From positions 159,128 through 223,127 of the IMG/VR virus record IMGVR_UViG_3300032240_001991: a stretch of DNA of 64,000 nt, one strand, 5' to 3'. Under the pieces are notes generated by a model. That model did no database searches. It had not been told where the DNA came from and saw only the letters and a list, made by a program, of their open reading frames with translations. The DNA comes from a virus. The position numbers were made by a program, and so were the translations under genes. Positions 1 through 64,000 of the stretch are shown here, in pieces. How positions within the stretch are numbered: the stretch's first letter is position 1; each line of letters opens with the position of its first letter.

Positions 1-269
1 TCACTGGACGCAATTGAATTATCAACGTGTGTTTCTGCTGCGGTGTTTATGATGTAATCACATTCGTATAATTCAACAAGATCGTTAATATCCTTATGTT
101 CAAAGGTAAAAGTTGGATATTGTTTTAAATGATCTAATAAATTCCAGTTGGCCGCATACGTTCCTTTGTCAATGCCTCGAACGTACCATCCGTTATCTAA
201 ACAGGCTTTAGTTACATGGTATCCCATGAACCCTAAACAGCCAGTAACATAAACAACTTTTTTACTCAT
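1..269 (-). CDS. NAD-dependent sugar epimerase/dehydratase, N-terminal part
   Basis: The reading frame enters from the window edge, so only about 89 N-terminal residues are visible. They begin MSKKVVYVTGCLGFMG, a Rossmann GxxGxxG nucleotide-binding loop, and include an INTAAETHVDNSI stretch typical of extended SDR enzymes such as dTDP-glucose 4,6-dehydratases and NDP-sugar epimerases. The start overlaps the stop of the upstream minus-strand gene in an ATGA arrangement, so it belongs to the same deoxysugar operon. The exact substrate cannot be read from this fragment. Confidence 0.8.
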   Translation of the reverse strand, partial: MSKKVVYVTGCLGFMGYHVTKACLDNGWYVRGIDKGTYAANWNLLDHLKQYPTFTFEHKDINDLVELYECDYIINTAAETHVDNSIASS

Positions 270-1069
270 TTATAATCCTTAAGACCTTTGTCTAAACCTT
301 CTAAATCTAAATTTAATGTAGCTAAAAGACTTCCATCACCTGTATAATCTAACCCTCTGTTATTACTAATAAAAATTTGAGTTTTTAGGTTATGGTATCT
401 TTTAAATCTTTCTAGTATATCTACAAGGTCGTGTTTATCTTGATAAACACAATTCATGTCCTTGTATCTGGGTTGATTATTTATATAGTACTTTAATACC
501 TGAAAGAAATCTCTGCAACTAACATAGTCAAGGTATTTGTTTTCAACTTCTATAGTTTCTTGAAGTTGACATCTTTTTAGTAATCTAAAATCTGGCTCAT
601 CAGGCGTAAAACAACCAAATAATCTGAGATTGTAAAAATTATCTTTTTCTAAAACAAATCTGCTGATGACATTTTTACTAAACGCATAACTTCTTTCTGG
701 GTACCTGTTTAAAATGTCTGACTCGCGAGCCATGCGAACATGTCTTGATGAATCAAATTCTGCTCCTGACGCAACGTTAATAAATTTACCAAACAGATGA
801 CTGTTATTATAAAAATTTAAAAAAACTGTAAGGTTATTTCTCACGTCATCGTAAATGATATCATTTACTGTAAGCTTGCCGCCGGCTGTAGCACAGTTAA
901 TTACAACCTCAGGATTTATTGTAGTTAACCATGCCACAACCGCAGCGTTATCTCTAAGATCTAATTCTTTTCGTATAACTGGATATACATCATACCCTTC
1001 TTCTATTAAAGAGTTGGTAATATATTTTCCTAATGTTCCGGTTGACCCTAATACTGCTACTTTTTTCAT
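266..1069 (-). CDS. NAD(P)-dependent SDR-family sugar reductase
   Basis: About 267 aa. The N-terminus MKKVAVLGSTGTLGKY is a Rossmann GxxGxxG loop, and SYAFSKNV supplies the catalytic Tyr-x-x-x-Lys. Length and pattern resemble RmlD-like dTDP-4-dehydrorhamnose reductases and other NDP-ketosugar reductases. I chose the ATG at 1069 rather than an upstream TTG because it directly follows the stop of the aldolase gene (TAATATG) and places the Rossmann strand at the N-terminus as usual. It probably reduces a keto-sugar nucleotide made by the neighbouring dehydratase and RfbH-type enzymes; the substrate is inference. Confidence 0.8.
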   Translation of the reverse strand: MKKVAVLGSTGTLGKYITNSLIEEGYDVYPVIRKELDLRDNAAVVAWLTTINPEVVINCATAGGKLTVNDIIYDDVRNNLTVFLNFYNNSHLFGKFINVASGAEFDSSRHVRMARESDILNRYPERSYAFSKNVISRFVLEKDNFYNLRLFGCFTPDEPDFRLLKRCQLQETIEVENKYLDYVSCRDFFQVLKYYINNQPRYKDMNCVYQDKHDLVDILERFKRYHNLKTQIFISNNRGLDYTGDGSLLATLNLDLEGLDKGLKDYK

Positions 1070-1070
1070 A

Positions 1071-2105
1071 TTATGCAAAGTGTGATTGTTCGCCGCTCTG
1101 TCTCTGAGATAGTTCTTGTGCTACTTCAATTATAAGGCTTTCTTGTCCTGCAACTGCTTTTCTTTTACCCAACTCAAAGAAAATATCTCTTGGATCAACT
1201 CCATAGTCTTTAGCAGCCGCAGAGACTGGTTTTGAAAAACCTGAAAATACTCCGCTTAATCCACTAACTACAGATACCGGTGAAATATAAGGTGCAACCG
1301 GATTGAATTCTTTTTCTACAAGATCTGCAAGGTCAAGTAACTTGTATAAGTCAATTCCTGTATTCCATCCTAGTCGTTCAAATACAGCAACCATTACTTC
1401 AAGTTGAGTATTTCCTGCACCAGCTCCAAATCCTCTTACTGTTCCGTCAATCATTGTTGCACCCGCACGTACCGCAGCTATAGAATTAGCTACAGCTAGA
1501 CCTAAGTTATTATGTCCGTGGAACCCTACACTAATCTTTAAATTGTTAACCAATGCAGAAATACGCTCTGTAACATCTTCGGGAATATAGTTTCCCGAAG
1601 AATCCATAATGATTACAGTTTCTGCTCCGTAAGATTCCATTTTTTGTGCTTCTTCTATTAACTGAGTTACCGGAGCCATATGACTCATCATTAACACTCC
1701 GTATACAGTTCTATTTGCTTTACGGATATATTCAATGTGACGTTTAGTAATGTCTGCTTCAGTTACATGACTAGCAACACGGAATACATCAACACCTAAG
1801 TCAATCGCTCTGATTAAATCTTGTTTAATAGTACAAAACCCTGGAATTAAATGAATACCTAATTTAGAATTTTTAAGATTTTCTCGACTCGTAGTTAATA
1901 TTTCTTCGTCACTGATTGCTGCTTGCCCAACTAACAAGGAAGATGCGCCTAGCCCGTTTCCGTGTCCTACTTCAACGATAGGAATTCCTGCAGCATCTGC
2001 TGCTTGACAATAAACGGCAAAATTTTCTTTAGTTAGCTGATGTCGAACTGCGTGATTACCATCTCTTAATGTTGGGTCACTGATTAAAATATTTGTCATG
2101 CTCAC
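1071..2105 (-). CDS. 4-hydroxy-2-oxovalerate aldolase (HMGL-like)
   Basis: A 344-aa TIM-barrel aldolase of the DmpG/MhpE type, which cleaves 4-hydroxy-2-oxovalerate to pyruvate and acetaldehyde. DPTLRDGNHAVRHQ near the N-terminus is the metal-binding DxTLRDG motif and GFHGHNNLGLAVAN carries the metal-binding His pair. The acetaldehyde dehydrogenase partner is encoded directly upstream with a 4-nt overlap, as in the channelling DmpG-DmpF complex. The setting is not aromatic catabolism but a surface-sugar operon with RfbH and a ThDP enzyme. This grouping is also seen in bacterial O-antigen clusters; I infer that it supplies or handles a two- or three-carbon unit for a branched sugar. Confidence 0.9.
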   Translation of the reverse strand: MSMTNILISDPTLRDGNHAVRHQLTKENFAVYCQAADAAGIPIVEVGHGNGLGASSLLVGQAAISDEEILTTSRENLKNSKLGIHLIPGFCTIKQDLIRAIDLGVDVFRVASHVTEADITKRHIEYIRKANRTVYGVLMMSHMAPVTQLIEEAQKMESYGAETVIIMDSSGNYIPEDVTERISALVNNLKISVGFHGHNNLGLAVANSIAAVRAGATMIDGTVRGFGAGAGNTQLEVMVAVFERLGWNTGIDLYKLLDLADLVEKEFNPVAPYISPVSVVSGLSGVFSGFSKPVSAAAKDYGVDPRDIFFELGKRKAVAGQESLIIEVAQELSQRQSGEQSHFA

Positions 2106-2974
2106 TCCTTATTGGTTTGCAATTTTTCTAGAACTGCAATAGCAGCACAATTGATTATATCTAAGTTTCCTGCATATTGAGGAAGATAGTCGCCCGCTCC
2201 TAAAACTTTAACAGTTAGCATGACTACTCCTTCTCTAATCACCGGAGGAACTACAATCTGATATCCAGGCACATACTTACGTACACTTTCTACCATGTCT
2301 TCAACAGAGTTCTTAATTTCTGTTAAATTAGGATTCTTAATCTTAGCGTATATAGTAGTGATCATATCAATAGGAGGAGTTGCAGGATTTAGAATTAAAA
2401 TTGCTTTAGCTGCTTTAGCCCCTGAAAAAGATTTAATAGCGGACTGTGTCGTTTCAACATACTCATCGAGATTTTGACGAGTAGCAGGTCCTGCACTTAA
2501 AGATGCAATGTTTGAAGAGACTTCAATATAGTCGATATCTTTATGAACTCTACTAAGAGCAAACGCAATTGGAATACTGGTCTGCCCTCCACAAGTTATC
2601 ATATTAATATTTCGAGCTGTTGTGGAAGACCAGTTGTCATTTGAAATTGCAGGTACGCAAAAATTACCAAGTTTAGCCGGAGTTAGGTCAATAATTGTTT
2701 TACCTAAATCTTTACAAATCTGCCAATGATGCGGGTGAGCTTGAGCTGACGTACAATCAACTACTACGTCGATAGATTCCGAGTCACTTATAACCGCACC
2801 AATTCCTTTATCAGAAATCTTAACCCCTAGTTCTTTAGCCCTACGCATGCCGTTAGAATCAAGTGTTCTTCCGGCAAATACCGTACAAGTAAGATATTCA
2901 GACCTCATTATCTTAATTAAAAGGTCTGTTCCAATGTTACCTGATCCTATGATCGCGATTCGTAACTTGCTCAT
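2102..2974 (-). CDS. Acetaldehyde dehydrogenase (acylating)
   Basis: A 290-aa DmpF/MhpF-type enzyme that oxidises acetaldehyde to acetyl-CoA with NAD and CoA. The N-terminus IAIIGSGNIGTDLL is the NAD-binding loop, and NMITCGGQTSIP contains the catalytic Cys near residue 128. Length is close to the 295-315 aa usual for the family. It overlaps both neighbours by 4 nt, so translation is coupled with the aldolase. The pair normally works as a substrate-channelling complex. Confidence 0.9.
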   Translation of the reverse strand: MSKLRIAIIGSGNIGTDLLIKIMRSEYLTCTVFAGRTLDSNGMRRAKELGVKISDKGIGAVISDSESIDVVVDCTSAQAHPHHWQICKDLGKTIIDLTPAKLGNFCVPAISNDNWSSTTARNINMITCGGQTSIPIAFALSRVHKDIDYIEVSSNIASLSAGPATRQNLDEYVETTQSAIKSFSGAKAAKAILILNPATPPIDMITTIYAKIKNPNLTEIKNSVEDMVESVRKYVPGYQIVVPPVIREGVVMLTVKVLGAGDYLPQYAGNLDIINCAAIAVLEKLQTNKE

Positions 2975-4806
2975 ATAGCATCCTTAGCCTGTCCTTGTGT
3001 CCTGCTGTTGACACCGATGACCATTGCCTCTTTCAACACATCTCTAGGAATAAGAGGTGAAAGGTCTTCTAATGGAGACGAAACTAACGATCCATCATCT
3101 CGCATCTGCATGCCTAGCTTTGGAGAGAACAGTTGCTTTGGATGCATGAATACTTCGCAAATAACTGGTCCTGTTGCATTTTGAACCTCAGGAAGAAACT
3201 TATCGCAATCTTCCCAAGTTCTAATTTGATACGAAGGAATATCAAACGCAGCAGCTATCTTACTAAAGTCTGGGCATGATACTCCGTTTGATTTGTCAAC
3301 ACCTACTCGATTGTTTTTAAACAATGCATTTTGAGTATGCTTGATCATTAAGTATCCATCGTTGTTAAAAATAAACAACTTGATAGGAAGTTTATGATGT
3401 ACCATAGTTTGCAATTCCTGCAGATTCATCATCATGCCGCCATCGCAGTTTAAACACATGACTTCACCGTTACCTACTGCAACGCTTGCTCCAATTGCAC
3501 CAGGAAGTCCGTAACCCATCTCTCCTAGTCCAGTTGACGTCATTAGACGCTGGCCAGTCTTTAATGAAAGTACCTGATGTCCTGATAGCAGTGCAGTTCC
3601 CATGTCTGTCACCACAATTTGATCAGGCTTAAAGTATTCGTTGAGCTTCTTCATAAACGGATAAGAGTTAATGAATCCGTCCTTATCTTCGTGTTCTGCA
3701 TCAACCCAAGGAAACTTTTTAAGGTACCCGCTGCAAGTATTAATCCATTCAAGATTTAATGGTAACTCAACATCTTTTAGCTTCTCAGTTAATTGATCAA
3801 TAAACACGCCAGCATCGCAAACAACTGCTTCGTTAATACGAGGTTTAAGTTTAGTAGCTTCGACCGGATCAATGTCTACAACGTCAATTACCGCTTCTCG
3901 AGCAAGTTCAGTTAAGTTATAACCAATTTGAGGAATTGCTAGTCTTGTACCGATAGCAAGAACATAATCACTGTTTTGCAATACAAAATTAGCACACCGT
4001 TGTCCGTATACACCTGCACGCCCGTAAACTAACGGATGATCAGAATCAATAATGTCTATACCTGCCCATGAAACAAGCGCAGGATATCCTAAACGATTTA
4101 GAAATCCAGGAAGCTTATAATGCGCCTCTGCTAGTCTAATACCATGCCCTAACCAAAGTACAGGACGCTTAGATTTCATTAATGATTCAACAACTGAATC
4201 AACCTGCGTCTTTAACTGTTCAGTAACATAGTCTTTGTTTGGAGGAGGAACATAATGGCTGCAATTCTTTTCTTCAACAAAGCTGCTTTGAATGTCCATT
4301 GGAATTTCAATCCAAACTGGGCCGGGTCGTTGATCTAAAGTAATATGTGCAGCCTTTTCAAGTTCATAAACTGTCTTTTCTGGACTAATAACGCGATTAG
4401 CATATTTGGTCATCTTCTTGACCATATCAACAGAATCAAATCCCTGAACTCCCCACATCCTATTTGGACTGTAGGGCAATGTATGCTTAGAATTCTCGTT
4501 ACCTGCAATTACGATACCAGGAATAGAATCTGCCCATGCAGACAATACACCAGTTACACCGTTACTAGAGCCTCCTCCAGTTGTCATCAACGCCGCGGCC
4601 AATTTTCCACTAGTTCGATAATATGTTTGCATAGCCATTGCTGCGGCCTGTTCATGATGCACACAAATAATCTCTGTGTATCCTCGCTTGGCTATAGCTT
4701 CAAACAAATGAACATTACCTGCACCAATGATGCCAAAGGCGTGTTTGATTTCTAACCGTTCTAGTGTTTCTGCTACTAGATCGGCAACTTTAACTTTTTC
4801 TGTCAT
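2971..4806 (-). CDS. Thiamine-diphosphate enzyme, acetolactate-synthase-like
   Basis: A 611-aa three-domain ThDP enzyme. The cofactor-activating Glu lies in VHHEQAAAMAM (about residue 52), and the Mg/ThDP motif spans the CDGG to FIFNNDGYLMI region in the C-terminal third. Candidate roles include acetolactate synthase and YerE, which adds a two-carbon unit from pyruvate to CDP-4-keto-3,6-dideoxyglucose to make a yersiniose-type branched sugar. The RfbH-type 3-dehydrase next door makes exactly that class of acceptor, so a branched-sugar role is favoured here, but this is inference from context. Confidence 0.8.
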   Translation of the reverse strand: MTEKVKVADLVAETLERLEIKHAFGIIGAGNVHLFEAIAKRGYTEIICVHHEQAAAMAMQTYYRTSGKLAAALMTTGGGSSNGVTGVLSAWADSIPGIVIAGNENSKHTLPYSPNRMWGVQGFDSVDMVKKMTKYANRVISPEKTVYELEKAAHITLDQRPGPVWIEIPMDIQSSFVEEKNCSHYVPPPNKDYVTEQLKTQVDSVVESLMKSKRPVLWLGHGIRLAEAHYKLPGFLNRLGYPALVSWAGIDIIDSDHPLVYGRAGVYGQRCANFVLQNSDYVLAIGTRLAIPQIGYNLTELAREAVIDVVDIDPVEATKLKPRINEAVVCDAGVFIDQLTEKLKDVELPLNLEWINTCSGYLKKFPWVDAEHEDKDGFINSYPFMKKLNEYFKPDQIVVTDMGTALLSGHQVLSLKTGQRLMTSTGLGEMGYGLPGAIGASVAVGNGEVMCLNCDGGMMMNLQELQTMVHHKLPIKLFIFNNDGYLMIKHTQNALFKNNRVGVDKSNGVSCPDFSKIAAAFDIPSYQIRTWEDCDKFLPEVQNATGPVICEVFMHPKQLFSPKLGMQMRDDGSLVSSPLEDLSPLIPRDVLKEAMVIGVNSRTQGQAKDAI

Positions 4807-4810
4807 GTGT

Positions 4811-6130
4811 TTATCCTATAAATTTTGACATAAATTCGTCAACTTTTTCACCAATATAAGAAATTTGTTCTGGGGTGATTACTGGACTAGTTCCATGGAA
4901 AAAAGTATTTTTCATCACAAATGTAGACACTGGGTAATCCAGCTTGGCTTTGAGAGGATCCATTAAGTGACTATATGCTGGTTGTAACATTATGTTACCT
5001 GCAAAATATGGCCGTGTCTGAATTAAATTATCTTCAAGAAAATTAACCAACTGGCTTCGGTTGAACGGAGCATCCTTACGTATAGTAAGCGGAAAGGCAA
5101 ACCAGCTGACATCCGCTTTATCTCGCGGGCGCGGCAGATGGAAAAATTCTTCGTACTTACTATAAATGTTGAATAACAAATTGTAGTTACGCTGCCTCAG
5201 TTGATGTATAGTTGCTAACTTATCTATCTGAGCTAATCCAATCGCTCCTTGCAACTCAATTGGCTTAAGATTGTACCCAATTTCGTCATAAACATACTTG
5301 TGATCAAAGATTTCACCAGGCATAGTTGGAATCCATTCCTTAAACCGTTCCTTACATGTTCCGCATTTTAACTTATTGGCCTTTGGGCCAGCGCAATAAC
5401 ATCCACGACCCCATTCACGGAAACTGCGAAGAATGTCTTCTGTGTTCTTATCGTTGCATGCTACAAATCCACCTTCGCCCATAGTCATATGATGAGCAGG
5501 ATAAAAACTACAAGATGCCATTTCTCCAAAACTTCCTAGCGGTTTACCGTCGTAGGTTGTTCCTAGTCCGTCACAGCAGTCTTCAAGAAGCACAAGGTTA
5601 TACTTCTTAACTAGGTCCATGACCTGATCCATGTTAGGACAATTTGCTAGCACATGGGCAAATGTAATGACCTTAACATCATGCTGCTTAATTAGTTCCT
5701 CTGCACGGGTAAGATCTAAGTTTAAAGTGTCAATTTCTATATCTACAAATACTGGCTCAAATCCTACCTGTAACATAGGATTAAGTGTTGTAGGGAATCC
5801 TGCAATAGGTGTTAGTACCTTTGTACCTTTTGGAAAATGGTGCCCTCGTTTGCTGGTCAATGCGCTCATCATAATTAGATTTGCGCTGCTTCCGCTATTA
5901 GTAAGAACTCCGTATTCTTTTCCAAACTGTTCTGGAAATTTCTTCTCAAATCTAAGACACCGGTCTCCCATCACGAGCCATCCGTTGAGCAATACTTCAA
6001 CAGCGTCTACGTATTCGTCTGCGCTAAAATAAGGACCTGCATAATTTACAAAGTCTTTGCCCGCTGTCCATTGCTGTGCAGCTTGCTTGTTTTCAATATA
6101 TTGTTTAATTTGGTTTAAGATTTCTTTCAT
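4811..6130 (-). CDS. rfbH: RfbH-type CDP-6-deoxy-4-hexulose 3-dehydrase
   Basis: A PLP- and iron-sulfur-dependent dehydrase (E1) that starts 3,6-dideoxyhexose formation. SCSFYPAHHMTMGEGG replaces the PLP-binding Lys of DegT/StrS aminotransferases with His, the hallmark of E1. Cysteines near residues 186, 244, 246, 256 and 259 match the iron-sulfur cysteine region, although the last spacing differs a little from the classical C-x57-C-x-C-x7-C. I chose the ATG at 6130, which overlaps the stop of the glycosyltransferase (TAATG) and gives 439 aa, the usual family length; an upstream in-frame ATG at 6226 would add 32 residues inside that gene. No separate E3 reductase gene is visible. Confidence 0.9.
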   Translation of the reverse strand: MKEILNQIKQYIENKQAAQQWTAGKDFVNYAGPYFSADEYVDAVEVLLNGWLVMGDRCLRFEKKFPEQFGKEYGVLTNSGSSANLIMMSALTSKRGHHFPKGTKVLTPIAGFPTTLNPMLQVGFEPVFVDIEIDTLNLDLTRAEELIKQHDVKVITFAHVLANCPNMDQVMDLVKKYNLVLLEDCCDGLGTTYDGKPLGSFGEMASCSFYPAHHMTMGEGGFVACNDKNTEDILRSFREWGRGCYCAGPKANKLKCGTCKERFKEWIPTMPGEIFDHKYVYDEIGYNLKPIELQGAIGLAQIDKLATIHQLRQRNYNLLFNIYSKYEEFFHLPRPRDKADVSWFAFPLTIRKDAPFNRSQLVNFLEDNLIQTRPYFAGNIMLQPAYSHLMDPLKAKLDYPVSTFVMKNTFFHGTSPVITPEQISYIGEKVDEFMSKFIG

Positions 6131-6786
6131 TAGAGTACTATCTGTTGCATGTAATGTTGGGCCAAGTGTATGCGATGTGGCAAAGAAGTGCCCGGCCAAT
6201 GTATTAATAGATCGCCCGGTTTCCAATTTCCATCAACGCCTAATTTATCGAGCTGCTTTTCTGGTTCAGCACATTCCTGATAAAGTTGATAATTATAGGC
6301 ATTAATTTCTCGTTGAGGAACAATTTTAATAAGGGCTTTATTATCTTCTAAAGTGTCAATAATAACTTGCTGTTCCATCCACCCATGATCTTTGTACTCT
6401 GGTTGTTTACTCATGATCATTTTAATGTAGTACTTTCCTTCAGGACTATTACGGATCAAGAAACTATCTGCATTGATTCCATTACAATCAGTTGAAATAA
6501 CAAAGTGATAATTGTTATCAGCTTTGGTTTCTAAACCAACTGTCATGTTCGTAACAAGCGTGTCACACCCGGTCCACCAAAACCAGTCTATCTCTGGATA
6601 GGCTTCCATCATATCGTTGATAAACCAAATTTTTTCAAAACCTAAACCTACACCGTAAAATTGATCTGTCTTACAGGCATATCCGTACCCTCTTCGTTCG
6701 GCATAAAGTACTTTATTTCTATTCCATGTAAGATCAGCAAGGGGCTGAAAGTTGGGTGTATGTAAGCTAACTATTGCAAAATCCAT
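6130..6786 (-). CDS. GT34-like (galactosyl/mannosyl) glycosyltransferase
   Basis: A 218-aa protein. WFWWTGCDTLVTN resembles the DxD-type donor-binding segment, and GINADSFLIRNS plus the late LIHWPGTS stretch match the GMA12/MNN10 (GT34) layout. It is the first gene of the minus-strand sugar operon and its stop overlaps the next start. An AGGA ribosome site precedes the ATG, and an ATTAAATA late-type box lies upstream. The acceptor is unknown; a phage glycan or host LPS is likely. Confidence 0.65.
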   Translation of the reverse strand: MDFAIVSLHTPNFQPLADLTWNRNKVLYAERRGYGYACKTDQFYGVGLGFEKIWFINDMMEAYPEIDWFWWTGCDTLVTNMTVGLETKADNNYHFVISTDCNGINADSFLIRNSPEGKYYIKMIMSKQPEYKDHGWMEQQVIIDTLEDNKALIKIVPQREINAYNYQLYQECAEPEKQLDKLGVDGNWKPGDLLIHWPGTSLPHRIHLAQHYMQQIVL

Positions 6787-6956
6787 ATTGTATCCTGAGT
6801 AAAATTATAGTTATATTTAATTGCTACTCTTGTTTCAAGAATAATTTATGATCTTAATACTACACTCAATCTTGTCAAATTGCAAGTCTTTGAGATCTTA
6901 AAGTTCTACGATCATAAATTTAGTTTACTACATAACCTAGGTCTATAAATACCTCT
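6787..6956. promoter_or_regulatory. Divergent intergenic region
   Basis: This AT-rich gap separates the minus-strand sugar operon from the plus-strand glycosyltransferases. It holds an ATTAAATA box facing the minus-strand gene and TATAAATA facing the plus-strand gene. I see no open frame or strong terminator. Confidence 0.6.
6944..6951 (+). promoter_or_regulatory. T4-like late promoter box
   Basis: A perfect TATAAATA box, the T4 late promoter consensus, ends 5 nt before the ATG at 6957. If the T4 geometry holds, transcription would start on the A of the start codon, giving a leaderless mRNA. Confidence 0.6.
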
Positions 6957-7793
6957 ATGAAAATATACGATTGTTTTACTTTTTATAACGAGTACGATCT
7001 ACTAGAAATAAGACTAGAAGAATTGTGGAATACAGTTGATTATTTTGTAATTGGAGAAGCTTCTACTACTTTTAGAGGGAACCCAAAAAGATTCAACCTA
7101 GAAGACAATTGGAGTAGATTTGAAAAATATGCTAGTAAAATTCGATATGTAAGAATAACAGACATGCCAACCGGGGACAGCAATTGGGCAAGAGAATTCC
7201 ATCAAAGAGCTGCTCTTGGACGAGGATTGTTTGATATGCAACCTGATGATTTAATTATTGTTAGTGATTGCGACGAAATACCTCGAGCAACTGCTGTAGA
7301 ATATGTCAAAAATGGTCTTGGTGACCACGATCGATATATCATGGCTGTTCCAATTTTTTATTTTAAATTGAATAATATAATGACGCATCCGTTGTCTCGA
7401 CAAATTAATATTAAAATAACAAGAGGAAGAGCATTTACAGATGCTCATCGAGAAAGAGACAGTTGGAATTATATTCCAGGAACGATTGAAATTGAACACG
7501 GCGGTTGGCACTTTTGTTACTTTGGGGATACTGAATTTGCCCGCACCAAAATACAAAGTTTTTCACATAGCGAAACAGATGTACCTTGGATAGTAGATAA
7601 CCTAGATGTAGAAGGCATGGTTGCGGCAGGAAAAGGAATTGGGTGGGATAAAGGAGCAGAAAGATTTGAGCGTGTTCAAGTTGACGAATACTTCCCAAAG
7701 AGTATAACATCCAATATCAACAAATATAAAAACGCCATTGCAGAAGGCGCTACAAGAACAGTTTACGATTTTTATCCCAAAGGAAGCAAATAA
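6957..7793 (+). CDS. GT17-family glycosyltransferase, copy 1
   Basis: A 278-aa protein that opens MKIYDCFTFYNEYDLLEIRL and continues with WNTVDYFVIGEA, the pattern of GT17 (beta-1,4-N-acetylglucosaminyltransferase-like) proteins common in phage and marine bacterial glycan loci. IIVSDCDEIPR gives a DxD-type metal site. A clear paralogue lies at 8506-9366. Its stop overlaps the next start (TAATG). There is no convincing ribosome-binding site before the start; a late box sits 5 nt upstream instead. Confidence 0.85.
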   Translation: MKIYDCFTFYNEYDLLEIRLEELWNTVDYFVIGEASTTFRGNPKRFNLEDNWSRFEKYASKIRYVRITDMPTGDSNWAREFHQRAALGRGLFDMQPDDLIIVSDCDEIPRATAVEYVKNGLGDHDRYIMAVPIFYFKLNNIMTHPLSRQINIKITRGRAFTDAHRERDSWNYIPGTIEIEHGGWHFCYFGDTEFARTKIQSFSHSETDVPWIVDNLDVEGMVAAGKGIGWDKGAERFERVQVDEYFPKSITSNINKYKNAIAEGATRTVYDFYPKGSK

Positions 7794-8506
7794 TGAGCGA
7801 TGTAACCTTTTTCCTTACTAGTTGTAAGAGACATGATTTATTAAAGATTTGTTTAGAAAGTTTTGAAGAGTACAACACTTATCCAATTGATAGAGCTATT
7901 ATTATCGAAGATAGTCCGCAAGACATTAGCTGGTGCAAGGATATCCTTAAAAGTATACCTAATGTAGAATTATTAAACACAGGCGGCAGACAAGGGCAAC
8001 TACGCAACATTGACCGATGTTATGCTATGATAGATACTCCTTACGTGTTTCATTGCGAAGATGATTTTCAATTTACACAAAGTGGGTTTATTGAAGGTAG
8101 TAAAACGATTTTGGAAGCTGAACCAACGTGTGTTAATGTATGGTTGCATCCATACGATGCATGTCCAGCTGAGCACACTTACAAAGAAAAGTTAGAAGTT
8201 AACGGAGTAGAATACTACGGGGTTCTTAGCTTAGTTGAGGGAGAAGGGGGGTTGGGATTTACATTCCAACCTAGCTTACATCGAATAGCAGACTGGAGTC
8301 GATGGGGCAACTACAATAGCTTAATAGATCGTATTGCACCTTGGTGTAATAAATTTGATGGTGGACAAGTAGAGCGCAATATTGCTAGAAATTTTATTAT
8401 GGAAGGCTATCATTCACGTATCCTTTCTCATCCTGGTAAAATTGGATATTTTGTAAGCACAGGGCATACTAGACATGTACCGTTACCTACGCAAGGAGAA
8501 ATGTAA
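7793..8506 (+). CDS. GT-A-fold glycosyltransferase (GT2-like)
   Basis: A 237-aa protein. FFLTSCKRHDLLKICLESF is a typical GT-A N-terminus, and FHCEDDFQF contains an acidic EDD metal/donor site. It lies between two GT17 paralogues and is coupled to both by one-base stop/start overlaps. The donor and acceptor are unknown. Confidence 0.7.
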   Translation: MSDVTFFLTSCKRHDLLKICLESFEEYNTYPIDRAIIIEDSPQDISWCKDILKSIPNVELLNTGGRQGQLRNIDRCYAMIDTPYVFHCEDDFQFTQSGFIEGSKTILEAEPTCVNVWLHPYDACPAEHTYKEKLEVNGVEYYGVLSLVEGEGGLGFTFQPSLHRIADWSRWGNYNSLIDRIAPWCNKFDGGQVERNIARNFIMEGYHSRILSHPGKIGYFVSTGHTRHVPLPTQGEM

Positions 8507-9366
8507 TGGCTGGCCGAATTTTTGATTGTTTTCCTTTTTATAATGAATTTGATATTTTAGAAATAAGATTAGAAGAACTATGGGATACCGTAGACTATTT
8601 TGTAATCTCAGAAGCAAATACTACACATCAAAGCAATCCTAAAAACTTTTACCTTAAAGACAATTGGAGTCGTTTTGAAAAGTATGCCAGTAAAATACGG
8701 CATGTTATGGTAGAGGATATGCCTAAGCATTCAGACACCTGGGTAAATGAACGTTTCCAACGGCATGCAATTGCTAGAGGGCTAACTGATCTTCAGCCAG
8801 ATGACATCGTGTGTGTTAGCGACTGCGACGAAGTGCCACGCGCAGCGGCACTAGCTGCTATAAGAGACGACAATAATGACTATGATCGCTACATCTTAGC
8901 AATTCCTCTGCATTACTTTCGATTGAATTACGTAATGACGACTCCTGTGTTCAAACAGAATAACATTATAGTTACTAGAGGTAGGGTTTTCACCAATCCT
9001 CAAGACGAACGCGCTATTACTTTTAGTACAGGTAATTTACCAATGCATTTTGCTAACGACCAAATTTGTGTCATCGAACACGGCGGATGGCATTGGACTT
9101 ATTTTGGCGATACTGAACACGCAAAAAATAAGATCAGAAACTTTGCGCATGCAGAAACTAATGTACCATGGATAATGGACAATCTAGATGTAGACGGAAT
9201 TGTTAAAGGAAAATACGGTATAGGTTGGGATAAGGGCAATGAACGTTTCGAATATGTTACACTAGACGATTACTATCCGCAGTACATCTTAGATAATTTA
9301 GAGAAGTATAAGCATATGATAGTAGACGATGCTACTCAATCTGTTTACGACTTTTATCCGGAATAA
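8506..9366 (+). CDS. GT17-family glycosyltransferase, copy 2
   Basis: A 286-aa paralogue of the product at 6957-7793, sharing the YNEFDILEIRLEELWDTVDY segment type, the VSDCDEVPR DxD-type site and the GWDKGNERFE region near the C-terminus. The two copies probably act on related linkages in one glycan. Its start overlaps the preceding stop, so it is in the same transcription unit. Confidence 0.85.
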   Translation: MAGRIFDCFPFYNEFDILEIRLEELWDTVDYFVISEANTTHQSNPKNFYLKDNWSRFEKYASKIRHVMVEDMPKHSDTWVNERFQRHAIARGLTDLQPDDIVCVSDCDEVPRAAALAAIRDDNNDYDRYILAIPLHYFRLNYVMTTPVFKQNNIIVTRGRVFTNPQDERAITFSTGNLPMHFANDQICVIEHGGWHWTYFGDTEHAKNKIRNFAHAETNVPWIMDNLDVDGIVKGKYGIGWDKGNERFEYVTLDDYYPQYILDNLEKYKHMIVDDATQSVYDFYPE

Positions 9367-9368
9367 TT

Positions 9369-10148
9369 ATGCCATCATTTACACATTCCGGCAGTACCGG
9401 TGATACATTTAGTAGTTTAGCAGTAGTTAAATGCTTGGGTGGCGGCGACTTTTATCTAAGACTAAATTTTATGGATAAAGTTGCTCAGCTGATTGGCTGG
9501 GGTGGAGCAGGACGACATAGCGGTCGTATGACTCAACAAGACTTTGACTTTTTAGTTCCATTAATGGAAAAGCAAAGTTATCTAACAAAGTTTGATATCT
9601 GGCAAGGTGAACAAGTAGACTACGAACTAGAGAAAGCAGTATTTCATCATAATATCCCTGCATGGCCACGCAACTTTGCTAATCAATACGCTACAGCACT
9701 AGATTTAGATTTAGAAAAACATTTTAGAACTTTACAAATTGATCCGTATGTTGAAGTAGACAATCCAATATCTATACCTGGAAGACCTATTTGTATTTCT
9801 AGAAACCAATTCTATCACGAAGGTGAAGAAAATGTTGCTGAAGTTCCTGAGTGGGTTAACTGGATAGAACGTAACTTATTAGATCAGGCATTCTTTGTAG
9901 GATTACCCGAGGACCGCGATTGGTTTGAAAATACTATGAAAGTTAAGGTACACTATGTTCCAACTAGTGATGCACTTGAGCTAGCAAGATTAATTGCAGG
10001 ATCTAAGATGATGATTGCTAATCAAAGCATGCCGGGCACACTTGCATTGGGAATTGGAACCACATTATGGATTGAGACTAGAAAAAATACTCCGTTGGAT
10101 AACAACGAGATTCTTTATCCTTATCGTTCCAACGTGACGTATTTTTAA
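9369..10148 (+). CDS. GT9-like (heptosyltransferase-type) glycosyltransferase
   Basis: A 259-aa protein. The C-terminal half (FFVGLPEDRDWF, then ELARLIAGSKMMIANQSM and GTLALGIGTTLWIETRK) resembles the GT-B donor-binding half of ADP-heptose:LPS heptosyltransferases. The N-terminal domain is short for the family. It begins 2 nt after the upstream stop and continues the glycosyltransferase operon. The family match is from pattern only. Confidence 0.55.
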   Translation: MPSFTHSGSTGDTFSSLAVVKCLGGGDFYLRLNFMDKVAQLIGWGGAGRHSGRMTQQDFDFLVPLMEKQSYLTKFDIWQGEQVDYELEKAVFHHNIPAWPRNFANQYATALDLDLEKHFRTLQIDPYVEVDNPISIPGRPICISRNQFYHEGEENVAEVPEWVNWIERNLLDQAFFVGLPEDRDWFENTMKVKVHYVPTSDALELARLIAGSKMMIANQSMPGTLALGIGTTLWIETRKNTPLDNNEILYPYRSNVTYF

Positions 10149-10180
10149 TATAAAAATTCATCAATGGTGTTTATTTGACC

Positions 10181-10188
10181 AATAAATA
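10181..10188 (+). promoter_or_regulatory. Late-type promoter box
   Basis: AATAAATA lies 8 nt before the ATG of the nucleotidyltransferase gene. Under T4 geometry the leader would be about 3 nt. Confidence 0.45.
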
Positions 10189-10196
10189 CCAACATT

Positions 10197-10925
10197 ATGT
10201 CAAAACCTAATATTCTTATACCTATGGCAGGATTAGGATCCAGATTCCTGATGAAGGGATTTAGTATCCCAAAACCCTTGATTGATATCAATGGTACTCC
10301 TATGATTATTAAAGCCATTAGGAGCCTTGGGATAGAAAATGCAACTTACCTATTTGTAATATCAAAAAATGCTTATACTGAACATATTAAAAAAGAAATA
10401 TCGGATTCAGTAAATTCTCAATTTATAGAAATTGACTATTTGACAGAAGGCCCTGCTTGTTCAGCTCTTCTTTTTGAATCACAGATTGATAATGACCAAG
10501 AACTTATTGTTGCTAATTGCGATCAGATTATGGAATGGAACGCAGAATCATTTTTGCTTAATGTTCGGCAATATGACGGTGCAGTTGTTACATATCATGA
10601 AACTACCGATAAAAATAGCTATGCTAGAATTGATGATAGAGGATATGTAGTTAGTATTAAAGAAAAACAGGTAATAAGCAACATATCATTAAATGGTGTC
10701 CACTATTGGAAAAAAGGTCGCTATTTCGTAGAAAGTGTTAAAAAAATGATTGAGATGGACGATCGAGCACCCAACGGCGAATTTTACGTAGGCCCTACTT
10801 ACAACTACATGATACAAGAAGGTAAAAAGGTAGGAATTTATCATATCCCAAATCAGATGCATCATGCCGTGGGTGTTCCCGAAGATCTTCAAAAGTATAT
10901 TAATCACGAGAGAAATAAAAAATGA
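10197..10925 (+). CDS. Sugar-phosphate nucleotidyltransferase
   Basis: A 242-aa NTP_transferase-family enzyme, which activates a sugar 1-phosphate to an NDP-sugar. ILIPMAGLGSRFLMKG is the GxGxRF nucleotide loop, PKPLIDINGTPMI carries the catalytic Lys region and VANCDQIMEW is the metal-binding acidic segment. The C-terminus is short, without a hexapeptide-repeat domain. The last codons overlap the RuBisCO-like gene by 4 nt, so the two are likely co-translated. Confidence 0.8.
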   Translation: MSKPNILIPMAGLGSRFLMKGFSIPKPLIDINGTPMIIKAIRSLGIENATYLFVISKNAYTEHIKKEISDSVNSQFIEIDYLTEGPACSALLFESQIDNDQELIVANCDQIMEWNAESFLLNVRQYDGAVVTYHETTDKNSYARIDDRGYVVSIKEKQVISNISLNGVHYWKKGRYFVESVKKMIEMDDRAPNGEFYVGPTYNYMIQEGKKVGIYHIPNQMHHAVGVPEDLQKYINHERNKK

Positions 10926-12115
10926 AATTTTTTAGAGATAGATCAGAGATAAAAACTGATCAATATTTTATTGCTACTTTTCAAATGTCAAGCTCTAAAT
11001 CACTTAAAGCAGCTGCATGGGATTTAGCTATAGGACAAAGTGTAGGAAATCCTCATGTGAGAAATCGCTGGGAAAATGATGAGTTGTTTGAAAAGCATAG
11101 TTGTATTATTTTAGGTGATGAAAACTATTTAGAAACACTTAAAGCGGGTCTAGTGGAAATTGCGTATCCTGTAGAAAATACTGATTGGGACACTGACGGT
11201 ATTTCTCATTTGCTTTGCCAGGTTATGGGAGGTCATGTTGATATTGACATTATTACTAGTTGTCGTTTAGTTAAACTTGAACTTCCTAGTACTGTTACAA
11301 ACCATTTCTTTGGCCCTAAATACGGATTTTCTGGAATACGTAAATTAACTGGACAATATAATAAACCACTGTTTGGCGCAATCATTAAACCTAAAACTGG
11401 AATGAGGCCCGAAGTTTTACTAGAAATGGTTAAAGAATTAGTAGACGGCGGTGTTGATTTTATTAAAGAGGACGAAATTATGAGTAGTCCTTCTTTTTGT
11501 CCATTATATCGTAGAGTAGACTTAATTTCAAATTATCTAGCAAAACAGAGTCGTAAGATCGTATTCTGTCATACTATTAATTGCGATCCTCATATACTTA
11601 TGGATCGTGTAAAAATAATACATCAGCTAGGCGGAACAGGTGTGCATATTAATGTATGGAGCGGATTAGGTTCTTATAATAGTATTAGAAAATTAGACTT
11701 ACCTTTATTCCTACATTTTCAAAAGAGTGGTGATAGAACATTTACTGACGCCAGTCATAGATTTAGCATCGCATGGCCAGTTATCTGCCAGTTAGCTACA
11801 CTTATGGGTGTAGACACAATTCAAGCAGGTATGATTGGAGGGTACAGCAACGACGACGAAGTTGAACTAAGGCAGTCATTGGAAATTTTAAGGAAAGGAA
11901 ATACCGTTCCTGCATTAAGTTGCGGAATGCATCCTGGGCTAGTTAACCATGTGTCTGATCTTGTTGGTGTAGATTTTATGGCCAATGTTGGCGGAGCTGT
12001 TCACGGACACCCTGGCGGAACTATTGCAGGGGCACGCGCAATGAGACAGGCAATTGACAAAACTTTTGAATCAGAGTATCACGAAGCAATTAACAAATGG
12101 GGACTAATAAAATGA
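10922..12115 (+). CDS. RuBisCO-like protein (form IV type)
   Basis: A 397-aa protein of the RuBisCO large-subunit superfamily. GAIIKPKTGMRPE matches the KPK active-site strand (Lys156, Lys158), GGVDFIKEDE has the carbamylated-Lys/Asp/Glu metal site (Lys182, Asp184, Glu185), and GGAVHGHPGGTIAGARA matches the C-terminal phosphate-binding loop. Form I substrate residues are not kept: the HIHRA segment reads LHFQKSG and the loop-6 Lys region reads QAGMIGGYSNDD. Real carboxylation is therefore unlikely and a form IV function is more plausible (enolase, isomerase or decarboxylase, as in MtnW or the apiose-pathway OiaX). It is coupled to a nucleotidyltransferase and a methyltransferase by 4-nt overlaps. 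Confidence 0.85.
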   Translation: MKFFRDRSEIKTDQYFIATFQMSSSKSLKAAAWDLAIGQSVGNPHVRNRWENDELFEKHSCIILGDENYLETLKAGLVEIAYPVENTDWDTDGISHLLCQVMGGHVDIDIITSCRLVKLELPSTVTNHFFGPKYGFSGIRKLTGQYNKPLFGAIIKPKTGMRPEVLLEMVKELVDGGVDFIKEDEIMSSPSFCPLYRRVDLISNYLAKQSRKIVFCHTINCDPHILMDRVKIIHQLGGTGVHINVWSGLGSYNSIRKLDLPLFLHFQKSGDRTFTDASHRFSIAWPVICQLATLMGVDTIQAGMIGGYSNDDEVELRQSLEILRKGNTVPALSCGMHPGLVNHVSDLVGVDFMANVGGAVHGHPGGTIAGARAMRQAIDKTFESEYHEAINKWGLIK

Positions 12116-12795
12116 ATCGTATAGAAGACTTACCTTTTAAATTTAATTTTAGAGGAGACTCGCCAACCATTTATCAAATGGATGTTAACCAGATGAAATG
12201 GAGAGAGGACCTATCCTTTGAAATAAGATTTCACGACGAGAGGGATGATCGAGATTTTCCTTTTCAATGGCCTGCAAATCCTACAGCTGAAGTTACCGAA
12301 TGTAACCGATCTGCATTATTAACCAAATTTCTTAAAGTTCGAGATAATGCTAAAGCAATTTTAGAAATAGGTATTTGTAGAAATGCAGGAGATTCTTTTA
12401 CCCATGTTTTTTTAAAGAATAAAAAGCCTGAAACTATATACGTAGGTATTGATTTAGATGATAAAAGTTTTCTAAATGATCAAAGTAAAAACATACATAC
12501 AATTCGAGGAACTAGTTCAAGTGTTTTAAAAAACATGAGAACTTGTTACGACCTAGGTATTAAAGAATTTGATTTTATTTTTATTGATGGGTGGCATAGC
12601 GTAAATCAGGTTTTAATTGATTGGGAATATACTCGTTGGCTATCTAAAGACGGAATAGTTGGATTTCATGACACTTCTATGCATCCCGGTCCTCAAAGAT
12701 TTGTAGCAGCATTAAATCATAATAAATGGAATGTTGAACAAAACGCCTGTTACGAAGATTTTGGAATTGGGTTTGCTTGGAAAAAATCTAATTAA
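12112..12795 (+). CDS. Class I SAM-dependent methyltransferase (Methyltransf_24 type)
   Basis: About 227 aa. ILEIGICRNAGDSFTHV is the SAM-binding motif I, and DFIFIDGWHSVNQVLIDW is the acidic motif with the His typical of CmcI/Methyltransf_24 proteins. The start at 12112 forms an ATGA overlap with the RuBisCO-like gene; an in-frame ATG 15 nt upstream is possible but less likely. It presumably methylates a sugar in the local glycan pathway. Confidence 0.75.
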   Translation: MNRIEDLPFKFNFRGDSPTIYQMDVNQMKWREDLSFEIRFHDERDDRDFPFQWPANPTAEVTECNRSALLTKFLKVRDNAKAILEIGICRNAGDSFTHVFLKNKKPETIYVGIDLDDKSFLNDQSKNIHTIRGTSSSVLKNMRTCYDLGIKEFDFIFIDGWHSVNQVLIDWEYTRWLSKDGIVGFHDTSMHPGPQRFVAALNHNKWNVEQNACYEDFGIGFAWKKSN

Positions 12796-12803
12796 ATAAA
12801 AGA

Positions 12804-13544
12804 ATGAAAACTGCAATGCTACTTTCTGGAATGCCAAGATTTAGTGTAGAATTTGATTCTACACTAGAGTATCTCGTAAACAGCGATATTGATGTTTATA
12901 TTGCATTTTGGAAAGAGAACTCTATTAAAGATCCAAAAGTTTCTCCTAATTGGCAGGAAGTAGAAACTGAACAAGACGTCCGTGATCTAATGGAACCTTA
13001 TCTGCCAGAAAGATATAAAATTAAGCACGTTGAATTGGTAGATCCTTTTGATTTTTGGGCTACCCCTCAAGACTACACTCCAATGAATAGTAGTCCCTTT
13101 AATACATGGCAGCAATATAATATTTTAAAAATCTGCGATCAACGTCGTAAAGAAAGTGGTATTATATATGACCTAGTGATACGAGGTCGGCCCGATGTAG
13201 GTATTGACCATTATCTTGATTTATCTTTGATTTTAGATATTTTAAAAAAGAACCCAACAACAATTATTACTCCGGATAATTATAGATGCGGATATCCTCC
13301 AGAGGGATTTTGTGATCAGTTTGCTATTGGATTGCCTCTCACTATGACTACGTATTGCGAAGCTGTATACTATTACGATGAATTGTATAATCAAGGAATT
13401 TTTTATAATCCTGAATGTTTATTACAATCAGTACTTGATAGGCATGGAATTATATATCCTAAAGCTAGCTTTGAAGTTAAAAGAGGCGGATACTGGCAAC
13501 CTATAGAACACGGAAGATGGGCTGAATTAAAAATAAAAAGGTAA
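12804..13544 (+). CDS. SGxPRF-family glycosyltransferase-like protein, copy 1
   Basis: A 246-aa protein that starts MKTAMLLSGMPRF and contains YDLVIRGRPDVGID and FCDQFAIGLPLTM. Three paralogues lie in this window (13554, 16717 minus, 42650), all with the N-terminal MK(T/V)A...SG.PRF and an internal YDLVIR.R.D segment. The layout suggests a GT-like nucleotide-sugar enzyme, but I cannot name the family with certainty. An AATTAAATA-type box sits just upstream of the ATG. Confidence 0.6.
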   Translation: MKTAMLLSGMPRFSVEFDSTLEYLVNSDIDVYIAFWKENSIKDPKVSPNWQEVETEQDVRDLMEPYLPERYKIKHVELVDPFDFWATPQDYTPMNSSPFNTWQQYNILKICDQRRKESGIIYDLVIRGRPDVGIDHYLDLSLILDILKKNPTTIITPDNYRCGYPPEGFCDQFAIGLPLTMTTYCEAVYYYDELYNQGIFYNPECLLQSVLDRHGIIYPKASFEVKRGGYWQPIEHGRWAELKIKR

Positions 13545-13553
13545 AAATAAAAA

Positions 13554-14366
13554 ATGAAAACTGCAATGATACTTTCGGGATTTCCTCGATTTAATGAATA
13601 CTTTGATCTTAATTTTCAAAGTTTGCTAAACAGCGACTTTGAGTGGTACATAGTTTTATGGAAGGGCGACTATTCTAATGACGTTAAAATTCCAGCTAAC
13701 TGGTCAGCTGTTAGAGATGAGCAAGATGCCCGAGATCTTTTAGAACCAAATTTTCCTGCTAACCATAAAATAAAACATTTAGAATTAGTAGATATAGAAA
13801 CTTGCCCTCCTATGCCAAGAGAAAAGTATGAAAATGTCTGCTACCATCCTATATCTGCGGTATGGGGACAACATGTGTTATTAAAAAAATGTGGTGAAGC
13901 TTTAGAAAGATCTGATACAGAATACGATCTAGTTATAAGAACAAGAAGCGATATTGGCATCGATAAAACTTTAAATCTAGAGATGGTAGTAAAATATTTA
14001 AAAGATTACTCAAATGTGTTATTGACCCCCGACACTCATAGATACGGCCATTGGTGGAATCCAGATGCTCCGTTTCCTTTCTGTGATCAATTTGCGATGG
14101 GACTTTACAACGTTATGTTAAAATATTGTAAACAGGTAGACCTTTACGAAAGTTTATACGACAAAGGAGTTCCGTATGGCCCAGAAATGATGGCGGCGTC
14201 GGCTATGCGAGAATATGGATTTGCATGGCCGTATACCGGATTTAATTTAATGAGAAATCACGAATGGTGGGACGACGGACTTCGTGTTGACGATGCCAGG
14301 TACGCTCCTTTTGGTAAATGGGCTGAAACAACAGTTAAAAGATTAGTTGACAACGAAGATAAATAA
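13554..14366 (+). CDS. SGxPRF-family glycosyltransferase-like protein, copy 2
   Basis: A 270-aa tandem paralogue of the preceding product, starting MKTAMILSGFPRF with YDLVIRTRSDIGID and FCDQFAMGLYNVM. Both copies carry the near-identical ...RDL(M/L)EP linker in the N-terminal third. The tandem arrangement and shared start context indicate duplication. The function is inferred only from the glycan neighbourhood. Confidence 0.6.
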   Translation: MKTAMILSGFPRFNEYFDLNFQSLLNSDFEWYIVLWKGDYSNDVKIPANWSAVRDEQDARDLLEPNFPANHKIKHLELVDIETCPPMPREKYENVCYHPISAVWGQHVLLKKCGEALERSDTEYDLVIRTRSDIGIDKTLNLEMVVKYLKDYSNVLLTPDTHRYGHWWNPDAPFPFCDQFAMGLYNVMLKYCKQVDLYESLYDKGVPYGPEMMAASAMREYGFAWPYTGFNLMRNHEWWDDGLRVDDARYAPFGKWAETTVKRLVDNEDK

Positions 14367-14407
14367 ACATATAATACAACCATACTTAAGGAGTATTAGA
14401 TTACATC

Positions 14408-14539
14408 ATGTCTAAGTCGTATAAACAACATTATTGCACACCAGCCAAGATGGGCATGCCCACCTTTTGGTTTGCAATTAATAGTCTGTCGTATGATCGC
14501 GGACAGGAACCTAAGGGGTCTACTAAGCGGGAAAGTTAA
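14408..14539 (+). CDS. Small protein of unknown function (43 aa)
   Basis: A short frame starts MSKSYKQHYCTPAKMGMP and ends KGSTKRES. An AAGGAG ribosome site lies about 20 nt upstream, a little far. It sits alone between a glycosyltransferase and a strong terminator, which supports expression of this interval. No known family is recognised. Confidence 0.5.
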   Translation: MSKSYKQHYCTPAKMGMPTFWFAINSLSYDRGQEPKGSTKRES

Positions 14540-14567
14540 TTAACATAACATACCCAAAAAGCTTTTA

Positions 14568-14600
14568 AGACCCTAGGATTAAAAACCCTGGGGTTTTTTG
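14568..14600 (+). terminator. Rho-independent terminator
   Basis: ACCCTAGG (14570-14577) pairs with CCTGGGGT (14587-14594) with one G-U, followed by TTTTTT. It ends the glycosyltransferase/small-protein unit. Confidence 0.8.
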
Positions 14601-14604
14601 TTTT

Positions 14605-14722
14605 TAACAGTGTGAAAATGAGGTAACGAGGACCTCGCGGTGCACTATAAACATGCCGCAAACGGGCGGAACCGGGGAATAAAATCTGTGGTGAAAACAC
14701 AGAGAGTCAGAACCGACAGTTA
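14605..14722 (+). ncRNA. Possible structured RNA or leader
   Basis: Between a terminator and the next gene lie several local hairpins: GAGGT/ACCTC, CCGC/GCGG with loop AAACG, and CTGTG/CACAG with loop GTGAAAA. GC content is higher than in the surroundings, and no frame is open through it. It could be a small RNA or a structured leader of the 14748 gene. No known riboswitch is recognised. Confidence 0.35.
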
Positions 14723-14729
14723 ATAAATA
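14722..14729 (+). promoter_or_regulatory. Late-type promoter box
   Basis: AATAAATA lies 18 nt before the ATG at 14748, with AGGAACAGGA between as the ribosome-binding region. Confidence 0.45.
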
Positions 14730-14747
14730 TAGGAACAGGAAATTAAA

Positions 14748-15062
14748 ATGCCAGCAACATACACTTGGTCTGTAATAAAAATAGAAGCAAACCGTGATTA
14801 CAACGGATATGAAAATGTAGTAAGAAGTGTTAACTGGATGTTAATAGCAGACTTAGACGGAAATAAAAAACCCCTTGCAGGACAAACAATATTAAGTGAT
14901 CCGTCAGATCCTTTTATTGAATTTTCGTTATTAACCGAGCAAGATGTGTTAAATTGGGTATTTCAGACAATAGGGCCAGATAAAAAAAATAAATTAGAAA
15001 CAATGTTGTCTGAATCTATAGTAGCTTCTCCTACGATAAATCTTCCTCTTCCTTGGATTTAA
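14748..15062 (+). CDS. Conserved phage protein of unknown function
   Basis: A 104-aa protein starting MPATYTWSVIKIEANRDYNG. The sequence looks like a compact beta-rich domain (MLIADLDGNKKPLAGQTIL, then DPSDPFIEF) of the kind seen in phage structural or accessory proteins. No signal peptide or membrane segment. It stands alone before a tRNA pair. Confidence 0.6.
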   Translation: MPATYTWSVIKIEANRDYNGYENVVRSVNWMLIADLDGNKKPLAGQTILSDPSDPFIEFSLLTEQDVLNWVFQTIGPDKKNKLETMLSESIVASPTINLPLPWI

Positions 15063-15067
15063 TTTTT

Positions 15068-15151
15068 GGGTAGCGAGTAGCATTGGCGACTACAGCTGAT
15101 TGTAAATCAGCCGCTTTGGCATACGGGGTTCGACTCCCTGGCTACCCACCA
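15068..15151 (+). tRNA. tRNA-Thr(UGU), copy 1
   Basis: Acceptor GGGTAGC/GCTACCC, anticodon loop TTGTAAA in a CTGA/TCAG stem, T-loop TTCGACT, discriminator A and encoded CCA. Confidence 0.9.
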
Positions 15152-15236
15152 GTCACGTGAACTGTGATGTGTAACACAGTATAATCAAACACGGCAGGAT
15201 TGGCAATGACCTGCTAAAATAAGCATGCTAGATGGT

Positions 15237-15312
15237 AGACATATGGTGTAACGGTAGCACGCACCCAATTTTTGGGCGCGCCGAGGTGAAGGTTCAACTC
15301 CTTCTATGTCGT
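15237..15312 (+). tRNA. tRNA-like, possibly Lys(UUU), degenerate
   Basis: The acceptor GACATA/TATGTC has only six pairs with an A-G mismatch at the end. The D-stem GTG/CAC and T-arm GAAGG-TTCAACT-CCTTC are good. The anticodon stem CACCC/GGGCG has one mismatch and the loop AATTTTT lacks U33. No CCA is encoded. It may be decayed or heavily modified. Confidence 0.5.
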
Positions 15313-15350
15313 GCGGATAACCATCAAATAAAAAACCGCACTTTTTAAAA

Positions 15351-15358
15351 AATAAATA
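15351..15358 (+). promoter_or_regulatory. Late-type promoter box
   Basis: AATAAATA lies 8 nt before the ATG at 15367. No Shine-Dalgarno sequence lies between. Confidence 0.45.
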
Positions 15359-15366
15359 TAGAAATT

Positions 15367-16473
15367 ATGATACTATTATCTAACGTTAAAATTACTAATA
15401 TTCCACTTTATCCTTCTCCTAATAGACATTTACTTCGAGGTAAACTTTTTACTAATCCAGACAGAATGGATATTTGGAAATATACGTTAGCAAGTTACGT
15501 TCCTTTAATGCCCCTCATAAGCAAAGTTATACTTTATATTGATCTAGCCACAACTGAATATGCAGGTCAGGAGCCCTTATTAGAGACTTATATAAGATCA
15601 TTATTTCCAGAAGATAAATTGATTCTTCGCTGGTATAGAAACAACAGTACCGCAGATTGGCGTAGATCGTGTGAAGAAGATGTTTTTCCAATAGACGATG
15701 ACTTAATCTTCAATCTAACAAACGATGATCATGTTTTTATTGATAAAAATTTAGATATCTTAAATGCGACTATAAACCATTTGACTAGGTGTGAAGATCC
15801 TTATGCGCAAATTATCTATAGCCATTGGCCAGAAGTTATACGACACGCAGCTAATAACGGATTTCAAATTTCAGAAGATTTAACATGTGTTTATGGCAGG
15901 TTTCGTTCTATTGAAAGTTTTGATATAGTTAAAAAAGAAAGATGGCGACACTACTGGTTTGACCATGACTTTGGAGAGGCTAATAATGTTTTTCGACCAG
16001 ATGAACATTTATGTGTTGCCGGAACTTTGCCACATGGTTCAACAGTTTTTTTTCCAATACGTGAATTGTCTAGGCACTTTGACGGATACGAATATGCTGG
16101 TGCTTTTATGAATTTAGCACCTCCATTAGATATTCCTCAAGGTTTCTTTGAAAAAAATATCAAAATAGCATACGGCTATTCTGATCTTAAAGAAGGTTAT
16201 ACCAATATAAATCCATCATATCCTTACTTTAAAGCATCTACTGGAATTGGAATGGATTATAGATTTTCTTTAGAAGATATTCCTGCTGCATGGTTTGATA
16301 GAATTAGCGAAATAAGTATAAACCCTAACGCCGACTTAGAATATTTAAAAAAGTGTCGTGATCAACTTTATTACGATATGGCGTGCGCCGATGCGCGAGG
16401 TCCGCATGTACAAGCAGTGACACATCCTTTCCCAAAAGAAATATTTAAAAATCAATTTTTATCAAAACAATAG
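15367..16473 (+). CDS. Putative glycosyltransferase or glycan-processing protein
   Basis: A 368-aa protein starting MILLSNVKITNIPLYPSPN. The FNLTNDDHVFIDKNLDIL stretch gives an acidic NDD segment after a beta-strand, compatible with a GT-A DxD site, and the middle (YSHWPEVIRHAANNG) is soluble and mixed. There are no membrane segments. The neighbourhood of surface-sugar genes supports a glycan role. I do not recognise a specific family. Confidence 0.45.
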   Translation: MILLSNVKITNIPLYPSPNRHLLRGKLFTNPDRMDIWKYTLASYVPLMPLISKVILYIDLATTEYAGQEPLLETYIRSLFPEDKLILRWYRNNSTADWRRSCEEDVFPIDDDLIFNLTNDDHVFIDKNLDILNATINHLTRCEDPYAQIIYSHWPEVIRHAANNGFQISEDLTCVYGRFRSIESFDIVKKERWRHYWFDHDFGEANNVFRPDEHLCVAGTLPHGSTVFFPIRELSRHFDGYEYAGAFMNLAPPLDIPQGFFEKNIKIAYGYSDLKEGYTNINPSYPYFKASTGIGMDYRFSLEDIPAAWFDRISEISINPNADLEYLKKCRDQLYYDMACADARGPHVQAVTHPFPKEIFKNQFLSKQ

Positions 16474-16478
16474 TTTAT

Positions 16479-16554
<76 letters not shown>

Positions 16555-16558
16555 ATTT

Positions 16559-16632
16559 GCCCAATTAGCTCAAAAGTAGAGCGCACGACTGATAATCGTA
16601 AGACGGAGGAGCGTTACCTCCATTGGGCACCA
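16559..16632 (+). tRNA. tRNA-Ile(GAU) with unusual T-loop
   Basis: Acceptor GCCCAAT/ATTGGGC, anticodon loop CTGATAA in ACGA/TCGT, encoded CCA. The T-stem GGAGG/CCTCC is perfect but its loop is AGCGTTA instead of the expected TTCRANY. Confidence 0.75.
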
Positions 16633-16638
16633 ATTTAT

Positions 16639-16713
16639 GGGTCTGTAACTCAGAGGCAGAGTAGCCGCCTCTTAAGCGGTAAGTCGAGATTTCAAAATTC
16701 TCCAGACCCACCA
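16639..16713 (+). tRNA. tRNA-Lys(CUU)
   Basis: Acceptor GGGTCTG/CAGACCC, anticodon loop CTCTTAA in GCCGC/GCGGT, discriminator A and encoded CCA. The T-loop reads TTCAAAA. It ends 3 nt before the convergent gene at 16717. Confidence 0.85.
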
Positions 16714-16716
16714 ATT

Positions 16717-17448
16717 TTACCAATTGCCAAAATTACCAATACCTATGTTGTAGTTAAATTGACTATCTGGTGTTTGAATGTTGTTTTTTAATAAGTGCCA
16801 TCCTAGCATACTTTCAGCGGTAATAGGGATTCCTTCTAGAGTATATTGATCAATGTAATCAAACACACTAGCATATTTGCTCATTGTATGGCTTTCGCCA
16901 ATAGCAAAATTATCGTTCACCGGATTTAAAGTTTGTCCTATGGGTACAAATCCTAATCTGCCATTTGACGGCATAATTAAAGATTCCATAGACTGTTGCT
17001 GTAGCCATTCTTTTGCTCGATCTAAATAAATGTCTCGATCAATGGTACCGTCGGCTCTGCTGCGTATTACTAAATCATATGCTCCAAAGATAGATTCGTA
17101 TTTTTCTCTTATTTGATTTACAGATTTAATTCCATTATACATGGTCCAAACATTCTTTGGATTAGCAATGTCCATTACATGATAGCATTTGTTACTATCA
17201 AACACTGGCATATTGACTATATCTAGGCTAGCTATAAAATGATTGTTTGGTAAACAGGATACTAACATTTGATATAGAGTTGATCGATCATTATTCCATT
17301 TTGGAGAAATTCTATTGTCGTGCTGGTGACTAGAACTCCATAAATAGAAGAACCAATCTACCTGATTATAATTTTTTAAATGACCTATTAAAGAATTAAA
17401 ATTTTCTGTAAATCGAGGAAGTCCAGAAACTATGATTGCAACTTTCAT
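16717..17448 (-). CDS. SGxPRF-family glycosyltransferase-like protein, copy 3
   Basis: A 243-aa protein starting MKVAIIVSGLPRF with YDLVIRSRADGTIDRDI. It is closest in layout to the 42650 gene product (both have QVDWFF(Y/H)LW early on). It is transcribed towards the tRNA cluster, and its start codon overlaps on the opposite strand with the start of the 17447 gene. An ATTAAATA box lies 5 nt upstream of its ATG. Confidence 0.6.
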   Translation of the reverse strand: MKVAIIVSGLPRFTENFNSLIGHLKNYNQVDWFFYLWSSSHQHDNRISPKWNNDRSTLYQMLVSCLPNNHFIASLDIVNMPVFDSNKCYHVMDIANPKNVWTMYNGIKSVNQIREKYESIFGAYDLVIRSRADGTIDRDIYLDRAKEWLQQQSMESLIMPSNGRLGFVPIGQTLNPVNDNFAIGESHTMSKYASVFDYIDQYTLEGIPITAESMLGWHLLKNNIQTPDSQFNYNIGIGNFGNW

Positions 17449-17980
17449 GAATCTATTTAATGGCTATACAAATAGTGTTGTAAAAAAATTCCAAGATAAG
17501 TTTGTTCAACCTATGGACTTACATTTTGATCCCAGTTTATTATTAGCAGAATATCTTAGAAGTAGACACATAGATAATGTACCAGACTATTACGATACTT
17601 GGGAAGCGTATAATCAAGGATTCCATAATCATCATATCGAGTATAATGCTCCTTACCTACAAGTAGTTTGCAAATTATTACAGCCTAAATTGAAATTTAA
17701 TTATGTTTTATACAGAACTATTCCTCCCCGTACAACCCTATCATGGCACACAGACCAAGATTGTGCCACATGGTCGTATCATATTCCTCTTATGACCAAT
17801 TCAGGGTGTTACTTTGCTACCGAAGTAAGCAATTACTCTTTAAGAAATTGTGGACAAATGTATAAAGTAAACACACAAATTTTACATACGTTTTTTAATG
17901 CTGGGAATGAACCCAGAGTTCACTTGCATTTTATCTATGATTTACAAGGTAGATACACTAGCGGGAAATTTCGTAGATAA
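17447..17980 (+). CDS. Aspartyl/asparaginyl beta-hydroxylase-like 2OG-Fe(II) oxygenase
   Basis: About 177 aa from MNLFNGYTNS (an ATG 15 nt upstream is the alternative). TLSWHTDQDCATWSYHIPL provides the HxD iron ligands and PRVHLHFIYDL provides the distal His/Arg region for iron and 2-oxoglutarate. Length suits a stand-alone Asp_Arg_Hydrox domain. The start lies head-to-head with the minus-strand gene, with their start codons overlapping. The substrate is unknown; a protein or glycan residue is possible. Confidence 0.7.
   Translation: MNLFNGYTNSVVKKFQDKFVQPMDLHFDPSLLLAEYLRSRHIDNVPDYYDTWEAYNQGFHNHHIEYNAPYLQVVCKLLQPKLKFNYVLYRTIPPRTTLSWHTDQDCATWSYHIPLMTNSGCYFATEVSNYSLRNCGQMYKVNTQILHTFFNAGNEPRVHLHFIYDLQGRYTSGKFRR
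17454..17461 (-). promoter_or_regulatory. Late-type promoter box
   Basis: Reads ATTAAATA on the minus strand, exactly 5 nt before the ATG at 17448, so a leaderless message is predicted. It lies inside the coding start of the opposite-strand gene. Confidence 0.5.
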
Positions 17981-17983
17981 TTT

Positions 17984-18057
17984 GCTCTCATAGTATAAAG
18001 GTATTACACCGCTTTGGTAAAGCGGAAACACAGGATCGATACCTGTTGAGAGCACCA
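17984..18057 (+). tRNA. tRNA-Thr(GGU)
   Basis: Acceptor GCTCTCA/TGAGAGC, anticodon loop TTGGTAA in CCGCT/AGCGG, encoded ACCA. Confidence 0.88.
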
Positions 18058-18066
18058 AACATCAAT

Positions 18067-18140
18067 GGTGACAGTAGATCAATGGTAGATCCCCGGATTG
18101 TGATTCCGGTCGTTGTGGGTTCAAATCCCATCTGTCACCC
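18067..18140 (+). tRNA. tRNA-His(GUG)
   Basis: Acceptor GGTGACA/TGTCACC, anticodon loop TTGTGAT in CCGGA/TCCGG, C73 as expected for bacterial tRNA-His. The full CCA is not clearly encoded (CCAAA follows). Confidence 0.85.
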
Positions 18141-18150
18141 CAAAAATAAA

Positions 18151-18226
18151 GCCCTTGTAGTGAAATGGATTATCACGCTACTCTACGAAAGTTGTATTCT
18201 AGGTTCAAATCCTAGCAAGGGCGCCA
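18151..18226 (+). tRNA. tRNA-Arg(ACG)
   Basis: Acceptor GCCCTTG/CAAGGGC, anticodon loop CTACGAA, T-arm TAGG-TTCAAAT-CCTA, encoded GCCA. One mismatch in the anticodon stem. Confidence 0.85.
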
Positions 18227-18232
18227 AATAAC

Positions 18233-18261
18233 TTGACATAGTAATTTATTGGTGCTATATT
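18233..18261 (+). promoter_or_regulatory. Sigma70-like promoter
   Basis: TTGACA, 17-nt spacer, TATATT. It lies about 25 nt before tRNA-Ser and fits host RNA polymerase. Confidence 0.75.
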
Positions 18262-18285
18262 CATTTGTATAATTATAAGATTAAC

Positions 18286-18375
18286 GGAAGCGTGGTCGAG
18301 AGGTTTATGGCTCTAGTCTTGAAAACTAGCGAAGGTTAATGCCTTCCGTAGGTTCAAATCCTACCGCTTCCGCCA
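18286..18375 (+). tRNA. tRNA-Ser(UGA)
   Basis: Acceptor GGAAGCG/CGCTTCC, anticodon loop CTTGAAA in CTAGT/ACTAG, class II long variable arm, encoded GCCA. Confidence 0.93.
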
Positions 18376-18405
18376 TAATTTTATTTTATCTTAAAAATAA
18401 AAGGT

Positions 18406-18413
18406 ATTAAATA
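18406..18413 (+). promoter_or_regulatory. Late-type promoter box
   Basis: ATTAAATA lies 8 nt before the ATG at 18422 with no ribosome-binding site between. Confidence 0.45.
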
Positions 18414-18421
18414 CTCTTATT

Positions 18422-18787
18422 ATGAACCTGTTAATACTACTGTTTATGTTACAACTCAAGCATTATTATGCTGATTTTGTAATACAAACTTACGAACAAA
18501 CTATCAAAAAAGGTATCTACGGAAACAAATGTGGTATTAGCCATAGCTTTGATCACATTTGGTATTCCTGGGTTGTGTTGTTGATCTATAGTCTATTTTT
18601 TCACGTTAGTTACTGGATTGTTTTAATACTTCCTTTAATTGAAGGAATTATACATTACCACATTGATTACTGTAAAGTACACTATGGAACAAAGGATATG
18701 AAGAATCCGTTGTTCTGGAATCAATTTGGGCTGGATCAATTAGGCCATCAATTAACCTACATAGGTATGGTTTGGTATCTATTATAA
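18422..18787 (+). CDS. DUF3307-like membrane protein
   Basis: A 121-aa protein with three to four hydrophobic segments (about residues 1-12, 45-80, 105-121). HYYADFVIQTYEQ near the start and NPLFWNQFGLDQLGHQLTY near the end match the conserved His/Asp/Gln positions of DUF3307 proteins, which are common in phages and of unknown function. It lies between tRNA-Ser and the curli locus. Confidence 0.65.
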   Translation: MNLLILLFMLQLKHYYADFVIQTYEQTIKKGIYGNKCGISHSFDHIWYSWVVLLIYSLFFHVSYWIVLILPLIEGIIHYHIDYCKVHYGTKDMKNPLFWNQFGLDQLGHQLTYIGMVWYLL

Positions 18788-18813
18788 CCCAAGAGATCTT
18801 GCTATAAAATATC

Positions 18814-18821
18814 ATTAAATA
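18814..18821 (+). promoter_or_regulatory. Late-type promoter box of the curli locus
   Basis: ATTAAATA lies 28 nt before the csgF-like ATG. It leaves room for a true leader carrying the hairpin at 18824-18846. Confidence 0.45.
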
Positions 18822-18823
18822 TT

Positions 18824-18846
18824 GGTGATACGGGGAGAGTATCACT
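18824..18846 (+). promoter_or_regulatory. Hairpin presenting the ribosome-binding site
   Basis: GTGATAC (18825-18831) pairs with GTATCAC (18839-18845), and the outer G-T can extend it. The 7-nt loop GGGGAGA is the only Shine-Dalgarno for the ATG at 18850. A stem of this length could tune translation of the first curli gene. Confidence 0.55.
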
Positions 18847-18849
18847 GAT

Positions 18850-19329
18850 ATGAAAAAGGTATTAACTTTACTTCTAGTCTCATTGCCACTTAGTGCAATG
18901 TCCGCAGAACTTATATACGAGTTCAAAGATCCTGCCTTTAACGGTATAGGATGGAGCAGCCACGCTCTAACGATTGAGAGTATTGAAAAAAGTCGCCGTG
19001 ATTCTATCAAGGCAGAAAAACAGGCAGAGATAGATAAGCTAGCAGCAGAAGCAGCTAATACTCCGTTAAACAGATTTATGGCTTTATTTCAAAGTCAAGT
19101 TTACGCACAATTAGCTACACAACTATCAAACAATTTATTTAAAAATAACTGTAACGCTAGTGATGGAACTGCTATTCCAGGTTGTGTAAATCCAGTAACC
19201 GGTACGTTTCAACTTGATGGCAACACAGTGACTTGGCTCAAAGGTGTTGATAGTGTTACATTAACTGTAGTTGATAGTAACGGTACTATTACTAAGATTG
19301 AAGTACCAATTGCTAGTTTTGCCTTTTAA
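18850..19329 (+). CDS. csgF: CsgF-like curli assembly factor
   Basis: A 159-aa secreted protein; CsgF of E. coli is 138 aa and anchors the curli nucleator at the outer-membrane CsgG pore. A Sec signal peptide (MKKVLTLLLVSLPLSAMSA) is followed by ELIYEFKDPAFNGIGWS, matching mature CsgF, whose N-terminus inserts in CsgG. The TPLNRFMALFQSQVYAQLA segment and the C-terminal beta-rich part follow. The csgG-like gene starts 3 nt after its stop, which strengthens the call. Confidence 0.88.
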   Translation: MKKVLTLLLVSLPLSAMSAELIYEFKDPAFNGIGWSSHALTIESIEKSRRDSIKAEKQAEIDKLAAEAANTPLNRFMALFQSQVYAQLATQLSNNLFKNNCNASDGTAIPGCVNPVTGTFQLDGNTVTWLKGVDSVTLTVVDSNGTITKIEVPIASFAF

Positions 19330-19332
19330 CTT

Positions 19333-20163
19333 ATGAATATACTACAAAAAATATTAATAGTTATCATGGCTGTAGGACTAACTGCATGTAATACCTTTAG
19401 GCCTTTGCAGAACCCTAACCACGGAAGCCAGGCTCGACCAGTAAGTGTAGCCGCTAAGGCATTTAGTAAGGTACCAGCTCCAGCTGGTCCTCCAGTGATA
19501 GTAGCCGTATACGGATTTAAAGATTTAACTGGACAAAGAAAAAGCAGTAGCACAGTTAGCAGTTTTAGTACCGCAGTAACACAAGGTGCTGATGCTTACC
19601 TAGTTAAGACCATGATGGATGTTGGAAACAGTCAATGGTTTACTGTAGTTGAGCGTGTAGGTTTAGATAATTTATTAAAAGAACGTCAAATGATCAAGCA
19701 GACACGCGAAATCTACGAAGGTGATAAAGCGCGTATGCTACCGCCTATGAGCCTCGCTGGTGTAATAGTAGAAGGTGGAATCGTTGATTATAACAGTAAT
19801 ATCTTAACAGGTGGCACAGGTGCACGTATGTTAGGTATTGGACCTTACACCAAGTACAGCCAAGACGTTGTAGTAATTAATTTACGATTAGTTAGCGTAA
19901 GTAACGGTGAAGTATTACTAAGCGTAACTATCGAAAAGAACTTATTGAGTACTAACGATAGTATCACTGCATTAAAGTTCTTTAATCAAAGCACAGAAGC
20001 TTTTGAATTTGATTCTGGACAGGCTTATAACGAGCCTGCCAATTATGCATTAAGATCTGCAATTGAACAAGGAGTTGTAGAGCTTATAAAACAAGGTGAG
20101 AAAAAAGGTTTGTGGAAATACAAATCAAAAGATAGTCCAATAACAGGAGAGGTTAAGAAATGA
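19333..20163 (+). CDS. csgG: CsgG-like curli secretion lipoprotein
   Basis: A 276-aa protein, the same length as CsgG (277). The N-terminus ends in the lipobox LTAC, so it is an outer-membrane lipoprotein. VIVAVYGFKDLTGQ, FTVVERVGLDNLLKERQM, GGIVDYNSNILTGG and ARMLGIGPYTKYSQD follow the order of CsgG, the nonameric pore of type VIII secretion. It overlaps the next gene's start by 4 nt. Together with CsgF and two curlin-repeat proteins it forms a minimal export system; CsgE and CsgC were not seen. Confidence 0.92.
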   Translation: MNILQKILIVIMAVGLTACNTFRPLQNPNHGSQARPVSVAAKAFSKVPAPAGPPVIVAVYGFKDLTGQRKSSSTVSSFSTAVTQGADAYLVKTMMDVGNSQWFTVVERVGLDNLLKERQMIKQTREIYEGDKARMLPPMSLAGVIVEGGIVDYNSNILTGGTGARMLGIGPYTKYSQDVVVINLRLVSVSNGEVLLSVTIEKNLLSTNDSITALKFFNQSTEAFEFDSGQAYNEPANYALRSAIEQGVVELIKQGEKKGLWKYKSKDSPITGEVKK

Positions 20164-20951
20164 GACAGTATATCGCAGCAGCACTGATGATTGCTAGCCT
20201 GCCAGCGTTAGCAGATGTTACTCCAGTAACTCCGCCTGCAGCACCAACGATTCCCGTAACTGCTACGGTCAGTCCAAATGCTACAGCAGCTTTAGCTGAA
20301 GGTTCAACAAACAGTGTTTTTATTAATCAGTCAGGCGAAAATCCTAATGTTAATATTGAACAGACCGGTGCAGGTAACAAATTAGGAACTCAGGGTTCCC
20401 CAGTACTACTAAATGGTCGTGATCAAGTAGTCATTACTAAACAGGTTGGTAGCAACAACTCAGTTGCGCTATCTGTAACAAATGACACCACTGGTAACAA
20501 TGTAGGTGCTACTACCGTAATTCAACAGATTGGAAACATGAACACTGTTGATGCAGCATGTGGCAACGGTACAACCAGCGGCGGAGTTGGTCTAACCAAC
20601 TGCCGTAACGCTAACTTAAACTGGAAATTTACAGGAAATTCAAACAGCCTGCAATTTCGCGGAACAGGTAATAATGTTGATAGTGCCATTACAGTAAGTG
20701 GTAGCAGTAACAGCTTTGGTATTGATGCAGTTGGAAATAATCACAGCGAAACACTTATGGTTAGCGGTGATCAAAACTCCTTTAACATCAGTCAGAAGAG
20801 CACAGGTGCTGCAGGAAGCAGTGTATTGTTTGATCTAACAGGTACAGCTAACTCTGTAACTGTCAGCCAAGGCGGCAGTGTTGACAACGTGCTAAATGTT
20901 AGAAGCACAGCCAACACCGGCGTATGGAATATCAAACAAGGAAATCAATGA
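20160..20951 (+). CDS. Curlin-repeat secreted protein 1
   Basis: A 263-aa protein with a signal peptide (MRQYIAAALMIASLPALA), a Pro/Thr-rich spacer and imperfect curlin-type repeats, for example NSVFINQSGENPNVNIEQTG, NQVVITKQVGSNNSV and NSFNISQKSTG. The Gln/Asn/Gly/Ser spacing is that of CsgA/CsgB amyloid subunits, though the repeats are more irregular and longer. It is probably exported through the CsgG pore next door. The stop overlaps the start of the FecR gene (ATGA). Confidence 0.82.
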   Translation: MRQYIAAALMIASLPALADVTPVTPPAAPTIPVTATVSPNATAALAEGSTNSVFINQSGENPNVNIEQTGAGNKLGTQGSPVLLNGRDQVVITKQVGSNNSVALSVTNDTTGNNVGATTVIQQIGNMNTVDAACGNGTTSGGVGLTNCRNANLNWKFTGNSNSLQFRGTGNNVDSAITVSGSSNSFGIDAVGNNHSETLMVSGDQNSFNISQKSTGAAGSSVLFDLTGTANSVTVSQGGSVDNVLNVRSTANTGVWNIKQGNQ

Positions 20952-22024
20952 AGTGGATAGCAGCAATTGCTATTCTTTTTTCAGTATCGGCTCAAGCAAG
21001 TATTGGGTCAATAACTGATCTAAATGGTGCTGCCACGATTAAACGTGGCAGTGCTATTTTTACTGCTGCCAAAGGTGCAGCAATAGAACAAAATGATCGC
21101 GTTGAAACTAAAAACGGTAAAGTAAAAATTACCTTCAACGACGATACTACTGTAAGCGTAGCAGAGCATAGCAGCTTAATAATAGACGACTTTGTTTATG
21201 ATCCTAAGTCTGGGGCCGGCAAATTAGGTCTTAAAGCAGCTGGCGGAACTGTTAGATATGTCAGTGGCGCTATAGCTCACAAAAATCCAAACGCGGTTAA
21301 TATTACTACACCAACTGCTGCTATTGCTGTTCGAGGAACAGACTTCGTAATGAGCGTAAATGAGATTGGTAGTAGTATGGTTATTCTTATGCCTAGCTGC
21401 GAGAATGGAGGATTAGGCGAAGTATGCACTAGCGGAGCAATTGATGTTGAAAGTGGTCCTAATACTGTTAGCATGAATCGTCCTTATCAGGCAACGCTAG
21501 TAGAGTCAACTGGACAACCTCCAACTCCACCTATTACTGTAAATTTATTTGCTACACCTGTAGGAAATAATCTTCAAATAAGCCCACCAAAAACTGAATC
21601 AGGTCAGAACGTAGTTGCTGCCGCAAGAGCTGCTGCACAAGCATCTGGTGTTACAAAAAATAGCAATACTAAAGATCCTTCCCCCGAACAACAAGCTGTA
21701 GCAACTGCTGCTCCTGTAACTCCCACAGCAGAAGTACAAACAAATACCAAGGTGCAAACAACTGCACAACAAGAGATTGTGGTAACAGCGACTAAATCTA
21801 ATAAGGATCCCTACCTATTAATAAAATGGGGAGATTCTGCGCAAACACAGCAGATTGGTTGGATATATGAAAGTATTAGTCCTAGCGGATTACATTACGA
21901 AAATGTTGATCTGCCAACTGATACTAATATTACTATCTGGGTTAGCCAAGACGGTGAAGGACACGGATATGCGTTTAGTCCATCGCCACAGGGAAGAATC
22001 AACATTATTCAAAGGTCAAACTAA
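20948..22024 (+). CDS. FecR-domain protein
   Basis: About 358 aa from MKWIAAIAILF (a longer frame from 20924 is rejected because 20948 gives the ATGA overlap and a clean signal peptide). The mature part starts SIGSITDLNGAATIKRG and runs through TTVSVAEHSSLIIDDF and TAAIAVRGTDFVMSV, the FecR fold often found beside CHASE2 cyclases. A Gln/Ala/Thr-rich linker (residues 190-280) and a C-terminal domain follow. It is likely periplasmic and may sense or control assembly; this is inference. Confidence 0.82.
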   Translation: MKWIAAIAILFSVSAQASIGSITDLNGAATIKRGSAIFTAAKGAAIEQNDRVETKNGKVKITFNDDTTVSVAEHSSLIIDDFVYDPKSGAGKLGLKAAGGTVRYVSGAIAHKNPNAVNITTPTAAIAVRGTDFVMSVNEIGSSMVILMPSCENGGLGEVCTSGAIDVESGPNTVSMNRPYQATLVESTGQPPTPPITVNLFATPVGNNLQISPPKTESGQNVVAAARAAAQASGVTKNSNTKDPSPEQQAVATAAPVTPTAEVQTNTKVQTTAQQEIVVTATKSNKDPYLLIKWGDSAQTQQIGWIYESISPSGLHYENVDLPTDTNITIWVSQDGEGHGYAFSPSPQGRINIIQRSN

Positions 22025-22683
22025 TGAAAACTTTAATTTTTTTTATTTTTTTATTTTTTTGCTCTTATAGCTGGGCAGACGTTAATTCTATTAATGTTAA
22101 CCAAACCGCTGGAAATAATAACTTAGTTACTATTAAGCAAAGTACAAAAAATAGTGCCAGTTCAAATTCAATAGACATAACACTACAAGGAGATTCAAAT
22201 AATCTCAATATTTCTCAAAGTGATATGAACGTTAACGATAACGGAGGTCATGTTGCTGTACTTGATGTGCAAGGTAATTCTAATAACATAACTGTACAAC
22301 AAAACAATCGTGGCGGATCAAATAGTGGTCATTCTACTGATAACACAGTAACAGGCAACGGTAATCAAGTGTCAATTACACAATCAGGAAATTTAGAAAA
22401 AAGTTTAGTTGAAAATATTCTTGGTGACAATAATATTACATCGGTTGAACAACATGGCGCAGGAATACATTATGCTGATATCACATTAACTGGGAACGGC
22501 CACTCTGTAACTGTGTCTCAAAGAGACGAAGGAACACATAACGCTACCATCAACTTAACTAATGTAGGAGGATCTAGTACAGCAACCTTAGTACAGACTG
22601 GAAATACTCCTCAAACTATAAGTATAGAACAACAATGTGCAAATTTATCAGGTTGTTCAGTAAACGTAACTCAGAGTCATTAA
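22024..22683 (+). CDS. Curlin-repeat secreted protein 2
   Basis: A 219-aa protein with signal peptide MKTLIFFIFLFFCSYSWA and repeats such as NSINVNQTAGNNNLVTIKQS, NNLNISQSDMN, NNITVQQNNRGG and NQVSITQSGN. These match the alternating Gln/Asn curlin pattern better than protein 1. The C-terminus carries two Cys (QQCANLSGCSV) that could form a disulfide. One subunit may nucleate and the other polymerise, as CsgB and CsgA do. It overlaps the preceding stop (TAATG). Confidence 0.85.
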   Translation: MKTLIFFIFLFFCSYSWADVNSINVNQTAGNNNLVTIKQSTKNSASSNSIDITLQGDSNNLNISQSDMNVNDNGGHVAVLDVQGNSNNITVQQNNRGGSNSGHSTDNTVTGNGNQVSITQSGNLEKSLVENILGDNNITSVEQHGAGIHYADITLTGNGHSVTVSQRDEGTHNATINLTNVGGSSTATLVQTGNTPQTISIEQQCANLSGCSVNVTQSH

Positions 22684-22684
22684 C

Positions 22685-24727
22685 ATGAAGAAAATATTAC
22701 TTAATCCGTGGTGGTCACTTTTAACATTAGTAGCCATTGTGCTGGTTAGAATTTGGGATCCTAGTTTTGTTGAAAGCGTAAGATTAAGATATTTTGATCA
22801 ATTAGTTACAAGTCGTCCTACTACAGAAATTCCGGTCAATGTTGTAAATGTAGACGAAGCTGCATTAGACAAATATGGTCAATGGCCGTTTAGTAGAGAT
22901 GTGTATGCTGATATAATTAAGGAGCTTTACGCTAGGAACGCAGGTCTAGTAGTTTTTAACGTACTGATGCCCGAGGCCGATCGTTTTAAGCAAGATGCCG
23001 TCCTCAGCAAAACCATGCAGGAATATCCTGTGGTACTACCCACACTAGGCAACAATAAGCAGAAAAATACTAGCGTAATAGCTCCAGCTACTGTAATAGG
23101 CGCTGATCCAAAAGGATTAGTTGCAGAATATCCTGGATTGATCGCTAATGTTCCTGAACTAGAACAGGCTGCTGTGGGTGTAGGAGTGGTTAATACTTTT
23201 CCTGAAATTGACGGCGTTGTTCGTCGTACTCCGTTAGTAATTTATAGTCAAGAGCATTTGAGACCAAGCCTTGCCCTAGAGGTGTTGCGTGTAGCAGCAG
23301 GGGATGCGGCTTTTCAAATCAAGCTAGACGAGAACGGCGTTAATGCTTTACGTATTCCTCAATTTGGTAAAATAACCACAGACAATATAAGTAGAGTCTG
23401 GATTGATTGGAGTCAACGCCCAAAGAGTTATAGTCTCGCTAATCTTCCTAAAGATTTTAATAAACAGATTGTTATAGTGGGTGCCAGTGCGGCAGGTATT
23501 GCTAATCCTGTAGCGACTAGTCGAGGTGAAATTTGGCCTCAAGATTTACAAGCATCAGTTATTGGAACTATGCTAGCCGGTTCTACCATTCAACGACCTG
23601 CATACGCTGACGCTTTAGAATTAGGCGTTCTAATTACGGCTGGCATTATATTAATTGTATTAGCAAGGTGGTTATATGTAGGTATTGTGGCTACAGTAAT
23701 TTTTGCTGTTGGCGGTGTATTAGGTAGTATGTATGTTTATCAACACTATCTATTTTTATTTGATGCTACTACTTTTACCGCAGGCATAATCTTAATTGCA
23801 TTACACGCTTACATGGTAAAATTTCTAGATGAGTTTTTTCAGAAGCAAATGATTAGAAAACAATTCCAAAGTTATCTAAGTCCAGACCTAGTCGCTAAAC
23901 TAATTAAAGATCCAAGCCTACTAAGATTAGGTGGTGAAGAAAAAGAATTGAGTATTATGTTTACTGATGTTCGTGGGTTTACTGCAATTAGCGAACACTA
24001 CGGTAAGAATGTACAAGGGCTAACGTCTATTATGAATCGCTATATGACTGCAATGACTAAAAGAATACTAGAGAATGACGGAACTCTAGACAAATATATT
24101 GGCGATGCTCAAATGGCATTTTGGAACGCTCCGCTTGATGAATCTAAGCACTGCAAAGATGCTGTTAAAAGTGCCTTAGATATGTTAGGAGACCTAGAGA
24201 AATTTAACAAGGAAGTTGAACTAGAAGGTGTTCCTCCTTTTGGTATGGGTATTGGAATTAATACCGGTGTAGTTGTAGTAGGTAATATGGGGTCTGAACA
24301 AAGGTTTGATTATACCTGCTTAGGTGACGCAGTAAATCTTGCTAGTAGACTTGAAGGACAAAGCAAAAACTACGGTGTCCTAATTGTATTAGGCCCGGTT
24401 ACTGCTGATCGTGTTAAAGACGAATACCAAGTTATAGAACTTGATTGCATTGCAGTCAAAGGAAAAACACAGGGTGTAAACATATTTACTGTGTTAGGTC
24501 CAATAGGTTGCGTAAGTCAAGAAGATGTAGACTTGCATAATCAAATGCTGTCTTATTATAGGGCAACAGATTTTAATACTGCAATAATATTATGTAATTC
24601 GTTAAAAGGAAAACTTAACGGATTAATGGATCAGTATTACGACATGTGGATGCAACGTTGCGAAGATATGAAGTGGACTACCTTATCAGAAGACTGGGAC
24701 GGAGTATATCGAGCTACTTCAAAATAA
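22685..24727 (+). CDS. CHASE2-domain class III adenylate/guanylate cyclase
   Basis: A 680-aa membrane sensor. An N-terminal membrane segment, a periplasmic CHASE2 domain (about residues 35-300), three membrane segments (about 305-380) and a class III cyclase domain (about 420-610) are in the canonical order. FTDVRGFTAISE and KYIGDAQMAFWNAP carry the metal-binding Asp residues, and YTCLGDAVNLASRLEG is the transition-state segment. It should make cAMP (or cGMP) in response to a periplasmic cue. It begins 2 nt after the second curlin gene, so it is part of the same operon. Confidence 0.92.
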   Translation: MKKILLNPWWSLLTLVAIVLVRIWDPSFVESVRLRYFDQLVTSRPTTEIPVNVVNVDEAALDKYGQWPFSRDVYADIIKELYARNAGLVVFNVLMPEADRFKQDAVLSKTMQEYPVVLPTLGNNKQKNTSVIAPATVIGADPKGLVAEYPGLIANVPELEQAAVGVGVVNTFPEIDGVVRRTPLVIYSQEHLRPSLALEVLRVAAGDAAFQIKLDENGVNALRIPQFGKITTDNISRVWIDWSQRPKSYSLANLPKDFNKQIVIVGASAAGIANPVATSRGEIWPQDLQASVIGTMLAGSTIQRPAYADALELGVLITAGIILIVLARWLYVGIVATVIFAVGGVLGSMYVYQHYLFLFDATTFTAGIILIALHAYMVKFLDEFFQKQMIRKQFQSYLSPDLVAKLIKDPSLLRLGGEEKELSIMFTDVRGFTAISEHYGKNVQGLTSIMNRYMTAMTKRILENDGTLDKYIGDAQMAFWNAPLDESKHCKDAVKSALDMLGDLEKFNKEVELEGVPPFGMGIGINTGVVVVGNMGSEQRFDYTCLGDAVNLASRLEGQSKNYGVLIVLGPVTADRVKDEYQVIELDCIAVKGKTQGVNIFTVLGPIGCVSQEDVDLHNQMLSYYRATDFNTAIILCNSLKGKLNGLMDQYYDMWMQRCEDMKWTTLSEDWDGVYRATSK

Positions 24728-24728
24728 A

Positions 24729-25025
24729 TTACTTATTATCTTCTCGGTTAATGCGCATTTCAGCTTGAATACGTTCTTTCTCAATGCGTTCGCCTCGCAA
24801 TTGCAAAGCTGTTTCTACTTTTTGATTAAGTCTTATCATATCGTTATCTAGCATACGAATACGATCAATAAGAGCAATAAGTGTTCCCATAGCTTGATCA
24901 ACAACAGGAGCAATTTCGCTAGTAGCCCAGGTCCAGACATAATAAACAAAGTATCCCATACCGCCTGCTGCAATAATAGGAAATCCGTATTGATTAATTG
25001 CTTTTACTAAAGATGTTCCGTCCAT
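24729..25025 (-). CDS. Small one-TM membrane protein, BhlA/holin-like
   Basis: A 98-aa protein with one hydrophobic segment (FPIIAAGGMGYFVYYVW, about residues 14-30) and a charged C-terminal coiled-coil. The layout resembles BhlA/UviB-type holin-like proteins. It is a paralogue of the gene just upstream (25031-25309), which also has ...YGFPI/VGFPI followed by ...GYFV. Both are antisense to the curli and cytochrome units. The holin role is inference. Confidence 0.55.
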   Translation of the reverse strand: MDGTSLVKAINQYGFPIIAAGGMGYFVYYVWTWATSEIAPVVDQAMGTLIALIDRIRMLDNDMIRLNQKVETALQLRGERIEKERIQAEMRINREDNK

Positions 25026-25030
25026 TTTAA

Positions 25031-25309
25031 TTAATCCTTACGTTGGTCTGCTTGATCTGCTCGAGCAATACGATTAAAATCTGGCTGTAACCCTAATGCA
25101 TGACTAACCTTTACATCAATACGATGTAGATCATTATTCATTGTATCTACTCGAGTATCTAACCCTTTAATAATATTACCCATGCTGCTAACACTAGACG
25201 TTACTCCGGCTAGAATAAATTTAAGAGTAAGGAATACAAAATAGCCTGCTGCTAGAGCCGCAGCAATTGGAAACCCAACATCAGTTACTATACTTAAAAA
25301 TTCATCCAT
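25031..25309 (-). CDS. Small one-TM membrane protein, BhlA/holin-like, paralogue
   Basis: A 92-aa protein with FPIAAALAAGYFVFLTLKF as the single membrane helix and a heptad-like charged tail (LDTRVDTMNNDLHRIDVK). The next minus-strand gene starts 5 nt after its stop. A TAAATA-type box on the minus strand lies upstream (25320-25335). The pair may form a two-component membrane-lesion or membrane-scaffold system. Confidence 0.55.
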   Translation of the reverse strand: MDEFLSIVTDVGFPIAAALAAGYFVFLTLKFILAGVTSSVSSMGNIIKGLDTRVDTMNNDLHRIDVKVSHALGLQPDFNRIARADQADQRKD

Positions 25310-25410
25310 TTTTTATTTCCTCTAAATATTTACCAAGGTTTGAAAGGTTTAAAAATTGGTATAAAATAGATTGCAATTTAAATTGAAATAAATTAAACTT
25401 GGTATATATT

Positions 25411-25418
25411 CATAAATA
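25411..25418 (+). promoter_or_regulatory. Late-type promoter box
   Basis: CATAAATA lies 20 nt before the ATG at 25439 with AGGAAA between. Confidence 0.45.
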
Positions 25419-25438
25419 TTTACAAATAGGAAACATTT

Positions 25439-26026
25439 ATGAGCATGTTAGACATTTTCAAAAAAGATAAAGTTGCAGAACAGGTTAAAAAAGTAGAAAC
25501 CGTAATTGAAAAAGACGTCAAGAAAGCAGAAAACTTTGTTCAGACGGAAGTTAAGAAAGTAGAAAACTTTGTTCAAGCTGAAGTTAAAAAAGCAGAAACT
25601 GAAGTTAAGAAGGTAGAAATGGTAGTTAAAGAAGCTGTGTTAGACTTTGAAAAATTGCTTAGTGAAGCAGAAGTAATTGCTGAGAAAGCGATGAAAGACG
25701 TTCACATGGCTAGAGCACTTTACGAAAAAGCATTAACCCGTGCATCAACTGCTGCACAAAAAGTAAAGGAAGTGGCAGAAGCACATGCCAAGTATGCACA
25801 AGAACAGGCAGACAAAGCACTACTTCGAGTTGAACGTGCTAGTAAAATGGCACTAACTGTTAGTGGTGGCATTCCTGAAATTCCAAAGTTAAATTCTGAG
25901 GATATTGTATATTCACCTACTCCTGCGGTTGAGTCCTCTGCTCCGCAGCCGGCAACTGTACCAGTTAGTACACAAACACCAATGGTACTAAAACTCGATA
26001 ATTCTACACTTACTATTAAAGCATAG
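25439..26026 (+). CDS. Lys/Glu-rich coiled-coil protein
   Basis: A 195-aa protein. Residues about 10-70 consist of short KKVE/KKAE repeats such as VKKVENFVQAEVKKAE, followed by an Ala-rich helix to about 140 and a Pro/Ser/Thr-rich tail. No signal peptide. The repeat pattern indicates a long helical rod, similar to phasin-like proteins, but no family is certain. It lies beside membrane and cytochrome genes. Confidence 0.6.
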   Translation: MSMLDIFKKDKVAEQVKKVETVIEKDVKKAENFVQTEVKKVENFVQAEVKKAETEVKKVEMVVKEAVLDFEKLLSEAEVIAEKAMKDVHMARALYEKALTRASTAAQKVKEVAEAHAKYAQEQADKALLRVERASKMALTVSGGIPEIPKLNSEDIVYSPTPAVESSAPQPATVPVSTQTPMVLKLDNSTLTIKA

Positions 26027-26037
26027 CATTATCAATT

Positions 26038-26045
26038 ACTAAATA
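26038..26045 (+). promoter_or_regulatory. Late-type promoter box
   Basis: ACTAAATA lies exactly 5 nt before the ATG at 26051 and no ribosome-binding site lies between, so a leaderless message is predicted. Confidence 0.45.
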
Positions 26046-26050
26046 TCGAT

Positions 26051-26572
26051 ATGAAGAGATTACTAGTTTCTGTTGTATTGTCCTTAATTCTAGTTAGTTG
26101 TGGAAAACCTCCTCCGCCACCTGCTGCTACTGTAGATTTAACCGTTCCCTATTCTAGTGCAGACGACGCAGCCGTTGCTATGCTGCAAATTGCTATGAGT
26201 GAAACTAAATCTAGTGATTACGAATACGGCGGATTTGTTGTCGTTAACGGTGACAAGTATTATGCATCTCTTCCGGTAACAGATAAAGATACAGATAGAG
26301 TTGATTACATTGCAAAAGTTCCGGCAGACTATAAAATTGTAGCAATTTATCATACTCACCCTAAGGGATTTAAATCTGAACAGTATTCAGGTGTTGATGT
26401 ACAGACTTCTAAAAATTTACAAGTTAACAGCTATCTTGGTGTAATAGCTGACAGATCTATTAGAATCTTTATTCCCGGATTTACATCAACCTTTGCTGAC
26501 GACCCTGCCGCTAATGGGGGCGTTGGACTTGGTTCTTACGGAACGATCATAGCCTCATATATTAAGAAATGA
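26051..26572 (+). CDS. Lipoprotein with JAMM/DUF4329-like metalloprotease domain
   Basis: A 173-aa protein with a lipobox (LILVSCG) followed by a Pro-rich linker. YEYGGFVV, IYHTHPKGF and the following SGVDVQTS give the E...HxH...SxxD pattern of JAMM zinc proteases and of DUF4329. It is predicted to be anchored in an envelope membrane facing the periplasm or surface. It overlaps the start of the cytochrome-b-like gene by 4 nt. The target is unknown. Confidence 0.7.
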   Translation: MKRLLVSVVLSLILVSCGKPPPPPAATVDLTVPYSSADDAAVAMLQIAMSETKSSDYEYGGFVVVNGDKYYASLPVTDKDTDRVDYIAKVPADYKIVAIYHTHPKGFKSEQYSGVDVQTSKNLQVNSYLGVIADRSIRIFIPGFTSTFADDPAANGGVGLGSYGTIIASYIKK

Positions 26573-27045
26573 CCAGGACTGAAAAGAAGGTGGCGGCCTT
26601 CGCTGGAGTTTTAACAGTAGTTGGTTATTTCTTACCGCTTCACCTTTATCTTACTCCTAAAAAAGATTTAGGTTACGCTCTAGGATGGGCCGGAGCTATT
26701 ATGATGACTTTACTATTTTTATATAGCATTAAGAAACGTGCAACTTGGGGATGGTTAGAGCGTACACCAATACTAAGAAAATGGTTTGATATACATATGC
26801 TTTTTGGTATTTTTGGACCAATTAGCATTCTATATCATTGTGGTTACCAATTAGGAGCAACCAACAGCAATATGGCCCTTTGGTCTATGATTATAGTTGC
26901 AATAAGCGGATTTATAGGCAGATTCCTTTATCATCGAACAGGCTGGGAAATTCTATTTAAGTGGTGGCACATAGTGCATTTACCTTTTGTAGGGATGCTA
27001 GTTTTAACAGCAATCATACATATTTTCTCAACATTCTATTATTAA
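26569..27045 (+). CDS. Cytochrome-b-like membrane protein
   Basis: A 158-aa protein with four hydrophobic helices. Histidines are placed in and near the helices: DIHMLFGIFG, LYHCGYQL, FLYHRTGW, KWWHIVHLPF and IIHIFSTFY. This helix-plus-His arrangement is that of di-haem b-type cytochromes and ferric-reductase-like proteins. It is followed by an outer-membrane barrel and two multihaem c cytochromes, so it could pass quinone electrons outwards. Haem ligation is inferred from pattern. Confidence 0.65.
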   Translation: MTRTEKKVAAFAGVLTVVGYFLPLHLYLTPKKDLGYALGWAGAIMMTLLFLYSIKKRATWGWLERTPILRKWFDIHMLFGIFGPISILYHCGYQLGATNSNMALWSMIIVAISGFIGRFLYHRTGWEILFKWWHIVHLPFVGMLVLTAIIHIFSTFYY

Positions 27046-27061
27046 TGTACATATATTATCC

Positions 27062-27069
27062 TATAAATA
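27062..27069 (+). promoter_or_regulatory. T4-like late promoter box
   Basis: TATAAATA lies 29 nt before the GTG at 27099, with GAGGGA as ribosome site. Confidence 0.55.
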
Positions 27070-27098
27070 GATAAAAATCTGTCTATAGAGGGAATATT

Positions 27099-29288
27099 GT
27101 GACGCCACAGGCTGTAATAGATTCTACAAATTTTAATGATCTATTTGATGATTTAAATTTTACATCTACTCTGAACAGCCTATTGGATAGTGATCTTGGT
27201 GTTCAAGATACGCTTAATAAATTAAAAACTCAAAAAGTATTACCTAAAGAAAATCTTAATTCTTTATTAGAAGAAAATAAAGTTATAACAGATAAAACAG
27301 TATTTGTTACAAAAAAACCGCAAAAGAAAAGTAAGACTTTATCTAGGTCAATTGCAGTTATATTAGGGTTAACATCTTACGCCGGATATTTTAATTTTAA
27401 TAATACAGAGCTAGTATCTATACCTGTACCTACTCCAGCAGAACAAAAAAAAACTAATCAAATACCTTTTAAGTTTACTAAACCAATTGTAGAAAATACT
27501 CGTACAACAACTCATATTGGTCCTAAAGATATTACTTCTATAGAAACAACAGATAATACTCCAGAACTAGTTCAGCCTACGGTCCAAGAAACTCAAGAAG
27601 ATCAACAACCAAAAATTTTTTTAGATACTCGAGATCCTCAAATATTAATAGACGAAGCTAGAGCATTATTAATTAGTGGACCTGAAAATTACGAACAAGC
27701 AATAACCAATTTACGAAGTGTTATTTTAAGTCAACCGTTAAAAAGTGATTACGCAAAAACTGCACACGAAATGTTAGGATACGCCTACGAAAAATCAAAA
27801 AAGTGGGATAAAGCAATGGGAGAGTATTCTAAGTATCTTGCACTTTATCCAGAAGATAACGAAGATAGAACTAGAGTCAAACAAAGACTAATGGCGCTAG
27901 AAATTTTTAAAACTCCTGAAGGGTTTGATATTAATAAAAGCGCAATAAAACAAAAACCAAGAGAAGGCGATAAACAGGAACTAAGTGGTTCAATTTCAGA
28001 GTATCTTTACTCAGATTCAAACTCAGATGAATTGAAATTCCTGCAATGGAACAATAAACAGATTAATTCGATTACTGGAATTAATCTATTATATCAATGG
28101 CAACATAATCAATATTCTCTTACATCTAAAATAAGATTAACAGAAGTAAGAGATTTAACCGGTAAGAAAGGAAATAGGAATAATTTAGGATTAGCTTATG
28201 TTGATTTTGACGATTCTTGGAAAGAGTATAATATAAGAGCAGGAAGACAATCTCCCGAAGCAGGTGCAATAAGTAAATTTGATGGTCTTTCTACAACAAT
28301 TTCTTTAAACGATAAAATTAAAATTAAAGCTGCTGCTGGATCCCCTTACGTTGGCCCAGGAAACAACACAAATAGAAAATTTATAGGAACAGAAATATCA
28401 TACGAACGAGGACCATCTTTAACTCTAGGTGGATATTTAAATAGAGGAACTGCAGATGGATTTTTAGAACGAATGGCAATTGGCACCGAAGTATGGTATC
28501 ATAAAGGAGCAAATACAGGAATTCTAAGAACTGAATACGATACCTTATACCACTCATGGAATTCTATAACTTTTCAAGGAAGTACAGGAGTTAAAGGATA
28601 TCGTTTATTTGGTGTTTATGAAAAAAGAAGAAGCCCAATGCCATTTGGAGACGTTGGATTAGGAATAGGATTATTAAGTCCTGATAAACAGGTATATAAT
28701 TCAGTAGGAAGTTTGGTCAGTGAATCAGGATTAAGTTCTTCAGAGATCTATCATTACATTTCTGATACAACCCCAACTGCTTCAGCTTTGGTATTAGGTA
28801 TTAGTAAGCCTTTAAATGAAGATTGGACCGCTACTTTTAATTGGCAGAAAACAAATTTATCAACTACACCAGGGTTTGATCTAACTCCAAACTTTGATAG
28901 TGTCCCTGTACAGGTAGGACAAAATAATAACTATTCTTATAATTTACATTTAAGAGCGGAAAATTTTAAAATAGCAGGCAATACATTTGAAATAGTAATG
29001 AATCAAACCACTGGACAGATACAAGCTCGATATATTACACTTGCAGACAGTTTTAAATTTAATGGTAAAAAAGATATATTTTTTGGTATTTTAAGAGCGG
29101 ACGAATATGCGCAAAGTTATGGCACAAATAAATCTTTAAGTTTAATCTTAAGAGAAATACATTCTCTAAGTGATCAAACCTCAATTGAAACCCAGTACGG
29201 TATATCTATAGGTAAAAACATTTATCTAAATCAATCTTTACCTAATACTAATCAAAATTTCTATATTGGAATACGTCATGATTTTTAA
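27099..29288 (+). CDS. TPR and beta-barrel outer-membrane protein
   Basis: A 729-aa protein. It has a polar N-terminal region (about 1-80), one hydrophobic segment (SIAVILGLTSYAGYF, about 85-100), a Pro/Thr-rich linker, a TPR-like helical part (about 180-270, including YEQAITNLRSVIL and DKAMGEYSKYLALYP), and a long C-terminal part of alternating beta strands ending in YIGIRHDF. A final Phe is the usual outer-membrane barrel signal. It resembles BcsC/PgaA-type TPR porins in layout. The long region before the hydrophobic segment is odd for a secreted protein. A role as porin for the cytochromes is inference. Confidence 0.65.
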   Translation: MTPQAVIDSTNFNDLFDDLNFTSTLNSLLDSDLGVQDTLNKLKTQKVLPKENLNSLLEENKVITDKTVFVTKKPQKKSKTLSRSIAVILGLTSYAGYFNFNNTELVSIPVPTPAEQKKTNQIPFKFTKPIVENTRTTTHIGPKDITSIETTDNTPELVQPTVQETQEDQQPKIFLDTRDPQILIDEARALLISGPENYEQAITNLRSVILSQPLKSDYAKTAHEMLGYAYEKSKKWDKAMGEYSKYLALYPEDNEDRTRVKQRLMALEIFKTPEGFDINKSAIKQKPREGDKQELSGSISEYLYSDSNSDELKFLQWNNKQINSITGINLLYQWQHNQYSLTSKIRLTEVRDLTGKKGNRNNLGLAYVDFDDSWKEYNIRAGRQSPEAGAISKFDGLSTTISLNDKIKIKAAAGSPYVGPGNNTNRKFIGTEISYERGPSLTLGGYLNRGTADGFLERMAIGTEVWYHKGANTGILRTEYDTLYHSWNSITFQGSTGVKGYRLFGVYEKRRSPMPFGDVGLGIGLLSPDKQVYNSVGSLVSESGLSSSEIYHYISDTTPTASALVLGISKPLNEDWTATFNWQKTNLSTTPGFDLTPNFDSVPVQVGQNNNYSYNLHLRAENFKIAGNTFEIVMNQTTGQIQARYITLADSFKFNGKKDIFFGILRADEYAQSYGTNKSLSLILREIHSLSDQTSIETQYGISIGKNIYLNQSLPNTNQNFYIGIRHDF

Positions 29289-29808
29289 AATTTTATCTAC
29301 AATCTTTCTTTTATTTTTTTCTTATCAAATTTCAGCAGCAGAGTGCACTGCATATGAAAAATTACATCCATTATGGCCATTAACCGGAGCTCATTTAAGT
29401 ACAGGAAAGTGTACGACCTGTGCATATTGCCATATTCCTGCAGGTAACCCTGTATGGATAGGAACTCCAAGAATGTGTATTTCCTGTCATAACGGAGATC
29501 CTAGATGGACAACAGTAGGAAGGAGCGCCAAACATTTACCTACGTTGTTATTAGATTGCGCAGGTTGTCATAATACCTTAGCTTTTAATAACAAAAACGG
29601 AATAACTCAGATGATGATACACAATACTGGATACCCTACGGTCATGTGTAAAGGTTGCCATAATGGTATGTATACCAGCTATGGTGCACAAGGAATGTCA
29701 AATGATCATCCTAAAACGGTAACTAGGAATGGTGTAAAAATAACCGTAGCTGCTGTTGACTGTAATTATAGTGGTTGCCATAACCCTAACCGTAATTCAT
29801 TTAATTAA
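29278..29808 (+). CDS. Multihaem c-type cytochrome 1
   Basis: About 176 aa from MIFKILSTIFLLFFSY, a Sec signal peptide ending in AA-E. Haem-binding motifs CAYCH, CISCH, CAGCH and CKGCH are present, plus a CNYSGCH variant with three spacer residues. The first mature segment PLTGAHLSTGKC is shared with the next gene product. It overlaps the barrel gene by 11 nt. It should be a periplasmic or surface electron carrier; haem attachment would need the host Ccm machinery. Confidence 0.88.
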   Translation: MIFKILSTIFLLFFSYQISAAECTAYEKLHPLWPLTGAHLSTGKCTTCAYCHIPAGNPVWIGTPRMCISCHNGDPRWTTVGRSAKHLPTLLLDCAGCHNTLAFNNKNGITQMMIHNTGYPTVMCKGCHNGMYTSYGAQGMSNDHPKTVTRNGVKITVAAVDCNYSGCHNPNRNSFN

Positions 29809-29842
29809 TATAATCTATGTAGATTTTTAAAATCTACATTTG

Positions 29843-29850
29843 TATAAATA
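29843..29850 (+). promoter_or_regulatory. T4-like late promoter box
   Basis: TATAAATA lies 23 nt before the GTG at 29874, with GAGGAGA as ribosome site. Confidence 0.55.
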
Positions 29851-29873
29851 ATGTATATTTGAGGAGAAGAATT

Positions 29874-30680
29874 GTGAATAAGTTTAAAAAGTTAATAACT
29901 TCAGTCACTGTAATGTTAGGTTTACTTTTTTCTTTTATTAGTGTGCCAACTGTTGTTACAGGAGCATTATTCTTTTCTCCTTCAGCAGAAGCTGCTGAAT
30001 GTACGTTATATGAGACTATACACCCTAACTTTCCGTTAACTGGTGCTCACTTATCTACTGGTAAGTGTAGTACGTGTGCGAGTTGCCATGCTGGTGGAAT
30101 ATTCCTAGGAACTCCAAAAATCTGTGCAACCTGTCACAACGGAAATCCTAGTGGTCAAATTTCATCTGCTACTGTAGGGAAATCAGCATTGCATCCTCCA
30201 ATTGGAACTACAAGTTGCGATTCTTGCCATAATACTACTAGCTTTACTGCTACATGGAAAATGAATCACGCTAGCGTGAGTGGACAAAGATGCGACAGCT
30301 GTCATAACGGTTCCTACACCACTTATGCGGCCATGGGTAAACCAAGAGATCACATTCCAACCACTGCAGACTGCGGTACTTGCCACGTTACTAAAGACAC
30401 TAGCTCACACAATAGCGATGCTTGGGGCATGTCGCTTGCTGAAATACATCGTGGTATCACATCAGGCTGTGTTACTTGCCATGACGGTGCGCACCATCCA
30501 GCACTAGGTAAGATAGACTATGCCCCCGGACATCCTAGCACCAGCGATGCCTGCGAAACTTGCCACAGCATTAATAATACTTTCAAATGTGCGTCGTTGA
30601 TTCATGACAAGATGTTTATGTATTCGTTAAAACAAGGCCTAGCAGGCTTAATTAAAACTTCAGATAAAAATCGAATATAA
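29874..30680 (+). CDS. Multihaem c-type cytochrome 2 (seven CxxCH)
   Basis: About 268 aa from the GTG with a good GAGGAGA site (an upstream TTG at 29859 is rejected because it lies in the ribosome site). The signal peptide ends at about SAEA-AECT. Motifs CASCH, CATCH, CDSCH (twice), CGTCH, CVTCH and CETCH give seven predicted c haems, with extra His (HPPIG, HAS, HIPT, HHPA) as distal ligands. It is a paralogue of the preceding cytochrome and resembles the cytochrome c3-like proteins of proteobacterial extracellular electron transfer. A terminator follows. Confidence 0.9.
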   Translation: MNKFKKLITSVTVMLGLLFSFISVPTVVTGALFFSPSAEAAECTLYETIHPNFPLTGAHLSTGKCSTCASCHAGGIFLGTPKICATCHNGNPSGQISSATVGKSALHPPIGTTSCDSCHNTTSFTATWKMNHASVSGQRCDSCHNGSYTTYAAMGKPRDHIPTTADCGTCHVTKDTSSHNSDAWGMSLAEIHRGITSGCVTCHDGAHHPALGKIDYAPGHPSTSDACETCHSINNTFKCASLIHDKMFMYSLKQGLAGLIKTSDKNRI

Positions 30681-30693
30681 TCTATCTAATAAC

Positions 30694-30726
30694 GGACGCC
30701 CCTTTTATGGGGCGTTCTCTTATTTC
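30694..30726 (+). terminator. Rho-independent terminator
   Basis: ACGCCCC (30696-30702) pairs with GGGGCGT (30709-30715), loop TTTTAT, then TCTCTTATTT. It ends the cytochrome unit. Confidence 0.8.
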
Positions 30727-30792
30727 AAATTTTGATTGCTAAAAAGATTGCATCTTTAATAAAATAGTATATATTAGCAAAAATAAAAAAAT

Positions 30793-30887
30793 GCCCCTGT
30801 AGTTTAATGGTAGAACACCTGTTTTATACACAGGCTTTGGCGCCAGATTAGCGCACAGTGTCGGTTCGAGTCCGGCCGGGGGTACCA
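30793..30887 (+). tRNA. tRNA with anticodon UAU and long variable arm
   Basis: Acceptor GCCCCTG/CGGGGGT, D-stem GTT/AAC, anticodon stem CCTGT/ACAGG with loop TTTATAC, T-loop TTCGAGT, encoded ACCA. The anticodon reads AUA (Ile), but a variable arm of about 25 nt is present, normally a mark of Leu, Ser or Tyr tRNAs. Confidence 0.75.
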
Positions 30888-30914
30888 GATTCTTACAATG
30901 CTAAAATATTAATT

Positions 30915-30922
30915 CTTAAATA
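30915..30922 (+). promoter_or_regulatory. Late-type promoter box
   Basis: CTTAAATA lies 23 nt before the ATG at 30946, with AAAAGGAG between. Confidence 0.45.
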
Positions 30923-30945
30923 CCAGCACTAGAAAAGGAGTTATC

Positions 30946-31566
30946 ATGCAATCAACTAGATTAACCTGGCAAACACAACAAGTTGGTAGGTTTATGTATC
31001 CCTATGCCTTTTGGGATAATTTTTTATCAGAAGATGAATTAAAGGCAATTGAACAGTTTTGCCTTACTAAGCCATTAATAGATTCTATGACTATTGGCGG
31101 AGCAGAACAGGCTAACCTAACAGATGCCAGAAGATCTAAGAGTGTTATCTATGAATTTAATCCAGACATTTTCTGGATCTTTGATAGAATGAAGAGTATC
31201 ACTGAGTATGTTAATTCTGAATGTTTTAACTTTGATCTATTAGGCTTTGATTATTTTCAATATGCCGAATATCAAGGGGAAGGATCACGGTATGAGTTTC
31301 ATACTGATTTAATCTACGGTAACGATTTACCTCCTTATATGATATTTCCTCGAAAACTATCGTTTACTCTAGTTCTTAGTGACAATAGCGAATATACTGG
31401 TGGGGAATTACAATTTCAACCAGATACTCAAAATCCAGTTACACTTGATCAACGTAGAGGAAGAATTGTAGCATTTCCGTCATGGGTACTGCACAGAGTA
31501 TGTCCGTTAACATCAGGTACTAGAAGATCAATAGTCTGGTGGGCAACTGGACCTAAATTTAGGTAA
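30946..31566 (+). CDS. 2OG-Fe(II) oxygenase (prolyl-hydroxylase-like)
   Basis: A 206-aa protein. SRYEFHTDLIYG has the HxD ligands, YTGGELQFQP is the conserved strand, and FPSWVLHRVCPLTSGTRRSI holds the distal His and the 2-oxoglutarate-binding Arg. This is the full double-stranded beta-helix set. Phages of T4 type often carry such enzymes; their substrates are mostly unknown. A second, unrelated-looking oxygenase gene follows 6 nt later. Confidence 0.85.
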   Translation: MQSTRLTWQTQQVGRFMYPYAFWDNFLSEDELKAIEQFCLTKPLIDSMTIGGAEQANLTDARRSKSVIYEFNPDIFWIFDRMKSITEYVNSECFNFDLLGFDYFQYAEYQGEGSRYEFHTDLIYGNDLPPYMIFPRKLSFTLVLSDNSEYTGGELQFQPDTQNPVTLDQRRGRIVAFPSWVLHRVCPLTSGTRRSIVWWATGPKFR

Positions 31567-31572
31567 AAAATT

Positions 31573-32085
31573 ATGAGTAATCTACAGATTTTTAAAAATG
31601 TTTTACGACCAGAAACTCTAGCTGCTGTTTTAGAAGAAAGAACAAATTTCTTAGGACAACCAGTTTGGAGATGTAGCGATCATTTTTGGGGAGAAGAAAT
31701 TAAAGTTGGCGTCACTGGAGTGGTTACTTCAACGATGTGCAGCCACAGAATAGGTGAAATGGTCAGAAACGACATATTGCACATTATGCCCCCTTGTACT
31801 ACAATGGCGGTACAACATTATATGTGGCATAAGCATTCCGCAATTAGTAGTCATAATGATTGGGCGTATGCATGGGCAGCTACAATTTACTTAAACGAAA
31901 ACTGGAATTTAGATTGGGGTGGACTGTTCATGTGGCAAGATTCAGATAACGGAGAAATACACGGGCACGTTCCTGAATACAATAGCATGGCTCTTAATAA
32001 AGGCAAGGTTAATCATTTTGTTACTCCACTAAGTCCTTTAGCTCCAGAAAATAGAATTTCCTTACAAATCTGGGGTAAGGTATAA
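31573..32085 (+). CDS. 2OG-Fe(II) oxygenase, second
   Basis: A 170-aa protein. ISSHNDWAYAWAATIYLNE gives HxD, DWGGLFMWQD is the conserved strand, VNHFVTPLSPLAP has the distal His, and ENRISLQIW has the Arg. Length is that of a minimal oxygenase domain. It follows the first oxygenase in the same unit and may act in sequence with it; this is inference. Confidence 0.8.
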   Translation: MSNLQIFKNVLRPETLAAVLEERTNFLGQPVWRCSDHFWGEEIKVGVTGVVTSTMCSHRIGEMVRNDILHIMPPCTTMAVQHYMWHKHSAISSHNDWAYAWAATIYLNENWNLDWGGLFMWQDSDNGEIHGHVPEYNSMALNKGKVNHFVTPLSPLAPENRISLQIWGKV

Positions 32086-32090
32086 ACTAG

Positions 32091-32119
32091 TTGACAGTTT
32101 AATAGTTTTTTGTTAAAGT
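32091..32119 (+). promoter_or_regulatory. Sigma70-like promoter before tRNA cluster
   Basis: TTGACA, 17-nt spacer, TAAAGT. The -10 is weak, but the -35 is perfect and the tRNA cluster follows. Confidence 0.55.
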
Positions 32120-32121
32120 AC

Positions 32122-32150
32122 GAGCATGTTAAGACATAGTTAACATGCTC
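32122..32150 (+). other. Perfect 11-bp hairpin in the tRNA leader
   Basis: GAGCATGTTAA (32122-32132) pairs perfectly with TTAACATGCTC (32140-32150) around a 7-nt loop; T/A-rich sequence follows. It could be an attenuator, a terminator or an RNase processing site between the promoter and tRNA-Glu. Confidence 0.6.
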
Positions 32151-32170
32151 TTTAAAAAGTTTTTATTTTA

Positions 32171-32246
32171 GCTCCTTTCATCTAGAGGCCTAGGATGTTG
32201 CCCTTTCAAGGCAGGAACACGGGTTCGAATCCCGTAAGGAGCGCCA
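32171..32246 (+). tRNA. tRNA-Glu(UUC)
   Basis: Acceptor GCTCCTT/AAGGAGC, anticodon loop CTTTCAA, T-loop TTCGAAT, encoded GCCA. Confidence 0.92.
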
Positions 32247-32253
32247 GTTTATT

Positions 32254-32330
32254 GGCCCGTTAGCTCAATTGGTTAGAGCACTGGCCTGTCACGTCAGAGG
32301 TTACGGGTTCGAGTCCCGTACGGGTCGCCA
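32254..32330 (+). tRNA. tRNA-Asp(GUC)
   Basis: Acceptor GGCCCGT/ACGGGTC, anticodon loop CTGTCAC in CTGGC/GTCAG, T-loop TTCGAGT, encoded GCCA. Confidence 0.92.
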
Positions 32331-32336
32331 GTTTGT

Positions 32337-32412
32337 TGGAGTGTAGCTCAGCGGTAGTAGCGTTCGCCTGTTAAGCGAATGGTCATAGGTTCGAATCCTA
32401 TCACTCCAGCCA
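32337..32412 (+). tRNA. tRNA-Asn(GUU)
   Basis: Acceptor TGGAGTG/CACTCCA, anticodon loop CTGTTAA in TTCGC/GCGAA, T-loop TTCGAAT, encoded GCCA. Confidence 0.92.
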
Positions 32413-32417
32413 TTTTT

Positions 32418-32493
32418 AGTAGTGTAGCATAGTGGCTAATGCAGCACCTTCATACGGTGTCTATCATCGGTTCGAGTCCGATCACTACTACCA
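32418..32493 (+). tRNA. tRNA-Met(CAU)
   Basis: Acceptor AGTAGTG/CACTACT, anticodon loop TTCATAC in GCACC/GGTGT, encoded ACCA. With normal 1-72 pairing it is probably elongator Met or a lysidine-modified Ile. Confidence 0.88.
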
Positions 32494-32494
32494 G

Positions 32495-32623
32495 TTTTAG
32501 GATGCCTACAGCAACGTAAATTACTCATGTCAAGAGAGTGGTCGCGGGTTCAATTCCCGCCTAGTCTTAGGACTAGTAGCTCAGTTGGTAGAGCACTAAA
32601 TTGTGTATCCTGTTTTATTTTGC
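32495..32623 (+). repeat. Flank-repeat element, copy 1 (contains the permuted tRNA)
   Basis: A 20-nt left repeat (TTTTAGGATGCCTACAGCAA) and a 17-nt right repeat (ATCCTGTTTTATTTTGC) enclose the permuted tRNA. AGGAT pairs with ATCCT. The same two repeats occur at 34293-34364 around a short different core. Confidence 0.75.
32524..32597 (+). tRNA. Circularly permuted tRNA, Asp(GUC)-like
   Basis: The 3' half (32524-32568) comes first: CTC-ATGTCAA-GAGAG anticodon part, TGGTC, T-arm GCGGG-TTCAATT-CCCGC, acceptor CTAGTCT. After TA the 5' half follows (32570-32597): GGACTAG, TA, D-arm GCTC-AGTTGGTA-GAGC, A, CT. Joining the end (CT) to the start (CTC) yields a perfect CTCTC/GAGAG anticodon stem with loop ATGTCAA, anticodon GUC. 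The flanks can pair (AATT/AATT, AGGAT/ATCCT) beside the junction. No CCA is encoded, unlike its neighbours. Confidence 0.7.
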
Positions 32624-32699
32624 ACCGGTGGCGGAGTGGCCCAACGCAAGAGTCTGCAAAACTCTAAAGCCGTCAGTTCGAATCTGACCCGGTGCTCCA
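32622..32699 (+). tRNA. tRNA-Cys(GCA)
   Basis: Acceptor GCACCGG/CCGGTGC, anticodon loop CTGCAAA in AGAGT/ACTCT, encoded TCCA. Its first two bases are the last two of the flank repeat. Confidence 0.92.
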
Positions 32700-32737
32700 T
32701 TTCCTTGTATAAGTAATAAAAACTTTTTGAGGAAATT

Positions 32738-34027
32738 ATGAAAGATTATAAAATTCAAGACATTGGGCTAGCCGCGTGGGGCCATAAAGAAATTGCTATC
32801 GCAGAAACTGAAATGCCAGGATTGGTTGCTATTCGAGAAGAATATCGATCACAACAGCCACTAAAAGGTGCTAGAATTGCAGGGTCATTACATATGACTA
32901 TTCAGACTGCTGTTTTAATTAAAACTCTAGTAGAACTAGGTGCCAGTGTACGCTGGTCGAGTTGTAATATCTTTTCAACGCAAGATCATGCAGCAGCCGC
33001 AGTTGCAGACTTAGGTATTCCTGTGTTTGCTTGGAAAGGCGAAACAGAAGAAGAATATTGGTGGTGCATTGAACAGACGTTAAAAGGACCTGATGGTTGG
33101 TCGCCTAACATGATCCTCGACGACGGCCACGACCTTACTTGGTATGTAATGAATAAGTGTCCACAGCTTGTTGATAACATTGTAGGAGTTAGTGAAGAGA
33201 CCACTACAGGAATACATCGTATTATTGAAGCTATTAATAGAGGTGCGTTTCCATTCCGTGCTATTAACGTTAACGACAGTGTAACCAAAAGTAAGTTTGA
33301 TAATTTATACGGTTGTAGAGAAAGCCTAGTTGATGCAATTAAACGCGCAACTGACGTTATGATTGCAGGTAAGACCGCAGTCGTATGTGGGTTCGGCGAC
33401 GTAGGTAAAGGCTCTGCAGAAGCACTACGTGCACTTAGTGCCCAGGTTTGGGTTACTGAAGTTGATCCTATTTGCGCACTACAAGCAGCAATGGAAGGTT
33501 ATCGTGTAGTTACTATGGAATATGCTGCTGATAAGGCAGACATTTTTGTAACCGCTACGGGCAATATCAATGTTATTACACACGACCATATGCAGGCAAT
33601 GAAAAATAATGCTATTGTTTGCAACATTGGACATTTTGATAACGAAATTGATATTGCTGGATTAAAGAAATATACCTGGGAAAATATTAAACCTCAGGTA
33701 GATCATGTCATCTTCCCAAATGGCAAGCGTATTATTATACTTGCTGAAGGTCGATTAGTTAACTTAGGTTGCGCTACTGGGCACCCTAGTTATGTAATGA
33801 GTAACTCATTTACTAATCAAGTATTAGCCCAAGTTGAATTATGGACTAATTCATCTGCTTATGAAAAAGGCAAACTTTACATATTGCCAAAACATCTAGA
33901 TGAAAAGGTAGCTAGGTTGCATTTAGCACAGATAGGTGCTACAATTACTACATTAACTAAGGAACAGGCTGAATACATCGGTGTAACAGTTGATGGTCCA
34001 TTTAAGTCTGATTCTTATAGATATTAA
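32738..34027 (+). CDS. ahcY: S-adenosylhomocysteine hydrolase
   Basis: A 429-aa enzyme that splits S-adenosylhomocysteine to adenosine and homocysteine, relieving product inhibition of methyltransferases. [15 protein letters not shown] is the N-terminal substrate loop, [12 protein letters not shown] the family signature, [16 protein letters not shown] (about residue 213) the NAD loop, and the C-terminus ends KSDSYRY as in the family. Length fits the shorter AhcY type. It sits inside the tRNA region without a partner MetK, but the window encodes several methyltransferases that would profit. Confidence 0.96.
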
Positions 34028-34034
34028 AATTTGA

Positions 34035-34117
34035 GCGAGTGTGGTGGAACGGTATACACGACGGTCTTAGAAGCCGTTGCCTACGGCGTGGAGGTTCAAA
34101 TCCTCTCACTCGCACCA
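34035..34117 (+). tRNA. tRNA-Leu(UAG)
   Basis: Acceptor GCGAGTG/CACTCGC, anticodon loop CTTAGAA in ACGGT/GCCGT, class II variable arm, encoded ACCA. Confidence 0.92.
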
Positions 34118-34123
34118 AGTTAT

Positions 34124-34197
34124 GCGGAGTTGGCATATGGGTTGTGCTCAAGCCTTCCAAGCTTGCTAAACGGGTTCGAGTCCCGTACTCCGCTCCA
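34124..34197 (+). tRNA. tRNA-Gly(UCC)
   Basis: Acceptor GCGGAGT/ACTCCGC, anticodon loop CTTCCAA in CAAGC/GCTTG, encoded TCCA. Confidence 0.92.
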
Positions 34198-34206
34198 GAT
34201 TTAAAT

Positions 34207-34282
34207 GGCCTCGTAGCTCAGTGGATAGAGCAGTAGCCTTCTAAGCTATTGGTCGCAGGTTCAAATCCTGCCGAGGTCGCCA
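34207..34282 (+). tRNA. tRNA-Arg(UCU)
   Basis: Acceptor GGCCTCG/CGAGGTC, anticodon loop CTTCTAA in TAGC/GCTA, encoded GCCA. Confidence 0.92.
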
Positions 34283-34292
34283 GTTATAAAAG

Positions 34293-34364
34293 TTTTAGGA
34301 TGCCTACAGCAAATAAAAAATCAAACTTTGAAATTTGAAAAATGCGCATCCTGTTTTATTTTGC
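34293..34364 (+). repeat. Flank-repeat element, copy 2 (short core)
   Basis: The same left and right repeats as at 32495-32623, here pairing as AGGATGC/GCATCCT with TTTTATTTT after the stem. The core is AT-rich with a TCAAA/TTTGA hairpin and no tRNA part. It may act as a terminator-like or small RNA element. tRNA-Trp starts at its 3' end. Confidence 0.7.
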
Positions 34365-34436
34365 CGGATTGGTATAATGGTATTACAGCGGTCTCCAAAA
34401 CCGTTAACGGGGGTTCAATTCCCTCATCCGGTGCCA
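34363..34436 (+). tRNA. tRNA-Trp(CCA)
   Basis: Acceptor GCCGGAT/ATCCGGT, anticodon loop CTCCAAA in GCGGT/ACCGT, T-loop TTCAATT, encoded GCCA. Confidence 0.92.
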
Positions 34437-34444
34437 GACTTAAA

Positions 34445-34452
34445 AATAAATA
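34445..34452 (+). promoter_or_regulatory. Late-type promoter box
   Basis: AATAAATA lies 4 nt before the GTG at 34457; no ribosome-binding site lies between. Confidence 0.45.
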
Positions 34453-34456
34453 ATTT

Positions 34457-35161
34457 GTGAATAACATAATTTCAGAAGGACTAGAATATAACACCAATAT
34501 TGGATTAAATTATTCTTTCTTATACATGGAAGTTCCTAAGGTATGTTGCACAGTAATTAAAAGAACCCTTCAAAAAATAGAAGGTTGCGAAAAAGATATA
34601 AGCGAAATCCCAATAAAAAGTATGACGACATTAAAAGGAATAAGCAATTCTGGAATGTCTTTTCATGATATATTTCATTCTAAAAAATTATTTAAATTTA
34701 CATTTATCAGGAATCCTTATACACGAATTTTATCTTGCTACCTTGATAAAATTCAATCAAAAAACATTGTGCCTGATTCGCAACAATATCACGAATATTA
34801 CGATGCTTTAAATTTAGATTTTAATAAAGAAATTTCTTTTAAAGAATTTTTACTAGCTCTTAAAAAAGACGAAAATTTAACTAAAAATACGCATTGGACT
34901 CCGCAGTTTCTTTTAATTAAAGATTCTAGAATTTCCTATGATTTTATAGGTAGATTTGAAAATTTTGAAAATGATTTTAAATTTGTATTAGAACAGATTG
35001 GAAAGCCAGACGCAATTATAGCAAATCATTTTCCTGAAAAAATTAGGACTAATGCTAACTTCAGGATAAAAGAATTCTACGGAGAGACAGAAAAAGCCTT
35101 AGTTTCTGAACTTTACGAATGTGATTTTCGTAGATACAATTATTCAATAGACAGTATTTAA
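34457..35161 (+). CDS. Sulfotransferase-family protein
   Basis: A 234-aa protein from a GTG start. FLYMEVPKVCCTVIKRTLQ (about residues 22-40) resembles the 5'-phosphosulfate loop of PAPS-dependent sulfotransferases, and FTFIRNPYTRILSCYLDK is the 3'-phosphate-binding RNPxxR segment of the Sulfotransfer_2 type. FIGRFENFENDF follows as in that family. It probably sulfates a surface carbohydrate, using host PAPS. No PAPS synthesis genes are visible. Confidence 0.82.
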   Translation: MNNIISEGLEYNTNIGLNYSFLYMEVPKVCCTVIKRTLQKIEGCEKDISEIPIKSMTTLKGISNSGMSFHDIFHSKKLFKFTFIRNPYTRILSCYLDKIQSKNIVPDSQQYHEYYDALNLDFNKEISFKEFLLALKKDENLTKNTHWTPQFLLIKDSRISYDFIGRFENFENDFKFVLEQIGKPDAIIANHFPEKIRTNANFRIKEFYGETEKALVSELYECDFRRYNYSIDSI

Positions 35162-35168
35162 AAAGTAC

Positions 35169-35197
35169 TTGACTTTTGCATGGTAAAAGAATATAAT
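35169..35197 (+). promoter_or_regulatory. Sigma70-like promoter
   Basis: TTGACT, 17-nt spacer, TATAAT. It lies 11 nt before tRNA-Gln. Confidence 0.8.
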
Positions 35198-35208
35198 AAG
35201 TTAACAAT

Positions 35209-35282
35209 TGAGGGTTCGTCTAAAGGTAGGACCGCGGTCTTTGAAGCCGCTTATCGTGGTTCGAATCCACGACCCTCAACCA
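35209..35282 (+). tRNA. tRNA-Gln(UUG)
   Basis: Acceptor TGAGGGT/ACCCTCA, anticodon loop CTTTGAA in GCGGT/GCCGC, encoded ACCA. Confidence 0.92.
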
Positions 35283-35290
35283 AATTATTA

Positions 35291-35298
35291 AATAAATA
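35291..35298 (+). promoter_or_regulatory. Late-type promoter box
   Basis: AATAAATA lies 7 nt before tRNA-Ala; it may transcribe the tRNA pair late. Confidence 0.35.
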
Positions 35299-35305
35299 TG
35301 TTCAC

Positions 35306-35379
35306 GGGGATGTAAGCTAACGGGAAACTGGCGCGTTTGCATCGCGCACTTGAGGGTTCGATTCCCTCCATCTCCACCA
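35306..35379 (+). tRNA. tRNA-Ala(UGC)
   Basis: Acceptor GGGGATG/CATCTCC, anticodon loop TTTGCAT in GCGCG/CGCGC, encoded ACCA. Confidence 0.92.
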
Positions 35380-35388
35380 ATCAATTGT

Positions 35389-35462
35389 TGCGCGGTAGTA
35401 GAACGGCACTACGCTGGGCTCATAATCCGGAGAACTTGGTTCAACTCCAAGCTGCGCTACCA
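35389..35462 (+). tRNA. tRNA-Met(CAU), possibly initiator
   Basis: Acceptor TGCGCGG/CTGCGCT leaves positions 1 and 72 unpaired (T-T), a feature of bacterial initiators. Anticodon loop CTCATAA, G-rich stem CTGGG/TCCGG, encoded ACCA. Confidence 0.8.
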
Positions 35463-35470
35463 TTTTAATA

Positions 35471-36385
35471 ATGAAAATACTTTATACTAGACATATAGAT
35501 ACTAATCAAGAAAAACGAATGCAACAGGACTATCTTTGTGATGTTGTTATTCACGGCTTACGGAGTTTAGGAGAAGAAGTTATAGATGTACCAAGACTTT
35601 GGTACATGTATAAAAATGAGTTTGGTTCTGGAAAGAATAACCTAAACGATCTCTATGGAAGGGGGTTTACTATTTTTGCAACCCTAGACGAAGATTTAAT
35701 AGATCGCACAGATATAGAATTAAAAATTCGTAATCGATATTTTGATCTTATTGTTATTGCTAGAATAGATTACGGAACACCTTATCTATCTTTAATTTTA
35801 GAAAATTATCCGCCATCAAAAATTATAATACTTGATGGACAGGATTCTGAAAAAATTTACTCTACGTATCTAACAACTTGCGGAACTTACTTCAAAAGAG
35901 AATTAAGGTTTTCTGATCCGCATATTTTTCCAATTTCTTTTGCTTTTCCTAAAGAAAAAATTCAACAGGTAAATTATAATAAATCTAAAATAATTTCTCA
36001 AATTAAACCAAACTATAATAGATCTTATCTATTTGATAACGAAAAAGATTATTATAATGAGTATAACGAATCTCTATTTGCTTATACACAATGTAAAGTA
36101 GGTTGGGACGTCATGAGACATTACGAAATCATGGCTTGTAGATCTATTCCTATATTTTATGGTATAGATGTCTGTCCAGAATATACTTGTACTACATTGC
36201 CAAAAAAAGAGTTGTTAGAAATTTTAAATAAACACCTTCAAGATGGGTTTGATTGGTTTACCCAAAATCTAAGTTACTGTTACGAAATGGAAGAAAAGAT
36301 ACATCAACATTTCTTAAAACATTGCACTACAGAAGTATTAGCAAAATATATCTTAGATACTCATTTTAGTAGAGTTAAATTATGA
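35471..36385 (+). CDS. GT-B-like putative glycosyltransferase, tandem copy 1
   Basis: A 304-aa protein starting MKILYTRHIDTNQEKRM. GWDVMRHYEIMACRSIPIFY matches the C-terminal donor-binding pattern of CgeB/exostosin-like proteins. It shares long stretches with the next gene, for example VPRLWYMYK versus VPQLWYMYK and an identical EEKIHQHFLKHCTTE tail. It overlaps its paralogue by 4 nt. The sugar and acceptor are unknown. Confidence 0.6.
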   Translation: MKILYTRHIDTNQEKRMQQDYLCDVVIHGLRSLGEEVIDVPRLWYMYKNEFGSGKNNLNDLYGRGFTIFATLDEDLIDRTDIELKIRNRYFDLIVIARIDYGTPYLSLILENYPPSKIIILDGQDSEKIYSTYLTTCGTYFKRELRFSDPHIFPISFAFPKEKIQQVNYNKSKIISQIKPNYNRSYLFDNEKDYYNEYNESLFAYTQCKVGWDVMRHYEIMACRSIPIFYGIDVCPEYTCTTLPKKELLEILNKHLQDGFDWFTQNLSYCYEMEEKIHQHFLKHCTTEVLAKYILDTHFSRVKL

Positions 36386-37281
36386 AGATTTTAATTACAC
36401 GAAACTGGGTTGATCGATACCAAGATTACCTTTCAGATTCAATATTTCATGGGCTTAAAAGTCTAGGTGAAGAAGTTGTAGATGTACCGCAACTATGGTA
36501 CATGTATAAAGATGAGTTTACTTCTGGAAAGCGTAGTTTAGTTAACGACGTATATGGCAGAGGATTTACTTTGTATTCCTCAATAGATTCTGACAATGTT
36601 GATCGAACAGACATAGAACATAAAATACGATCTAGCTACTTTGATATCATCATCTGTTCAAGAGCTGAGTTGCCAGGACCTTATTATTATCAAATGCTAG
36701 AGTCATATCCGCACAATAAAATTATAGTTTTAGATGGTACTGATGAAACTCATCTTTGTGATCAAAATCTTTTAGGGAAAGCAACATATTTTAAAAGAGA
36801 AAATGTTCATCCTTATAATAGATCTGTACATCCTATTTCTTTTTCTTTCCCAAAAGAAAAAATTCAAAAACCTAATTTTAATAAATCAAAAATGATGGCT
36901 GCTCCTGATCCTAGAGCAGCTTCTTCTTTTTCTTTTTTTAAAGAAGAAGATTATTACAATGAATATAATAAATCTTGCTTTGGAGTAACAATAAAAAAAG
37001 GCGGATGGGACTGTATGCGACATTACGAAATTATGGGTTCGAGAGCCATACCTTTATTTTTAGATATAGATCATTGCCCTAATAGTATTCTAACTACGTT
37101 ACCTAAAAAAGAATTATTTGACATTTTAACTGTATGCCGAGAGAAAGGCGGCGATTGGATTAAAGAAAACATGGATTATTATTATGAAATGGAAGAAAAG
37201 ATACATCAACATTTCTTAAAACACTGTACTACAGAAGAATCGGCAAAATATATGTTAGATATTCATCTTAAAAATCGTTGA
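36382..37281 (+). CDS. GT-B-like putative glycosyltransferase, tandem copy 2
   Basis: A 299-aa paralogue of the preceding protein, starting MKILITRNWVDRYQDYL, with GGWDCMRHYEIMGSRAIPLF near residue 210. The identical C-terminal stretch and even shared DNA (36286-36335 versus 37188-37237 region) show recent duplication. Its TGA stop forms part of a downstream -35 box. Confidence 0.6.
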   Translation: MKILITRNWVDRYQDYLSDSIFHGLKSLGEEVVDVPQLWYMYKDEFTSGKRSLVNDVYGRGFTLYSSIDSDNVDRTDIEHKIRSSYFDIIICSRAELPGPYYYQMLESYPHNKIIVLDGTDETHLCDQNLLGKATYFKRENVHPYNRSVHPISFSFPKEKIQKPNFNKSKMMAAPDPRAASSFSFFKEEDYYNEYNKSCFGVTIKKGGWDCMRHYEIMGSRAIPLFLDIDHCPNSILTTLPKKELFDILTVCREKGGDWIKENMDYYYEMEEKIHQHFLKHCTTEESAKYMLDIHLKNR

Positions 37282-37305
37282 CATTTTTTTATATGAATAT
37301 ATAAT
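37278..37305 (+). promoter_or_regulatory. Sigma70-like promoter, -35 containing a stop codon
   Basis: TTGACA, 16-nt spacer, TATAAT. The TGA inside TTGACA is the stop of the preceding gene. It lies 18 nt before tRNA-Ser(GCU). Confidence 0.8.
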
Positions 37306-37323
37306 TGTTAAATAAATTGTTAA

Positions 37324-37412
37324 GGAAGGTTGGCTGAGCGGTTAAAGCAGCAGGTTGCTAACCTGCCGTCCCTAATAGGGGCGCATAGGTTCGAATCCTA
37401 TACCTTCCGCCA
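37324..37412 (+). tRNA. tRNA-Ser(GCU)
   Basis: Acceptor GGAAGGT/ACCTTCC, anticodon loop TTGCTAA in GCAGG/CCTGC, class II variable arm, encoded GCCA. Confidence 0.93.
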
Positions 37413-37432
37413 TATTTTTTAAAGGAAACTTT

Positions 37433-37618
37433 GTGTACAAACCAACAGCAAGTTATAAAATGTCTTCAGAATCTAAGCGTCTTCTTTCAAAGATTCAGGA
37501 CCCGCATGAGAGGGGAGAAACGAAGCGTTTGATTATTCAAGCGGATATGCATTATCAATCTCGTTCTCGAGTTCGTAGCGGACGAGAAATTAAGTCTGGT
37601 GAGACCGACACAGAGTAA
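37433..37618 (+). CDS. Small basic phage protein (61 aa)
   Basis: GTG start with AAAGGAAA upstream. The product is rich in Arg, Lys and Ser (ESKRLLSKIQDPHERGETKR) with no Cys or membrane segment. Function unknown; a nucleic-acid-binding role is possible from charge alone. Confidence 0.6.
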   Translation: MYKPTASYKMSSESKRLLSKIQDPHERGETKRLIIQADMHYQSRSRVRSGREIKSGETDTE

Positions 37619-37630
37619 ATAAAGATATAT

Positions 37631-37706
37631 GCCCACTTAGCACAGCTGGTAGTGCAACTGATTTGTAATCAGTAGGTCGGGAGTTCGAATCTCTCAGTGG
37701 GCACCA
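37631..37706 (+). tRNA. tRNA-Thr(UGU), copy 2
   Basis: Acceptor GCCCACT/AGTGGGC, anticodon loop TTTGTAA in ACTGA/TCAGT, encoded ACCA. Its arms differ from the Thr(UGU) at 15068, so it is not a recent duplicate. Confidence 0.92.
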
Positions 37707-37767
37707 ATCGCGACGGCTCCAATGTCGTTAATATTGGCGCATTCTTGGATGCGAGAAAAGTCCTTAG

Positions 37768-37899
37768 AATTTAAGATTACTTTGTCCTAATTGCCATAGT
37801 CAAACAGAAAATTTTGGCAGTAAAGGTCAAGGTAATAGATATAAAAAATTTACAAAGAGAAATAGTTATTTGCAAAAATACAAAGCCTCGTTAGTTTAA
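37768..37899 (+). pseudogene. HNH endonuclease C-terminal remnant
   Basis: A 43-codon open stretch directly after a TAG reads NLRLLCPNCHSQTENFGSKG and continues with a basic tail. The NLR(L/I)LCPNCHSQT segment is typical of the zinc-binding end of HNH homing endonucleases. The catalytic N-terminal part is absent and there is no start codon. It runs into the first bases of tRNA-Val. It looks like the leftover of a homing endonuclease in a tRNA cluster. Confidence 0.75.
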
Positions 37900-37958
37900 T
37901 GGTAAAACTCTGCTTTTACACGGCAGCTACGGCAGTTCAATTCTGTCACGAGGTACCA
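37885..37958 (+). tRNA. tRNA-Val(UAC)
   Basis: Acceptor GCCTCGT/ACGAGGT, anticodon loop TTTACAC in CTGCT/GGCAG, encoded ACCA. Confidence 0.9.
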
Positions 37959-37963
37959 AGATT

Positions 37964-38040
37964 CGGGAAGTAGCTCAGCTTGGTAGAGCACCTGCTTTGG
38001 GAGCAGGGTGTCGCAGGTTCGAATCCTGTCTTCCCGACCA
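37964..38040 (+). tRNA. tRNA-Pro(UGG)
   Basis: Acceptor CGGGAAG/CTTCCCG, anticodon loop TTTGGGA in CCTGC/GCAGG, encoded ACCA. Confidence 0.93.
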
Positions 38041-38056
38041 ATTATAAGGAAACAAT

Positions 38057-38749
38057 ATGTCGTTAGAAAGATTACCCGGAGTAAGTTATGTGTGGCACGA
38101 AAGAGACATCTTTACTGTAGTTTACAATAATGGACAATGGGGTAACGGAGTTACCCTGCCTAAAAGCGGAATTGGATCTACCCTTTGGTATACTGAAAAT
38201 CTCCGTAAAGAATTACCAAATTTATTAGAAAAATATAATTTAAAAAGAATATACGATGCACCATGTGGTGATATGACATGGATGCCCCTAGTATTAGAAT
38301 CTACTCATTATGAGCAATACATAGGAGCAGATATTGTATCAACACTTATCCAAGATATGAGAGATAAGTTTGACAACGATAAATGGTCATTTAGAGTTAA
38401 TAATATCTGCAATGATCGTTTTCCGGACGCAGATGTTTGGTTTTGTAGAGATTGTTTGTTTCACTTAACTAACGAGAATATTCTTAAGGCCCTCAAAAAT
38501 TTTGTTAATTCTTCTATTCCTTACATACTAACAACTTCACATTGTTTTGATACCGTTGGACCAGATAACGTAGTATTTCAGGAAAATCAAGACGGATTAA
38601 ACGGCGATTACAGATTGTTAAATCTAACAGCTAGCCCGTGGAATTTTTCAGAACCGTTAGCTAAAATAGACGATACGTATGAAGGGTTTTCTAAAAGATA
38701 CATGGGTCTTTGGACAAGAGAAAGTGTTGCTAAAGCTCTAAATCTATAA
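38057..38749 (+). CDS. Class I SAM-dependent methyltransferase
   Basis: A 230-aa protein. RIYDAPCGDMTWMPLVL is the SAM-binding motif I (DAPCG.G-like), YIGADIVSTLI the second motif, and ADVWFCRDCLFHLTNENIL the catalytic-face region. AAGGAAAC ribosome site before the ATG. Similar stand-alone enzymes occur in phage glycan loci. The acceptor is unknown. Confidence 0.75.
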   Translation: MSLERLPGVSYVWHERDIFTVVYNNGQWGNGVTLPKSGIGSTLWYTENLRKELPNLLEKYNLKRIYDAPCGDMTWMPLVLESTHYEQYIGADIVSTLIQDMRDKFDNDKWSFRVNNICNDRFPDADVWFCRDCLFHLTNENILKALKNFVNSSIPYILTTSHCFDTVGPDNVVFQENQDGLNGDYRLLNLTASPWNFSEPLAKIDDTYEGFSKRYMGLWTRESVAKALNL

Positions 38750-38755
38750 TAAATA
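38748..38755 (+). promoter_or_regulatory. Late-type promoter box
   Basis: AATAAATA overlaps the stop of the methyltransferase gene and precedes the 38796 gene, with AAGGAG between. Confidence 0.45.
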
Positions 38756-38795
38756 CTTTAGTGTTAAGTTAACACAAATAAAAAGGAGATTTACA

Positions 38796-39002
38796 ATGGA
38801 AACTCTAAAAGGTGCGGTAAAGTCAAAAACAGTTTGGTTAGGTGTATTAGTAGCTGCTCTTTCAGCTCTTCAGTCTGGACTAAATGGAGTAGGTATTACT
38901 CCTGAACAACTAGGTGTTGTTGGCCCGCTTCTAGGTGTTGTAATTGTTTGGTTACGTTCTATAACAACTGGGTCTTTAGCTGATAAGAACACATCTAAAT
39001 AA
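38796..39002 (+). CDS. Small membrane protein, holin-like
   Basis: A 68-aa protein with two hydrophobic parts (VWLGVLVAALSALQSGL and QLGVVGPLLGVVIVWL) around a short NGVGITPEQ turn. The pattern resembles small phage holins and host-type channel-forming proteins. A strong AAGGAG site lies upstream and a terminator directly downstream, so it is its own unit. Confidence 0.6.
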   Translation: METLKGAVKSKTVWLGVLVAALSALQSGLNGVGITPEQLGVVGPLLGVVIVWLRSITTGSLADKNTSK

Positions 39003-39020
39003 TTTGAGTTTACTGCTATT

Positions 39021-39058
39021 AAAGGGTTAGATCGCAAGGTCTAACCCTTTATTTGTTT
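39021..39058 (+). terminator. Rho-independent terminator
   Basis: AAAGGGTTAGA (39021-39031) pairs perfectly with TCTAACCCTTT (39040-39050); ATTTGTTT follows. Confidence 0.88.
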
Positions 39059-39061
39059 ATT

Positions 39062-39137
39062 GCCCCTGTAACTTAACGGATAGAGTGCTTGGCTTCGAAC
39101 CAAGAAGTTGTGGGTTCAAATCCTGCCAGGGGCGCCA
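39062..39137 (+). tRNA. tRNA-Arg(UCG)
   Basis: Acceptor GCCCCTG/CAGGGGC, anticodon loop CTTCGAA in CTTGG/CCAAG, encoded GCCA. Confidence 0.92.
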
Positions 39138-39143
39138 TAAATA
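39136..39143 (+). promoter_or_regulatory. Late-type promoter box overlapping tRNA CCA
   Basis: CATAAATA shares its first two bases with the CCA of tRNA-Arg and ends 4 nt before the ATG at 39148. Confidence 0.45.
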
Positions 39144-39147
39144 CAAG

Positions 39148-39606
39148 ATGCGTATTACAGAAATACTAGAAGGTAAATTTGATTATTCAGTAAAGGATTA
39201 TGAAAACGTACCTTTTGATCCTACAGATTCGTCTGGTCGACTAAGTGTGGGAATTAGTTCAAAAAATCCTAACTTAGGACCTCACGAAGGCAAGATACTA
39301 AACTTAATGCTTAAAGGTATGAAGCCTGCTGCTGTTATTACACAAAAAGAATTAAATCAATATTTTGCTCCTTACATACATGCAAAGAAAATTGTTCTAA
39401 TTGGTCCTTTTCCTATTACTAGAGGAACACAAACAGACTTTATTGTAACTCTGCCTGGAGAGGAATGGAGAGGCCGCAAATTATCAAAGATTTGGCCAAA
39501 ATTACACGCTGCTACTGATCCTAAAGAAATTAAATTGATACATGCTAAAATTGGAAAACTCTTAGGCTATCCAAAAGAATCAATCAGACATTTCATTGAT
39601 AAATAA
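39148..39606 (+). CDS. Phage protein of unknown function (152 aa)
   Basis: Starts MRITEILEGKFDYSV; the longer frame from 39085 would begin inside tRNA-Arg and is rejected. A mixed alpha/beta protein with a GPFPITRGTQTDFIVTLPG stretch and a basic C-terminus. MRITEILE-type starts are frequent in phage small proteins. No family is certain. Confidence 0.55.
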   Translation: MRITEILEGKFDYSVKDYENVPFDPTDSSGRLSVGISSKNPNLGPHEGKILNLMLKGMKPAAVITQKELNQYFAPYIHAKKIVLIGPFPITRGTQTDFIVTLPGEEWRGRKLSKIWPKLHAATDPKEIKLIHAKIGKLLGYPKESIRHFIDK

Positions 39607-39728
39607 TCTCGCCATCCAACCTTTCGGTATAGGACAAGTAGTATGACTACGGCGTATGCAGGGATCTAGAGACAGTGCGCACTGTTCTACGATTGACGAA
39701 CCGAACCAACACTTTTAAGGAGACCTAA
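39607..39728 (+). promoter_or_regulatory. Leader region of the speD-like gene
   Basis: A non-coding stretch of about 120 nt with a perfect palindrome (ACAGTGCGCACTGT) that can form a hairpin, then AAGGAGA before the ATG. No promoter of either class is obvious. Confidence 0.35.
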
Positions 39729-40088
39729 ATGGCTGTTTACTGGGGATATCATTTGATGCTGGATTGCTCGGGTTGCAACGATAATATAAAAGATCGTGAG
39801 CAAATTTATCGTTTTACCAAAGAATTAGTTAAGCGCATCGACATGACTGCTTTTGGCGAACCAATTATTGAATTTTTGCTTCCTGGTGATCCAAAAGAAG
39901 GTTACAGCTTAATGCAGCTCATTACCACCAGTAATATTTGTGCACATTTTGTTAACCCTGACAATACTGCCTACATCGATATTTTTAGTTGCAAAGATTA
40001 TAATATAGAAGAAGCCAAGGCTGTAGTCTCTGAATTTTTTGCTCCAACTAAAATGAGAACTAATTACATTACCCGCAATGCTGATTAA
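39729..40088 (+). CDS. speD: S-adenosylmethionine decarboxylase-like protein
   Basis: A 119-aa protein of the length of bacterial class 1B SpeD. WGYHLMLDCSGC near the start, GYSLMQLITTSNICAHF in the middle and TAYIDIFSCKDYNIEEA near the end follow the family order. In known SpeD, self-cleavage at the Glu-Ser of an ESH triplet makes the pyruvoyl cofactor; here the triplet reads TSN, so activity is uncertain. SpeD supplies decarboxylated SAM for polyamines and also occurs in T4-like cyanophages. Confidence 0.7.
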   Translation: MAVYWGYHLMLDCSGCNDNIKDREQIYRFTKELVKRIDMTAFGEPIIEFLLPGDPKEGYSLMQLITTSNICAHFVNPDNTAYIDIFSCKDYNIEEAKAVVSEFFAPTKMRTNYITRNAD

Positions 40089-40094
40089 CGTATA

Positions 40095-40172
40095 GCTCCT
40101 ATCGTCTAGACGGGCCCAGGACTTTCGATTCTCAGTCGGATAACACAGGTTCGAATCCTGTTAGGAGCACCA
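40095..40172 (+). tRNA. tRNA-Glu(CUC)
   Basis: Acceptor GCTCCTA/TAGGAGC, anticodon loop TTCTCAG in TTCGA/TCGGA, T-loop TTCGAAT, encoded ACCA. Confidence 0.85.
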
Positions 40173-40179
40173 AAGATAA

Positions 40180-40809
40180 ATGGAAAACAAGTATATACTG
40201 TTTGATATAGGAGCAAATACTGGAACCGATAGCTTGGAAAAAACTAAGCTTAATCCTTATGTTGAAACATATGCTTTTGAACCAACTCCTTATCTAACCC
40301 AATACCTAGCATGGCACAGTAAAGAATTCTCTAATAGATACCATATCATTCCGCACGCTGTTAGTAACTTTGACGGAATTTCTAAGTTTAATATTGGAAT
40401 TGACTGGGGTTGCAGTTCTTTAAATGAAATTAGTGATAACATCAACGAAATATGGCCTGGGTGGCCCGGTGGGCCAGAATTTCGTACAATAGAAATCATT
40501 GACGTTGGAGTAATTAGATTAGATACCTGGTTTAGAAGAAATAATTTAAACATTGATAAAATTGATTTCTTTCATTGCGACACGCAAGGCAGTGATTTAA
40601 AAGTCCTTCAAGGAATGGGAGATTATATAGAGCTTATTCAAGAAGGAGTAGTAGAGTGTGCTAGAGACGAAAATTCTAAATTATATAAAGAAAACCATAC
40701 TGAACAAGAAATGATTGAATTTTTGTTTTCAAAAGGGTTTGACATTCCTAGAAGAGAATGGAATGACCAATATGGTTGCGAAATTAATGTATTCTTTAAA
40801 AAACGATAA
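40180..40809 (+). CDS. FkbM-family methyltransferase
   Basis: A 209-aa protein. YILFDIGANTGTDSLEK is motif I, VETYAFEPTP the ribose-binding acidic end of strand 2, and IDFFHCDTQGSDLKVLQGM the FkbM signature (D.QG.(E/D)...L.G). These enzymes O-methylate sugars and small molecules. It begins 7 nt after tRNA-Glu with no clear ribosome site. Confidence 0.85.
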   Translation: MENKYILFDIGANTGTDSLEKTKLNPYVETYAFEPTPYLTQYLAWHSKEFSNRYHIIPHAVSNFDGISKFNIGIDWGCSSLNEISDNINEIWPGWPGGPEFRTIEIIDVGVIRLDTWFRRNNLNIDKIDFFHCDTQGSDLKVLQGMGDYIELIQEGVVECARDENSKLYKENHTEQEMIEFLFSKGFDIPRREWNDQYGCEINVFFKKR

Positions 40810-40813
40810 TTTC

Positions 40814-40842
40814 TTGACATAATAGCAAGTATGATATATACT
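40814..40842 (+). promoter_or_regulatory. Sigma70-like promoter
   Basis: TTGACA, 17-nt spacer, TATACT, followed by AAGGAG and the ATG at 40865. Confidence 0.8.
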
Positions 40843-40864
40843 ATATACATTCTAAGGAGTTTAA

Positions 40865-41083
40865 ATGAGTAAGGGAAGTCGAGCAAGGCCACTATCAGTT
40901 TCTCAGGCAGAATTTGATAAGAACTGGGAAGAAATTTTTGGAGGAATGGGTTCTTGCCCTTGCGGCCGTAGCCCAATTAAACAGTGTGTAGGGTGGCACA
41001 ATCTTAACGAAGAACAACTGGCTAGAGCAAAAGAAAACTGGGATAAAAGAGAAAAGTTACGTAATGACAAGAGTTGTAGTTAA
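40865..41083 (+). CDS. Small Cys/His-containing protein
   Basis: A 72-aa protein with GSCPCGRSPIKQCVGWH, a possible CxC...C...H zinc site, inside a charged helical chain. It is first in an operon with the cytidylyltransferase and kinase genes; its end overlaps the next start by 20 nt. Function unknown. Confidence 0.6.
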   Translation: MSKGSRARPLSVSQAEFDKNWEEIFGGMGSCPCGRSPIKQCVGWHNLNEEQLARAKENWDKREKLRNDKSCS

Positions 41084-41465
41084 CGGTTGCTTTGACGTAT
41101 TACACCTAGGACACCTTAATCTTTTAGCATATGCTAGAGGAATTACTAATTCTTACGTGATGGTACTTATAGATAGTGATCGGAGAGTTAAAGAACTTAA
41201 AGGATCATCTCGTCCTATTAATCCTCAAGGAGAACGTGCTTTGATGTTATCTGCTCTCAGATATGTTGATCAAGTTCGTATATTTGATAGTGACGAAGAA
41301 TTAGCAGATATGATCAAACAATTTGCTCCAGATATAATGGTCAAAGGCAGTGACTATAAAAATAAACCTATCATAGGTTCAGAATACTGCAAGGAAATAA
41401 AATTTTATGAGTACCTCAATGGATATTCAACAACAGAAAAAATACAGAGTATTATTAATAGGTGA
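41064..41465 (+). CDS. Cytidylyltransferase (HldE C-domain/RfaE2-like)
   Basis: A 133-aa nucleotidyltransferase. VVVNGCFDVLHLGHLNLL has the HxGH catalytic motif, and PINPQGERALMLSALRYVD follows as in HldE/RfaE2, which activates heptose 1-phosphate to an NDP-heptose. MVKGSDYKNK is also typical. The kinase half is the next gene, in reverse order to fused HldE. Confidence 0.85.
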   Translation: MTRVVVNGCFDVLHLGHLNLLAYARGITNSYVMVLIDSDRRVKELKGSSRPINPQGERALMLSALRYVDQVRIFDSDEELADMIKQFAPDIMVKGSDYKNKPIIGSEYCKEIKFYEYLNGYSTTEKIQSIINR

Positions 41466-42213
41466 TAGCTGTATTGATGTTTATCGATACGGTACTGTAG
41501 ATAGAATCAGTCCTGAGGCTCCTGTTCCTGTTTTTAAATTTAAAAATATGGAAACAAGACAAGGAATGGCAGCAAATGTTCAAAAAAATTTAGAAGCATT
41601 TGGAATTGACGTCACTTCTTACTTTGGCACAGATTCTACTAAAACCAGAATAGTAGATCTCAAAAGTAAACAACATATTCTAAGAATTGACGACGATGTC
41701 TCTTCTGACCCTTTAATCTTTGGAGATATAAAAGACCGATTAAAGACCTTTGATGCAATAGTGATCAGCGACTACGATAAAGGTTGGGTAAGTTATGAAT
41801 TGGTTGAAAATATTAGTAGAACTTACCAAGGTCCAATTTTTATCGATACAAAGAAAAGAGATTTATCTAGATTCGGCCAATGCTACGTTAAGGTTAACGA
41901 ATTAGAATATAACAACAGATATTCTGTAAACGAAACTCTAATTATTACTTTAGGGGAGCGTGGGGCTGTTTATCGAACTTATAATCAAGATGATGGTAAA
42001 AAAGAAAAATGGTTCCCTACGGAAAAAGTAGAAGTAGTAGATGTTTGCGGCGCAGGGGATACATTTTTGTCCGCTATGGTTGCAAATTACTTAAATAGTA
42101 GTAATATAGAAGATGCAATCATTTTTGCTAATCGTGCTAGCGGAATTGCAGTACAACATAGCGGAGTGTATGTATTAACTGAGGAAGACATTAAAAATAT
42201 TGAGCGGGTATGA
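41407..42213 (+). CDS. PfkB-family sugar kinase (HldE N-domain/RfaE1-like)
   Basis: A 268-aa kinase. LLIGDSCIDVYRYGTVDRIS and PEAPVPVF match the HldE kinase N-terminus, and VVDVCGAGDTFLSAMVANY is the PfkB GAGD catalytic motif. It overlaps the cytidylyltransferase gene by 59 nt (an ATG 12 nt later is also possible). It is shorter than the HldE kinase domain (about 320 aa). The last codons overlap the 5' end of tRNA-Gly by 10 nt. Confidence 0.85.
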   Translation: MSTSMDIQQQKKYRVLLIGDSCIDVYRYGTVDRISPEAPVPVFKFKNMETRQGMAANVQKNLEAFGIDVTSYFGTDSTKTRIVDLKSKQHILRIDDDVSSDPLIFGDIKDRLKTFDAIVISDYDKGWVSYELVENISRTYQGPIFIDTKKRDLSRFGQCYVKVNELEYNNRYSVNETLIITLGERGAVYRTYNQDDGKKEKWFPTEKVEVVDVCGAGDTFLSAMVANYLNSSNIEDAIIFANRASGIAVQHSGVYVLTEEDIKNIERV

Positions 42214-42277
42214 TGTAGTGGTAGCCTGCAACCTTGCCAAGGTCGACGTACGAGTTCGATTCTCGTTACCCGCTCCA
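42204..42277 (+). tRNA. tRNA-Gly(GCC)
   Basis: Acceptor GCGGGTA/TACCCGC, anticodon loop TTGCCAA in ACC/GGT, encoded TCCA. Its first 10 nt are also the end of the kinase coding sequence. Confidence 0.92.
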
Positions 42278-42293
42278 ATTTTATAGGTGATTA

Positions 42294-42653
42294 ATGACAA
42301 GACTTGAAGGATATGTAGAAAAAGGTTGGGGCCATGAACTTATATGGGCCACTAACGACAAGTATTGTGGCAAGATGATGAAGTTTAATAAAGATGCTAA
42401 ATTTAGCATGCACTTCCATAGTGATAAAGATGAAACTTGGTATATACTCGATGGAAAGTTTTTAGTGCGTTGGATTGATACCAAAACTGCTAAAGTTCAA
42501 GGAAAGGAATTAAATGCCGGAGACACTTGGCATAATCCTCCGTTATTTCCTCATCAGGTATTATGCATGGAAGCGGGTACTATTATTGAAGTTAGTACGC
42601 CTGACTCAGTTGAAGACAACTATCGTGTGATGCCCGGCGACAGTCAAAAATGA
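42294..42653 (+). CDS. Cupin, phosphomannose-isomerase-like
   Basis: A 119-aa single cupin domain. FSMHFHSDKDETWYILDG has the HxH...E metal ligands of motif 1, and GDTWHNPPLFPHQV the motif 2 His. VEKGWGHELIWA near the start is typical of mannose-6-phosphate isomerase-type cupins in LPS clusters. It follows the heptose-type genes and may isomerise a sugar phosphate. It overlaps the next gene by 4 nt. Confidence 0.75.
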   Translation: MTRLEGYVEKGWGHELIWATNDKYCGKMMKFNKDAKFSMHFHSDKDETWYILDGKFLVRWIDTKTAKVQGKELNAGDTWHNPPLFPHQVLCMEAGTIIEVSTPDSVEDNYRVMPGDSQK

Positions 42654-43396
42654 AGGTTGCGATTTGTGTATCTGGACTACCTAGATTTAGTAGATCCACA
42701 ACACAACTTATTAAAGATGTAGAAGATCAATTTCAAAACTATGAAGTTGATTGGTTCTTTCATCTTTGGAATCCTGCTGAACCTGACCCTTATATACACA
42801 ACTCTTGGACAGAGTTAAATGTAATCAATACTGAAAAAAGATTAAGAACTCGATTACCTAAGCATCATAATTTATCTGGGTTAGAAGTTGAAAAATTTAA
42901 CGGAGAATTTTTAGATACATCGTTAATGCTTAAGCCTAACGGTGCTCCTTTATTTTTATCTCAATATAGGGTAGACCAAATGAGACAAAATAAAGAAAAA
43001 GATCAAAACTTTTTATATGATTTTGTAGTCAGACTAAGACCTGATGTAACATTTGAAGGCATAATGCCTACGAAGATACCAAAAGACAATGTTTTGGTTG
43101 TACACATTGAGTCTTGGGATTCAACAGGTCAAATTTGTTGCATTGGTGACACCTTTGCTGCAGGCGGTAGTGAAGAGATGACGCGATACTCAAGTTTAAT
43201 TACTTGTTATCAAAACTATAGACCTTATTTTATTGATCCTCCAATTCACAATGAAATAATATTAGCCTGCCATTTTTCTGTACAAGGTCTTATTCCTTAC
43301 AAAGATCCAAATTTTACTGTTCATCTAAGGCTAAACAACGCTATTAACGAGTCGAGAAGCTTTTATCAAGTTGATTATACTGGCTGGGAAAACTAA
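42650..43396 (+). CDS. SGxPRF-family glycosyltransferase-like protein, copy 4
   Basis: A 248-aa protein starting MKVAICVSGLPRF with EVDWFFHLWNPA and YDFVVRLRPDVTFEG. It is the most distant of the four paralogues in position. Its coupling to the sugar kinase/cupin operon supports a role in transferring or handling an activated sugar. Confidence 0.6.
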   Translation: MKVAICVSGLPRFSRSTTQLIKDVEDQFQNYEVDWFFHLWNPAEPDPYIHNSWTELNVINTEKRLRTRLPKHHNLSGLEVEKFNGEFLDTSLMLKPNGAPLFLSQYRVDQMRQNKEKDQNFLYDFVVRLRPDVTFEGIMPTKIPKDNVLVVHIESWDSTGQICCIGDTFAAGGSEEMTRYSSLITCYQNYRPYFIDPPIHNEIILACHFSVQGLIPYKDPNFTVHLRLNNAINESRSFYQVDYTGWEN

Positions 43397-43400
43397 GCTG

Positions 43401-43429
43401 TTGACTTTATCATTGTAGTATGCTATAAA
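43401..43429 (+). promoter_or_regulatory. Sigma70-like promoter
   Basis: TTGACT, 17-nt spacer, TATAAA. The predicted start point is at the 5' end of the atypical tRNA at 43437. Confidence 0.75.
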
Positions 43430-43436
43430 ATAGCAT

Positions 43437-43538
43437 GTAGCCGTAAGCGAATGGCATAGCTCCAGCGCAGTCCGGGCTGTGTTTGGGAACGGGAGAATTT
43501 AATTCCCCTTGGAGGTTCAAATCCTCCCGGCTACACCA
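43437..43538 (+). tRNA. Atypical class II-like tRNA, anticodon unresolved
   Basis: Acceptor GTAGCCG/CGGCTAC, T-arm GGAGG-TTCAAAT-CCTCC and encoded ACCA are perfect, but the gene is 102 nt long. A possible anticodon stem GCGCAG/CTGTGT leaves a 6-nt loop TCCGGG, and a second TTTGGGA loop-like sequence lies in the variable region. The identity cannot be assigned by eye. Confidence 0.6.
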
Positions 43539-43548
43539 GATTAAACTA

Positions 43549-43983
43549 ATGAAAGAAAAATTTATAAAACTTTACATAGACTTTGCTAAACGAGTTTCTG
43601 AATTAAGTCAGGCTTGTAGGCTAAAGGTTGGAGCTATCATCGTTAAAGAAGATAGAGTAATATCTATTGGATATAACGGTATGCCTGCTGGGTGGGAGAA
43701 CGATTGCGAAATTAAACTTTACCAATCAAATGGGCAGATAAATTTAACTACAAAACCTGAAGTATTACATGCCGAAAGCAATGCTCTTGCTAAAGTAGCA
43801 AGATCCACAGAAAGTAGCGAAGGAGCTACACTGTTTTGCACTCATGCGCCCTGTATTGAGTGTGCAAAATTAATTTATCAATCTGGAATTAGCCAAGTTT
43901 ATTACGAATTAGATTACAGAAGCGCAGACGGAATTGACTTTTTACGCAAATCTAGAGTAAGAGTAATACAATTAACTGCGTAG
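43549..43983 (+). CDS. dCMP/cytidine deaminase-family protein
   Basis: A 144-aa protein from MKEKFIKLYIDFAKRV (the longer frame from 43483 would start inside the tRNA). VLHAESNALAKVA carries the catalytic HAE and CTHAPCIECAKLIYQSG the PCxxC zinc site. GYNGMPAGWENDCE is typical of phage dCMP deaminases, which supply dUMP for thymidylate synthesis. Confidence 0.92.
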   Translation: MKEKFIKLYIDFAKRVSELSQACRLKVGAIIVKEDRVISIGYNGMPAGWENDCEIKLYQSNGQINLTTKPEVLHAESNALAKVARSTESSEGATLFCTHAPCIECAKLIYQSGISQVYYELDYRSADGIDFLRKSRVRVIQLTA

Positions 43984-44030
43984 TTAACGGCACATTATTT
44001 TAAGATAATTACAGAGTACAAGGAATTTTT

Positions 44031-44762
44031 ATGTCCAAAAGACAATATTATGACTGGTCATCCTTGGATAGAGATATGCTGGTAAAAATTTTAGGGCCAG
44101 CACGTAAAGATATAGTTGAAAAATCAATTAATGGTGAAAAATTTACCAAAATTATTAGAACCTGTATAAGAAACGCAGGACTTCCTATAAGTGTTAAAAG
44201 TTTTTACAATAAAGATGCACCTTATAATCATACATGGATTGGAGGCGTATACGAAAGTTATAAAGATAAAAAAAATCAAAAATCTATTACTATTAGTTTA
44301 CACTACAAGTCTAAAACTGATAAATTATACTTTAGCTACCCAAAATTTAAAAAGACGTCTACTAATATTGCCGATACAATTTTGCACGAAGTAATACATG
44401 CTAGGCAATATCGTAGAAGAAATTACAAATATATCCCAGGATACGAAAGTACAGCACAATCAAGTAAGCAACGCTCTGAGCAAGAGTATCTTGGGCATAA
44501 TGACGAAATTGACGCATACGCATTTAACATTGCATGTGACTTGTCTGATCAATTTGAAAATAACAAAGAAATATTAAAACATATTAACAGCGATTTTTCT
44601 GATAAAAGACTTAAAGATTCTACATATAGAATGTACATGAAGGCGTTTGATTTTGATCACAATCATAAGGTAATTAAAAAGTTAAAAAAGAAAATAATTC
44701 ATTACTTGCCTTATGTTAGTCTAGGAAAGCCGTATAAAACATCAGATTGGTTAAAATGGTGA
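44031..44762 (+). CDS. HExxH putative zinc metallopeptidase, tandem copy 1
   Basis: A 243-aa protein. ADTILHEVIHARQYRRR has an HExxH zinc site and LGHNDEIDAYAFNIACDL a later acidic segment that could give the third ligand. The flanks are Lys-rich. The next gene product has the same order of motifs. The layout is that of a minimal zincin, perhaps SprT-like, but no DNA-binding zinc ribbon is present. Confidence 0.6.
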   Translation: MSKRQYYDWSSLDRDMLVKILGPARKDIVEKSINGEKFTKIIRTCIRNAGLPISVKSFYNKDAPYNHTWIGGVYESYKDKKNQKSITISLHYKSKTDKLYFSYPKFKKTSTNIADTILHEVIHARQYRRRNYKYIPGYESTAQSSKQRSEQEYLGHNDEIDAYAFNIACDLSDQFENNKEILKHINSDFSDKRLKDSTYRMYMKAFDFDHNHKVIKKLKKKIIHYLPYVSLGKPYKTSDWLKW

Positions 44763-45457
44763 AAAAATTTAACTGTTGTCCCAGAACTAAAAAAGACATT
44801 TACGTTCCTTCAAGAAAAGATCTTATACCTATTTTAGAAGAACTATCTGAAGAAATTGTTGATGTTATTTTACCGTTAGATGAAATGATTGACAAAATTG
44901 GTTACTTTATTAGTAGTCGATTTAGGGTCGATGTAATGCATGCGACATCTACAGGCGCTGTTCCAGGAAGCATCATAATTAATGCGGAGTACGATCAAGA
45001 AAGAGATGAAAGAAATAAAATTTCAATTAGCCTTATTTTAATTACATGGCCATCAGATCGATCTTATCTATGGGATCGAGAACAATTTGATTCCATTACA
45101 AGACAAATAGCAGATACACTTATACACGAATCTGTACACATGAAACAATGTCGTGCGAGAGACTTTGAAGATTATTTCTTAGAAAAGGATGAATTTGACT
45201 CAGATAAAGAAGAAGCGCAGTATTATTTAGGCAACTCTGACGAGGTAGATGCTTACGCACATAATATTGCCAGTGAACTATTAGACTGCGGCGATTTTAA
45301 TACAGCTAACTTTTATCTATCTAACCCTAATCAAGTTACATTAGAAATAAGCGCAAATCTTTGGTCTTATATGCAGACCTTTGATCGTAACGTTAATCAT
45401 CCAATCATAAAAAAATTAATTAAAAAGATATATAAACACTTGACACATTTACACTGA
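44747..45457 (+). CDS. HExxH putative zinc metallopeptidase, tandem copy 2
   Basis: A 236-aa paralogue with ADTLIHESVHMKQCRARDF and LGNSDEVDAYAHNIASELL in the same places as copy 1. It overlaps that gene by 16 nt. Both end with a HPIIKKLIKKI- or HKVIKKLKKKI-type helix. The function is unknown; peptide cleavage during assembly or takeover is possible. Confidence 0.6.
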   Translation: MVKMVKKFNCCPRTKKDIYVPSRKDLIPILEELSEEIVDVILPLDEMIDKIGYFISSRFRVDVMHATSTGAVPGSIIINAEYDQERDERNKISISLILITWPSDRSYLWDREQFDSITRQIADTLIHESVHMKQCRARDFEDYFLEKDEFDSDKEEAQYYLGNSDEVDAYAHNIASELLDCGDFNTANFYLSNPNQVTLEISANLWSYMQTFDRNVNHPIIKKLIKKIYKHLTHLH

Positions 45458-45468
45458 GGTGTTACATT
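45440..45468 (+). promoter_or_regulatory. Sigma70-like promoter (weak -10)
   Basis: TTGACA, 17-nt spacer, TACATT. It lies across the end of the preceding gene and upstream of the 45559 gene. Confidence 0.5.
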
Positions 45469-45558
45469 GTGTAATGTGTGTTAATGACTTTTTATCAAAA
45501 TTCTTTAACTACGCAGTTAATTTAGATAATTAAGCATACAACACCTATAGAGGAAAAA

Positions 45559-46293
45559 ATGAAAAACAAAGGCAAATTAAATATTCCAACTAGGCCAGCA
45601 CCTAAGCCCATGGCCGCACCTGCATCCGCACCAGTAGTACAACCAAACGGACGTCCGCCATCTATTATGATTGCAGTTCCTGCAATGGAAACTGTACATA
45701 CAGAATTTACACAGCACTTAACAATGGCCGCTGCTACTATGGTCGCAAACGGTATTAAAATCAACTGTGCTTTCAATATTGGAAGTGTTGTTACCATTGC
45801 ACGACGTAACTTAGTTGATATCTTCCTACAGAGTGGGTTTGATTACATTTGGTGGGTTGATAGCGATATGAAGTTTCCAACCGATACACCGCTTCGCTTG
45901 CTTAAGCGAAACAAAGATATCGTAGGCGTTAACTATCGCAGACGTCGTTTTCCAAATCCAAACTTTACTGGTATGAGTGGTGCACCTGGAACTTATACAG
46001 AATTTGTAACGACTGACAATAGTCCAGCTATGGAAACTATTGATGTTCTACCACATGGATGCGTCTTAGTTAAACGAGAAGTATACGAAAAAATTCCTCA
46101 GCCTCATTATCTGCAGGAGTTTATTCCAGAACTTAATTTAGAAATTGGTGAGGACATTTACTTCTGTCAACAGGCACAAAAGGCAGGCTACACTATATGG
46201 TGTGACCAAGAGTTGAGCCGAGAAGTTTCTCACATTGGTGTTTTCCACTTTAATTATAACTTAAGTGTACAATCAGCCCAGCCACAGGGTTAA
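45559..46293 (+). CDS. GT-A-fold glycosyltransferase-like protein
   Basis: A 244-aa protein. After a Pro/Ala-rich start, SIMIAVPAMETVHTEF begins a GT-A fold, and IWWVDSDMKFPTDTP is a clear DxD-type site. LEIGEDIYFCQQAQKAGY is the acceptor-side acidic motif. Similar proteins are conserved among T4-like phages. GAGGAA ribosome site. Confidence 0.7.
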   Translation: MKNKGKLNIPTRPAPKPMAAPASAPVVQPNGRPPSIMIAVPAMETVHTEFTQHLTMAAATMVANGIKINCAFNIGSVVTIARRNLVDIFLQSGFDYIWWVDSDMKFPTDTPLRLLKRNKDIVGVNYRRRRFPNPNFTGMSGAPGTYTEFVTTDNSPAMETIDVLPHGCVLVKREVYEKIPQPHYLQEFIPELNLEIGEDIYFCQQAQKAGYTIWCDQELSREVSHIGVFHFNYNLSVQSAQPQG

Positions 46294-46302
46294 GGAAAAA
46301 GC

Positions 46303-46470
46303 ATGTTCGACAGTATCGAAATACGTAAAGTAAGAAACGGTGTTATCGTTACTTTACATACGGAAGATGACGAAGCGATCGAGTACGTATACGATACTGA
46401 TCGAAAAGCTATTAAATTTATAAAAGATCTGCTTGATTCACAAGCAGACAAAAACAGAAAGACATCATGA
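46303..46470 (+). CDS. Small acidic phage protein (55 aa)
   Basis: A short frame starts MFDSIEIRKVRNGVIVTL and is rich in Asp and Glu (HTEDDEAIEYVYD). GGAAAA lies upstream and the stop overlaps the next start (ATGA), so it is translated with it. Function unknown. Confidence 0.7.
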   Translation: MFDSIEIRKVRNGVIVTLHTEDDEAIEYVYDTDRKAIKFIKDLLDSQADKNRKTS

Positions 46471-46847
46471 AACAATATTATGACATTAAAGACCAAGTTT
46501 GGATTCATCTTGGCGAACAATCGTTAGTAGAAGGTCGAGTAGTTGAAATTGTTGATCTAGAGCATCTAAACGAAGGACATAGTAGAGAACAAGAGCTATA
46601 TGTAATCGAAATTCCTACTCCTATTGAACCGGTGTACGAAGTTCGCAATTATGATCAAATTAGTCCAGATGCTGATGGCCCACTTATGATCTATCGCAAT
46701 TTACAAGGCGTTGTTGCTGCTAATAGACTGTTAAAAAAAGTAGGTGTAAAACTCCCAGACAATGCAGCAACCGCATCTGCTATTGAAGAAAATCCTGCTC
46801 CAAAGAAGAATAAAGGTCGTTACTACAAATTTAAAAAGAGACGTTAA
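46467..46847 (+). CDS. Conserved phage protein (126 aa)
   Basis: Starts MKQYYDIKDQVWIHLGE. The first 60 residues look like a small beta-barrel (VEGRVVEIVDLEH, YVIEIPTPIEPVYEV), and the C-terminus is a basic tail (KKNKGRYYKFKKRR) suited to nucleic-acid or protein contact. Part of a run of one-base and 4-nt overlapping phage genes. Confidence 0.6.
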   Translation: MKQYYDIKDQVWIHLGEQSLVEGRVVEIVDLEHLNEGHSREQELYVIEIPTPIEPVYEVRNYDQISPDADGPLMIYRNLQGVVAANRLLKKVGVKLPDNAATASAIEENPAPKKNKGRYYKFKKRR

Positions 46848-47104
46848 TGCCTGAGATCAACGGAATACATAAAATAACCGTAGGCGTATTTTATGCAACA
46901 TCCTTAGACGAATTACACCAATCTGTTGATTTATGGCAAAAAACTCCGCGCGGAGAATTTCTAACTAAAAACGGCAGAACTTTTACTTATAAAAGATGGG
47001 TTCATCACAATACTTCCCAAATAGCTCATAAGTTAATTGTAGAGTTAGAATCAAAAAAATTAACAGAATATTACCTAAAATTTGACAAAATCTCTATTAA
47101 ATAG
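46847..47104 (+). CDS. Small phage protein (85 aa)
   Basis: Starts MPEINGIHKITVGVFY, overlapping the preceding stop by one base. A mixed alpha/beta chain with no known motif. A sigma70-like promoter for the next gene lies across its end. Confidence 0.6.
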   Translation: MPEINGIHKITVGVFYATSLDELHQSVDLWQKTPRGEFLTKNGRTFTYKRWVHHNTSQIAHKLIVELESKKLTEYYLKFDKISIK

Positions 47105-47110
47105 TATAGT
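47082..47110 (+). promoter_or_regulatory. Sigma70-like promoter
   Basis: TTGACA, 17-nt spacer, TATAGT. The stop of the preceding gene lies within the spacer; the next ATG is at 47138. Confidence 0.78.
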
Positions 47111-47137
47111 ACACTTCTTTTAATAGGTAATAAGTAT

Positions 47138-47977
47138 ATGGCGTATCATTCTAATTATTGGTCCTGTAGCCGTTTTGCAGACTGGTTACGTGGAACACCA
47201 AAGCCACAATGGGGTACTGACAAAGAATGGAAAGATTGGCATCAAGAAGAAAAATCTCTGCATGGGTTCCGCTATTGGCTTGCGGAAGAAGCACTTGATA
47301 AGATTCAAGATTTTGTTACATGGCCTGTAAGGAAATTATATGACATTAAATATTATATTAACAATCGTTACGTGGGCTGTACTCATGCCCTTGTTGCTCA
47401 TCCTAGCGATCTTAGCCGCGGGACTTGGCATGACGTTGGTGGCCGTTTTCTTCCTTGTTTATTTGGTGAACTCGTTGACTTCGTTGAAATCGAACTAGCG
47501 TGGTGGCACGTTGCTTGGAATGTGGAAGCTCGTAAAAAGTTTAAATCTCCCTTTTGGTCTTATGGATGGTTTAAATTTGGTGTATGGCGCTGTCCAGAAG
47601 CAGGATTAGAAAACCTTAACTGGCAAGCTAACCTACGGTCCACTGAGGATGAGGTTGGACCTGATAGCCCACATCTAGGAGAACTTACTCCGCAAGCTGT
47701 TGGAGCAAGAGAAATATTGTCTCTTTATAATTGGTGGACTGAAGTTTATCGTAAACGTCCTGATGCAATGGATGCTAGTGGATGGAGTGAATTTTGCAAT
47801 CGTACATTAGATGAAGGCCCAAATTCATGGCTCTCTATGATCAATAGTACGCCTGAATTAGAAAAAGAATCAACCGAGATTCATAAAAAACTTCGTGAAA
47901 TTGAAGAAGCCTACGAAAAAGAAGATGAGGAAATGTTGATCAGACTAGTTAAAGTTCGCCATTATTTGTGGACTTAA
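47138..47977 (+). CDS. Conserved phage protein (279 aa)
   Basis: A Trp-rich protein starting MAYHSNYWSCSRFADWLRG. Central part WWHVAWNVEARKKFKSPFW and a C-terminal acidic coiled-coil (REIEEAYEKEDEEML). No catalytic motif is recognised. Proteins of this Trp-rich type are found in large T4-like phages. It is expressed from a strong promoter. Confidence 0.65.
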   Translation: MAYHSNYWSCSRFADWLRGTPKPQWGTDKEWKDWHQEEKSLHGFRYWLAEEALDKIQDFVTWPVRKLYDIKYYINNRYVGCTHALVAHPSDLSRGTWHDVGGRFLPCLFGELVDFVEIELAWWHVAWNVEARKKFKSPFWSYGWFKFGVWRCPEAGLENLNWQANLRSTEDEVGPDSPHLGELTPQAVGAREILSLYNWWTEVYRKRPDAMDASGWSEFCNRTLDEGPNSWLSMINSTPELEKESTEIHKKLREIEEAYEKEDEEMLIRLVKVRHYLWT

Positions 47978-47987
47978 GGAGATTTTC

Positions 47988-48218
47988 ATGCCCAACAAAA
48001 AAATTAAAATTAGATTTGCACCTGGTTGCTTTGATCAGTTTGACGGAGATCAAAAAGAGTTAGATGAGTTGATTGCCGAACTTAACAAGATGGCAGAGGA
48101 TGGCACTCTCCTTGACCAGTTAGAAATAAACTCAAACGAATATCTTTCAGAAGAAGATCTTGATGATTATATAGACCAAGAGCATGACCGTGTGTTCTAT
48201 TCTAGGAGACTGCATTGA
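47988..48218 (+). CDS. Small acidic phage protein (76 aa)
   Basis: Starts MPNKKIKIRFAPGCFDQF, with AAGGAG upstream. Rich in Asp/Glu with a helical centre (KELDELIAELNKMAED). Its stop overlaps the TTG start of the next short gene. Confidence 0.65.
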   Translation: MPNKKIKIRFAPGCFDQFDGDQKELDELIAELNKMAEDGTLLDQLEINSNEYLSEEDLDDYIDQEHDRVFYSRRLH

Positions 48219-48382
48219 TTCCTACTACAGGTCAATTTAAAATTTTTAGATTTTGGGTAATGCGACTATATGAAGAGAATCAAAAAGAAAGAGAAGAATG
48301 CCGTCAACCGGCAATATCTTTTAAAGATTACTGGAACTTATATAAACATTGGTTAAAGGACAAGTATCGTGAAGAAAGATAA
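48215..48382 (+). CDS. Small phage protein from a TTG start (55 aa)
   Basis: A frame absent from length-filtered lists: TTG start after AGGAGA, overlapping the previous stop (TTGA). The product reads IPTTGQFKIFRFWVMRLYEE and continues with charged helices to KDKYREER. It overlaps the next GTG start by 14 nt. The coupling supports it as real. Confidence 0.55.
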   Translation: MIPTTGQFKIFRFWVMRLYEENQKEREECRQPAISFKDYWNLYKHWLKDKYREER

Positions 48383-48881
48383 GATTTCAAAAAGCCCAGA
48401 GCGCGGCAGCTTTCAAAAATCTAAATACATCCAAAGAAGGTTAGAAGCAAAAGAACCAATTAGCGAAGAATATCTAAATTGGTTTGATCTTTTTGATAAA
48501 CAAAAAGAATCTAACGAATCAGATCCTAATTGGCAAAAGAATAATCTTGAATACGATCTAAGATCTACTTTGTGGATTTTAAATAAAGTTCGCTCTTCTG
48601 AGACTTACTCTCAACATTTATATGCTGCGTTGTGTAATAATAACTTTCAAAAACTAGAAGTTATACCAATTTTAAAAGAAGAAACCTGGAGTTGTTCCTG
48701 GAGATATGCTGGTGGAATTATTGCTGATATGAGAGAAGAAGGCGATTATATTAATTGGTATTGCTCCGGAATGAATGACGATGCTGATAGTAGTAACTAT
48801 GTCGCAGAAAGTGTAGTTACAGAAGAAATTAAAGAAGATCTTAAAAAACTAGGATGGATTGTTTTAGAGAACAATGATTGA
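48369..48881 (+). CDS. Conserved phage protein (170 aa)
   Basis: GTG start. Basic N-terminus (MKKDKISKSPERGSFQKSK), then a soluble domain with TWSCSWRYAGGIIADMREEG and an acidic end. This Cys/Trp/Gly pattern is common in phage hypothetical proteins of about this length. Its stop codon lies inside the -35 of the next promoter. Confidence 0.65.
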   Translation: MKKDKISKSPERGSFQKSKYIQRRLEAKEPISEEYLNWFDLFDKQKESNESDPNWQKNNLEYDLRSTLWILNKVRSSETYSQHLYAALCNNNFQKLEVIPILKEETWSCSWRYAGGIIADMREEGDYINWYCSGMNDDADSSNYVAESVVTEEIKEDLKKLGWIVLENND

Positions 48882-48906
48882 CTTTTACCTATTTTTTGTA
48901 TATAGT
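48878..48906 (+). promoter_or_regulatory. Sigma70-like promoter, -35 containing a stop codon
   Basis: TTGACT, 17-nt spacer, TATAGT. The TGA in the -35 ends the preceding gene. Confidence 0.8.
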
Positions 48907-48930
48907 ATTTTTTTATAGTAGGTAATTTAA

Positions 48931-49524
48931 ATGCGTGAAGAATTAGATAAAAAGCTGTGCGAGAAATATCCTAAAATTTTTAGAGATCGTAATTCACCTA
49001 TGACCCACACTGCTATGTGTTGGGGATTTGATCATGGCGACGGTTGGTACAATATTATTGACGGCCTTTGTGCAGTTATTGAAAATCATATTTGGAACAA
49101 TCAACGACATGTTGAAAGTGCAACAAAAGATTTAAAGTATCGTGAGATGGCCGCAGCCGGCAACTGGAGTTTTCTAGACAATCTTTATGGTGAATCTACT
49201 AAAGATTGGTTAGCTAAGGATGACAATCTAGAACAAACCAAGCAGCAATATCTTAGAAAACCGTCTAACTGGACTCAAAATGTTAAGACAGTTCCGGAAG
49301 TTGTTGCAACCCAGGTTAAAGAAAAGTACGGAACTTTACGTTTCTATTACAATGGCGGTGATGAATATATTAGCGGTGCTGTTTCGATGGCAGAGTATAT
49401 GAGTGCTCGCACTTGTGAAGTTTGCGGTTCTGCTGGAAAAACATTAGGCGGAGGTTGGATTCGTACACTATGTAAAACTCACGCTGAAGAAATTGGCTAT
49501 AGTTGGGACCAAGAAGTAGAATAA
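48931..49524 (+). CDS. Phage protein with C-terminal zinc-binding motif
   Basis: A 197-aa protein. The end ARTCEVCGSAGKTLGGGW then RTLCKTHAEEIG gives a CxxC...C..H zinc site. VKEKYGTLRFYYNGGDEYI before it is a motif shared with phage proteins of unknown function. The N-terminal part is mixed and soluble. Confidence 0.65.
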   Translation: MREELDKKLCEKYPKIFRDRNSPMTHTAMCWGFDHGDGWYNIIDGLCAVIENHIWNNQRHVESATKDLKYREMAAAGNWSFLDNLYGESTKDWLAKDDNLEQTKQQYLRKPSNWTQNVKTVPEVVATQVKEKYGTLRFYYNGGDEYISGAVSMAEYMSARTCEVCGSAGKTLGGGWIRTLCKTHAEEIGYSWDQEVE

Positions 49525-49526
49525 AA

Positions 49527-49775
49527 ATGACTCTACCTGACGAAAGATATCGTGCTATAAAGGCAGCGGAAGCATTTATGGCGGATTTAATGAATCCTAA
49601 GAAAACTCCCCGTATACCTAAATCAATAAGAGCTCGAGCTAGGGCTGTTCTTAGACATTATCCTAGTGGCTGGGATTTAAAACAACTTGAAGTTGCAGCA
49701 CCTCATATTTTACAAGAAGAAATGGAACCGTTATACAGAATGGTTAAAGAACACGAATTAAAGGAAAACAAATGA
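49527..49775 (+). CDS. BPSL0761-like small protein
   Basis: About 82 aa from MTLPDERYRAIKAAEAFMAD (a frame from 49503 overlaps the preceding gene and is less likely). The (M)T.PDER.RA....FL start and ...R..A..VLRH(Y/F)P pattern resemble the BPSL0761 family of proteobacteria and their phages. It overlaps the next start by 4 nt. Function unknown. Confidence 0.65.
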   Translation: MTLPDERYRAIKAAEAFMADLMNPKKTPRIPKSIRARARAVLRHYPSGWDLKQLEVAAPHILQEEMEPLYRMVKEHELKENK

Positions 49776-50185
49776 AAATTGGACTTAGTTTTAGTCGATG
49801 TATCCTAGATATCATCGAAGGACGAGTAGAAGAAGAAGATGTTCTGGTTATTATTTCTCGAACAAATTTTGACCCTACTAAAGACGAACATTGGTCAGAA
49901 ATTTGGACGGGATATCTTTTTGGAGGATCTAGTGCTGCTGAATGGTACCGTCATATAAACGATGAAGAAAAGTTTAGAGAATTAACCGTCAGATTATACA
50001 AAGATGGTAAATTACATCAACCTAGACAGTTTGGCGCACACCCGTCTCGTAGAAATGAGTATTGGTTAGAAACAGTACTGCCAAGCAGTGAATTAGATCG
50101 TAATCCTGCTGCTAAGAAAGCATGGGATCACTTTCAAATGGTTGCAGGATTAACAAACGTAAATCTCGATAAGGAATATAATTAA
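49772..50185 (+). CDS. Conserved phage protein (137 aa)
   Basis: Starts [19 protein letters not shown], with [13 protein letters not shown] and a WTGYLFGG strand. Compact alpha/beta protein, typical of T4-like phage genomes, function unknown. clpP starts 1 nt after its stop. Confidence 0.65.
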
Positions 50186-50186
50186 C

Positions 50187-50786
50187 ATGTATAATACTTT
50201 GGTGCCGATGGTTGTAGAAAAAACTGGTCAGGGCGAACGTGCTTTTGATATCTTTTCTAGGCTTTTAAATGAGCGAATTGTATTTCTAAATGGTCCAGTT
50301 GACGACTATAGTGCAAATCTTGTTGTAGCGCAGATTTTACATTTAGAAAGCGTAGATAGCGAAAAGGATATTAATTTTTACATTAATAGTCCTGGAGGCG
50401 TAATTACTTCTGGTATGGCAATTTATGATGTTATGCAGTTTGTTAAGCCAGATGTAGCTACTTTTGTTATGGGTCAGGCATGTAGTATGGGTAGTTTTTT
50501 AGCTCAGGCAGGAACGCCAGGAAAACGATTTATGCTTCCCAATGCACGACACATGATTCATCAGCCAAGTGGCGGGGCGCAGGGTATGGCTTCTGATATT
50601 GAAATTTCATACAAGGAGATTATGTATCTAAAGAAGCGTCTAACTGAGCTCTACGTTAAGCACAATAGCGCCGGTAAAACATATGAAGAATTTGAGGAAG
50701 ATATGGATCGTGATACATTTATGAGTGCTGAAGAGGCTCTAGGATACGGTCTAGTTGATCAAATTTTAGAAAAGCGCAGCCAGTAA
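50187..50786 (+). CDS. clpP: ClpP-like serine protease
   Basis: A 199-aa protein, the normal ClpP length. [14 protein letters not shown] contains the catalytic Ser (about residue 99), [10 protein letters not shown] the His (about 124) and [20 protein letters not shown] the Asp (about 173). [17 protein letters not shown] is the substrate-strand region. It would form tetradecamers and work with a host or phage ATPase; phage versions may assist in host takeover or structural-protein maturation. Confidence 0.96.
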
Positions 50787-50799
50787 TGATCTGCTAAAT

Positions 50800-50832
50800 A
50801 GTAGAAACGCCTATTTTGAGCGTTTCTACTAT
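50800..50832. terminator. Strong hairpin after clpP
   Basis: TAGTAGAAACGC (50800-50811) pairs perfectly with GCGTTTCTACTA (50821-50832), loop of 9. No U-run follows, so it may protect mRNA ends or be a factor-assisted terminator. A TAAATA box overlaps its left side. Confidence 0.6.
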
Positions 50833-50844
50833 ACGGATCATATC

Positions 50845-51864
50845 ATGGTAAAAGCATTTGTAGTCGAAGGAAGTTCAATTGTAGGGCCAATCAGTAACTT
50901 TTCTAGTACTGGTATTAAGGACCTATCCTCTGTCCAGACAGTAACCGTAACTGACGGTAAACTTACTGTAGACAATATTGCAGTTAAAAATCTTGACGGA
51001 AATGTAACTGTAAGAGGAGATTTTAAGATCTACGGCGTACTTGATGCAGGGTTTGTACGCACTACAGAATTAGTTACTAATCAACGTTACGAAAAACAAT
51101 TTTTAGAATTTTCTAGTCCAGATGGCGATTCTATTGGTACAGGATTTTTATGGCTTGGCGGACGTCCAAGTCGTCAGTTTGTTTTAAAAGCTGACCCACT
51201 TCGCTTTTGGTTAACAGAGCATGTTGACATTCCTGAAGAAAAGTCATTTATGATCGGAACTGCTCCAGTTCTTTCATTTGATACATTAGGAACAGGAGTT
51301 GTAAATAGCAGCCTAAAAAAGGTTGGAACATTACAAAGTCTTACAGTTGACGGCGAGTTTACTTTAGACAATCATATATTTTATAGCCCAGATTCTCAAA
51401 AATTAGGTATTGGAACTGATCGACCAAACGGAGTGGTCAGTATTTTAGATCATAATACCAGTGTTGAATTTATTATAACCGGCGATTTGAGTAACGGTTA
51501 TGGAAAACTTGGGACCTTTAATACAAAAGGTGTTTCTATCGTTACTGACGATACTCCAAGAATCAGCATAACTGAAACCGGACATATTACATTAGGCCAA
51601 GAATACCGAGATAGCACTATCATACGAGCTTACGGAAAAATGGGAATTGGCGTTAAAAATCCTTCAGAACAATTAGAAGTTGCAGGAAATATTAAATTTG
51701 GCAACCGTATGTTTGCCAATGGTAACCAAGCGCCAACAGATGGTTCATATCAAGTAGGCGATATTGTTTGGAATTCAAAACCTCGTTCTGGTAACTTTGT
51801 AGGTTGGGTTTGTATTTCTACAGGATCTCCCGGAAGCTGGCGCGGATTTGGACTAATCGAATAA
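50845..51864 (+). CDS. Tail fibre or structural protein
   Basis: A 339-aa protein starting MVKAFVVEGSSIVGPISNFS. Beta-rich repeats (VTVTDGKLTVDNIAVKNLDG, KLGIGTDRPNGVVSI, KMGIGVKNPSEQLEVAGNI) of the type found in phage fibres with 'GIG' repeats. The end GNFVGWVCISTGSPGSWRGF is typical of fibre or baseplate caps. It stands away from the main fibre block at 56.8-63 kb. Confidence 0.75.
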   Translation: MVKAFVVEGSSIVGPISNFSSTGIKDLSSVQTVTVTDGKLTVDNIAVKNLDGNVTVRGDFKIYGVLDAGFVRTTELVTNQRYEKQFLEFSSPDGDSIGTGFLWLGGRPSRQFVLKADPLRFWLTEHVDIPEEKSFMIGTAPVLSFDTLGTGVVNSSLKKVGTLQSLTVDGEFTLDNHIFYSPDSQKLGIGTDRPNGVVSILDHNTSVEFIITGDLSNGYGKLGTFNTKGVSIVTDDTPRISITETGHITLGQEYRDSTIIRAYGKMGIGVKNPSEQLEVAGNIKFGNRMFANGNQAPTDGSYQVGDIVWNSKPRSGNFVGWVCISTGSPGSWRGFGLIE

Positions 51865-51893
51865 AATAAGATAACATAATATCACAGGTCTCT

Positions 51894-51913
51894 TGAGTAA
51901 ATAAAATTACTCA
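51894..51913 (+). other. Hairpin holding a TAAATA box
   Basis: TGAGTAA pairs with TTACTCA around ATAAAA. The box AGTAAATA lies across it, before the 51927 gene. Confidence 0.4.
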
Positions 51914-51926
51914 TGGAGCAGCTATT

Positions 51927-52217
51927 ATGGCAAAAAAATATCTTAATAAAGACCAACTTAAATCATTTAAATTTCAATCACAAATATGGATATCTCTAGC
52001 AGTAGTAATGCTAGTAGTATTAAGTTTAGAAATTAATAAACACGGATTAAACAGTCCTCTTATTTTCTGGTATTCTATTACAATTGGAACCAGTTGGTGG
52101 AGTTGGACAATGTATGTAATTAACGCATTGATAAACCAACGCATTGCCGAAACGGAATTACTAGACGATCTAAAAAATGATGTCAAGTTAATAAGAACTG
52201 ATATTATAGACAAATAA
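51927..52217 (+). CDS. Small membrane protein (96 aa)
   Basis: Two hydrophobic segments (IWISLAVVMLVVLSLEI and LIFWYSITIGTSWWSWTMYVI) with a charged C-terminal helix (AETELLDDLKNDVKLI). The 2TM-domain layout is frequent in phage and bacterial small proteins. Function unknown. Confidence 0.6.
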   Translation: MAKKYLNKDQLKSFKFQSQIWISLAVVMLVVLSLEINKHGLNSPLIFWYSITIGTSWWSWTMYVINALINQRIAETELLDDLKNDVKLIRTDIIDK

Positions 52218-52256
52218 ATACTGTCCTTAAGTAATTCGGTCTTGGCGTCATCCCGG

Positions 52257-52285
52257 TTGATAAATTCTGCCGCCTATGCTATTAT
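52257..52285 (+). promoter_or_regulatory. Sigma70-like promoter
   Basis: TTGATA, 17-nt spacer, TATTAT, followed by AGGAGG and the ATG at 52304. Confidence 0.72.
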
Positions 52286-52303
52286 ATACCATAGGAGGTT
52301 AAA

Positions 52304-52834
52304 ATGTATACTAGTACTAAGTTTTTTAAAGAAATTGGACCTTGCGCTTATCGCAATTGGAAGTCAGATACAGACTGTTATATGCTTCACGGCTACGATC
52401 GTAGCTTTCGATTTGTATTTGGAGCATCTCACCTAGATAAGCAAGGGTTTGTTGTAGATTTTGGTGGCCTAAAAGCCATCAAGCGTCAACTGGAAGATTG
52501 GTTTGATCACACAGTAATCTTACAGGCTGACGATCCTTTGGTTCATACATTCAGACATTTAACCAAGTTAGGCCACTGCAAACTTCAGACGTTTCCGTTG
52601 ATTAGTTGCGAAGGGTTGTCTGAGTATGTAGGAGAATACGTAGATCACATGCTTTACGAAGCCAATGGGGGTCGTAATTGGGTCATTAGCTGTGAAATGA
52701 TTGAAGCTGAAAAGAATAGTGCTATCTACACTATACAGCATGACAATCCAGATCGCATGCGTTGGCACGATCTACAGGCTTTCAACAAAGAGATGGAAGA
52801 AGAAGCTGGTAAGATTGAATTTAAGGATCTATGA
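52304..52834 (+). CDS. 6-pyruvoyl-tetrahydropterin-synthase-like protein (tentative)
   Basis: A 176-aa protein starting [20 protein letters not shown]. The [21 protein letters not shown] segment and the ILQADDPLV piece recall the 6-carboxy-tetrahydropterin (QueD/PTPS) fold, where a strand ending G.V.DF is followed by a loop and acidic segments. The zinc-binding His triad is not convincingly complete (only [12 protein letters not shown] and WFDHTV). Best AGGAGG ribosome site in the region and a good promoter. Otherwise a conserved phage protein. Confidence 0.4.
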
Positions 52835-53766
52835 TGAAGAAAATTTTAGTTACCGGCGGTGCTGGATTTCTAGGTAGTCATTTGTGTGATAAATTAGTAA
52901 CACAAGGCCATCATGTGCTTTGTGTTGATAATTATTTTACAGGTAGTAAAAAAAACATTGAACCATTACTTCGTTATCCTAATTTTGAAGTAATTCGTCA
53001 GGATGTCTGTTTTCCCCTCTATGTTGAAGTAGATGAAATTTACAATCTCGCTTGTCCTGCAAGTCCTGTTCACTATCAGCACGACCCTATTCAAACTACT
53101 AAAACCAGTATCTTAGGTGCATATAATCTATTAGGTTTGGCTAAACGCACTGGCGCTAAAATCTTACAAGCATCTACTAGCGAAGTGTACGGTGATCCGT
53201 TGGAACATCCGCAGCGCGAAGAATACTGGGGAAATGTAAACCCAATTGGAATTCGTAGTTGTTACGACGAAGGTAAAAGAGCAGCAGAAACTTTGTTCTT
53301 TGATTATCACCGTCAGCATAAAGTTCGTATCAAAGTTGCGCGTATTTTTAATACTTATGGTCCTCGTATGGCAGCAAACGACGGGCGAGTAGTTAGCAAC
53401 TTTATTGTGCAGGCACTTAAAGATAAAGATATTACTATATACGGAGATGGAACACAAACACGAAGTTTTTGTTATGTTGACGATCTAGTATATGGGTTAA
53501 TGTCGTTAATGAATAGCAAAGATTCTATTACTGGGCCAATTAATTTAGGAAACCCAGGTGAGTTTACTATTTTAGAATTAGCAGAAAAAGTTATTGAAAA
53601 AACTGGATCTTCTAGCAAAATTGTATTCAAACCTCTTCCGGGAGATGATCCAAAACAGCGGCAACCGGATATCACAAGGGCGCAGGTATTATTGGATTGG
53701 AATCCAGAGATTATTTTAGATAATGGACTTGCAGACACTATTAATTATTTTAAAAATGTTGTATAA
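52831..53766 (+). CDS. UDP-glucuronate decarboxylase-like NAD-dependent epimerase
   Basis: A 311-aa extended SDR of the UDP-xylose synthase type. [18 protein letters not shown] is the NAD loop, [15 protein letters not shown] and [11 protein letters not shown] are UXS-typical, and [14 protein letters not shown] holds the Tyr-x-x-x-Lys. [19 protein letters not shown] and [16 protein letters not shown] complete the family pattern. It converts UDP-glucuronate to UDP-xylose; related enzymes also make UDP-apiose. It supplies a pentose for surface glycans. Confidence 0.9.
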
Positions 53767-53774
53767 TTTACCAC

Positions 53775-54812
53775 ATGACACAACACATTAAACGTATTGG
53801 ATTTGCTTGTAAGTGGATTGATCGTCCAGATCAATGCGATGGTATTTCTGCTAAGGATGATGCCAAACAATATAATACCGCTGGTACCACTGTAGCATGG
53901 CTCAATCGACAAAGTCGAGATGTTGCAGAGCAAAAGCTTTGGGACATTATGGTTTACAACATTAATGCAACTAAACGGCTAGTAGAAAGGGTAGGATCGC
54001 TAGATAATCATCTACGTATGGTAAGGTTGTCTAGTGATTTACTGCCAGTGTATACTGAATCAAATTGGTGCTACTACTGGCGTAAACCGGATGTGATACA
54101 ATACTGCGAACAAGGATTTGCAGAGATTGGTAATATTGCTAGGCAATTAGGTGTTCGTCTTAGTTTCCATCCAGGCCAGTTTACTGTACTAGCTAGCGAC
54201 AATCCTGATATTGTTAATCGGTCAATAGAAGAATTTGAGTATCATGCAGATATGGTGCGGTGGATGGGTTATGGTCAACAATTTCAAGACTTTAAGATTA
54301 ATGTGCATATCGCTGGTCGACTAGGCGCACAAGGTATTCGTGATGTGTACCCTCGGCTAAGTACTGAGGCTCGTAACACCATCACTATTGAGAACGAGGA
54401 GATGGCGCATGGGTTGGATGATTGTCTTGAGTTGGCGGATTTGGTTCCTATCGTGCTTGATATTCATCATCACTGGATTCGTGAAGGGGAATACATACGA
54501 GCCACTGATCCGCGTGTGGGAATGGTGGTGGACAGCTGGCGTATGGTTAGGCCTGTTATCCATTATAGTGTGTCTCGTGAGGACATTCTTCTAGATCATT
54601 GTAGCGAAACATTGCCTGATCATGCAAGTCTATTAGAATCCGGTCATAAAAAACAAAAGCTCCGTGCCCATAGTGACTTCTATTGGAATAGATCTGTCAA
54701 CAAATGGGCATTAAGCTTTTTAGATCAATTTGATCTAATGTGCGAAGCAAAGGGCAAGAATCTTGCTAGCTTTGCTTTGCACACACAGGCAAAAGAATTA
54801 AACCTGCTTTGA
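53775..54812 (+). CDS. uvsE: UV damage endonuclease UvdE
   Basis: A 345-aa TIM-barrel repair nuclease that nicks 5' of UV photoproducts. RLSFHPGQFTVLASD, the DFKINVHIAG strand, TIENEEMAHGLDDCLEL and IVLDIHHHWIREG carry the three-metal His/Glu/Asp ligands, and KLRAHSDFYWN is the C-terminal family motif. The full length is present. Such genes occur in phages exposed to sunlight. It ends 15 nt inside a convergent gene. Confidence 0.95.
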   Translation: MTQHIKRIGFACKWIDRPDQCDGISAKDDAKQYNTAGTTVAWLNRQSRDVAEQKLWDIMVYNINATKRLVERVGSLDNHLRMVRLSSDLLPVYTESNWCYYWRKPDVIQYCEQGFAEIGNIARQLGVRLSFHPGQFTVLASDNPDIVNRSIEEFEYHADMVRWMGYGQQFQDFKINVHIAGRLGAQGIRDVYPRLSTEARNTITIENEEMAHGLDDCLELADLVPIVLDIHHHWIREGEYIRATDPRVGMVVDSWRMVRPVIHYSVSREDILLDHCSETLPDHASLLESGHKKQKLRAHSDFYWNRSVNKWALSFLDQFDLMCEAKGKNLASFALHTQAKELNLL

Positions 54813-55088
54813 AGCTTTACGCTTCTTAGCTTTCTTAACTTTATCAGTTGATGAAACAACTTCGAGTGTAGGTTTTCTCGGCTTGCGAGTTTTCTTAACT
54901 GGAGCAACTTCTACAACTGGTGTTACTTTTACTTTTTCAACTAATGCTGCAGGTGGAGCTTCAACTTCAGGAGCTAGCACCACTGGTTCATCCTCAACAG
55001 ATTTTTTACTCCTGCCTGAGAAAGCCCAAACAATTATTCCAAGAAATAATACCACTCCGCCAACAACATATACTAATGTTTCGTCCAT
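54798..55088 (-). CDS. Small membrane-anchored protein with basic tail
   Basis: A 96-aa protein with an N-terminal helix (LVYVVGGVVLFLGIIVWAF), a Pro/Val/Glu-rich middle and a Lys/Arg-rich tail (KTRKPRKP, KKAKKRKASKQ). The tail resembles histone-like basic tails. It overlaps the end of uvsE on the other strand. AGGAGATC-type ribosome site. Function unknown. Confidence 0.6.
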   Translation of the reverse strand: MDETLVYVVGGVVLFLGIIVWAFSGRSKKSVEDEPVVLAPEVEAPPAALVEKVKVTPVVEVAPVKKTRKPRKPTLEVVSSTDKVKKAKKRKASKQV

Positions 55089-55124
55089 ATAGGATCTCCT
55101 TTATATACCTACATATTTAATCTC

Positions 55125-55132
55125 AATAAATA
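55125..55132 (+). promoter_or_regulatory. Late-type promoter box
   Basis: AATAAATA lies about 50 nt before the SufC-like gene, leaving a longer leader. Confidence 0.4.
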
Positions 55133-55182
55133 CCTAGATAAAAAAATGTTGATCTTAAACAAAAAAATAACCATAATAAGCA

Positions 55183-55911
55183 ATGCTTAAAATAAAAAAT
55201 ATAACAGCAAAGATAAGAGACAATAACGTATTAGAAAAAATTGATCTAGAGGTTAATAGCGGTGAAATACACGCTATTTTAGGTCCAAAACATTCTGGTA
55301 AATCAAGCCTAGTGCAAGTTATTGCAGGCAATCCTTTGTTAGAAATCAAAGAAGGGTCAGTTCTTTTTAAAAGAAAAGCAATCCTTAAAAAAACGCCAGA
55401 TCAACGAAGCGTGACTGGAATTTTCACTGCATTTCAATACCCTCCTGTGTTAGATGGGATAAGCAATTTTGAAATGTCTAAAGAAATACTTAAGGCGCAT
55501 AAAGACACTCGTAACCTTGTTGAAGTTGAAAAGGAATACAAGTCTTTACTTAAAAAATTAGGTTTGAGCTCAAATCACGGAAGCAAGTGGGTTAACGACG
55601 AAACTGTCACCATTACAGAAAGTAAAAAGAACGAGCTACTACAAATGCTATTGTTAAACCCTGATTTGGTTGTTCTTGACGAAATTGATCAAGAAGTTGA
55701 AACAGAAGAACTTGAGTCAATCGCAGAACATATAAAAAACTTCTTAAGTAAGAAAAATAAAGCTGCTATTGTAGTTACTCAAAATATAGATTTCTTAAAA
55801 ATGCTTAATCCAACCCATGTAAATGTAATAGTTGACGGGTCTATTAAGACGCAAGGATCAAAAGAATTAATTAAAAGGATCGTAAAAGATGGCTATTCAC
55901 AGTTTTCTTAA
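55183..55911 (+). CDS. SufC-like ABC ATPase with degenerate signature
   Basis: A 242-aa protein of SufC length (about 248). AILGPKHSGKSSLVQVIAGN is Walker A and LLLNPDLVVLDEIDQ Walker B with catalytic Glu; KKNELLQMLLLNP matches the SufC 'KRNEILQM' region. The ABC signature that precedes it (usually FSGGE) reads TITES, so the transporter-type ATP sandwich may be weakened. SufC powers the SufBCD iron-sulfur scaffold. The SufD/B-like gene overlaps its end by 23 nt. Confidence 0.85.
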   Translation: MLKIKNITAKIRDNNVLEKIDLEVNSGEIHAILGPKHSGKSSLVQVIAGNPLLEIKEGSVLFKRKAILKKTPDQRSVTGIFTAFQYPPVLDGISNFEMSKEILKAHKDTRNLVEVEKEYKSLLKKLGLSSNHGSKWVNDETVTITESKKNELLQMLLLNPDLVVLDEIDQEVETEELESIAEHIKNFLSKKNKAAIVVTQNIDFLKMLNPTHVNVIVDGSIKTQGSKELIKRIVKDGYSQFS

Positions 55912-56713
55912 AGCCGAAAAAGGTGATCCTGATTGGCAATTTAGCCCCGAAGATTACTTTGGAAAAGAATTTAAAATCATTGATGCTAATATGATTGAGA
56001 TTGAAGAAAATCAATCCGAGCGTGTGGTACTACGTCAAAACCCTACTGAGAAAGATTTACTAGCTAAAAGACTAAACATAGTTCTGCAGAAAAATTCTAT
56101 TTTAGATTTAATCATCCTCAATGAAGTTGACAGTTGCTTACAGCAGGTATTTCTATACGATGTGCATCTAAAACCTGGAGCATCTTTGTCGTTAGGCATG
56201 TTTGTTAAAGACGGAAAATTAAATAAGCACATTATACAAGTATACTGTGAAGATAATGCCGTTCTTACAGTATACGGACTAATCTCTAATGATGTAGAAG
56301 GTGATTCTGAAATAATCACCAAAGTAATACAAAATGGAGAATCTTCAATTAGCAATCAGCTTGTGCTATCATTAGCAGGCAATAAAGCACAGACAGTATG
56401 TCAAGGAACTGTAATTGCTAACGAGTCTGCAGTTGGCAGTCATATTAATCTTGAAAATTCTAATTTAGTAACTGGAGAAGGCGGCCGTTGTTTTTCTAAG
56501 CCCGAAACTTATCATAGTGCGGAGTATATTACATCAAATATAGGTAATGAAACTAGCACAATAAGTGAAGAAAAAATTGGATACCTACAGAGTCGAGGGA
56601 TAAGTGAAAAGATTGCTAGAAATCTTATAATCACTAGTTTTAGAAATCAAGTCATTGATCTAGTAACCCAAGCACAAATTAAAGAAGAAATAAAAGAAAT
56701 GTATGTAGATTAA
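55889..56713 (+). CDS. SufB/SufD-like Fe-S scaffold component
   Basis: A 274-aa protein. The central beta-helix (ILDLIILNEVDSCLQQVF, SLSLGMFVKDGKLNKHIIQV, CQGTVIANESAVGSHINLEN) and the C-terminal LQSRGISEKIARNLIITSF are the SufB/SufD core and C-terminal signature. It is far shorter than SufD (about 420 aa) or SufB (about 495 aa), lacking the N-terminal helical domain. A SufC2-SufD2-like complex is possible. T4-like phages carrying a Suf pair are unusual; the aim might be cluster repair or supply for RfbH-type enzymes. Confidence 0.85.
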   Translation: MAIHSFLKAEKGDPDWQFSPEDYFGKEFKIIDANMIEIEENQSERVVLRQNPTEKDLLAKRLNIVLQKNSILDLIILNEVDSCLQQVFLYDVHLKPGASLSLGMFVKDGKLNKHIIQVYCEDNAVLTVYGLISNDVEGDSEIITKVIQNGESSISNQLVLSLAGNKAQTVCQGTVIANESAVGSHINLENSNLVTGEGGRCFSKPETYHSAEYITSNIGNETSTISEEKIGYLQSRGISEKIARNLIITSFRNQVIDLVTQAQIKEEIKEMYVD

Positions 56714-56805
56714 TCTGTCCAAATTGCTAGGGTGTTTTTTAGGTAAATACCTTAGCAATTATTAAAAGCCAAATTTCAGGTAAATATGGCTAATAAGGGA
56801 CAGCT

Positions 56806-57915
56806 ATGACAACTACTTCCACTTTTTTACCTATCGATATAGGATCGGGACCTAATGACGGAACCGGTGATAATATACGCGATGCATTTAATAAGATAAA
56901 TGCAAACTTTGCGTCTCTCTTTACTGCTGTTGGTTCAACTGGAACCTACGGTATTACTTATACTAGCTTAGTTGACGGACCTGGTAGTTATAGCACCGGT
57001 ACCTCTAAAGTAGGAACTGGACCCATATTAGTTGGTGTTAATAATTCTGGAACATTAGTACAAAATTGGCTAGTTAACGGAATTAACGGAGTAACTGTTA
57101 CTGCGGATCCACATGTTAATGTTGTGTCTATTAGCGGAACTGGTATCAGTGGATATAACGGAAGTAAAGGCAGCATTGGTTACTCAGGATCCGTAGGCAG
57201 GATTGGTCCATTAGGCTATGTAGGTTCAATAGGCTATGTAGGTAGTTCTTCTGGGTTTACAGGATCAGCAAGCACCTATAGAGGGTTTAACGGTAGTCAA
57301 GGAGCAACTGGATATACAGGAAGCACCGGAGTAGGATATAACGGTTCTAAAGGCGATATTGGTAGCATTGGATATATAGGAAGTCTAGGAAATCCAGGTT
57401 ATTTTGGATCAGCTAGTACAATTGGCGGATACACTGGATCGGGTGCTGGATTTACTGGAAGTATAGGGTACACCGGCTCGTACGGTACTATAGGAGCGTA
57501 TGCTTCAGGAACTTACTATCCTACGTTATCATCTGGTGCTGGATCTCTAGCTCTAGTTATAGATACAGCAAACTTAACTTATAACGGCGGAACTCTTACC
57601 GCACCAACTATCAATGCTTCGTCAGATTTAAGACTTAAAAATGTAGTAGGACCAATTTCTAATGCATTAGAAAAAGTTAATAATATAAACGGCGTAGAAT
57701 TCTACTGGAATGACTCTGCTAAATCTAGGGGTATTACTGTTGACAGTTTACAGCTAGGTGTTATTGCACAAGAAATTAGAGAAATTATACCTGGCGTAGT
57801 ATCAGAAAATTCTGATGGACAATTAACTGTTAATTATATTCAATTGGTTCCTCTATTAATTGAGGCAGTTAAAGAGTTAAGCAAGAAGGTTAATGATCTA
57901 AGCGGAGTAAATTAA
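56806..57915 (+). CDS. Tail fibre with collagen-like repeats and S74 chaperone domain
   Basis: A 369-aa protein. The N-terminal GSGPNDGTGDNIRDAFNKIN segment is the particle-attachment type, then GxxGS collagen-like repeats (about residues 110-225, for example GYNGSKGSIGYSGSVG), and a C-terminal peptidase S74 domain starting SSDLRLKNVVGP with GVIAQEIREIIPGVV. The S74 domain trimerises the fibre and then cleaves itself off at the Ser. It is the first of four consecutive structural genes. Confidence 0.9.
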   Translation: MTTTSTFLPIDIGSGPNDGTGDNIRDAFNKINANFASLFTAVGSTGTYGITYTSLVDGPGSYSTGTSKVGTGPILVGVNNSGTLVQNWLVNGINGVTVTADPHVNVVSISGTGISGYNGSKGSIGYSGSVGRIGPLGYVGSIGYVGSSSGFTGSASTYRGFNGSQGATGYTGSTGVGYNGSKGDIGSIGYIGSLGNPGYFGSASTIGGYTGSGAGFTGSIGYTGSYGTIGAYASGTYYPTLSSGAGSLALVIDTANLTYNGGTLTAPTINASSDLRLKNVVGPISNALEKVNNINGVEFYWNDSAKSRGITVDSLQLGVIAQEIREIIPGVVSENSDGQLTVNYIQLVPLLIEAVKELSKKVNDLSGVN

Positions 57916-59012
57916 TGGACGCTCCGGTATGGCAGACATCAGCAGGATTTTTAGGCACTGTTACAGAAAGAACATTGTCTACCTTTACGCTTTCAGCTGA
58001 AAATGCCAATTCTTTTCTAGTAATAAGTGGAGAGTTGCCAACTGGTCTAACTATTTCAAACGATGGCGTAATTTCTGGAATTACAGCAAGTATTGGTGGA
58101 ATATTACGTAAACAATTTGTTGTAAGAGCATCTAACACTACAGGTATAACAGACAGAACATTTATTATAGATGTTACTGGATTGAGTTCTTTATCTTGGG
58201 TTACTCCAGGAACAGAAAATACATCTACAAACGGATTTTTACAAGTAGGCAGAGGAAATGAATTTTACGTAATTAATAGAGAATATGTTGATTTTCAGTT
58301 TGAAGCTAACTTAGGTGAAGTAGAAGTAGGTCTATCTAGTCCATCTCCTGCTAAAAAAAGTAAAATCTATGTTAGCACGTTAACAAATGTAGATATGGGA
58401 CAGCCTGGTACTTGGAGGATTGTTTCTGCTAATGGTCTACAACTAGGCACAACTATTACCGGCATTTCTACTGTTTTTAATCCAACCTATTTAGGATATG
58501 GAGTGAGCATAAGTTTGCCTACAACATCCTTAGTAACCGGTCCTATTACACTTTATGATCCTTTGCCGTTTGGACAAGAAATTGTATACTACATTGAAAG
58601 CGGCGCTGGACAACTCCCGCCTGGACTAACGTTGAACAAGCATGGCAAATTATACGGTTATCTTATGGACAATCTTGGAATTGATACTAGAGTGTCTACC
58701 GGTGGGTATGACTCAGATCAGTTCTCTGGATACCCGTATGATCATGGAACATTAGTAGACGGACAGTATGTTACTTCACTTACAAAATTTGTTCCTAAAA
58801 TTTATCAATTCATTGTTACTGCATATAATGGAGTTAATACTGCAAAGAGAACATTTAAAATACTAGTTGTTGACCCATCAAATTTAACTACAGACATCAA
58901 CCAGTCGTATGCATCAGGTCCTTTATCGGTAGAGTCGTCATACTTGGTAACACCAACATGGTTAAAGCCAGTGTGGTTTGGATTTACATCAACAATAGGA
59001 ATCGTATACTAA
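57915..59012 (+). CDS. Structural protein with Ig-like (He_PIG) domains
   Basis: A 365-aa protein. ISGELPTGLTISNDGVISG and GAGQLPPGLTLNKHGKLYG are the conserved cores of two He_PIG domains. The start overlaps the preceding stop by one base. Such proteins decorate tails or capsids of T4-like phages and may bind cell-surface carbohydrate. Confidence 0.82.
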   Translation: MDAPVWQTSAGFLGTVTERTLSTFTLSAENANSFLVISGELPTGLTISNDGVISGITASIGGILRKQFVVRASNTTGITDRTFIIDVTGLSSLSWVTPGTENTSTNGFLQVGRGNEFYVINREYVDFQFEANLGEVEVGLSSPSPAKKSKIYVSTLTNVDMGQPGTWRIVSANGLQLGTTITGISTVFNPTYLGYGVSISLPTTSLVTGPITLYDPLPFGQEIVYYIESGAGQLPPGLTLNKHGKLYGYLMDNLGIDTRVSTGGYDSDQFSGYPYDHGTLVDGQYVTSLTKFVPKIYQFIVTAYNGVNTAKRTFKILVVDPSNLTTDINQSYASGPLSVESSYLVTPTWLKPVWFGFTSTIGIVY

Positions 59013-59013
59013 A

Positions 59014-60729
59014 ATGTCAATCATTGATCTAGGTGCGATAAGAGCATCCGACAAACACATAATACAATTAAACAGTTACGATCCTTATCCAACAACTGGT
59101 CCTTCATATTATAGATTTACCGCTGACAATATTTGGAGACCGTTTACTAACTACAACGAAGGGGATTGGGTAGTTTACTTTCCTTCATCGGCCGGTGGAG
59201 TTTTTTATGGCGGTCAATGGAGTGCTGCAAGTAATACACCAACTTTAGCAGACGGGATGTCTCTTCAAAGTGGCACTTTTTATACAGTAAATGCTACAGC
59301 TACTCTTAGTTTAGGATCTGGTTTAATTACTTTTGAAATTGGAGATATCGTAGTCTACAACGGTGCTACATGGAGTAAGGTAGCCGGTAAAGACGTTACA
59401 CGCATATGCTTAACTTCCCACTATTCTGGAAATAGTTACAATCCAGCACTTTGGACTAATAATGCTCTTCCTCCTTATTACAACCTTGATGCAAGTTCTG
59501 GAGCACTATACGCAGACCTGCCTTATCTTCCTTTTTATAGTCAAACATATAATTTTACTATTAGAATAGATAAACATGATGCATTAACAGCACAGATTGC
59601 ATACGTTAATCAGCAATTTAAGTTAGTTATTAAAGGTCAAATTGATAATGCAATTAGTTTTATCACACCATCTAACTTAGGCTCTTTAAACACGGGATAC
59701 CTAAGTGAACTAGCTGTAGTTGCTACCCATCAATACGATACGCTTTCAATTACATATACTATTATTGCCGGCGAACTACCACCAGGATTATCATTAGGGT
59801 TTGACGGATCAATTATTGGAAGAGTTGACTACGGAGCCGACTTAGGTCAATACAACTTTAGTGTAAGAGCTACTGACTTATATAACCAAATTATAGAAAA
59901 AGATTTTTATATCAATGTAACTAAGTATGACGATTTAACATATACACAAATTTACGTAAGACCGTTTTTATTAAAAGATTCTAGATACGACTATTCGGTT
60001 TTTATCACAGATCCGTCAATCTTTGAATCTTCAAAAATGTATCGACCAGCTGATCCAAATTTTGGTGTACAAAGAGAAATAAAAATGTATCTTGAATATG
60101 GGATACAAAGAGTTAGACTATCAGATTATGTTGAAGCAATGGTCAAGTGCTTTACAAAAAAGAAAGTATTTTTTGGAGAAGTTAAAACTGTACCTGCTCA
60201 AGACGAATATGGAGATTATGTATACGATGTTGTTTACGTTGAGATTATTGATCCTTTAGAAAATGCTAACGGAGACTTTGTGGAAAGCTTCGTAGAAGCA
60301 AACACATTAGTATACCCTAACAGCATCGGAAACATGAGAAGAGCACTAGAATTAATTGAAATAGATGGAGCAATTGTTAAAACTGATGAATATCAGTTAC
60401 CAAAATGGATGAGAACTCCGCAATCTTCTGGCGTACCATTAAATTATGTAACTGCTGTTGTATTATGTTATACATCACCTAATATGGGATCGGCAATTGT
60501 GAAGAACATTAGAGATAGCGGGTTTAGTTTTAACACCATTAACTTTGACATTGATCGATTAGTTATTGAGGATAATCTTAGTGTTAGTGGTGTAAGATAT
60601 ATGCCATTCTTTGAAACTGCTAGTACACAAGTTAACTTAGCAACATCAAACCAAGACGTACTAACAACGTTTGTACTAGGAACTGCTGGACCACTTACTG
60701 GAGACGACGGATCTCCAATTACAATATAA
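59014..60729 (+). CDS. Large structural protein with Ig-like domain
   Basis: A 571-aa protein. An N-terminal beta-rich part (YYRFTADNIWRPFTNYNEGD), one He_PIG core (IAGELPPGLSLGFDGSIIG, about residue 255) and a C-terminal part of mixed fold (DEYQLPKWMRTPQSSG, VVLCYTSPNMGSAIV). It begins 1 nt after the preceding stop and looks like the second half of a two-gene structural unit. Confidence 0.78.
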   Translation: MSIIDLGAIRASDKHIIQLNSYDPYPTTGPSYYRFTADNIWRPFTNYNEGDWVVYFPSSAGGVFYGGQWSAASNTPTLADGMSLQSGTFYTVNATATLSLGSGLITFEIGDIVVYNGATWSKVAGKDVTRICLTSHYSGNSYNPALWTNNALPPYYNLDASSGALYADLPYLPFYSQTYNFTIRIDKHDALTAQIAYVNQQFKLVIKGQIDNAISFITPSNLGSLNTGYLSELAVVATHQYDTLSITYTIIAGELPPGLSLGFDGSIIGRVDYGADLGQYNFSVRATDLYNQIIEKDFYINVTKYDDLTYTQIYVRPFLLKDSRYDYSVFITDPSIFESSKMYRPADPNFGVQREIKMYLEYGIQRVRLSDYVEAMVKCFTKKKVFFGEVKTVPAQDEYGDYVYDVVYVEIIDPLENANGDFVESFVEANTLVYPNSIGNMRRALELIEIDGAIVKTDEYQLPKWMRTPQSSGVPLNYVTAVVLCYTSPNMGSAIVKNIRDSGFSFNTINFDIDRLVIEDNLSVSGVRYMPFFETASTQVNLATSNQDVLTTFVLGTAGPLTGDDGSPITI

Positions 60730-60741
60730 TAGGAAATTAAC

Positions 60742-62430
60742 ATGCCAACAATTAACGACTTACCTAGAGTTTCAACTACTACAGATCTTTCGGCGGTTTT
60801 AATTCCAGTTCAAGAAATAGTTGGAGGTGTTCCTGTAACTAAAAGTGCAGTTGCATCTTATCTTTTTGGAAAAGGATACATGGGAAGTCAAGGACCATCA
60901 GGTTCGATTGGGTACGTAGGTAGTTTTGGTGTTGCAGGCTATACCGGTAGTAGCGGTGGGGGCGGCGGGGGAGGTGGCGGATACACTGGGTCAACTGGTT
61001 ACATAGGAAGCGGAGGATTTTCAGGCTATAATGGAAGTCAAGGCGTTATCGGTTACATTGGTAGCAGAGGGAATGCTGGTCCAGCAGGAGGATATACCGG
61101 CAGTGCAAGTACAGCAGCCGGCTATACAGGTAGTACTGGCGGAGGGATTAATCCGACCGTTCCAACTGTAGACCAATCTATTGCATATTGGGTAGGAACT
61201 GACGGCAGTTCACTTAATAACGCCGGAAATATATTAGTAGCGGTGGATGGAAATAACTTAACAATTTCAGGAGCAACATTTGGGGTTGGCCAAACTCCGG
61301 GAAATCTTAATGTTGCGGTCGGATTTCAGGCCTTAACAGTTGCAGGACTTGCTGAAGTTAGCAGCCTAGAAAATGTTGCAGTCGGCGCCGGAGCAATGTA
61401 CAATAATGGGACCAGCTCATATTGTGTTGCTGTAGGATCCGGAGCAATGTCTAATTCTTACACAGGCAACGGAAACGTTGCAGTCGGAGCAAATAGTCTT
61501 GCTAACAACCAAGGTGCAAATAATGTTGCAGTTGGTAGTAACGGGTTGATTTATAATGTAACTGGTAACAGCAACATTTCATTAGGAACCTATTCTTTAC
61601 AGAACAACATCAACGGATCTAATAACGTTGGTATCGGATACGGCGCATTAATAGCTAACGTTGGGAGACTGGGCGGGCTAAACTATTACGGAAGCGATAA
61701 CATTGCTATTGGACATTCGGCATTAAATTCGTCTGTACACGGCGACGGACATATAGCAATTGGAGCAAGTTCATTATACACTAATACTGCAATCCCTGAT
61801 CCTAATGGTTATTACGGCGACCCAACATTTGGAAATGTAGGTATTGGACTTCAATCGTTGTATAATGTTACTACCGGAACAAGTAATATTGGTATTGGAG
61901 CATTTGCCGGATATAGCCTAGTTGATACAGGTAATAACATTATTATTGGTAATAATGCCGATGTTTCTGCTCCTGGTACAACTTCTGAAATTGTTATTGG
62001 AAACTGGGCATACGGAATGGGGGCATCTACTGCATTTATCGATGGTGTTAGCGGAGTTTATAATGGTGCTAATTCTGCAAATTGGACGGTAGTTTCGGAT
62101 TTAAGAATTAAGAAAAATATTGTAGACAGTACTAAAGGCCTCGATGTAGTTAAATTGTTAAATGTAAAGAACTTTAATTATAAGTCTGATTTTGAAATAC
62201 CAACCGACAGTAACGGTAAATCTTTAATTACTAGACTTAATACTACTACAACAGTTACCGGGGTTATTGCACAAGATGTACAGTCTGCGATTCCCGAGGC
62301 GATTAATGTAGGAACAAATGGTCTTTTATCAGTCAATGCAGATCCAATCTTTTGGGCAATGCTAAATGCAATTAAAGAACTATCTGCTAAAGTGGATGCG
62401 CTCGAGGCAATAGTTAATCCCAAGGTTTAA
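60742..62430 (+). CDS. Tail fibre with collagen-like, YadA-head-like and S74 domains
   Basis: A 562-aa protein. Collagen-like and Gly-rich repeats (about residues 48-135, including an 8-Gly run), then a left-handed-roll array of NVAVG/NIAIG repeats (NVAVGFQAL, VAVGSGAM, NIAIGHSAL, NIGIGAFAG) as in YadA-type heads, and an S74 domain from about residue 452 (SDLRIKKNIVDS, GVIAQDVQSAIP). It is a trimeric adhesin-like fibre, probably a host-range determinant. Confidence 0.92.
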   Translation: MPTINDLPRVSTTTDLSAVLIPVQEIVGGVPVTKSAVASYLFGKGYMGSQGPSGSIGYVGSFGVAGYTGSSGGGGGGGGGYTGSTGYIGSGGFSGYNGSQGVIGYIGSRGNAGPAGGYTGSASTAAGYTGSTGGGINPTVPTVDQSIAYWVGTDGSSLNNAGNILVAVDGNNLTISGATFGVGQTPGNLNVAVGFQALTVAGLAEVSSLENVAVGAGAMYNNGTSSYCVAVGSGAMSNSYTGNGNVAVGANSLANNQGANNVAVGSNGLIYNVTGNSNISLGTYSLQNNINGSNNVGIGYGALIANVGRLGGLNYYGSDNIAIGHSALNSSVHGDGHIAIGASSLYTNTAIPDPNGYYGDPTFGNVGIGLQSLYNVTTGTSNIGIGAFAGYSLVDTGNNIIIGNNADVSAPGTTSEIVIGNWAYGMGASTAFIDGVSGVYNGANSANWTVVSDLRIKKNIVDSTKGLDVVKLLNVKNFNYKSDFEIPTDSNGKSLITRLNTTTTVTGVIAQDVQSAIPEAINVGTNGLLSVNADPIFWAMLNAIKELSAKVDALEAIVNPKV

Positions 62431-62436
62431 TAGGTA

Positions 62437-62444
62437 TATAAATA
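62437..62444 (+). promoter_or_regulatory. T4-like late promoter box
   Basis: TATAAATA lies 17 nt before the ATG at 62462, with AAAGAGAT between. Confidence 0.55.
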
Positions 62445-62461
62445 AAATAAAGAGATAAAAT

Positions 62462-63043
62462 ATGGCAAGCACAGTTACAAATTATAGCAGTAAAATTGAT
62501 ACCGGATACCCAAAGGCTGGGCAAAACAACGATAGCCAAGGTTTTAGAACTAATTTTTCTAATATTCAAAATGCATTAAGTGTTGCAGCAAATGAAATTA
62601 GTACATTACAAGTTAACGGTGTTAATCTTAATAAACCTACAAACGACCTTGGATGGGCTAGTGTTTTAACTAGAACACAGTTACAGAATAGCGGACTAGT
62701 TGCATATTCAGCATCGAGTGCTACTAATATTAATAATAATATTGAAATTGACTTTACACAGGGTTCTTACCAAGATGTTTCTGTTTCTACTGCTACTTCA
62801 ATCTTTAAAGTAACAAATTGGGCGCCAACTGGCGTATATGGTTCGTTGCGTCTTGCTGTGAATTCTCTTGTTACAGGTACTATTAGCTTTAACGCCGGAG
62901 ACGGTAATATCCTGAGTGTTAGAGACGAACTTCCGCTAACAGGATATGAGACAACAACCACTGCTGTAACTGTATGGGATCTTTGGTCTGCAGACGGCGG
63001 AGCTAATGTCTACGTTAAATTTGCTGGTGGTCCGTTTGTTTAA
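62462..63043 (+). CDS. Phage structural protein (193 aa)
   Basis: Starts MASTVTNYSSKIDTGYPKAG; the QNNDSQGFRTNFSNIQNAL segment resembles the attachment part of the 56806 fibre (N-D-x-G-x-x-x-R..F..I). The rest is beta-rich and ends KFAGGPFV. It is likely a short fibre or fibre-like adaptor. Confidence 0.75.
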   Translation: MASTVTNYSSKIDTGYPKAGQNNDSQGFRTNFSNIQNALSVAANEISTLQVNGVNLNKPTNDLGWASVLTRTQLQNSGLVAYSASSATNINNNIEIDFTQGSYQDVSVSTATSIFKVTNWAPTGVYGSLRLAVNSLVTGTISFNAGDGNILSVRDELPLTGYETTTTAVTVWDLWSADGGANVYVKFAGGPFV

Positions 63044-63285
63044 TGTTTAATCCATTGTTACCTGATCTAACTCAAATTAAAGATCAAGATCTAGAAACTA
63101 CTATTTCTGATCTAACACGTAAATATTTTATTGCGGCTAGATCTGGATATGGCAGTGTATGTGATCAAATCTCAGTTACATTAGAACAGTATAGAGATGA
63201 GCAAAAGCGTAGATTAATAGAAAAATCAAGAGCCACTTTAAAAAGTCAGAACAAAGGCTTAGACGATCTAATCAATATTTCTTGA
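63043..63285 (+). CDS. Small conserved phage protein (80 aa)
   Basis: Starts MFNPLLPDLTQIKDQDLETT, overlapping the preceding stop by one base. Helical and charged (LEQYRDEQKRRLIEKSR). T4-like cyanophages carry similar small proteins near structural genes. Its TGA stop lies in the next -35 box. Confidence 0.68.
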   Translation: MFNPLLPDLTQIKDQDLETTISDLTRKYFIAARSGYGSVCDQISVTLEQYRDEQKRRLIEKSRATLKSQNKGLDDLINIS

Positions 63286-63309
63286 CTTTTTCTAAAATAT
63301 CTTTATAAT
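63282..63309 (+). promoter_or_regulatory. Sigma70-like promoter, -35 containing a stop codon
   Basis: TTGACT, 16-nt spacer, TATAAT. The TGA of the -35 ends the preceding gene; the next ATG is 9 nt after the -10. Confidence 0.78.
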
Positions 63310-63317
63310 CACAGTTT

Positions 63318-63881
63318 ATGAAGATTAACGAATATAGTGAAGTCATCTTAAATGGTAAGGATATAATAAACGGGCTATATTCTGAAAAAATTAAATCACT
63401 CAAATACATAAATTTTGAAGATAACAACTTAGTAGAACAGTTTAATAAAAGCATAGAACTAAACGCTGATAACATTGAACTAGCATCAACATACGTACAG
63501 CCGACATGTACTGTAGAAGAGTTTGATAAAATAAATCAATCTCAGTGGTTTATTCCAGAATTTTATAAAAAATTTGATATTGCAGATTGGTTATTAAGCC
63601 AATGTAAAACTCAAATTGAAACAGATCGAGTAGTAGAAGAACTAGAATTATTTGTTCAATACGAAATGATTGATGTTCTTGTATGTCTTAAATACTTAGT
63701 TGACTTTATGAGAGAAAACAAAATAGTTTGGGGACTTGGTAGAGGAAGTTCAGTTGCGAGCTATTGTCTGTTTTTAATTGGAGTACATAAAATTGATTCA
63801 TTGAAATTCTCTTTAGATATTAGAGAGTTTCTTAAAGGAGATAAAAATGAGCAAGAAAGTTTACAGATCGATGCAGGGTAG
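63318..63881 (+). CDS. DnaE-like fragment protein
   Basis: A 187-aa protein. IVWGLGRGSSVASYCLFL (about residues 135-153) and the following IDSLKFSLDIREFL match the DNA polymerase III alpha segment GPGRGSAAGSLVAYALGI...DPL.Y.LLFERFL, part of the palm. The rest of DnaE (PHP, fingers, catalytic Asp triad) is missing. The start lies only 9 nt after a -10, so its leader is very short. It overlaps the next gene by 35 nt. It may be a DnaE-derived accessory or decoy protein. Confidence 0.75.
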   Translation: MKINEYSEVILNGKDIINGLYSEKIKSLKYINFEDNNLVEQFNKSIELNADNIELASTYVQPTCTVEEFDKINQSQWFIPEFYKKFDIADWLLSQCKTQIETDRVVEELELFVQYEMIDVLVCLKYLVDFMRENKIVWGLGRGSSVASYCLFLIGVHKIDSLKFSLDIREFLKGDKNEQESLQIDAG

Positions 63882-64000
63882 AGAAGTTGACCTTGATGCA
63901 TTAAGAATGAAAAACGAGCTAACTGTTGCTGTAGGAAATGCTGACATGAATGCCCGTGGTGATAAAATTGGCCAAGGTGGTAAAATTCTTAAAAAGAGAG
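63847..64000 (+). CDS. Conserved phage protein, N-terminal part
   Basis: The frame runs out of the window after about 51 codons. It starts MSKKVYRSMQGREVDLDALR and continues with NADMNARGDKIGQGGKILKK. AAAGGAG lies 7 nt upstream. The R.MQG..VD...L...NE...AVGN...NARGD pattern is one I associate with T4-like phage proteins of unknown function. Confidence 0.75.
   Translation, partial: MSKKVYRSMQGREVDLDALRMKNELTVAVGNADMNARGDKIGQGGKILKKR

Follow-up and report, generated by a model that had tools for sequence, protein, structure and literature searches.

Introduction

Bacterial clusters termed PCC3, the closest described counterparts of the genes reported here, are a proposed extracellular electron-transfer system whose function is unproven, and in S. 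lithotrophicus ES-1 they are downregulated on Fe(II) (PMC8788666). Sideroxydans has two, Slit_0867-0870 and Slit_1446-1449 (He et al., 2017; PMC5566968). The second encodes, in order, an inner-membrane protein (IMP), a periplasmic cytochrome, an extracellular cytochrome, and a porin (PMC12016527), with 24 haems in Slit_1447 (PMC8788666). Published haem medians for PCC3 are 34 and 21, and all PCC3 and PCC4 IMPs carry two WX3HX13H motifs and an SGXXG motif, the motif His residues being read as ligands of two b haems (PMC5566968).

PCC3 shares with the phage genes described below a porin that combines a TPR region with a barrel, a multihaem cytochrome of the extracellular type, an IMP with the motifs just named, and co-location of the genes. 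It differs in having a 21-27-haem periplasmic cytochrome, for which the phage set has no equivalent, and cytochromes of 10-85 haems, as against proteins of five and seven. PCC4 likewise has a porin, small multihaem cytochromes, and an IMP with the same His motifs, and, unlike the phage set, three periplasmic multihaem cytochromes together with other redox genes (He et al., 2017); its IMP family is reported not to be related to the PCC3 family in overall sequence (PMC5566968), and we made no direct sequence comparison with PCC4. The MtrAB, MtoAB, and PioAB systems resemble the phage set only in how they work, by a barrel and a multihaem cytochrome across the outer membrane. Cyc2 has a single haem fused to a porin, whereas the phage haems sit on multihaem proteins distinct from the porin.

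Genes for photosynthesis and for other metabolic functions are known from phages. The csgGF curli pores of phage Melnitz are, like the present set, host-derived metabolic or envelope genes on environmental phages (PMC9004378). No multi-part electron conduit or trans-envelope electron-transfer system, and no multihaem cytochrome, was found for phages in the literature that we searched, which comprised open PMC papers and no preprints. In archaea an outer-membrane porin is not expected. The Borg elements of Methanoperedens archaea, which are giant and extrachromosomal, have been reported to carry multihaem cytochromes (PMC9605863; PMC11208441); unlike the phage set they are archaeal and are not tailed phages, and they were not compared in sequence.

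Here we describe what is, to our knowledge and within the literature searched, the first porin-cytochrome conduit seen on phages. We think it probable, with real room for doubt, that the four genes are a miniaturised, PCC3-derived conduit that exchanges electrons between the quinone pool of the infected cell and the outside.

A four-gene module in a large phage record

The stretch of DNA analysed, referred to as the window, is 64,000 nucleotides long and spans positions 159128-223127 of a 326,658-base virus record of the IMG/VR type. This 327-kb record is a large tailed phage. It encodes a terminase large subunit with 54% identity to those of PA5oct-like Pseudomonas jumbo phages, and the window contains 28 tRNA genes and tail proteins similar to S74 and T4 gp9-10 (Pfam). 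The host is only hinted at, as a member of the Pseudomonadota, by the likeness of the terminase to that of PA5oct-like Pseudomonas phages. Four genes for an IMP, a barrel protein, and two multihaem cytochromes (MHC1 and MHC2) lie on the + strand at 26569-30680, in the place and order given in the preliminary description. The features of the region are as follows.

26051..26572, + strand: lipoprotein of family DUF4329 (Pfam, E 2e-10) with an HxH...S..D JAMM-like motif
26569..27045, + strand: IMP, 158 aa, with two HX13H pairs (motifs and homology to the PCC3 inner-membrane protein)
27099..29288, + strand: outer-membrane porin, 729 aa, with C-terminal Phe (AlphaFold2, Foldseek, and homology to PCC3-type porins)
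27636-27908, + strand: TPR helices of the porin (AlphaFold2)
27972-29282, + strand: beta-barrel of the porin, about 22 strands (AlphaFold2)
29278..29808, + strand: MHC1, 176 aa, predicted secreted pentahaem c cytochrome (haem motifs)
29874..30680, + strand: MHC2, 268 aa, predicted secreted heptahaem c cytochrome with a C-terminal Cys and a helical tail (motifs and Pfam)
30696..30715, + strand: hairpin directly 3´ of MHC2, with arms ACGCCCC and GGGGCGT around TTTTAT (read from sequence)

A motif scan of the whole 327-kb record found clustered haem motifs only in the MHC1 and MHC2 genes. The end of the DUF4329 gene overlaps the start of the IMP gene by 4 nt (ATGA), and the gene is probably an operon neighbour of IMP; it was not seen in the other phage modules, and relatives therefore give no support for counting it as a module member. 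The hairpin looks terminator-like and could mark the end of the transcription unit.

The inner-membrane protein

The product of the 26569 gene carries the motifs WX3HX13H, SGXXG, and WX3HX13H exactly and in this order (W-FDI-H-x13-H ... SGFIG ... W-HIV-H-x13-H). The full set did not occur in 200 shuffles of the + strand of the window, and all three motifs are also exact in the related contigs L007 and L034. Four ligand His residues and the SG..G motif are invariant in 11 aligned phage and bacterial IMPs, so the protein met the test of paired His residues, whose absence was to have refuted the proposed conduit. Given its two HX13H pairs, we predict a membrane protein with two b haems. It had been described as a His-rich protein of four helices; the membrane character and the His pairs stand and the helix count probably does not. 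The hydropathy scan gave four peaks and missed the TM3 region that holds the first His pair and aligns to bacterial IMPs, and five transmembrane helices are most likely, an assignment that rests on hydropathy and alignment, without a topology program or a structure.

Identity to IMPs of bacterial clusters is 40% and 30% in two comparisons (L054 and L057, respectively). The PCC3 protein is about 300 aa long, as against 158 aa for the phage IMP, and none of the five aligned phage IMPs has the loop of about 150 aa that lies between TM4 and TM5 of the bacterial proteins. A PDB sequence search with the phage protein gave no match.

The position of the IMP gene varies among phages. It ends 54 nt upstream of the barrel gene in the window, directly follows MHC2 in L007 and L034, and is unlinked, elsewhere on the same contig, in a 328-kb record and one 70-kb contig. 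In the 328-kb record a homologue of window gene 25439, a gene that in the window precedes the IMP region, comes after the IMP; it therefore appears that the barrel-cytochrome cassette changed its position with respect to the IMP. A scan for viral IMPs returned seven contigs, five of which carry the module (six of eight if the record of the window is counted), and the two without it are fragments of 22 and 48 kb. In some modules, including those of two large records (G003 and G005), no IMP could be recognised. In two related phages a secreted protein of 193-197 aa and unknown family is encoded directly upstream of the unlinked IMP (L065, 9262-9843; L066, 1457-2050), and this protein could be an additional component.

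The porin and the cytochromes

AlphaFold2 modelled the 27099 product, mostly at pLDDT 70-90, as helices at residues 180-270 (the TPR region) followed by 22 strands at 292-728 that end at Phe729. The barrel prediction, whose failure had also been named as a refutation, thus held. Residues 1-174 are disordered and lie outside the model; the N-terminal part differs from that of the bacterial PCC3 porin. Foldseek matched the model to outer-membrane porins (best 5ldt, E 6e-12) with low TM-scores; the fold matches were generic porins, ushers, and AlgE/BcsC with no specific relative, and matches in a viral library were generic as well. Only the TPR part was matched in a PDB sequence search. Unlike an MtrB-type porin, the protein has 22 strands in the model and a TPR region, and no MtrB was among the 50 fold matches listed; NCBIfam searches gave the window proteins no match to the DmsE-family decahaem cytochrome or to MtrB/PioB. 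The barrel ORF contains no haem-motif cluster. In the N-terminal part (27099-27620), an extension of about 80 aa precedes the hydrophobic export segment, which is unexplained for an outer-membrane protein; it is present in the window, L003, L004, L009, and L014, and absent in L007 and L008.

The counts of five and seven c haems proposed at the outset hold. MHC1 has four CXXCH sites, one CX4CH site, and exactly five His residues outside these sites; the L004 sequence aligned to the CX4CH is a CXXCH (CNYCH). MHC2, which matches Pfam Cytochrome_C7 (E 8.6e-10), has seven CXXCH sites and exactly seven non-motif His residues, invariant across seven phage homologues. The CXXCH counts were never reached in 20,000 shuffles of each protein, and one spare His per haem, judged from the sequences, is what would be expected for bis-His haems. 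Haem stacking could not be judged, since the AlphaFold2 model of MHC2 (seven sequences) had a pLDDT of 36. A PDB sequence search with MHC2 gave one marginal match, to a reaction-centre cytochrome.

MHC1 likely starts at ATG 29278, which gives it an 11-nt overlap with the end of the barrel gene. This overlap is kept in several lineages, and translation of the barrel and MHC1 is therefore probably coupled. The start of MHC2 is likely GTG 29874, behind a GAGGAG ribosome site; TTG 29859 lies inside that ribosome-binding region.

A reduced relative of bacterial PCC3

The four proteins are homologous, part by part, to those of bacterial PCC3-type clusters, as judged by sequence comparison, so the parallel with porin-cytochrome conduits, drawn at first by analogy, gains support. 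The name PCC3 is applied to the bacterial clusters here on the evidence of their gene order, haem counts, and sizes, without direct comparison to the Slit_ sequences. A profile of the phage barrels had matches in 6 genomes from a sample of 399 Pseudomonadota and, within one bacterial family, in 70 of 150; E values against porins in PCC3-type clusters were 1e-18 to 1e-63. Four clusters (L162, L163, L167, and L168) encode, in the order of Slit_1446-1449, an IMP (about 300 aa where complete), a cytochrome with 24 haems, one or two others with 13-36, and a porin. Both phage cytochromes are much closer to the extracellular type than to the one with 24 haems: MHC2 gave E 6e-23 against the extracellular PCC3-type cytochrome and 1e-8 against the 24-haem type (blastp), and MHC1 gave E 9e-10 against the porin-adjacent cytochrome.

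The phage set is strongly reduced. Its IMP lacks the loop, it has 12 haems where 30 or more are usual, and it has no 24-haem cytochrome. Haem numbers on the PCC3 scale are not met by the seven plus five of the window or by the seven or nine of the main cytochrome in relatives. A haem-motif scan of the 327-kb record found no periplasm-spanning cytochrome of 21-27 haems, and protein searches of eight phage records returned no 24-haem homologue, only marginal matches to the short cytochromes; the wire would thus be incomplete without host parts. With the 24-haem cytochrome, the IMP size, and the haem numbers not met, we regard the set as a miniature derived from PCC3 and not as a full member. As a natural minimal PCC3 made of small proteins with few haems, it should be easier to express and to study structurally than the 24- to 85-haem originals.

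The closer match to the extracellular cytochrome than to the periplasmic one, together with the distinct N-terminal part of the porin and the lack of an IMP on some phage contigs, would also fit a surface disguise. The porin and short cytochromes would then mimic a host receptor complex formed by the PCC3 porin and extracellular cytochrome, and would replace or cap it, blocking superinfection or freeing progeny from debris, with electron transfer incidental. We consider this very unlikely, given that contigs bearing the cytochromes and barrel retain the inner-membrane cytochrome b even when it is unlinked, and that conservation extends to every haem motif and every spare His ligand, features for which a decoy would have no use.

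Distribution among phages

That no phage was known with such a set had been part of the preliminary description. This remains true of GenBank phages, as the module was not found in 50,697 of them, and searches of phage, plasmid, PHROGs, and NCBIfam collections returned no true relatives of its proteins. It does not extend to uncultivated phages, where at least 16 other phage-contig lineages have the cytochrome family, most with the barrel in view. IMG/VR scans found the cytochrome and barrel together on many contigs of several metagenomes. The main cytochrome family, with seven or nine haems, forms 17 phage-contig lineages at a cut of 90% amino acid identity, which include records of 166, 179, 266, 328, and 369 kb besides that of 327 kb. 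The barrel adjoins a cytochrome in all but two of them: the L036 contig stops at the cytochrome, and in L039 we recognised no barrel. The distant versions have nine haems, and gene order is swapped once (L037). A further 106-kb viral contig (G566) carries a barrel with 6-haem and 7-haem cytochromes of the module family, the 6-haem protein being longer than MHC1 of the window.

A rival reading is an assembly artefact or bacterial passenger DNA, with the cluster of bacterial origin and either fused to phage sequence or carried as decaying cargo. The record is metagenomic and its ends are not shown to be closed, which leaves room for such a reading. Against it, the same module recurs on independent contigs from several metagenomes, the GC of the module stretch is near that of the rest of the window, and a terminase is present in five of the six large module records (G000, G001, G002, G003, and G005). 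The module is under purifying selection across phages, with dN/dS of 0.04-0.24 where computable. The phage barrels form one group apart from the bacterial ones (support 86/90), and all but one of the 13 fall in a clade supported at 100/100. The artefact reading is close to refuted. The barrel tree fits one old capture, with moderate support for the whole group and a root that is not fixed.

The adjacency of barrel and cytochrome also bears on whether MHC1 and MHC2 could act in the periplasm as reductases or as an electron reservoir, for example against oxidants, with the IMP supplying electrons from quinol and the barrel a mere pore. Multihaem cytochromes of small size are often found in the periplasm, neither protein was shown to have a lipobox or surface signal, and one related module (L007) lies near a Redoxin/AhpC-type gene. 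We nonetheless think this unlikely, as the barrel adjoins the cytochrome in nearly every contig with the flank in view and the two match the porin and extracellular-cytochrome pair of bacterial clusters.

Discussion

We favour a conduit to the outside, on the basis of what was observed or computed: gene content, the haem-ligand pattern, the predicted barrel fold, homology to PCC3-type clusters, conservation, and purifying selection. Its assembly, surface location, electron flow and direction, and benefit are inferred. In the mechanism that we propose, the IMP, through its two b haems, would give electrons to the quinone pool in the inner membrane of the host or take them from it. The short multihaem cytochromes would relay the electrons as far as the TPR-barrel porin and across it, and a surface cytochrome would exchange them with an outside partner such as iron, humics, or another cell. 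CytC_asm, a haem-attachment protein, was not found in six phage records, which, together with the lack of a periplasm-spanning cytochrome, suggests reliance on host Ccm proteins and periplasmic carriers. The c haems would be attached by Ccm proteins of the host, and its periplasmic cytochromes, or a 24-haem PCC3 cytochrome of its own, would probably bridge the periplasm. The direction of electron flow is not readable from sequence. The simplest benefit to the phage would be a valve on the quinone pool, either outlet or inlet, that sustains respiration and membrane potential during the long replication of a large phage.

A more far-reaching version, which we offer tentatively and rather doubt, is that the 12 haems and the IMP form a streamlined, phage-specific conduit by which the virus would connect the quinone pool electrically to the environment even in cells without extracellular electron transfer of their own, possibly with phage curli fibres encoded 2-8 kb upstream. 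If the conduit works, viruses would directly change extracellular electron exchange, including that with iron and humics and interspecies transfer, and respiration would be a target of phage takeover. A shrunken electron wire on giant bacterial viruses suggests that the respiration of infected cells is rewired.

Neighbouring genes

A curli-type cluster at 18850-24727 encodes CsgF, CsgG, two curlin-like secreted proteins (one with Pfam Curlin_rpt), FecR, and a CHASE2-adenylate cyclase. We set aside the curli genes (18.8-22.7 kb) as part of the module, since none of 80 CsgG-bearing viral loci (L068-L147) has a multihaem cytochrome, barrel, or IMP within about 10 kb. Reported phage curli modules, those of Melnitz and pelagimyophages, lack fibre subunits (PMC9004378), and the candidate fibre proteins of the window would thus be unusual. 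At least 174 viral stretches in IMG/VR contain CsgG relatives, so phage curli pores are very common in uncultivated phages.

Directly 3´ of the module, between tRNA genes, lies a tandem pair of 2OG-Fe(II) oxygenase genes (30946-32085; Pfam). Further on among the tRNA genes, a 429-aa ORF at 32738-34027 encodes what we take, by eye, to be an adenosylhomocysteinase-like protein.

What the first reader, a model, noticed from the sequence alone, without database searches (positions are those of the whole stretch)
32495..32623. Circularly permuted tRNA gene
The 3' half precedes the 5' half. When the free ends are joined, all arms form perfectly: acceptor GGACTAG/CTAGTCT, D, T, and an anticodon stem CTCTC/GAGAG that is completed only by the junction. 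The flanks pair with each other next to the junction, which would hold the ends for ligation. Permuted tRNAs are known mainly from some algae and archaea; one in a phage implies a circularising, RNA-ligating process. Anticodon GUC duplicates a normal tRNA-Asp 190 bp away.
Basis: seen in the sequence. Interest (0 to 1): 0.88.

Follow-up and report, generated by a model that had tools for sequence, protein, structure and literature searches.

The report
Phage Y RNA mimicking a tRNA
The "inside-out" tRNA is real and conserved, but it is best read not as a tRNA gene: it is one of at least four small RNAs in this giant phage that share the same paired ends and are probably held by a phage-encoded relative of the Ro60 protein, and it carries a complete tRNA-like shape, anticodon loop included, that could act as bait for tRNA-handling enzymes.

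Summary
In detail: 32499-32611 encodes T arm, acceptor arm, D arm and an anticodon arm split between positions 28 and 29, in circularly permuted order. It is not a lone oddity. Homologues occur in hundreds of phages, with strong covariation across the split. The acceptor arm is closed by a short cap with no CCA, position 73 is random, and no RNA ligase of the families tested was found, so a ligated permuted tRNA is unlikely. The element matches Rfam YrlA (bacterial Y RNA, a known circularly permuted tRNA mimic) end to end, below Rfam's cut-off. Its paired flanks are a Y-RNA basal stem with a fixed frame, AGGnnnn-(n)-CAGCAA ... nnnnCCTGT. The 327 kb genome holds four such frames (chance about 0.1): two directly upstream of a divergent Ro60 gene (Pfam DUF2828; predicted fold matches Ro60/Rsr, Z 12.6-17.5), two in the window's tRNA array. 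The frame and DUF2828 co-occur in other phages, including named ones. What looks new is the complete anticodon arm with tRNA-like loop rules and more than 20 different anticodons, several permutations of the tRNA domain, and the DUF2828-specific stem. Likely role: Ro-bound bait or decoy for enzymes acting on tRNA anticodon arms; the RNP is inferred, the role conjectural.

The parts
32499..32611 (+). Y RNA with circularly permuted tRNA domain (tRNA-mimic, YrlA-like)
   Evidence: (RF02553 49.9 bits, E 1.6e-10, full length)
32499..32505 (+). 5' strand of basal stem AGGATGC (pairs with 32605-32611)
   Evidence: covaries among paralogues (AGGATAC/GTATCCT, AGGATGC/GCATCCT, AGGTTCn/nGAACCT, AGGTTAG/CTAACCT, AGGATAG/CTATCCT)
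32509..32514 (+). CAGCAA motif, invariant in the aligned relatives of this type (some distant members read CAGCRA or CCGCAA); proposed Ro contact
32524..32538 (+). 3' part of anticodon arm: CTC (29-31), loop ATGTCAA (anticodon GTC 32529-32531), GAGAG (39-43)
32544..32560 (+). T arm GCGGG-TTCAATT-CCCGC
32561..32576 (+). acceptor arm CTAGTCT / GGACTAG closed by cap TA (32568-32569); no CCA
32579..32594 (+). D arm GCTC...GAGC
32596..32597 (+). positions 27-28 of the anticodon stem (CT), pairing with 42-43 (AG) across the permutation
   Evidence: covariation
32605..32611 (+). 3' strand of basal stem GTATCCT, followed by conserved GTTTT
34297..34352 (+). second, minimal frame RNA without tRNA domain (AGGATGC CTACAGCAA ... 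GCATCCT); first 16 nt identical to the main element
   Evidence: G000:193424

Best explanation
32499-32611 encodes a phage Y RNA. Its own 5' and 3' ends pair into a basal stem (AGGAUGC/GUAUCCU with a CAGCAA side motif) that is most likely gripped by the phage's divergent Ro60 (DUF2828, genome position 137335-138735, outside the window). The remainder folds, without cutting or ligation, into a circularly permuted tRNA: capped acceptor arm, T and D arms, and an anticodon arm (GUC) formed as a 3-bp hairpin plus 2 bp across a three-way junction. Shown by sequence: permuted fold, covariation, conserved frame, four copies in one genome, two of them next to the Ro-like gene, and the Ro fold prediction of that gene's family. 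Inferred: expression, DUF2828 binding, no ligation. Conjecture: the tRNA domain is bait that brings tRNA-recognising enzymes to the Ro ring or soaks them up, with host anticodon nucleases the most attractive target because the anticodon loop is kept tRNA-like while its identity varies.
For: Rfam YrlA match over the whole model, 49.9 bits, E 1.6e-10. Homologues with the same permuted order lie directly upstream of Ro60 genes in phages SM23, FuzzBuster, Tonenili, Sparky, BearBQ, BONAISHI and Sebata and upstream of Ro in actinobacteria. Same-frame relatives of the window element: 60 members in 41 locus pieces, several per phage. G000 has four frames, two immediately upstream of its DUF2828 gene; 12 resampled genomes gave one hit in all. 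DUF2828 model: best PDB matches Ro60/TROVE/Rsr, E 2e-8 to 3e-6, Z 12.6-17.5, next unrelated Z 8.3; an enlarged Ro HMM hits the G000 protein at 7.3e-9. Frame RNAs with a tRNA domain co-occur with DUF2828 in 14 of 17 records, against 0 of 5 records that matched the same DNA pattern by chance. Check in named phages: frames beside DUF2828 in Synechococcus BUCT-ZZ01, Listeria LMTA-148 and Bacillus BcoS-136; permuted elements with CAGCAA in Salmonella Si3 and Mycobacterium DuncansLeg. In Listeria phage CKA15, three very abundant RNAs are transcribed within 2 kb upstream of an Rsr-like gene (PMC12282133).
Against: No RNA, binding or phenotype data for this phage. Score below Rfam's YrlA gathering cut-off (49.9 v. 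69), as for 18 other phage elements tested. The element lies 53 kb from the Ro-like gene. The anticodon hairpin is only 3 bp, and the minimum-energy fold prefers another local hairpin. Frames were not found within 2.5 kb of DUF2828 in Vibrio phi-ST2 and Sinorhizobium phiM7, and three true-frame records (38-85 kb) show no DUF2828. Some frames enclose an ordinary colinear tRNA (L441, L453), which a pure 'mimic' model does not explain.
Confidence: 0.86

Rival explanations
1. A genuine permuted tRNA gene: the transcript is circularised by joining CT to CTC, then opened at the acceptor by RNase P and RNase Z or exonucleases and given CCA, yielding a second tRNA-Asp.
For: Complete cloverleaf, intact GUC anticodon with U33 and A37 A38, junction covariation.
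Against: Cap of 2 nt leaves no room for a discriminator plus leader; relatives have stable tetraloop-like caps, random N73, varied position 1 and rarely CCA; some relatives have no anticodon loop; no RtcB or RNA_ligase match in this genome; ends form a conserved basal stem shared with non-tRNA RNAs.
Confidence: 0.05
2. Two halves of decayed tRNAs, for example the inner halves of a tandem duplication.
For: The order 3' half then 5' half with matching acceptor strands is what such a duplication would leave.
Against: Conserved frame and covarying stems in dozens of phages.
Confidence: 0.01
3. The AGG/CAGCAA/CCTGT frame is a processing or mobile cassette of phage tRNA arrays rather than a Ro-binding stem, and tRNA-like inserts of several orders ride in it.
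For: Inverted-repeat ends, location in tRNA arrays, colinear tRNA-Arg inside frames in L441 and L453, different permutations in one frame.
Against: Frames without any insert tRNA sit directly upstream of DUF2828; frame presence tracks DUF2828; homologous permuted RNAs elsewhere sit beside Ro genes.
Confidence: 0.06

Closest known systems
YrlA, bacterial Y RNA (Rfam RF02553; Chen et al. 2014; Salmonella YrlA structure 6CU1)
   Same: Basal stem from the two ends plus T arm, capped acceptor arm and D arm in circularly permuted order; usually beside a Ro60 (rsr) gene.
   Different: Keeps a complete anticodon arm with a 7-nt tRNA-like loop (YrlA is described as matching only D, T and acceptor arms, PMC8394870); different basal-stem motif; Rfam cut-off not reached; partner is DUF2828, not TROVE.
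Phage Y RNAs of TROVE-bearing phages (Myrna, Sebata, Sparky, BONAISHI and others)
   Same: Same permuted domain; many also carry the split anticodon arm.
   Different: Other basal-stem motif, partner detectable as TROVE; Myrna's copy is annotated as an ordinary tRNA-Asp.
Putative Y RNAs of Listeria phage CKA15 (PMC12282133)
   Same: Abundant ncRNAs upstream of an Rsr-like gene; a related P100-like phage has two CAGCAA frames there.
   Different: Not described as permuted tRNAs; the frame is not reported there.
Circularly permuted tRNA genes of algae and archaea (reviewed by Soma 2014)
   Same: 3' half precedes 5' half.
   Different: Those are circularised and cut to make real tRNAs; here the features point to a linear mimic.
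Two-piece (permuted) tmRNA
   Same: Permuted tRNA-like domain with the acceptor strands joined by an intervening piece.
   Different: That is cut into two pieces and aminoacylated with a CCA end; none encoded here.

Membership tests
YrlA / bacterial Y RNA | 5' and 3' ends pair into a basal stem | tested here: met
   AGGATGC/GTATCCT, covarying among paralogues
YrlA / bacterial Y RNA | permuted tRNA-like domain with T, capped acceptor and D arms | tested here: met
YrlA / bacterial Y RNA | Ro60 orthologue in the same genome | tested here: met
   Divergent Ro-like DUF2828 at G000:137335-138735, with two same-frame RNAs just upstream; the fold was predicted for a relative, not for this protein itself
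YrlA / bacterial Y RNA | RNA gene next to the Ro gene | tested here: not met
   This copy lies 53 kb away, in a tRNA array; sister copies are adjacent
YrlA / bacterial Y RNA | Rfam RF02553 gathering score | tested here: not met
   49.9 bits v. 69, so it is called YrlA-like, not a filed member
YrlA / bacterial Y RNA | physical binding to Ro/Rsr | not testable with these tools
   needs pull-down or CLIP
Circularly permuted tRNA gene | reversed order of halves completing a cloverleaf | tested here: met
Circularly permuted tRNA gene | acceptor end that can be processed to a tRNA end (discriminator, CCA) | tested here: not met
   2-nt cap; relatives lack CCA in 57 of 60, random N73
Circularly permuted tRNA gene | enzymes for joining the ends | tested here: inconclusive
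   No RtcB or RNA_ligase in the phage record; PF09511 search had no positive control; host enzymes unknown
Circularly permuted tRNA gene | joined RNA product | not testable with these tools
   needs RNA from infected cells
Ro60 (for DUF2828) | Helical-repeat plus vWA fold of Ro60 | tested here: met
   AF2 model of the L344 homologue, pLDDT 82.5; PDB matches 9l5y, 9kop, 2nvo, 1yvr
Ro60 (for DUF2828) | Pfam TROVE PF05731 score | tested here: not met
   No match at E 0.001 in G000; matches DUF2828/DUF7788 instead

The most novel reading that the evidence does not exclude
Giant phages run a Ro60-like (DUF2828) RNP system with families of Y RNAs that display real, interchangeable anticodon arms in several permutations, serving as decoys or traps for host defence nucleases that cut tRNA anticodon loops.
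Probability: 0.25. Interest if true: 0.88.

Novelty: new variant of a known kind. Interest (0 to 1): 0.74.

Why it matters
It turns an apparent freak tRNA into a testable RNP system: a phage Ro60 relative of otherwise unknown function (682 named phage records carry it) gets a candidate RNA partner with a recognisable stem, and the retained, varied anticodon arms suggest what the tRNA mimicry of Y RNAs may be for. It also warns that tRNA annotation in phages both misses such RNAs and mislabels them (Myrna gene 166).

Tried and rejected
PF05731 and a six-sequence phage Ro profile both missed the G000 Ro-like gene, and for a while the element looked Ro-less; a broader local HMM found it. An exact 31-base search and a neighbour-protein search found no near relative. 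The pattern scan mixes true members and chance hits; the chance hits served as controls. An AACAG/CTGTT pseudoknot was considered and dropped because the extra bases do not covary (read off the members by eye). Chen 2014, Wang 2018 and the 2020 Annual Review are not held, so it could not be checked whether the anticodon arm was noted there. Papers naming DUF2828 in the held library are about plants only. The frames were chosen for paired ends, so the basal stem was not used for the covariation statistic.

Full report
Observation. The element is present as described. It lies in a tRNA array of 28-29 genes in a 326,658-base virus record. The permuted order is 3' half (part of the anticodon arm, T arm, acceptor 3' strand), a 2-nt cap, then the 5' half (acceptor 5' strand, D arm, positions 26-28). 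Standard tRNA finders do not report it.

It is conserved. A blastn search with the element hit mycobacteriophages Myrna and Phabba in the same permuted order, with a compensatory change across the junction: positions 28/42 are T/A here and C/G there. A search with the Myrna copy hit 230 phage records. Several copies lie immediately upstream of genes annotated as Ro-like RNA-binding proteins. That pointed to the Y RNA YrlA, a known circularly permuted tRNA mimic (PMC11472068, PMC8394870). The window element matches RF02553 over its full length at 49.9 bits, below the gathering score of 69. None of 18 related phage elements passes that score either, so current annotation misses this group.

Statistics of the permuted fold. 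Two pattern scans of IMG/VR that did not involve the anticodon arm, plus the named phages, gave 107 non-redundant phage elements; 56 came from Ro-linked actinobacterial loci. With fixed geometry, both distal pairs (27-43, 28-42) are Watson-Crick in 86 of 107 phage and 41 of 56 bacterial elements, against shuffle means of 14.7 and 7.5 (maxima 26 and 16) and low counts when slid. In 60 of 107 phage elements a complete anticodon arm is formed; U33 in 57, A38 in 55, positions 36-37 are UA, GG or CA in 55, and 23 different anticodons occur. Bacterial loops obey these rules less strictly. Position 73 is random, position 1 varied, CCA rare, and caps are short and often GNRA/UNCG-like. This is a fold kept tRNA-like but not a tRNA end that can be charged.

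The flanks define a family. A relative in L164 shares AGGATRC, CAGCAA and GTATCCTGTTTT with the window element while all tRNA-domain stems differ with compensation. A scan for the flanks found dozens more; 60 members in 41 locus pieces were catalogued, often two or three per phage, with basal stems of at least five sequences. The tRNA domain appears in several forms: split anticodon arm (16, including the window), complete anticodon arm 3' of the D arm so that the opening lies in the variable region (6), other forms without a clear anticodon loop (24), and a few with an ordinary colinear tRNA (L441 and L453 also score as tRNA).

The partner. PF05731 and an initial Ro profile found nothing in this genome. 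A Ro HMM from 75 bacterial and 25 phage sequences found a 466-aa protein at G000:137335-138735 (E 7.3e-9) and a 58% identical orthologue in a 364 kb phage. Pfam names it DUF2828 plus DUF7788. An AlphaFold model of a homologue (L344 ORF, mean pLDDT 82.5) matches Ro60 proteins best: 9l5y E 2e-8, 9kop Z 17.5, 1yvr (Ro autoantigen) Z 14.9, D. radiodurans Rsr Z 12.6, with the next fold at Z 8.3. Two frame RNAs sit directly upstream of the gene in each of the two genomes. In the whole of G000 a strict frame search gives four hits: 137145, 137260, 191626 (window 32499) and 193424 (window 34297), against one hit in 12 resampled genomes together; the 364 kb phage has seven.

Co-occurrence. DUF2828 occurs in 19 of 56 tested records and never with TROVE; 14 of 17 records with a true frame RNA that has a tRNA domain have it, against 0 of 5 records that matched the same DNA pattern by chance (assignment of true members by the tRNA domain is mine). 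In some loci the RNA ends just before the gene, for example 23 bases in L420. As a check on sequences not used before, eight named phages with DUF2828 were fetched: clear frames in Synechococcus BUCT-ZZ01, Listeria LMTA-148 (two) and Bacillus BcoS-136; permuted elements with CAGCAA in Salmonella Si3 and Mycobacterium DuncansLeg; a weaker candidate in Aeromonas Ah1; none in Vibrio phi-ST2 and Sinorhizobium phiM7 within 2.5 kb. DUF2828 is already called 'RNA-binding' or 'Ro-like' in some of these records, and Y RNAs were proposed for three abundant transcripts upstream of an Rsr-like gene in a P100-like Listeria phage, so the Ro link itself is not wholly new.

How it most likely works. The basal stem should be the handle for the Ro-like ring, as in known Y RNAs; the tRNA domain faces outward. 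For Salmonella YrlA a role as competitive inhibitor of an anticodon nuclease has been suggested (PMC7790460), where that tRNA-like domain was not a nuclease substrate. An RNA with a genuine anticodon loop would be a better decoy. Whether the phage uses it so, or to bring an exonuclease to structured RNA as in D. radiodurans, cannot be told from sequence; I give the decoy reading about one in four.

Verdict. The element is a Y-RNA-class tRNA mimic of a DUF2828/Ro60 system, a new variant by its anticodon arm, its frame and the range of permutations.

Noticed in passing
window 34297-34352 (+): A 56-nt frame RNA (AGGATGCCTACAGCAA ... GCATCCTGTTT) between tRNA-Arg and tRNA-Trp, without tRNA domain; probably a minimal Y RNA.
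   Followed up: partly
G000:137145-137319 (outside the window): Two frame RNAs in tandem directly upstream of the DUF2828 gene.
   Followed up: yes
L441:4425 and L453:9020: Ordinary colinear tRNA-like sequences (scored as tRNA by Rfam) enclosed in the same AGG/CAGCAA/CCTGT frame; function unexplained.
   Followed up: partly
phage relatives, anticodon loops: Positions 36-37 follow a rule (UA, GG or CA; A36 almost absent), which recalls the recognition needs of position-37 modification enzymes.
   Followed up: no
NC_011273 95152-95223 (L003:1476-1547): Myrna gene 166 'tRNA-Asp' is the 3' half of a permuted Y-RNA-like element, so a misannotation.
   Followed up: yes
window 29859-30680: Multihaem cytochrome c7/c3-like protein in a jumbo phage.
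   Followed up: no
window 22685-24727: CHASE2 sensor plus nucleotide cyclase domain protein in the phage.
   Followed up: no
window 32738-34027 and 34457-35161: S-adenosylhomocysteine hydrolase and a sulfotransferase encoded inside the tRNA array.
   Followed up: no
window 16559-16629: A tRNA found by Rfam (57 bits) but missed by ARAGORN.
   Followed up: no
L386:284-761: A permuted tmRNA (RF04321, 133.5 bits) in a phage contig that also carries a frame RNA.
   Followed up: no
L511 (Listeria phage LMTA-148): DUF2828, two frame RNAs and RtcB lie within 4 kb of each other.
   Followed up: no
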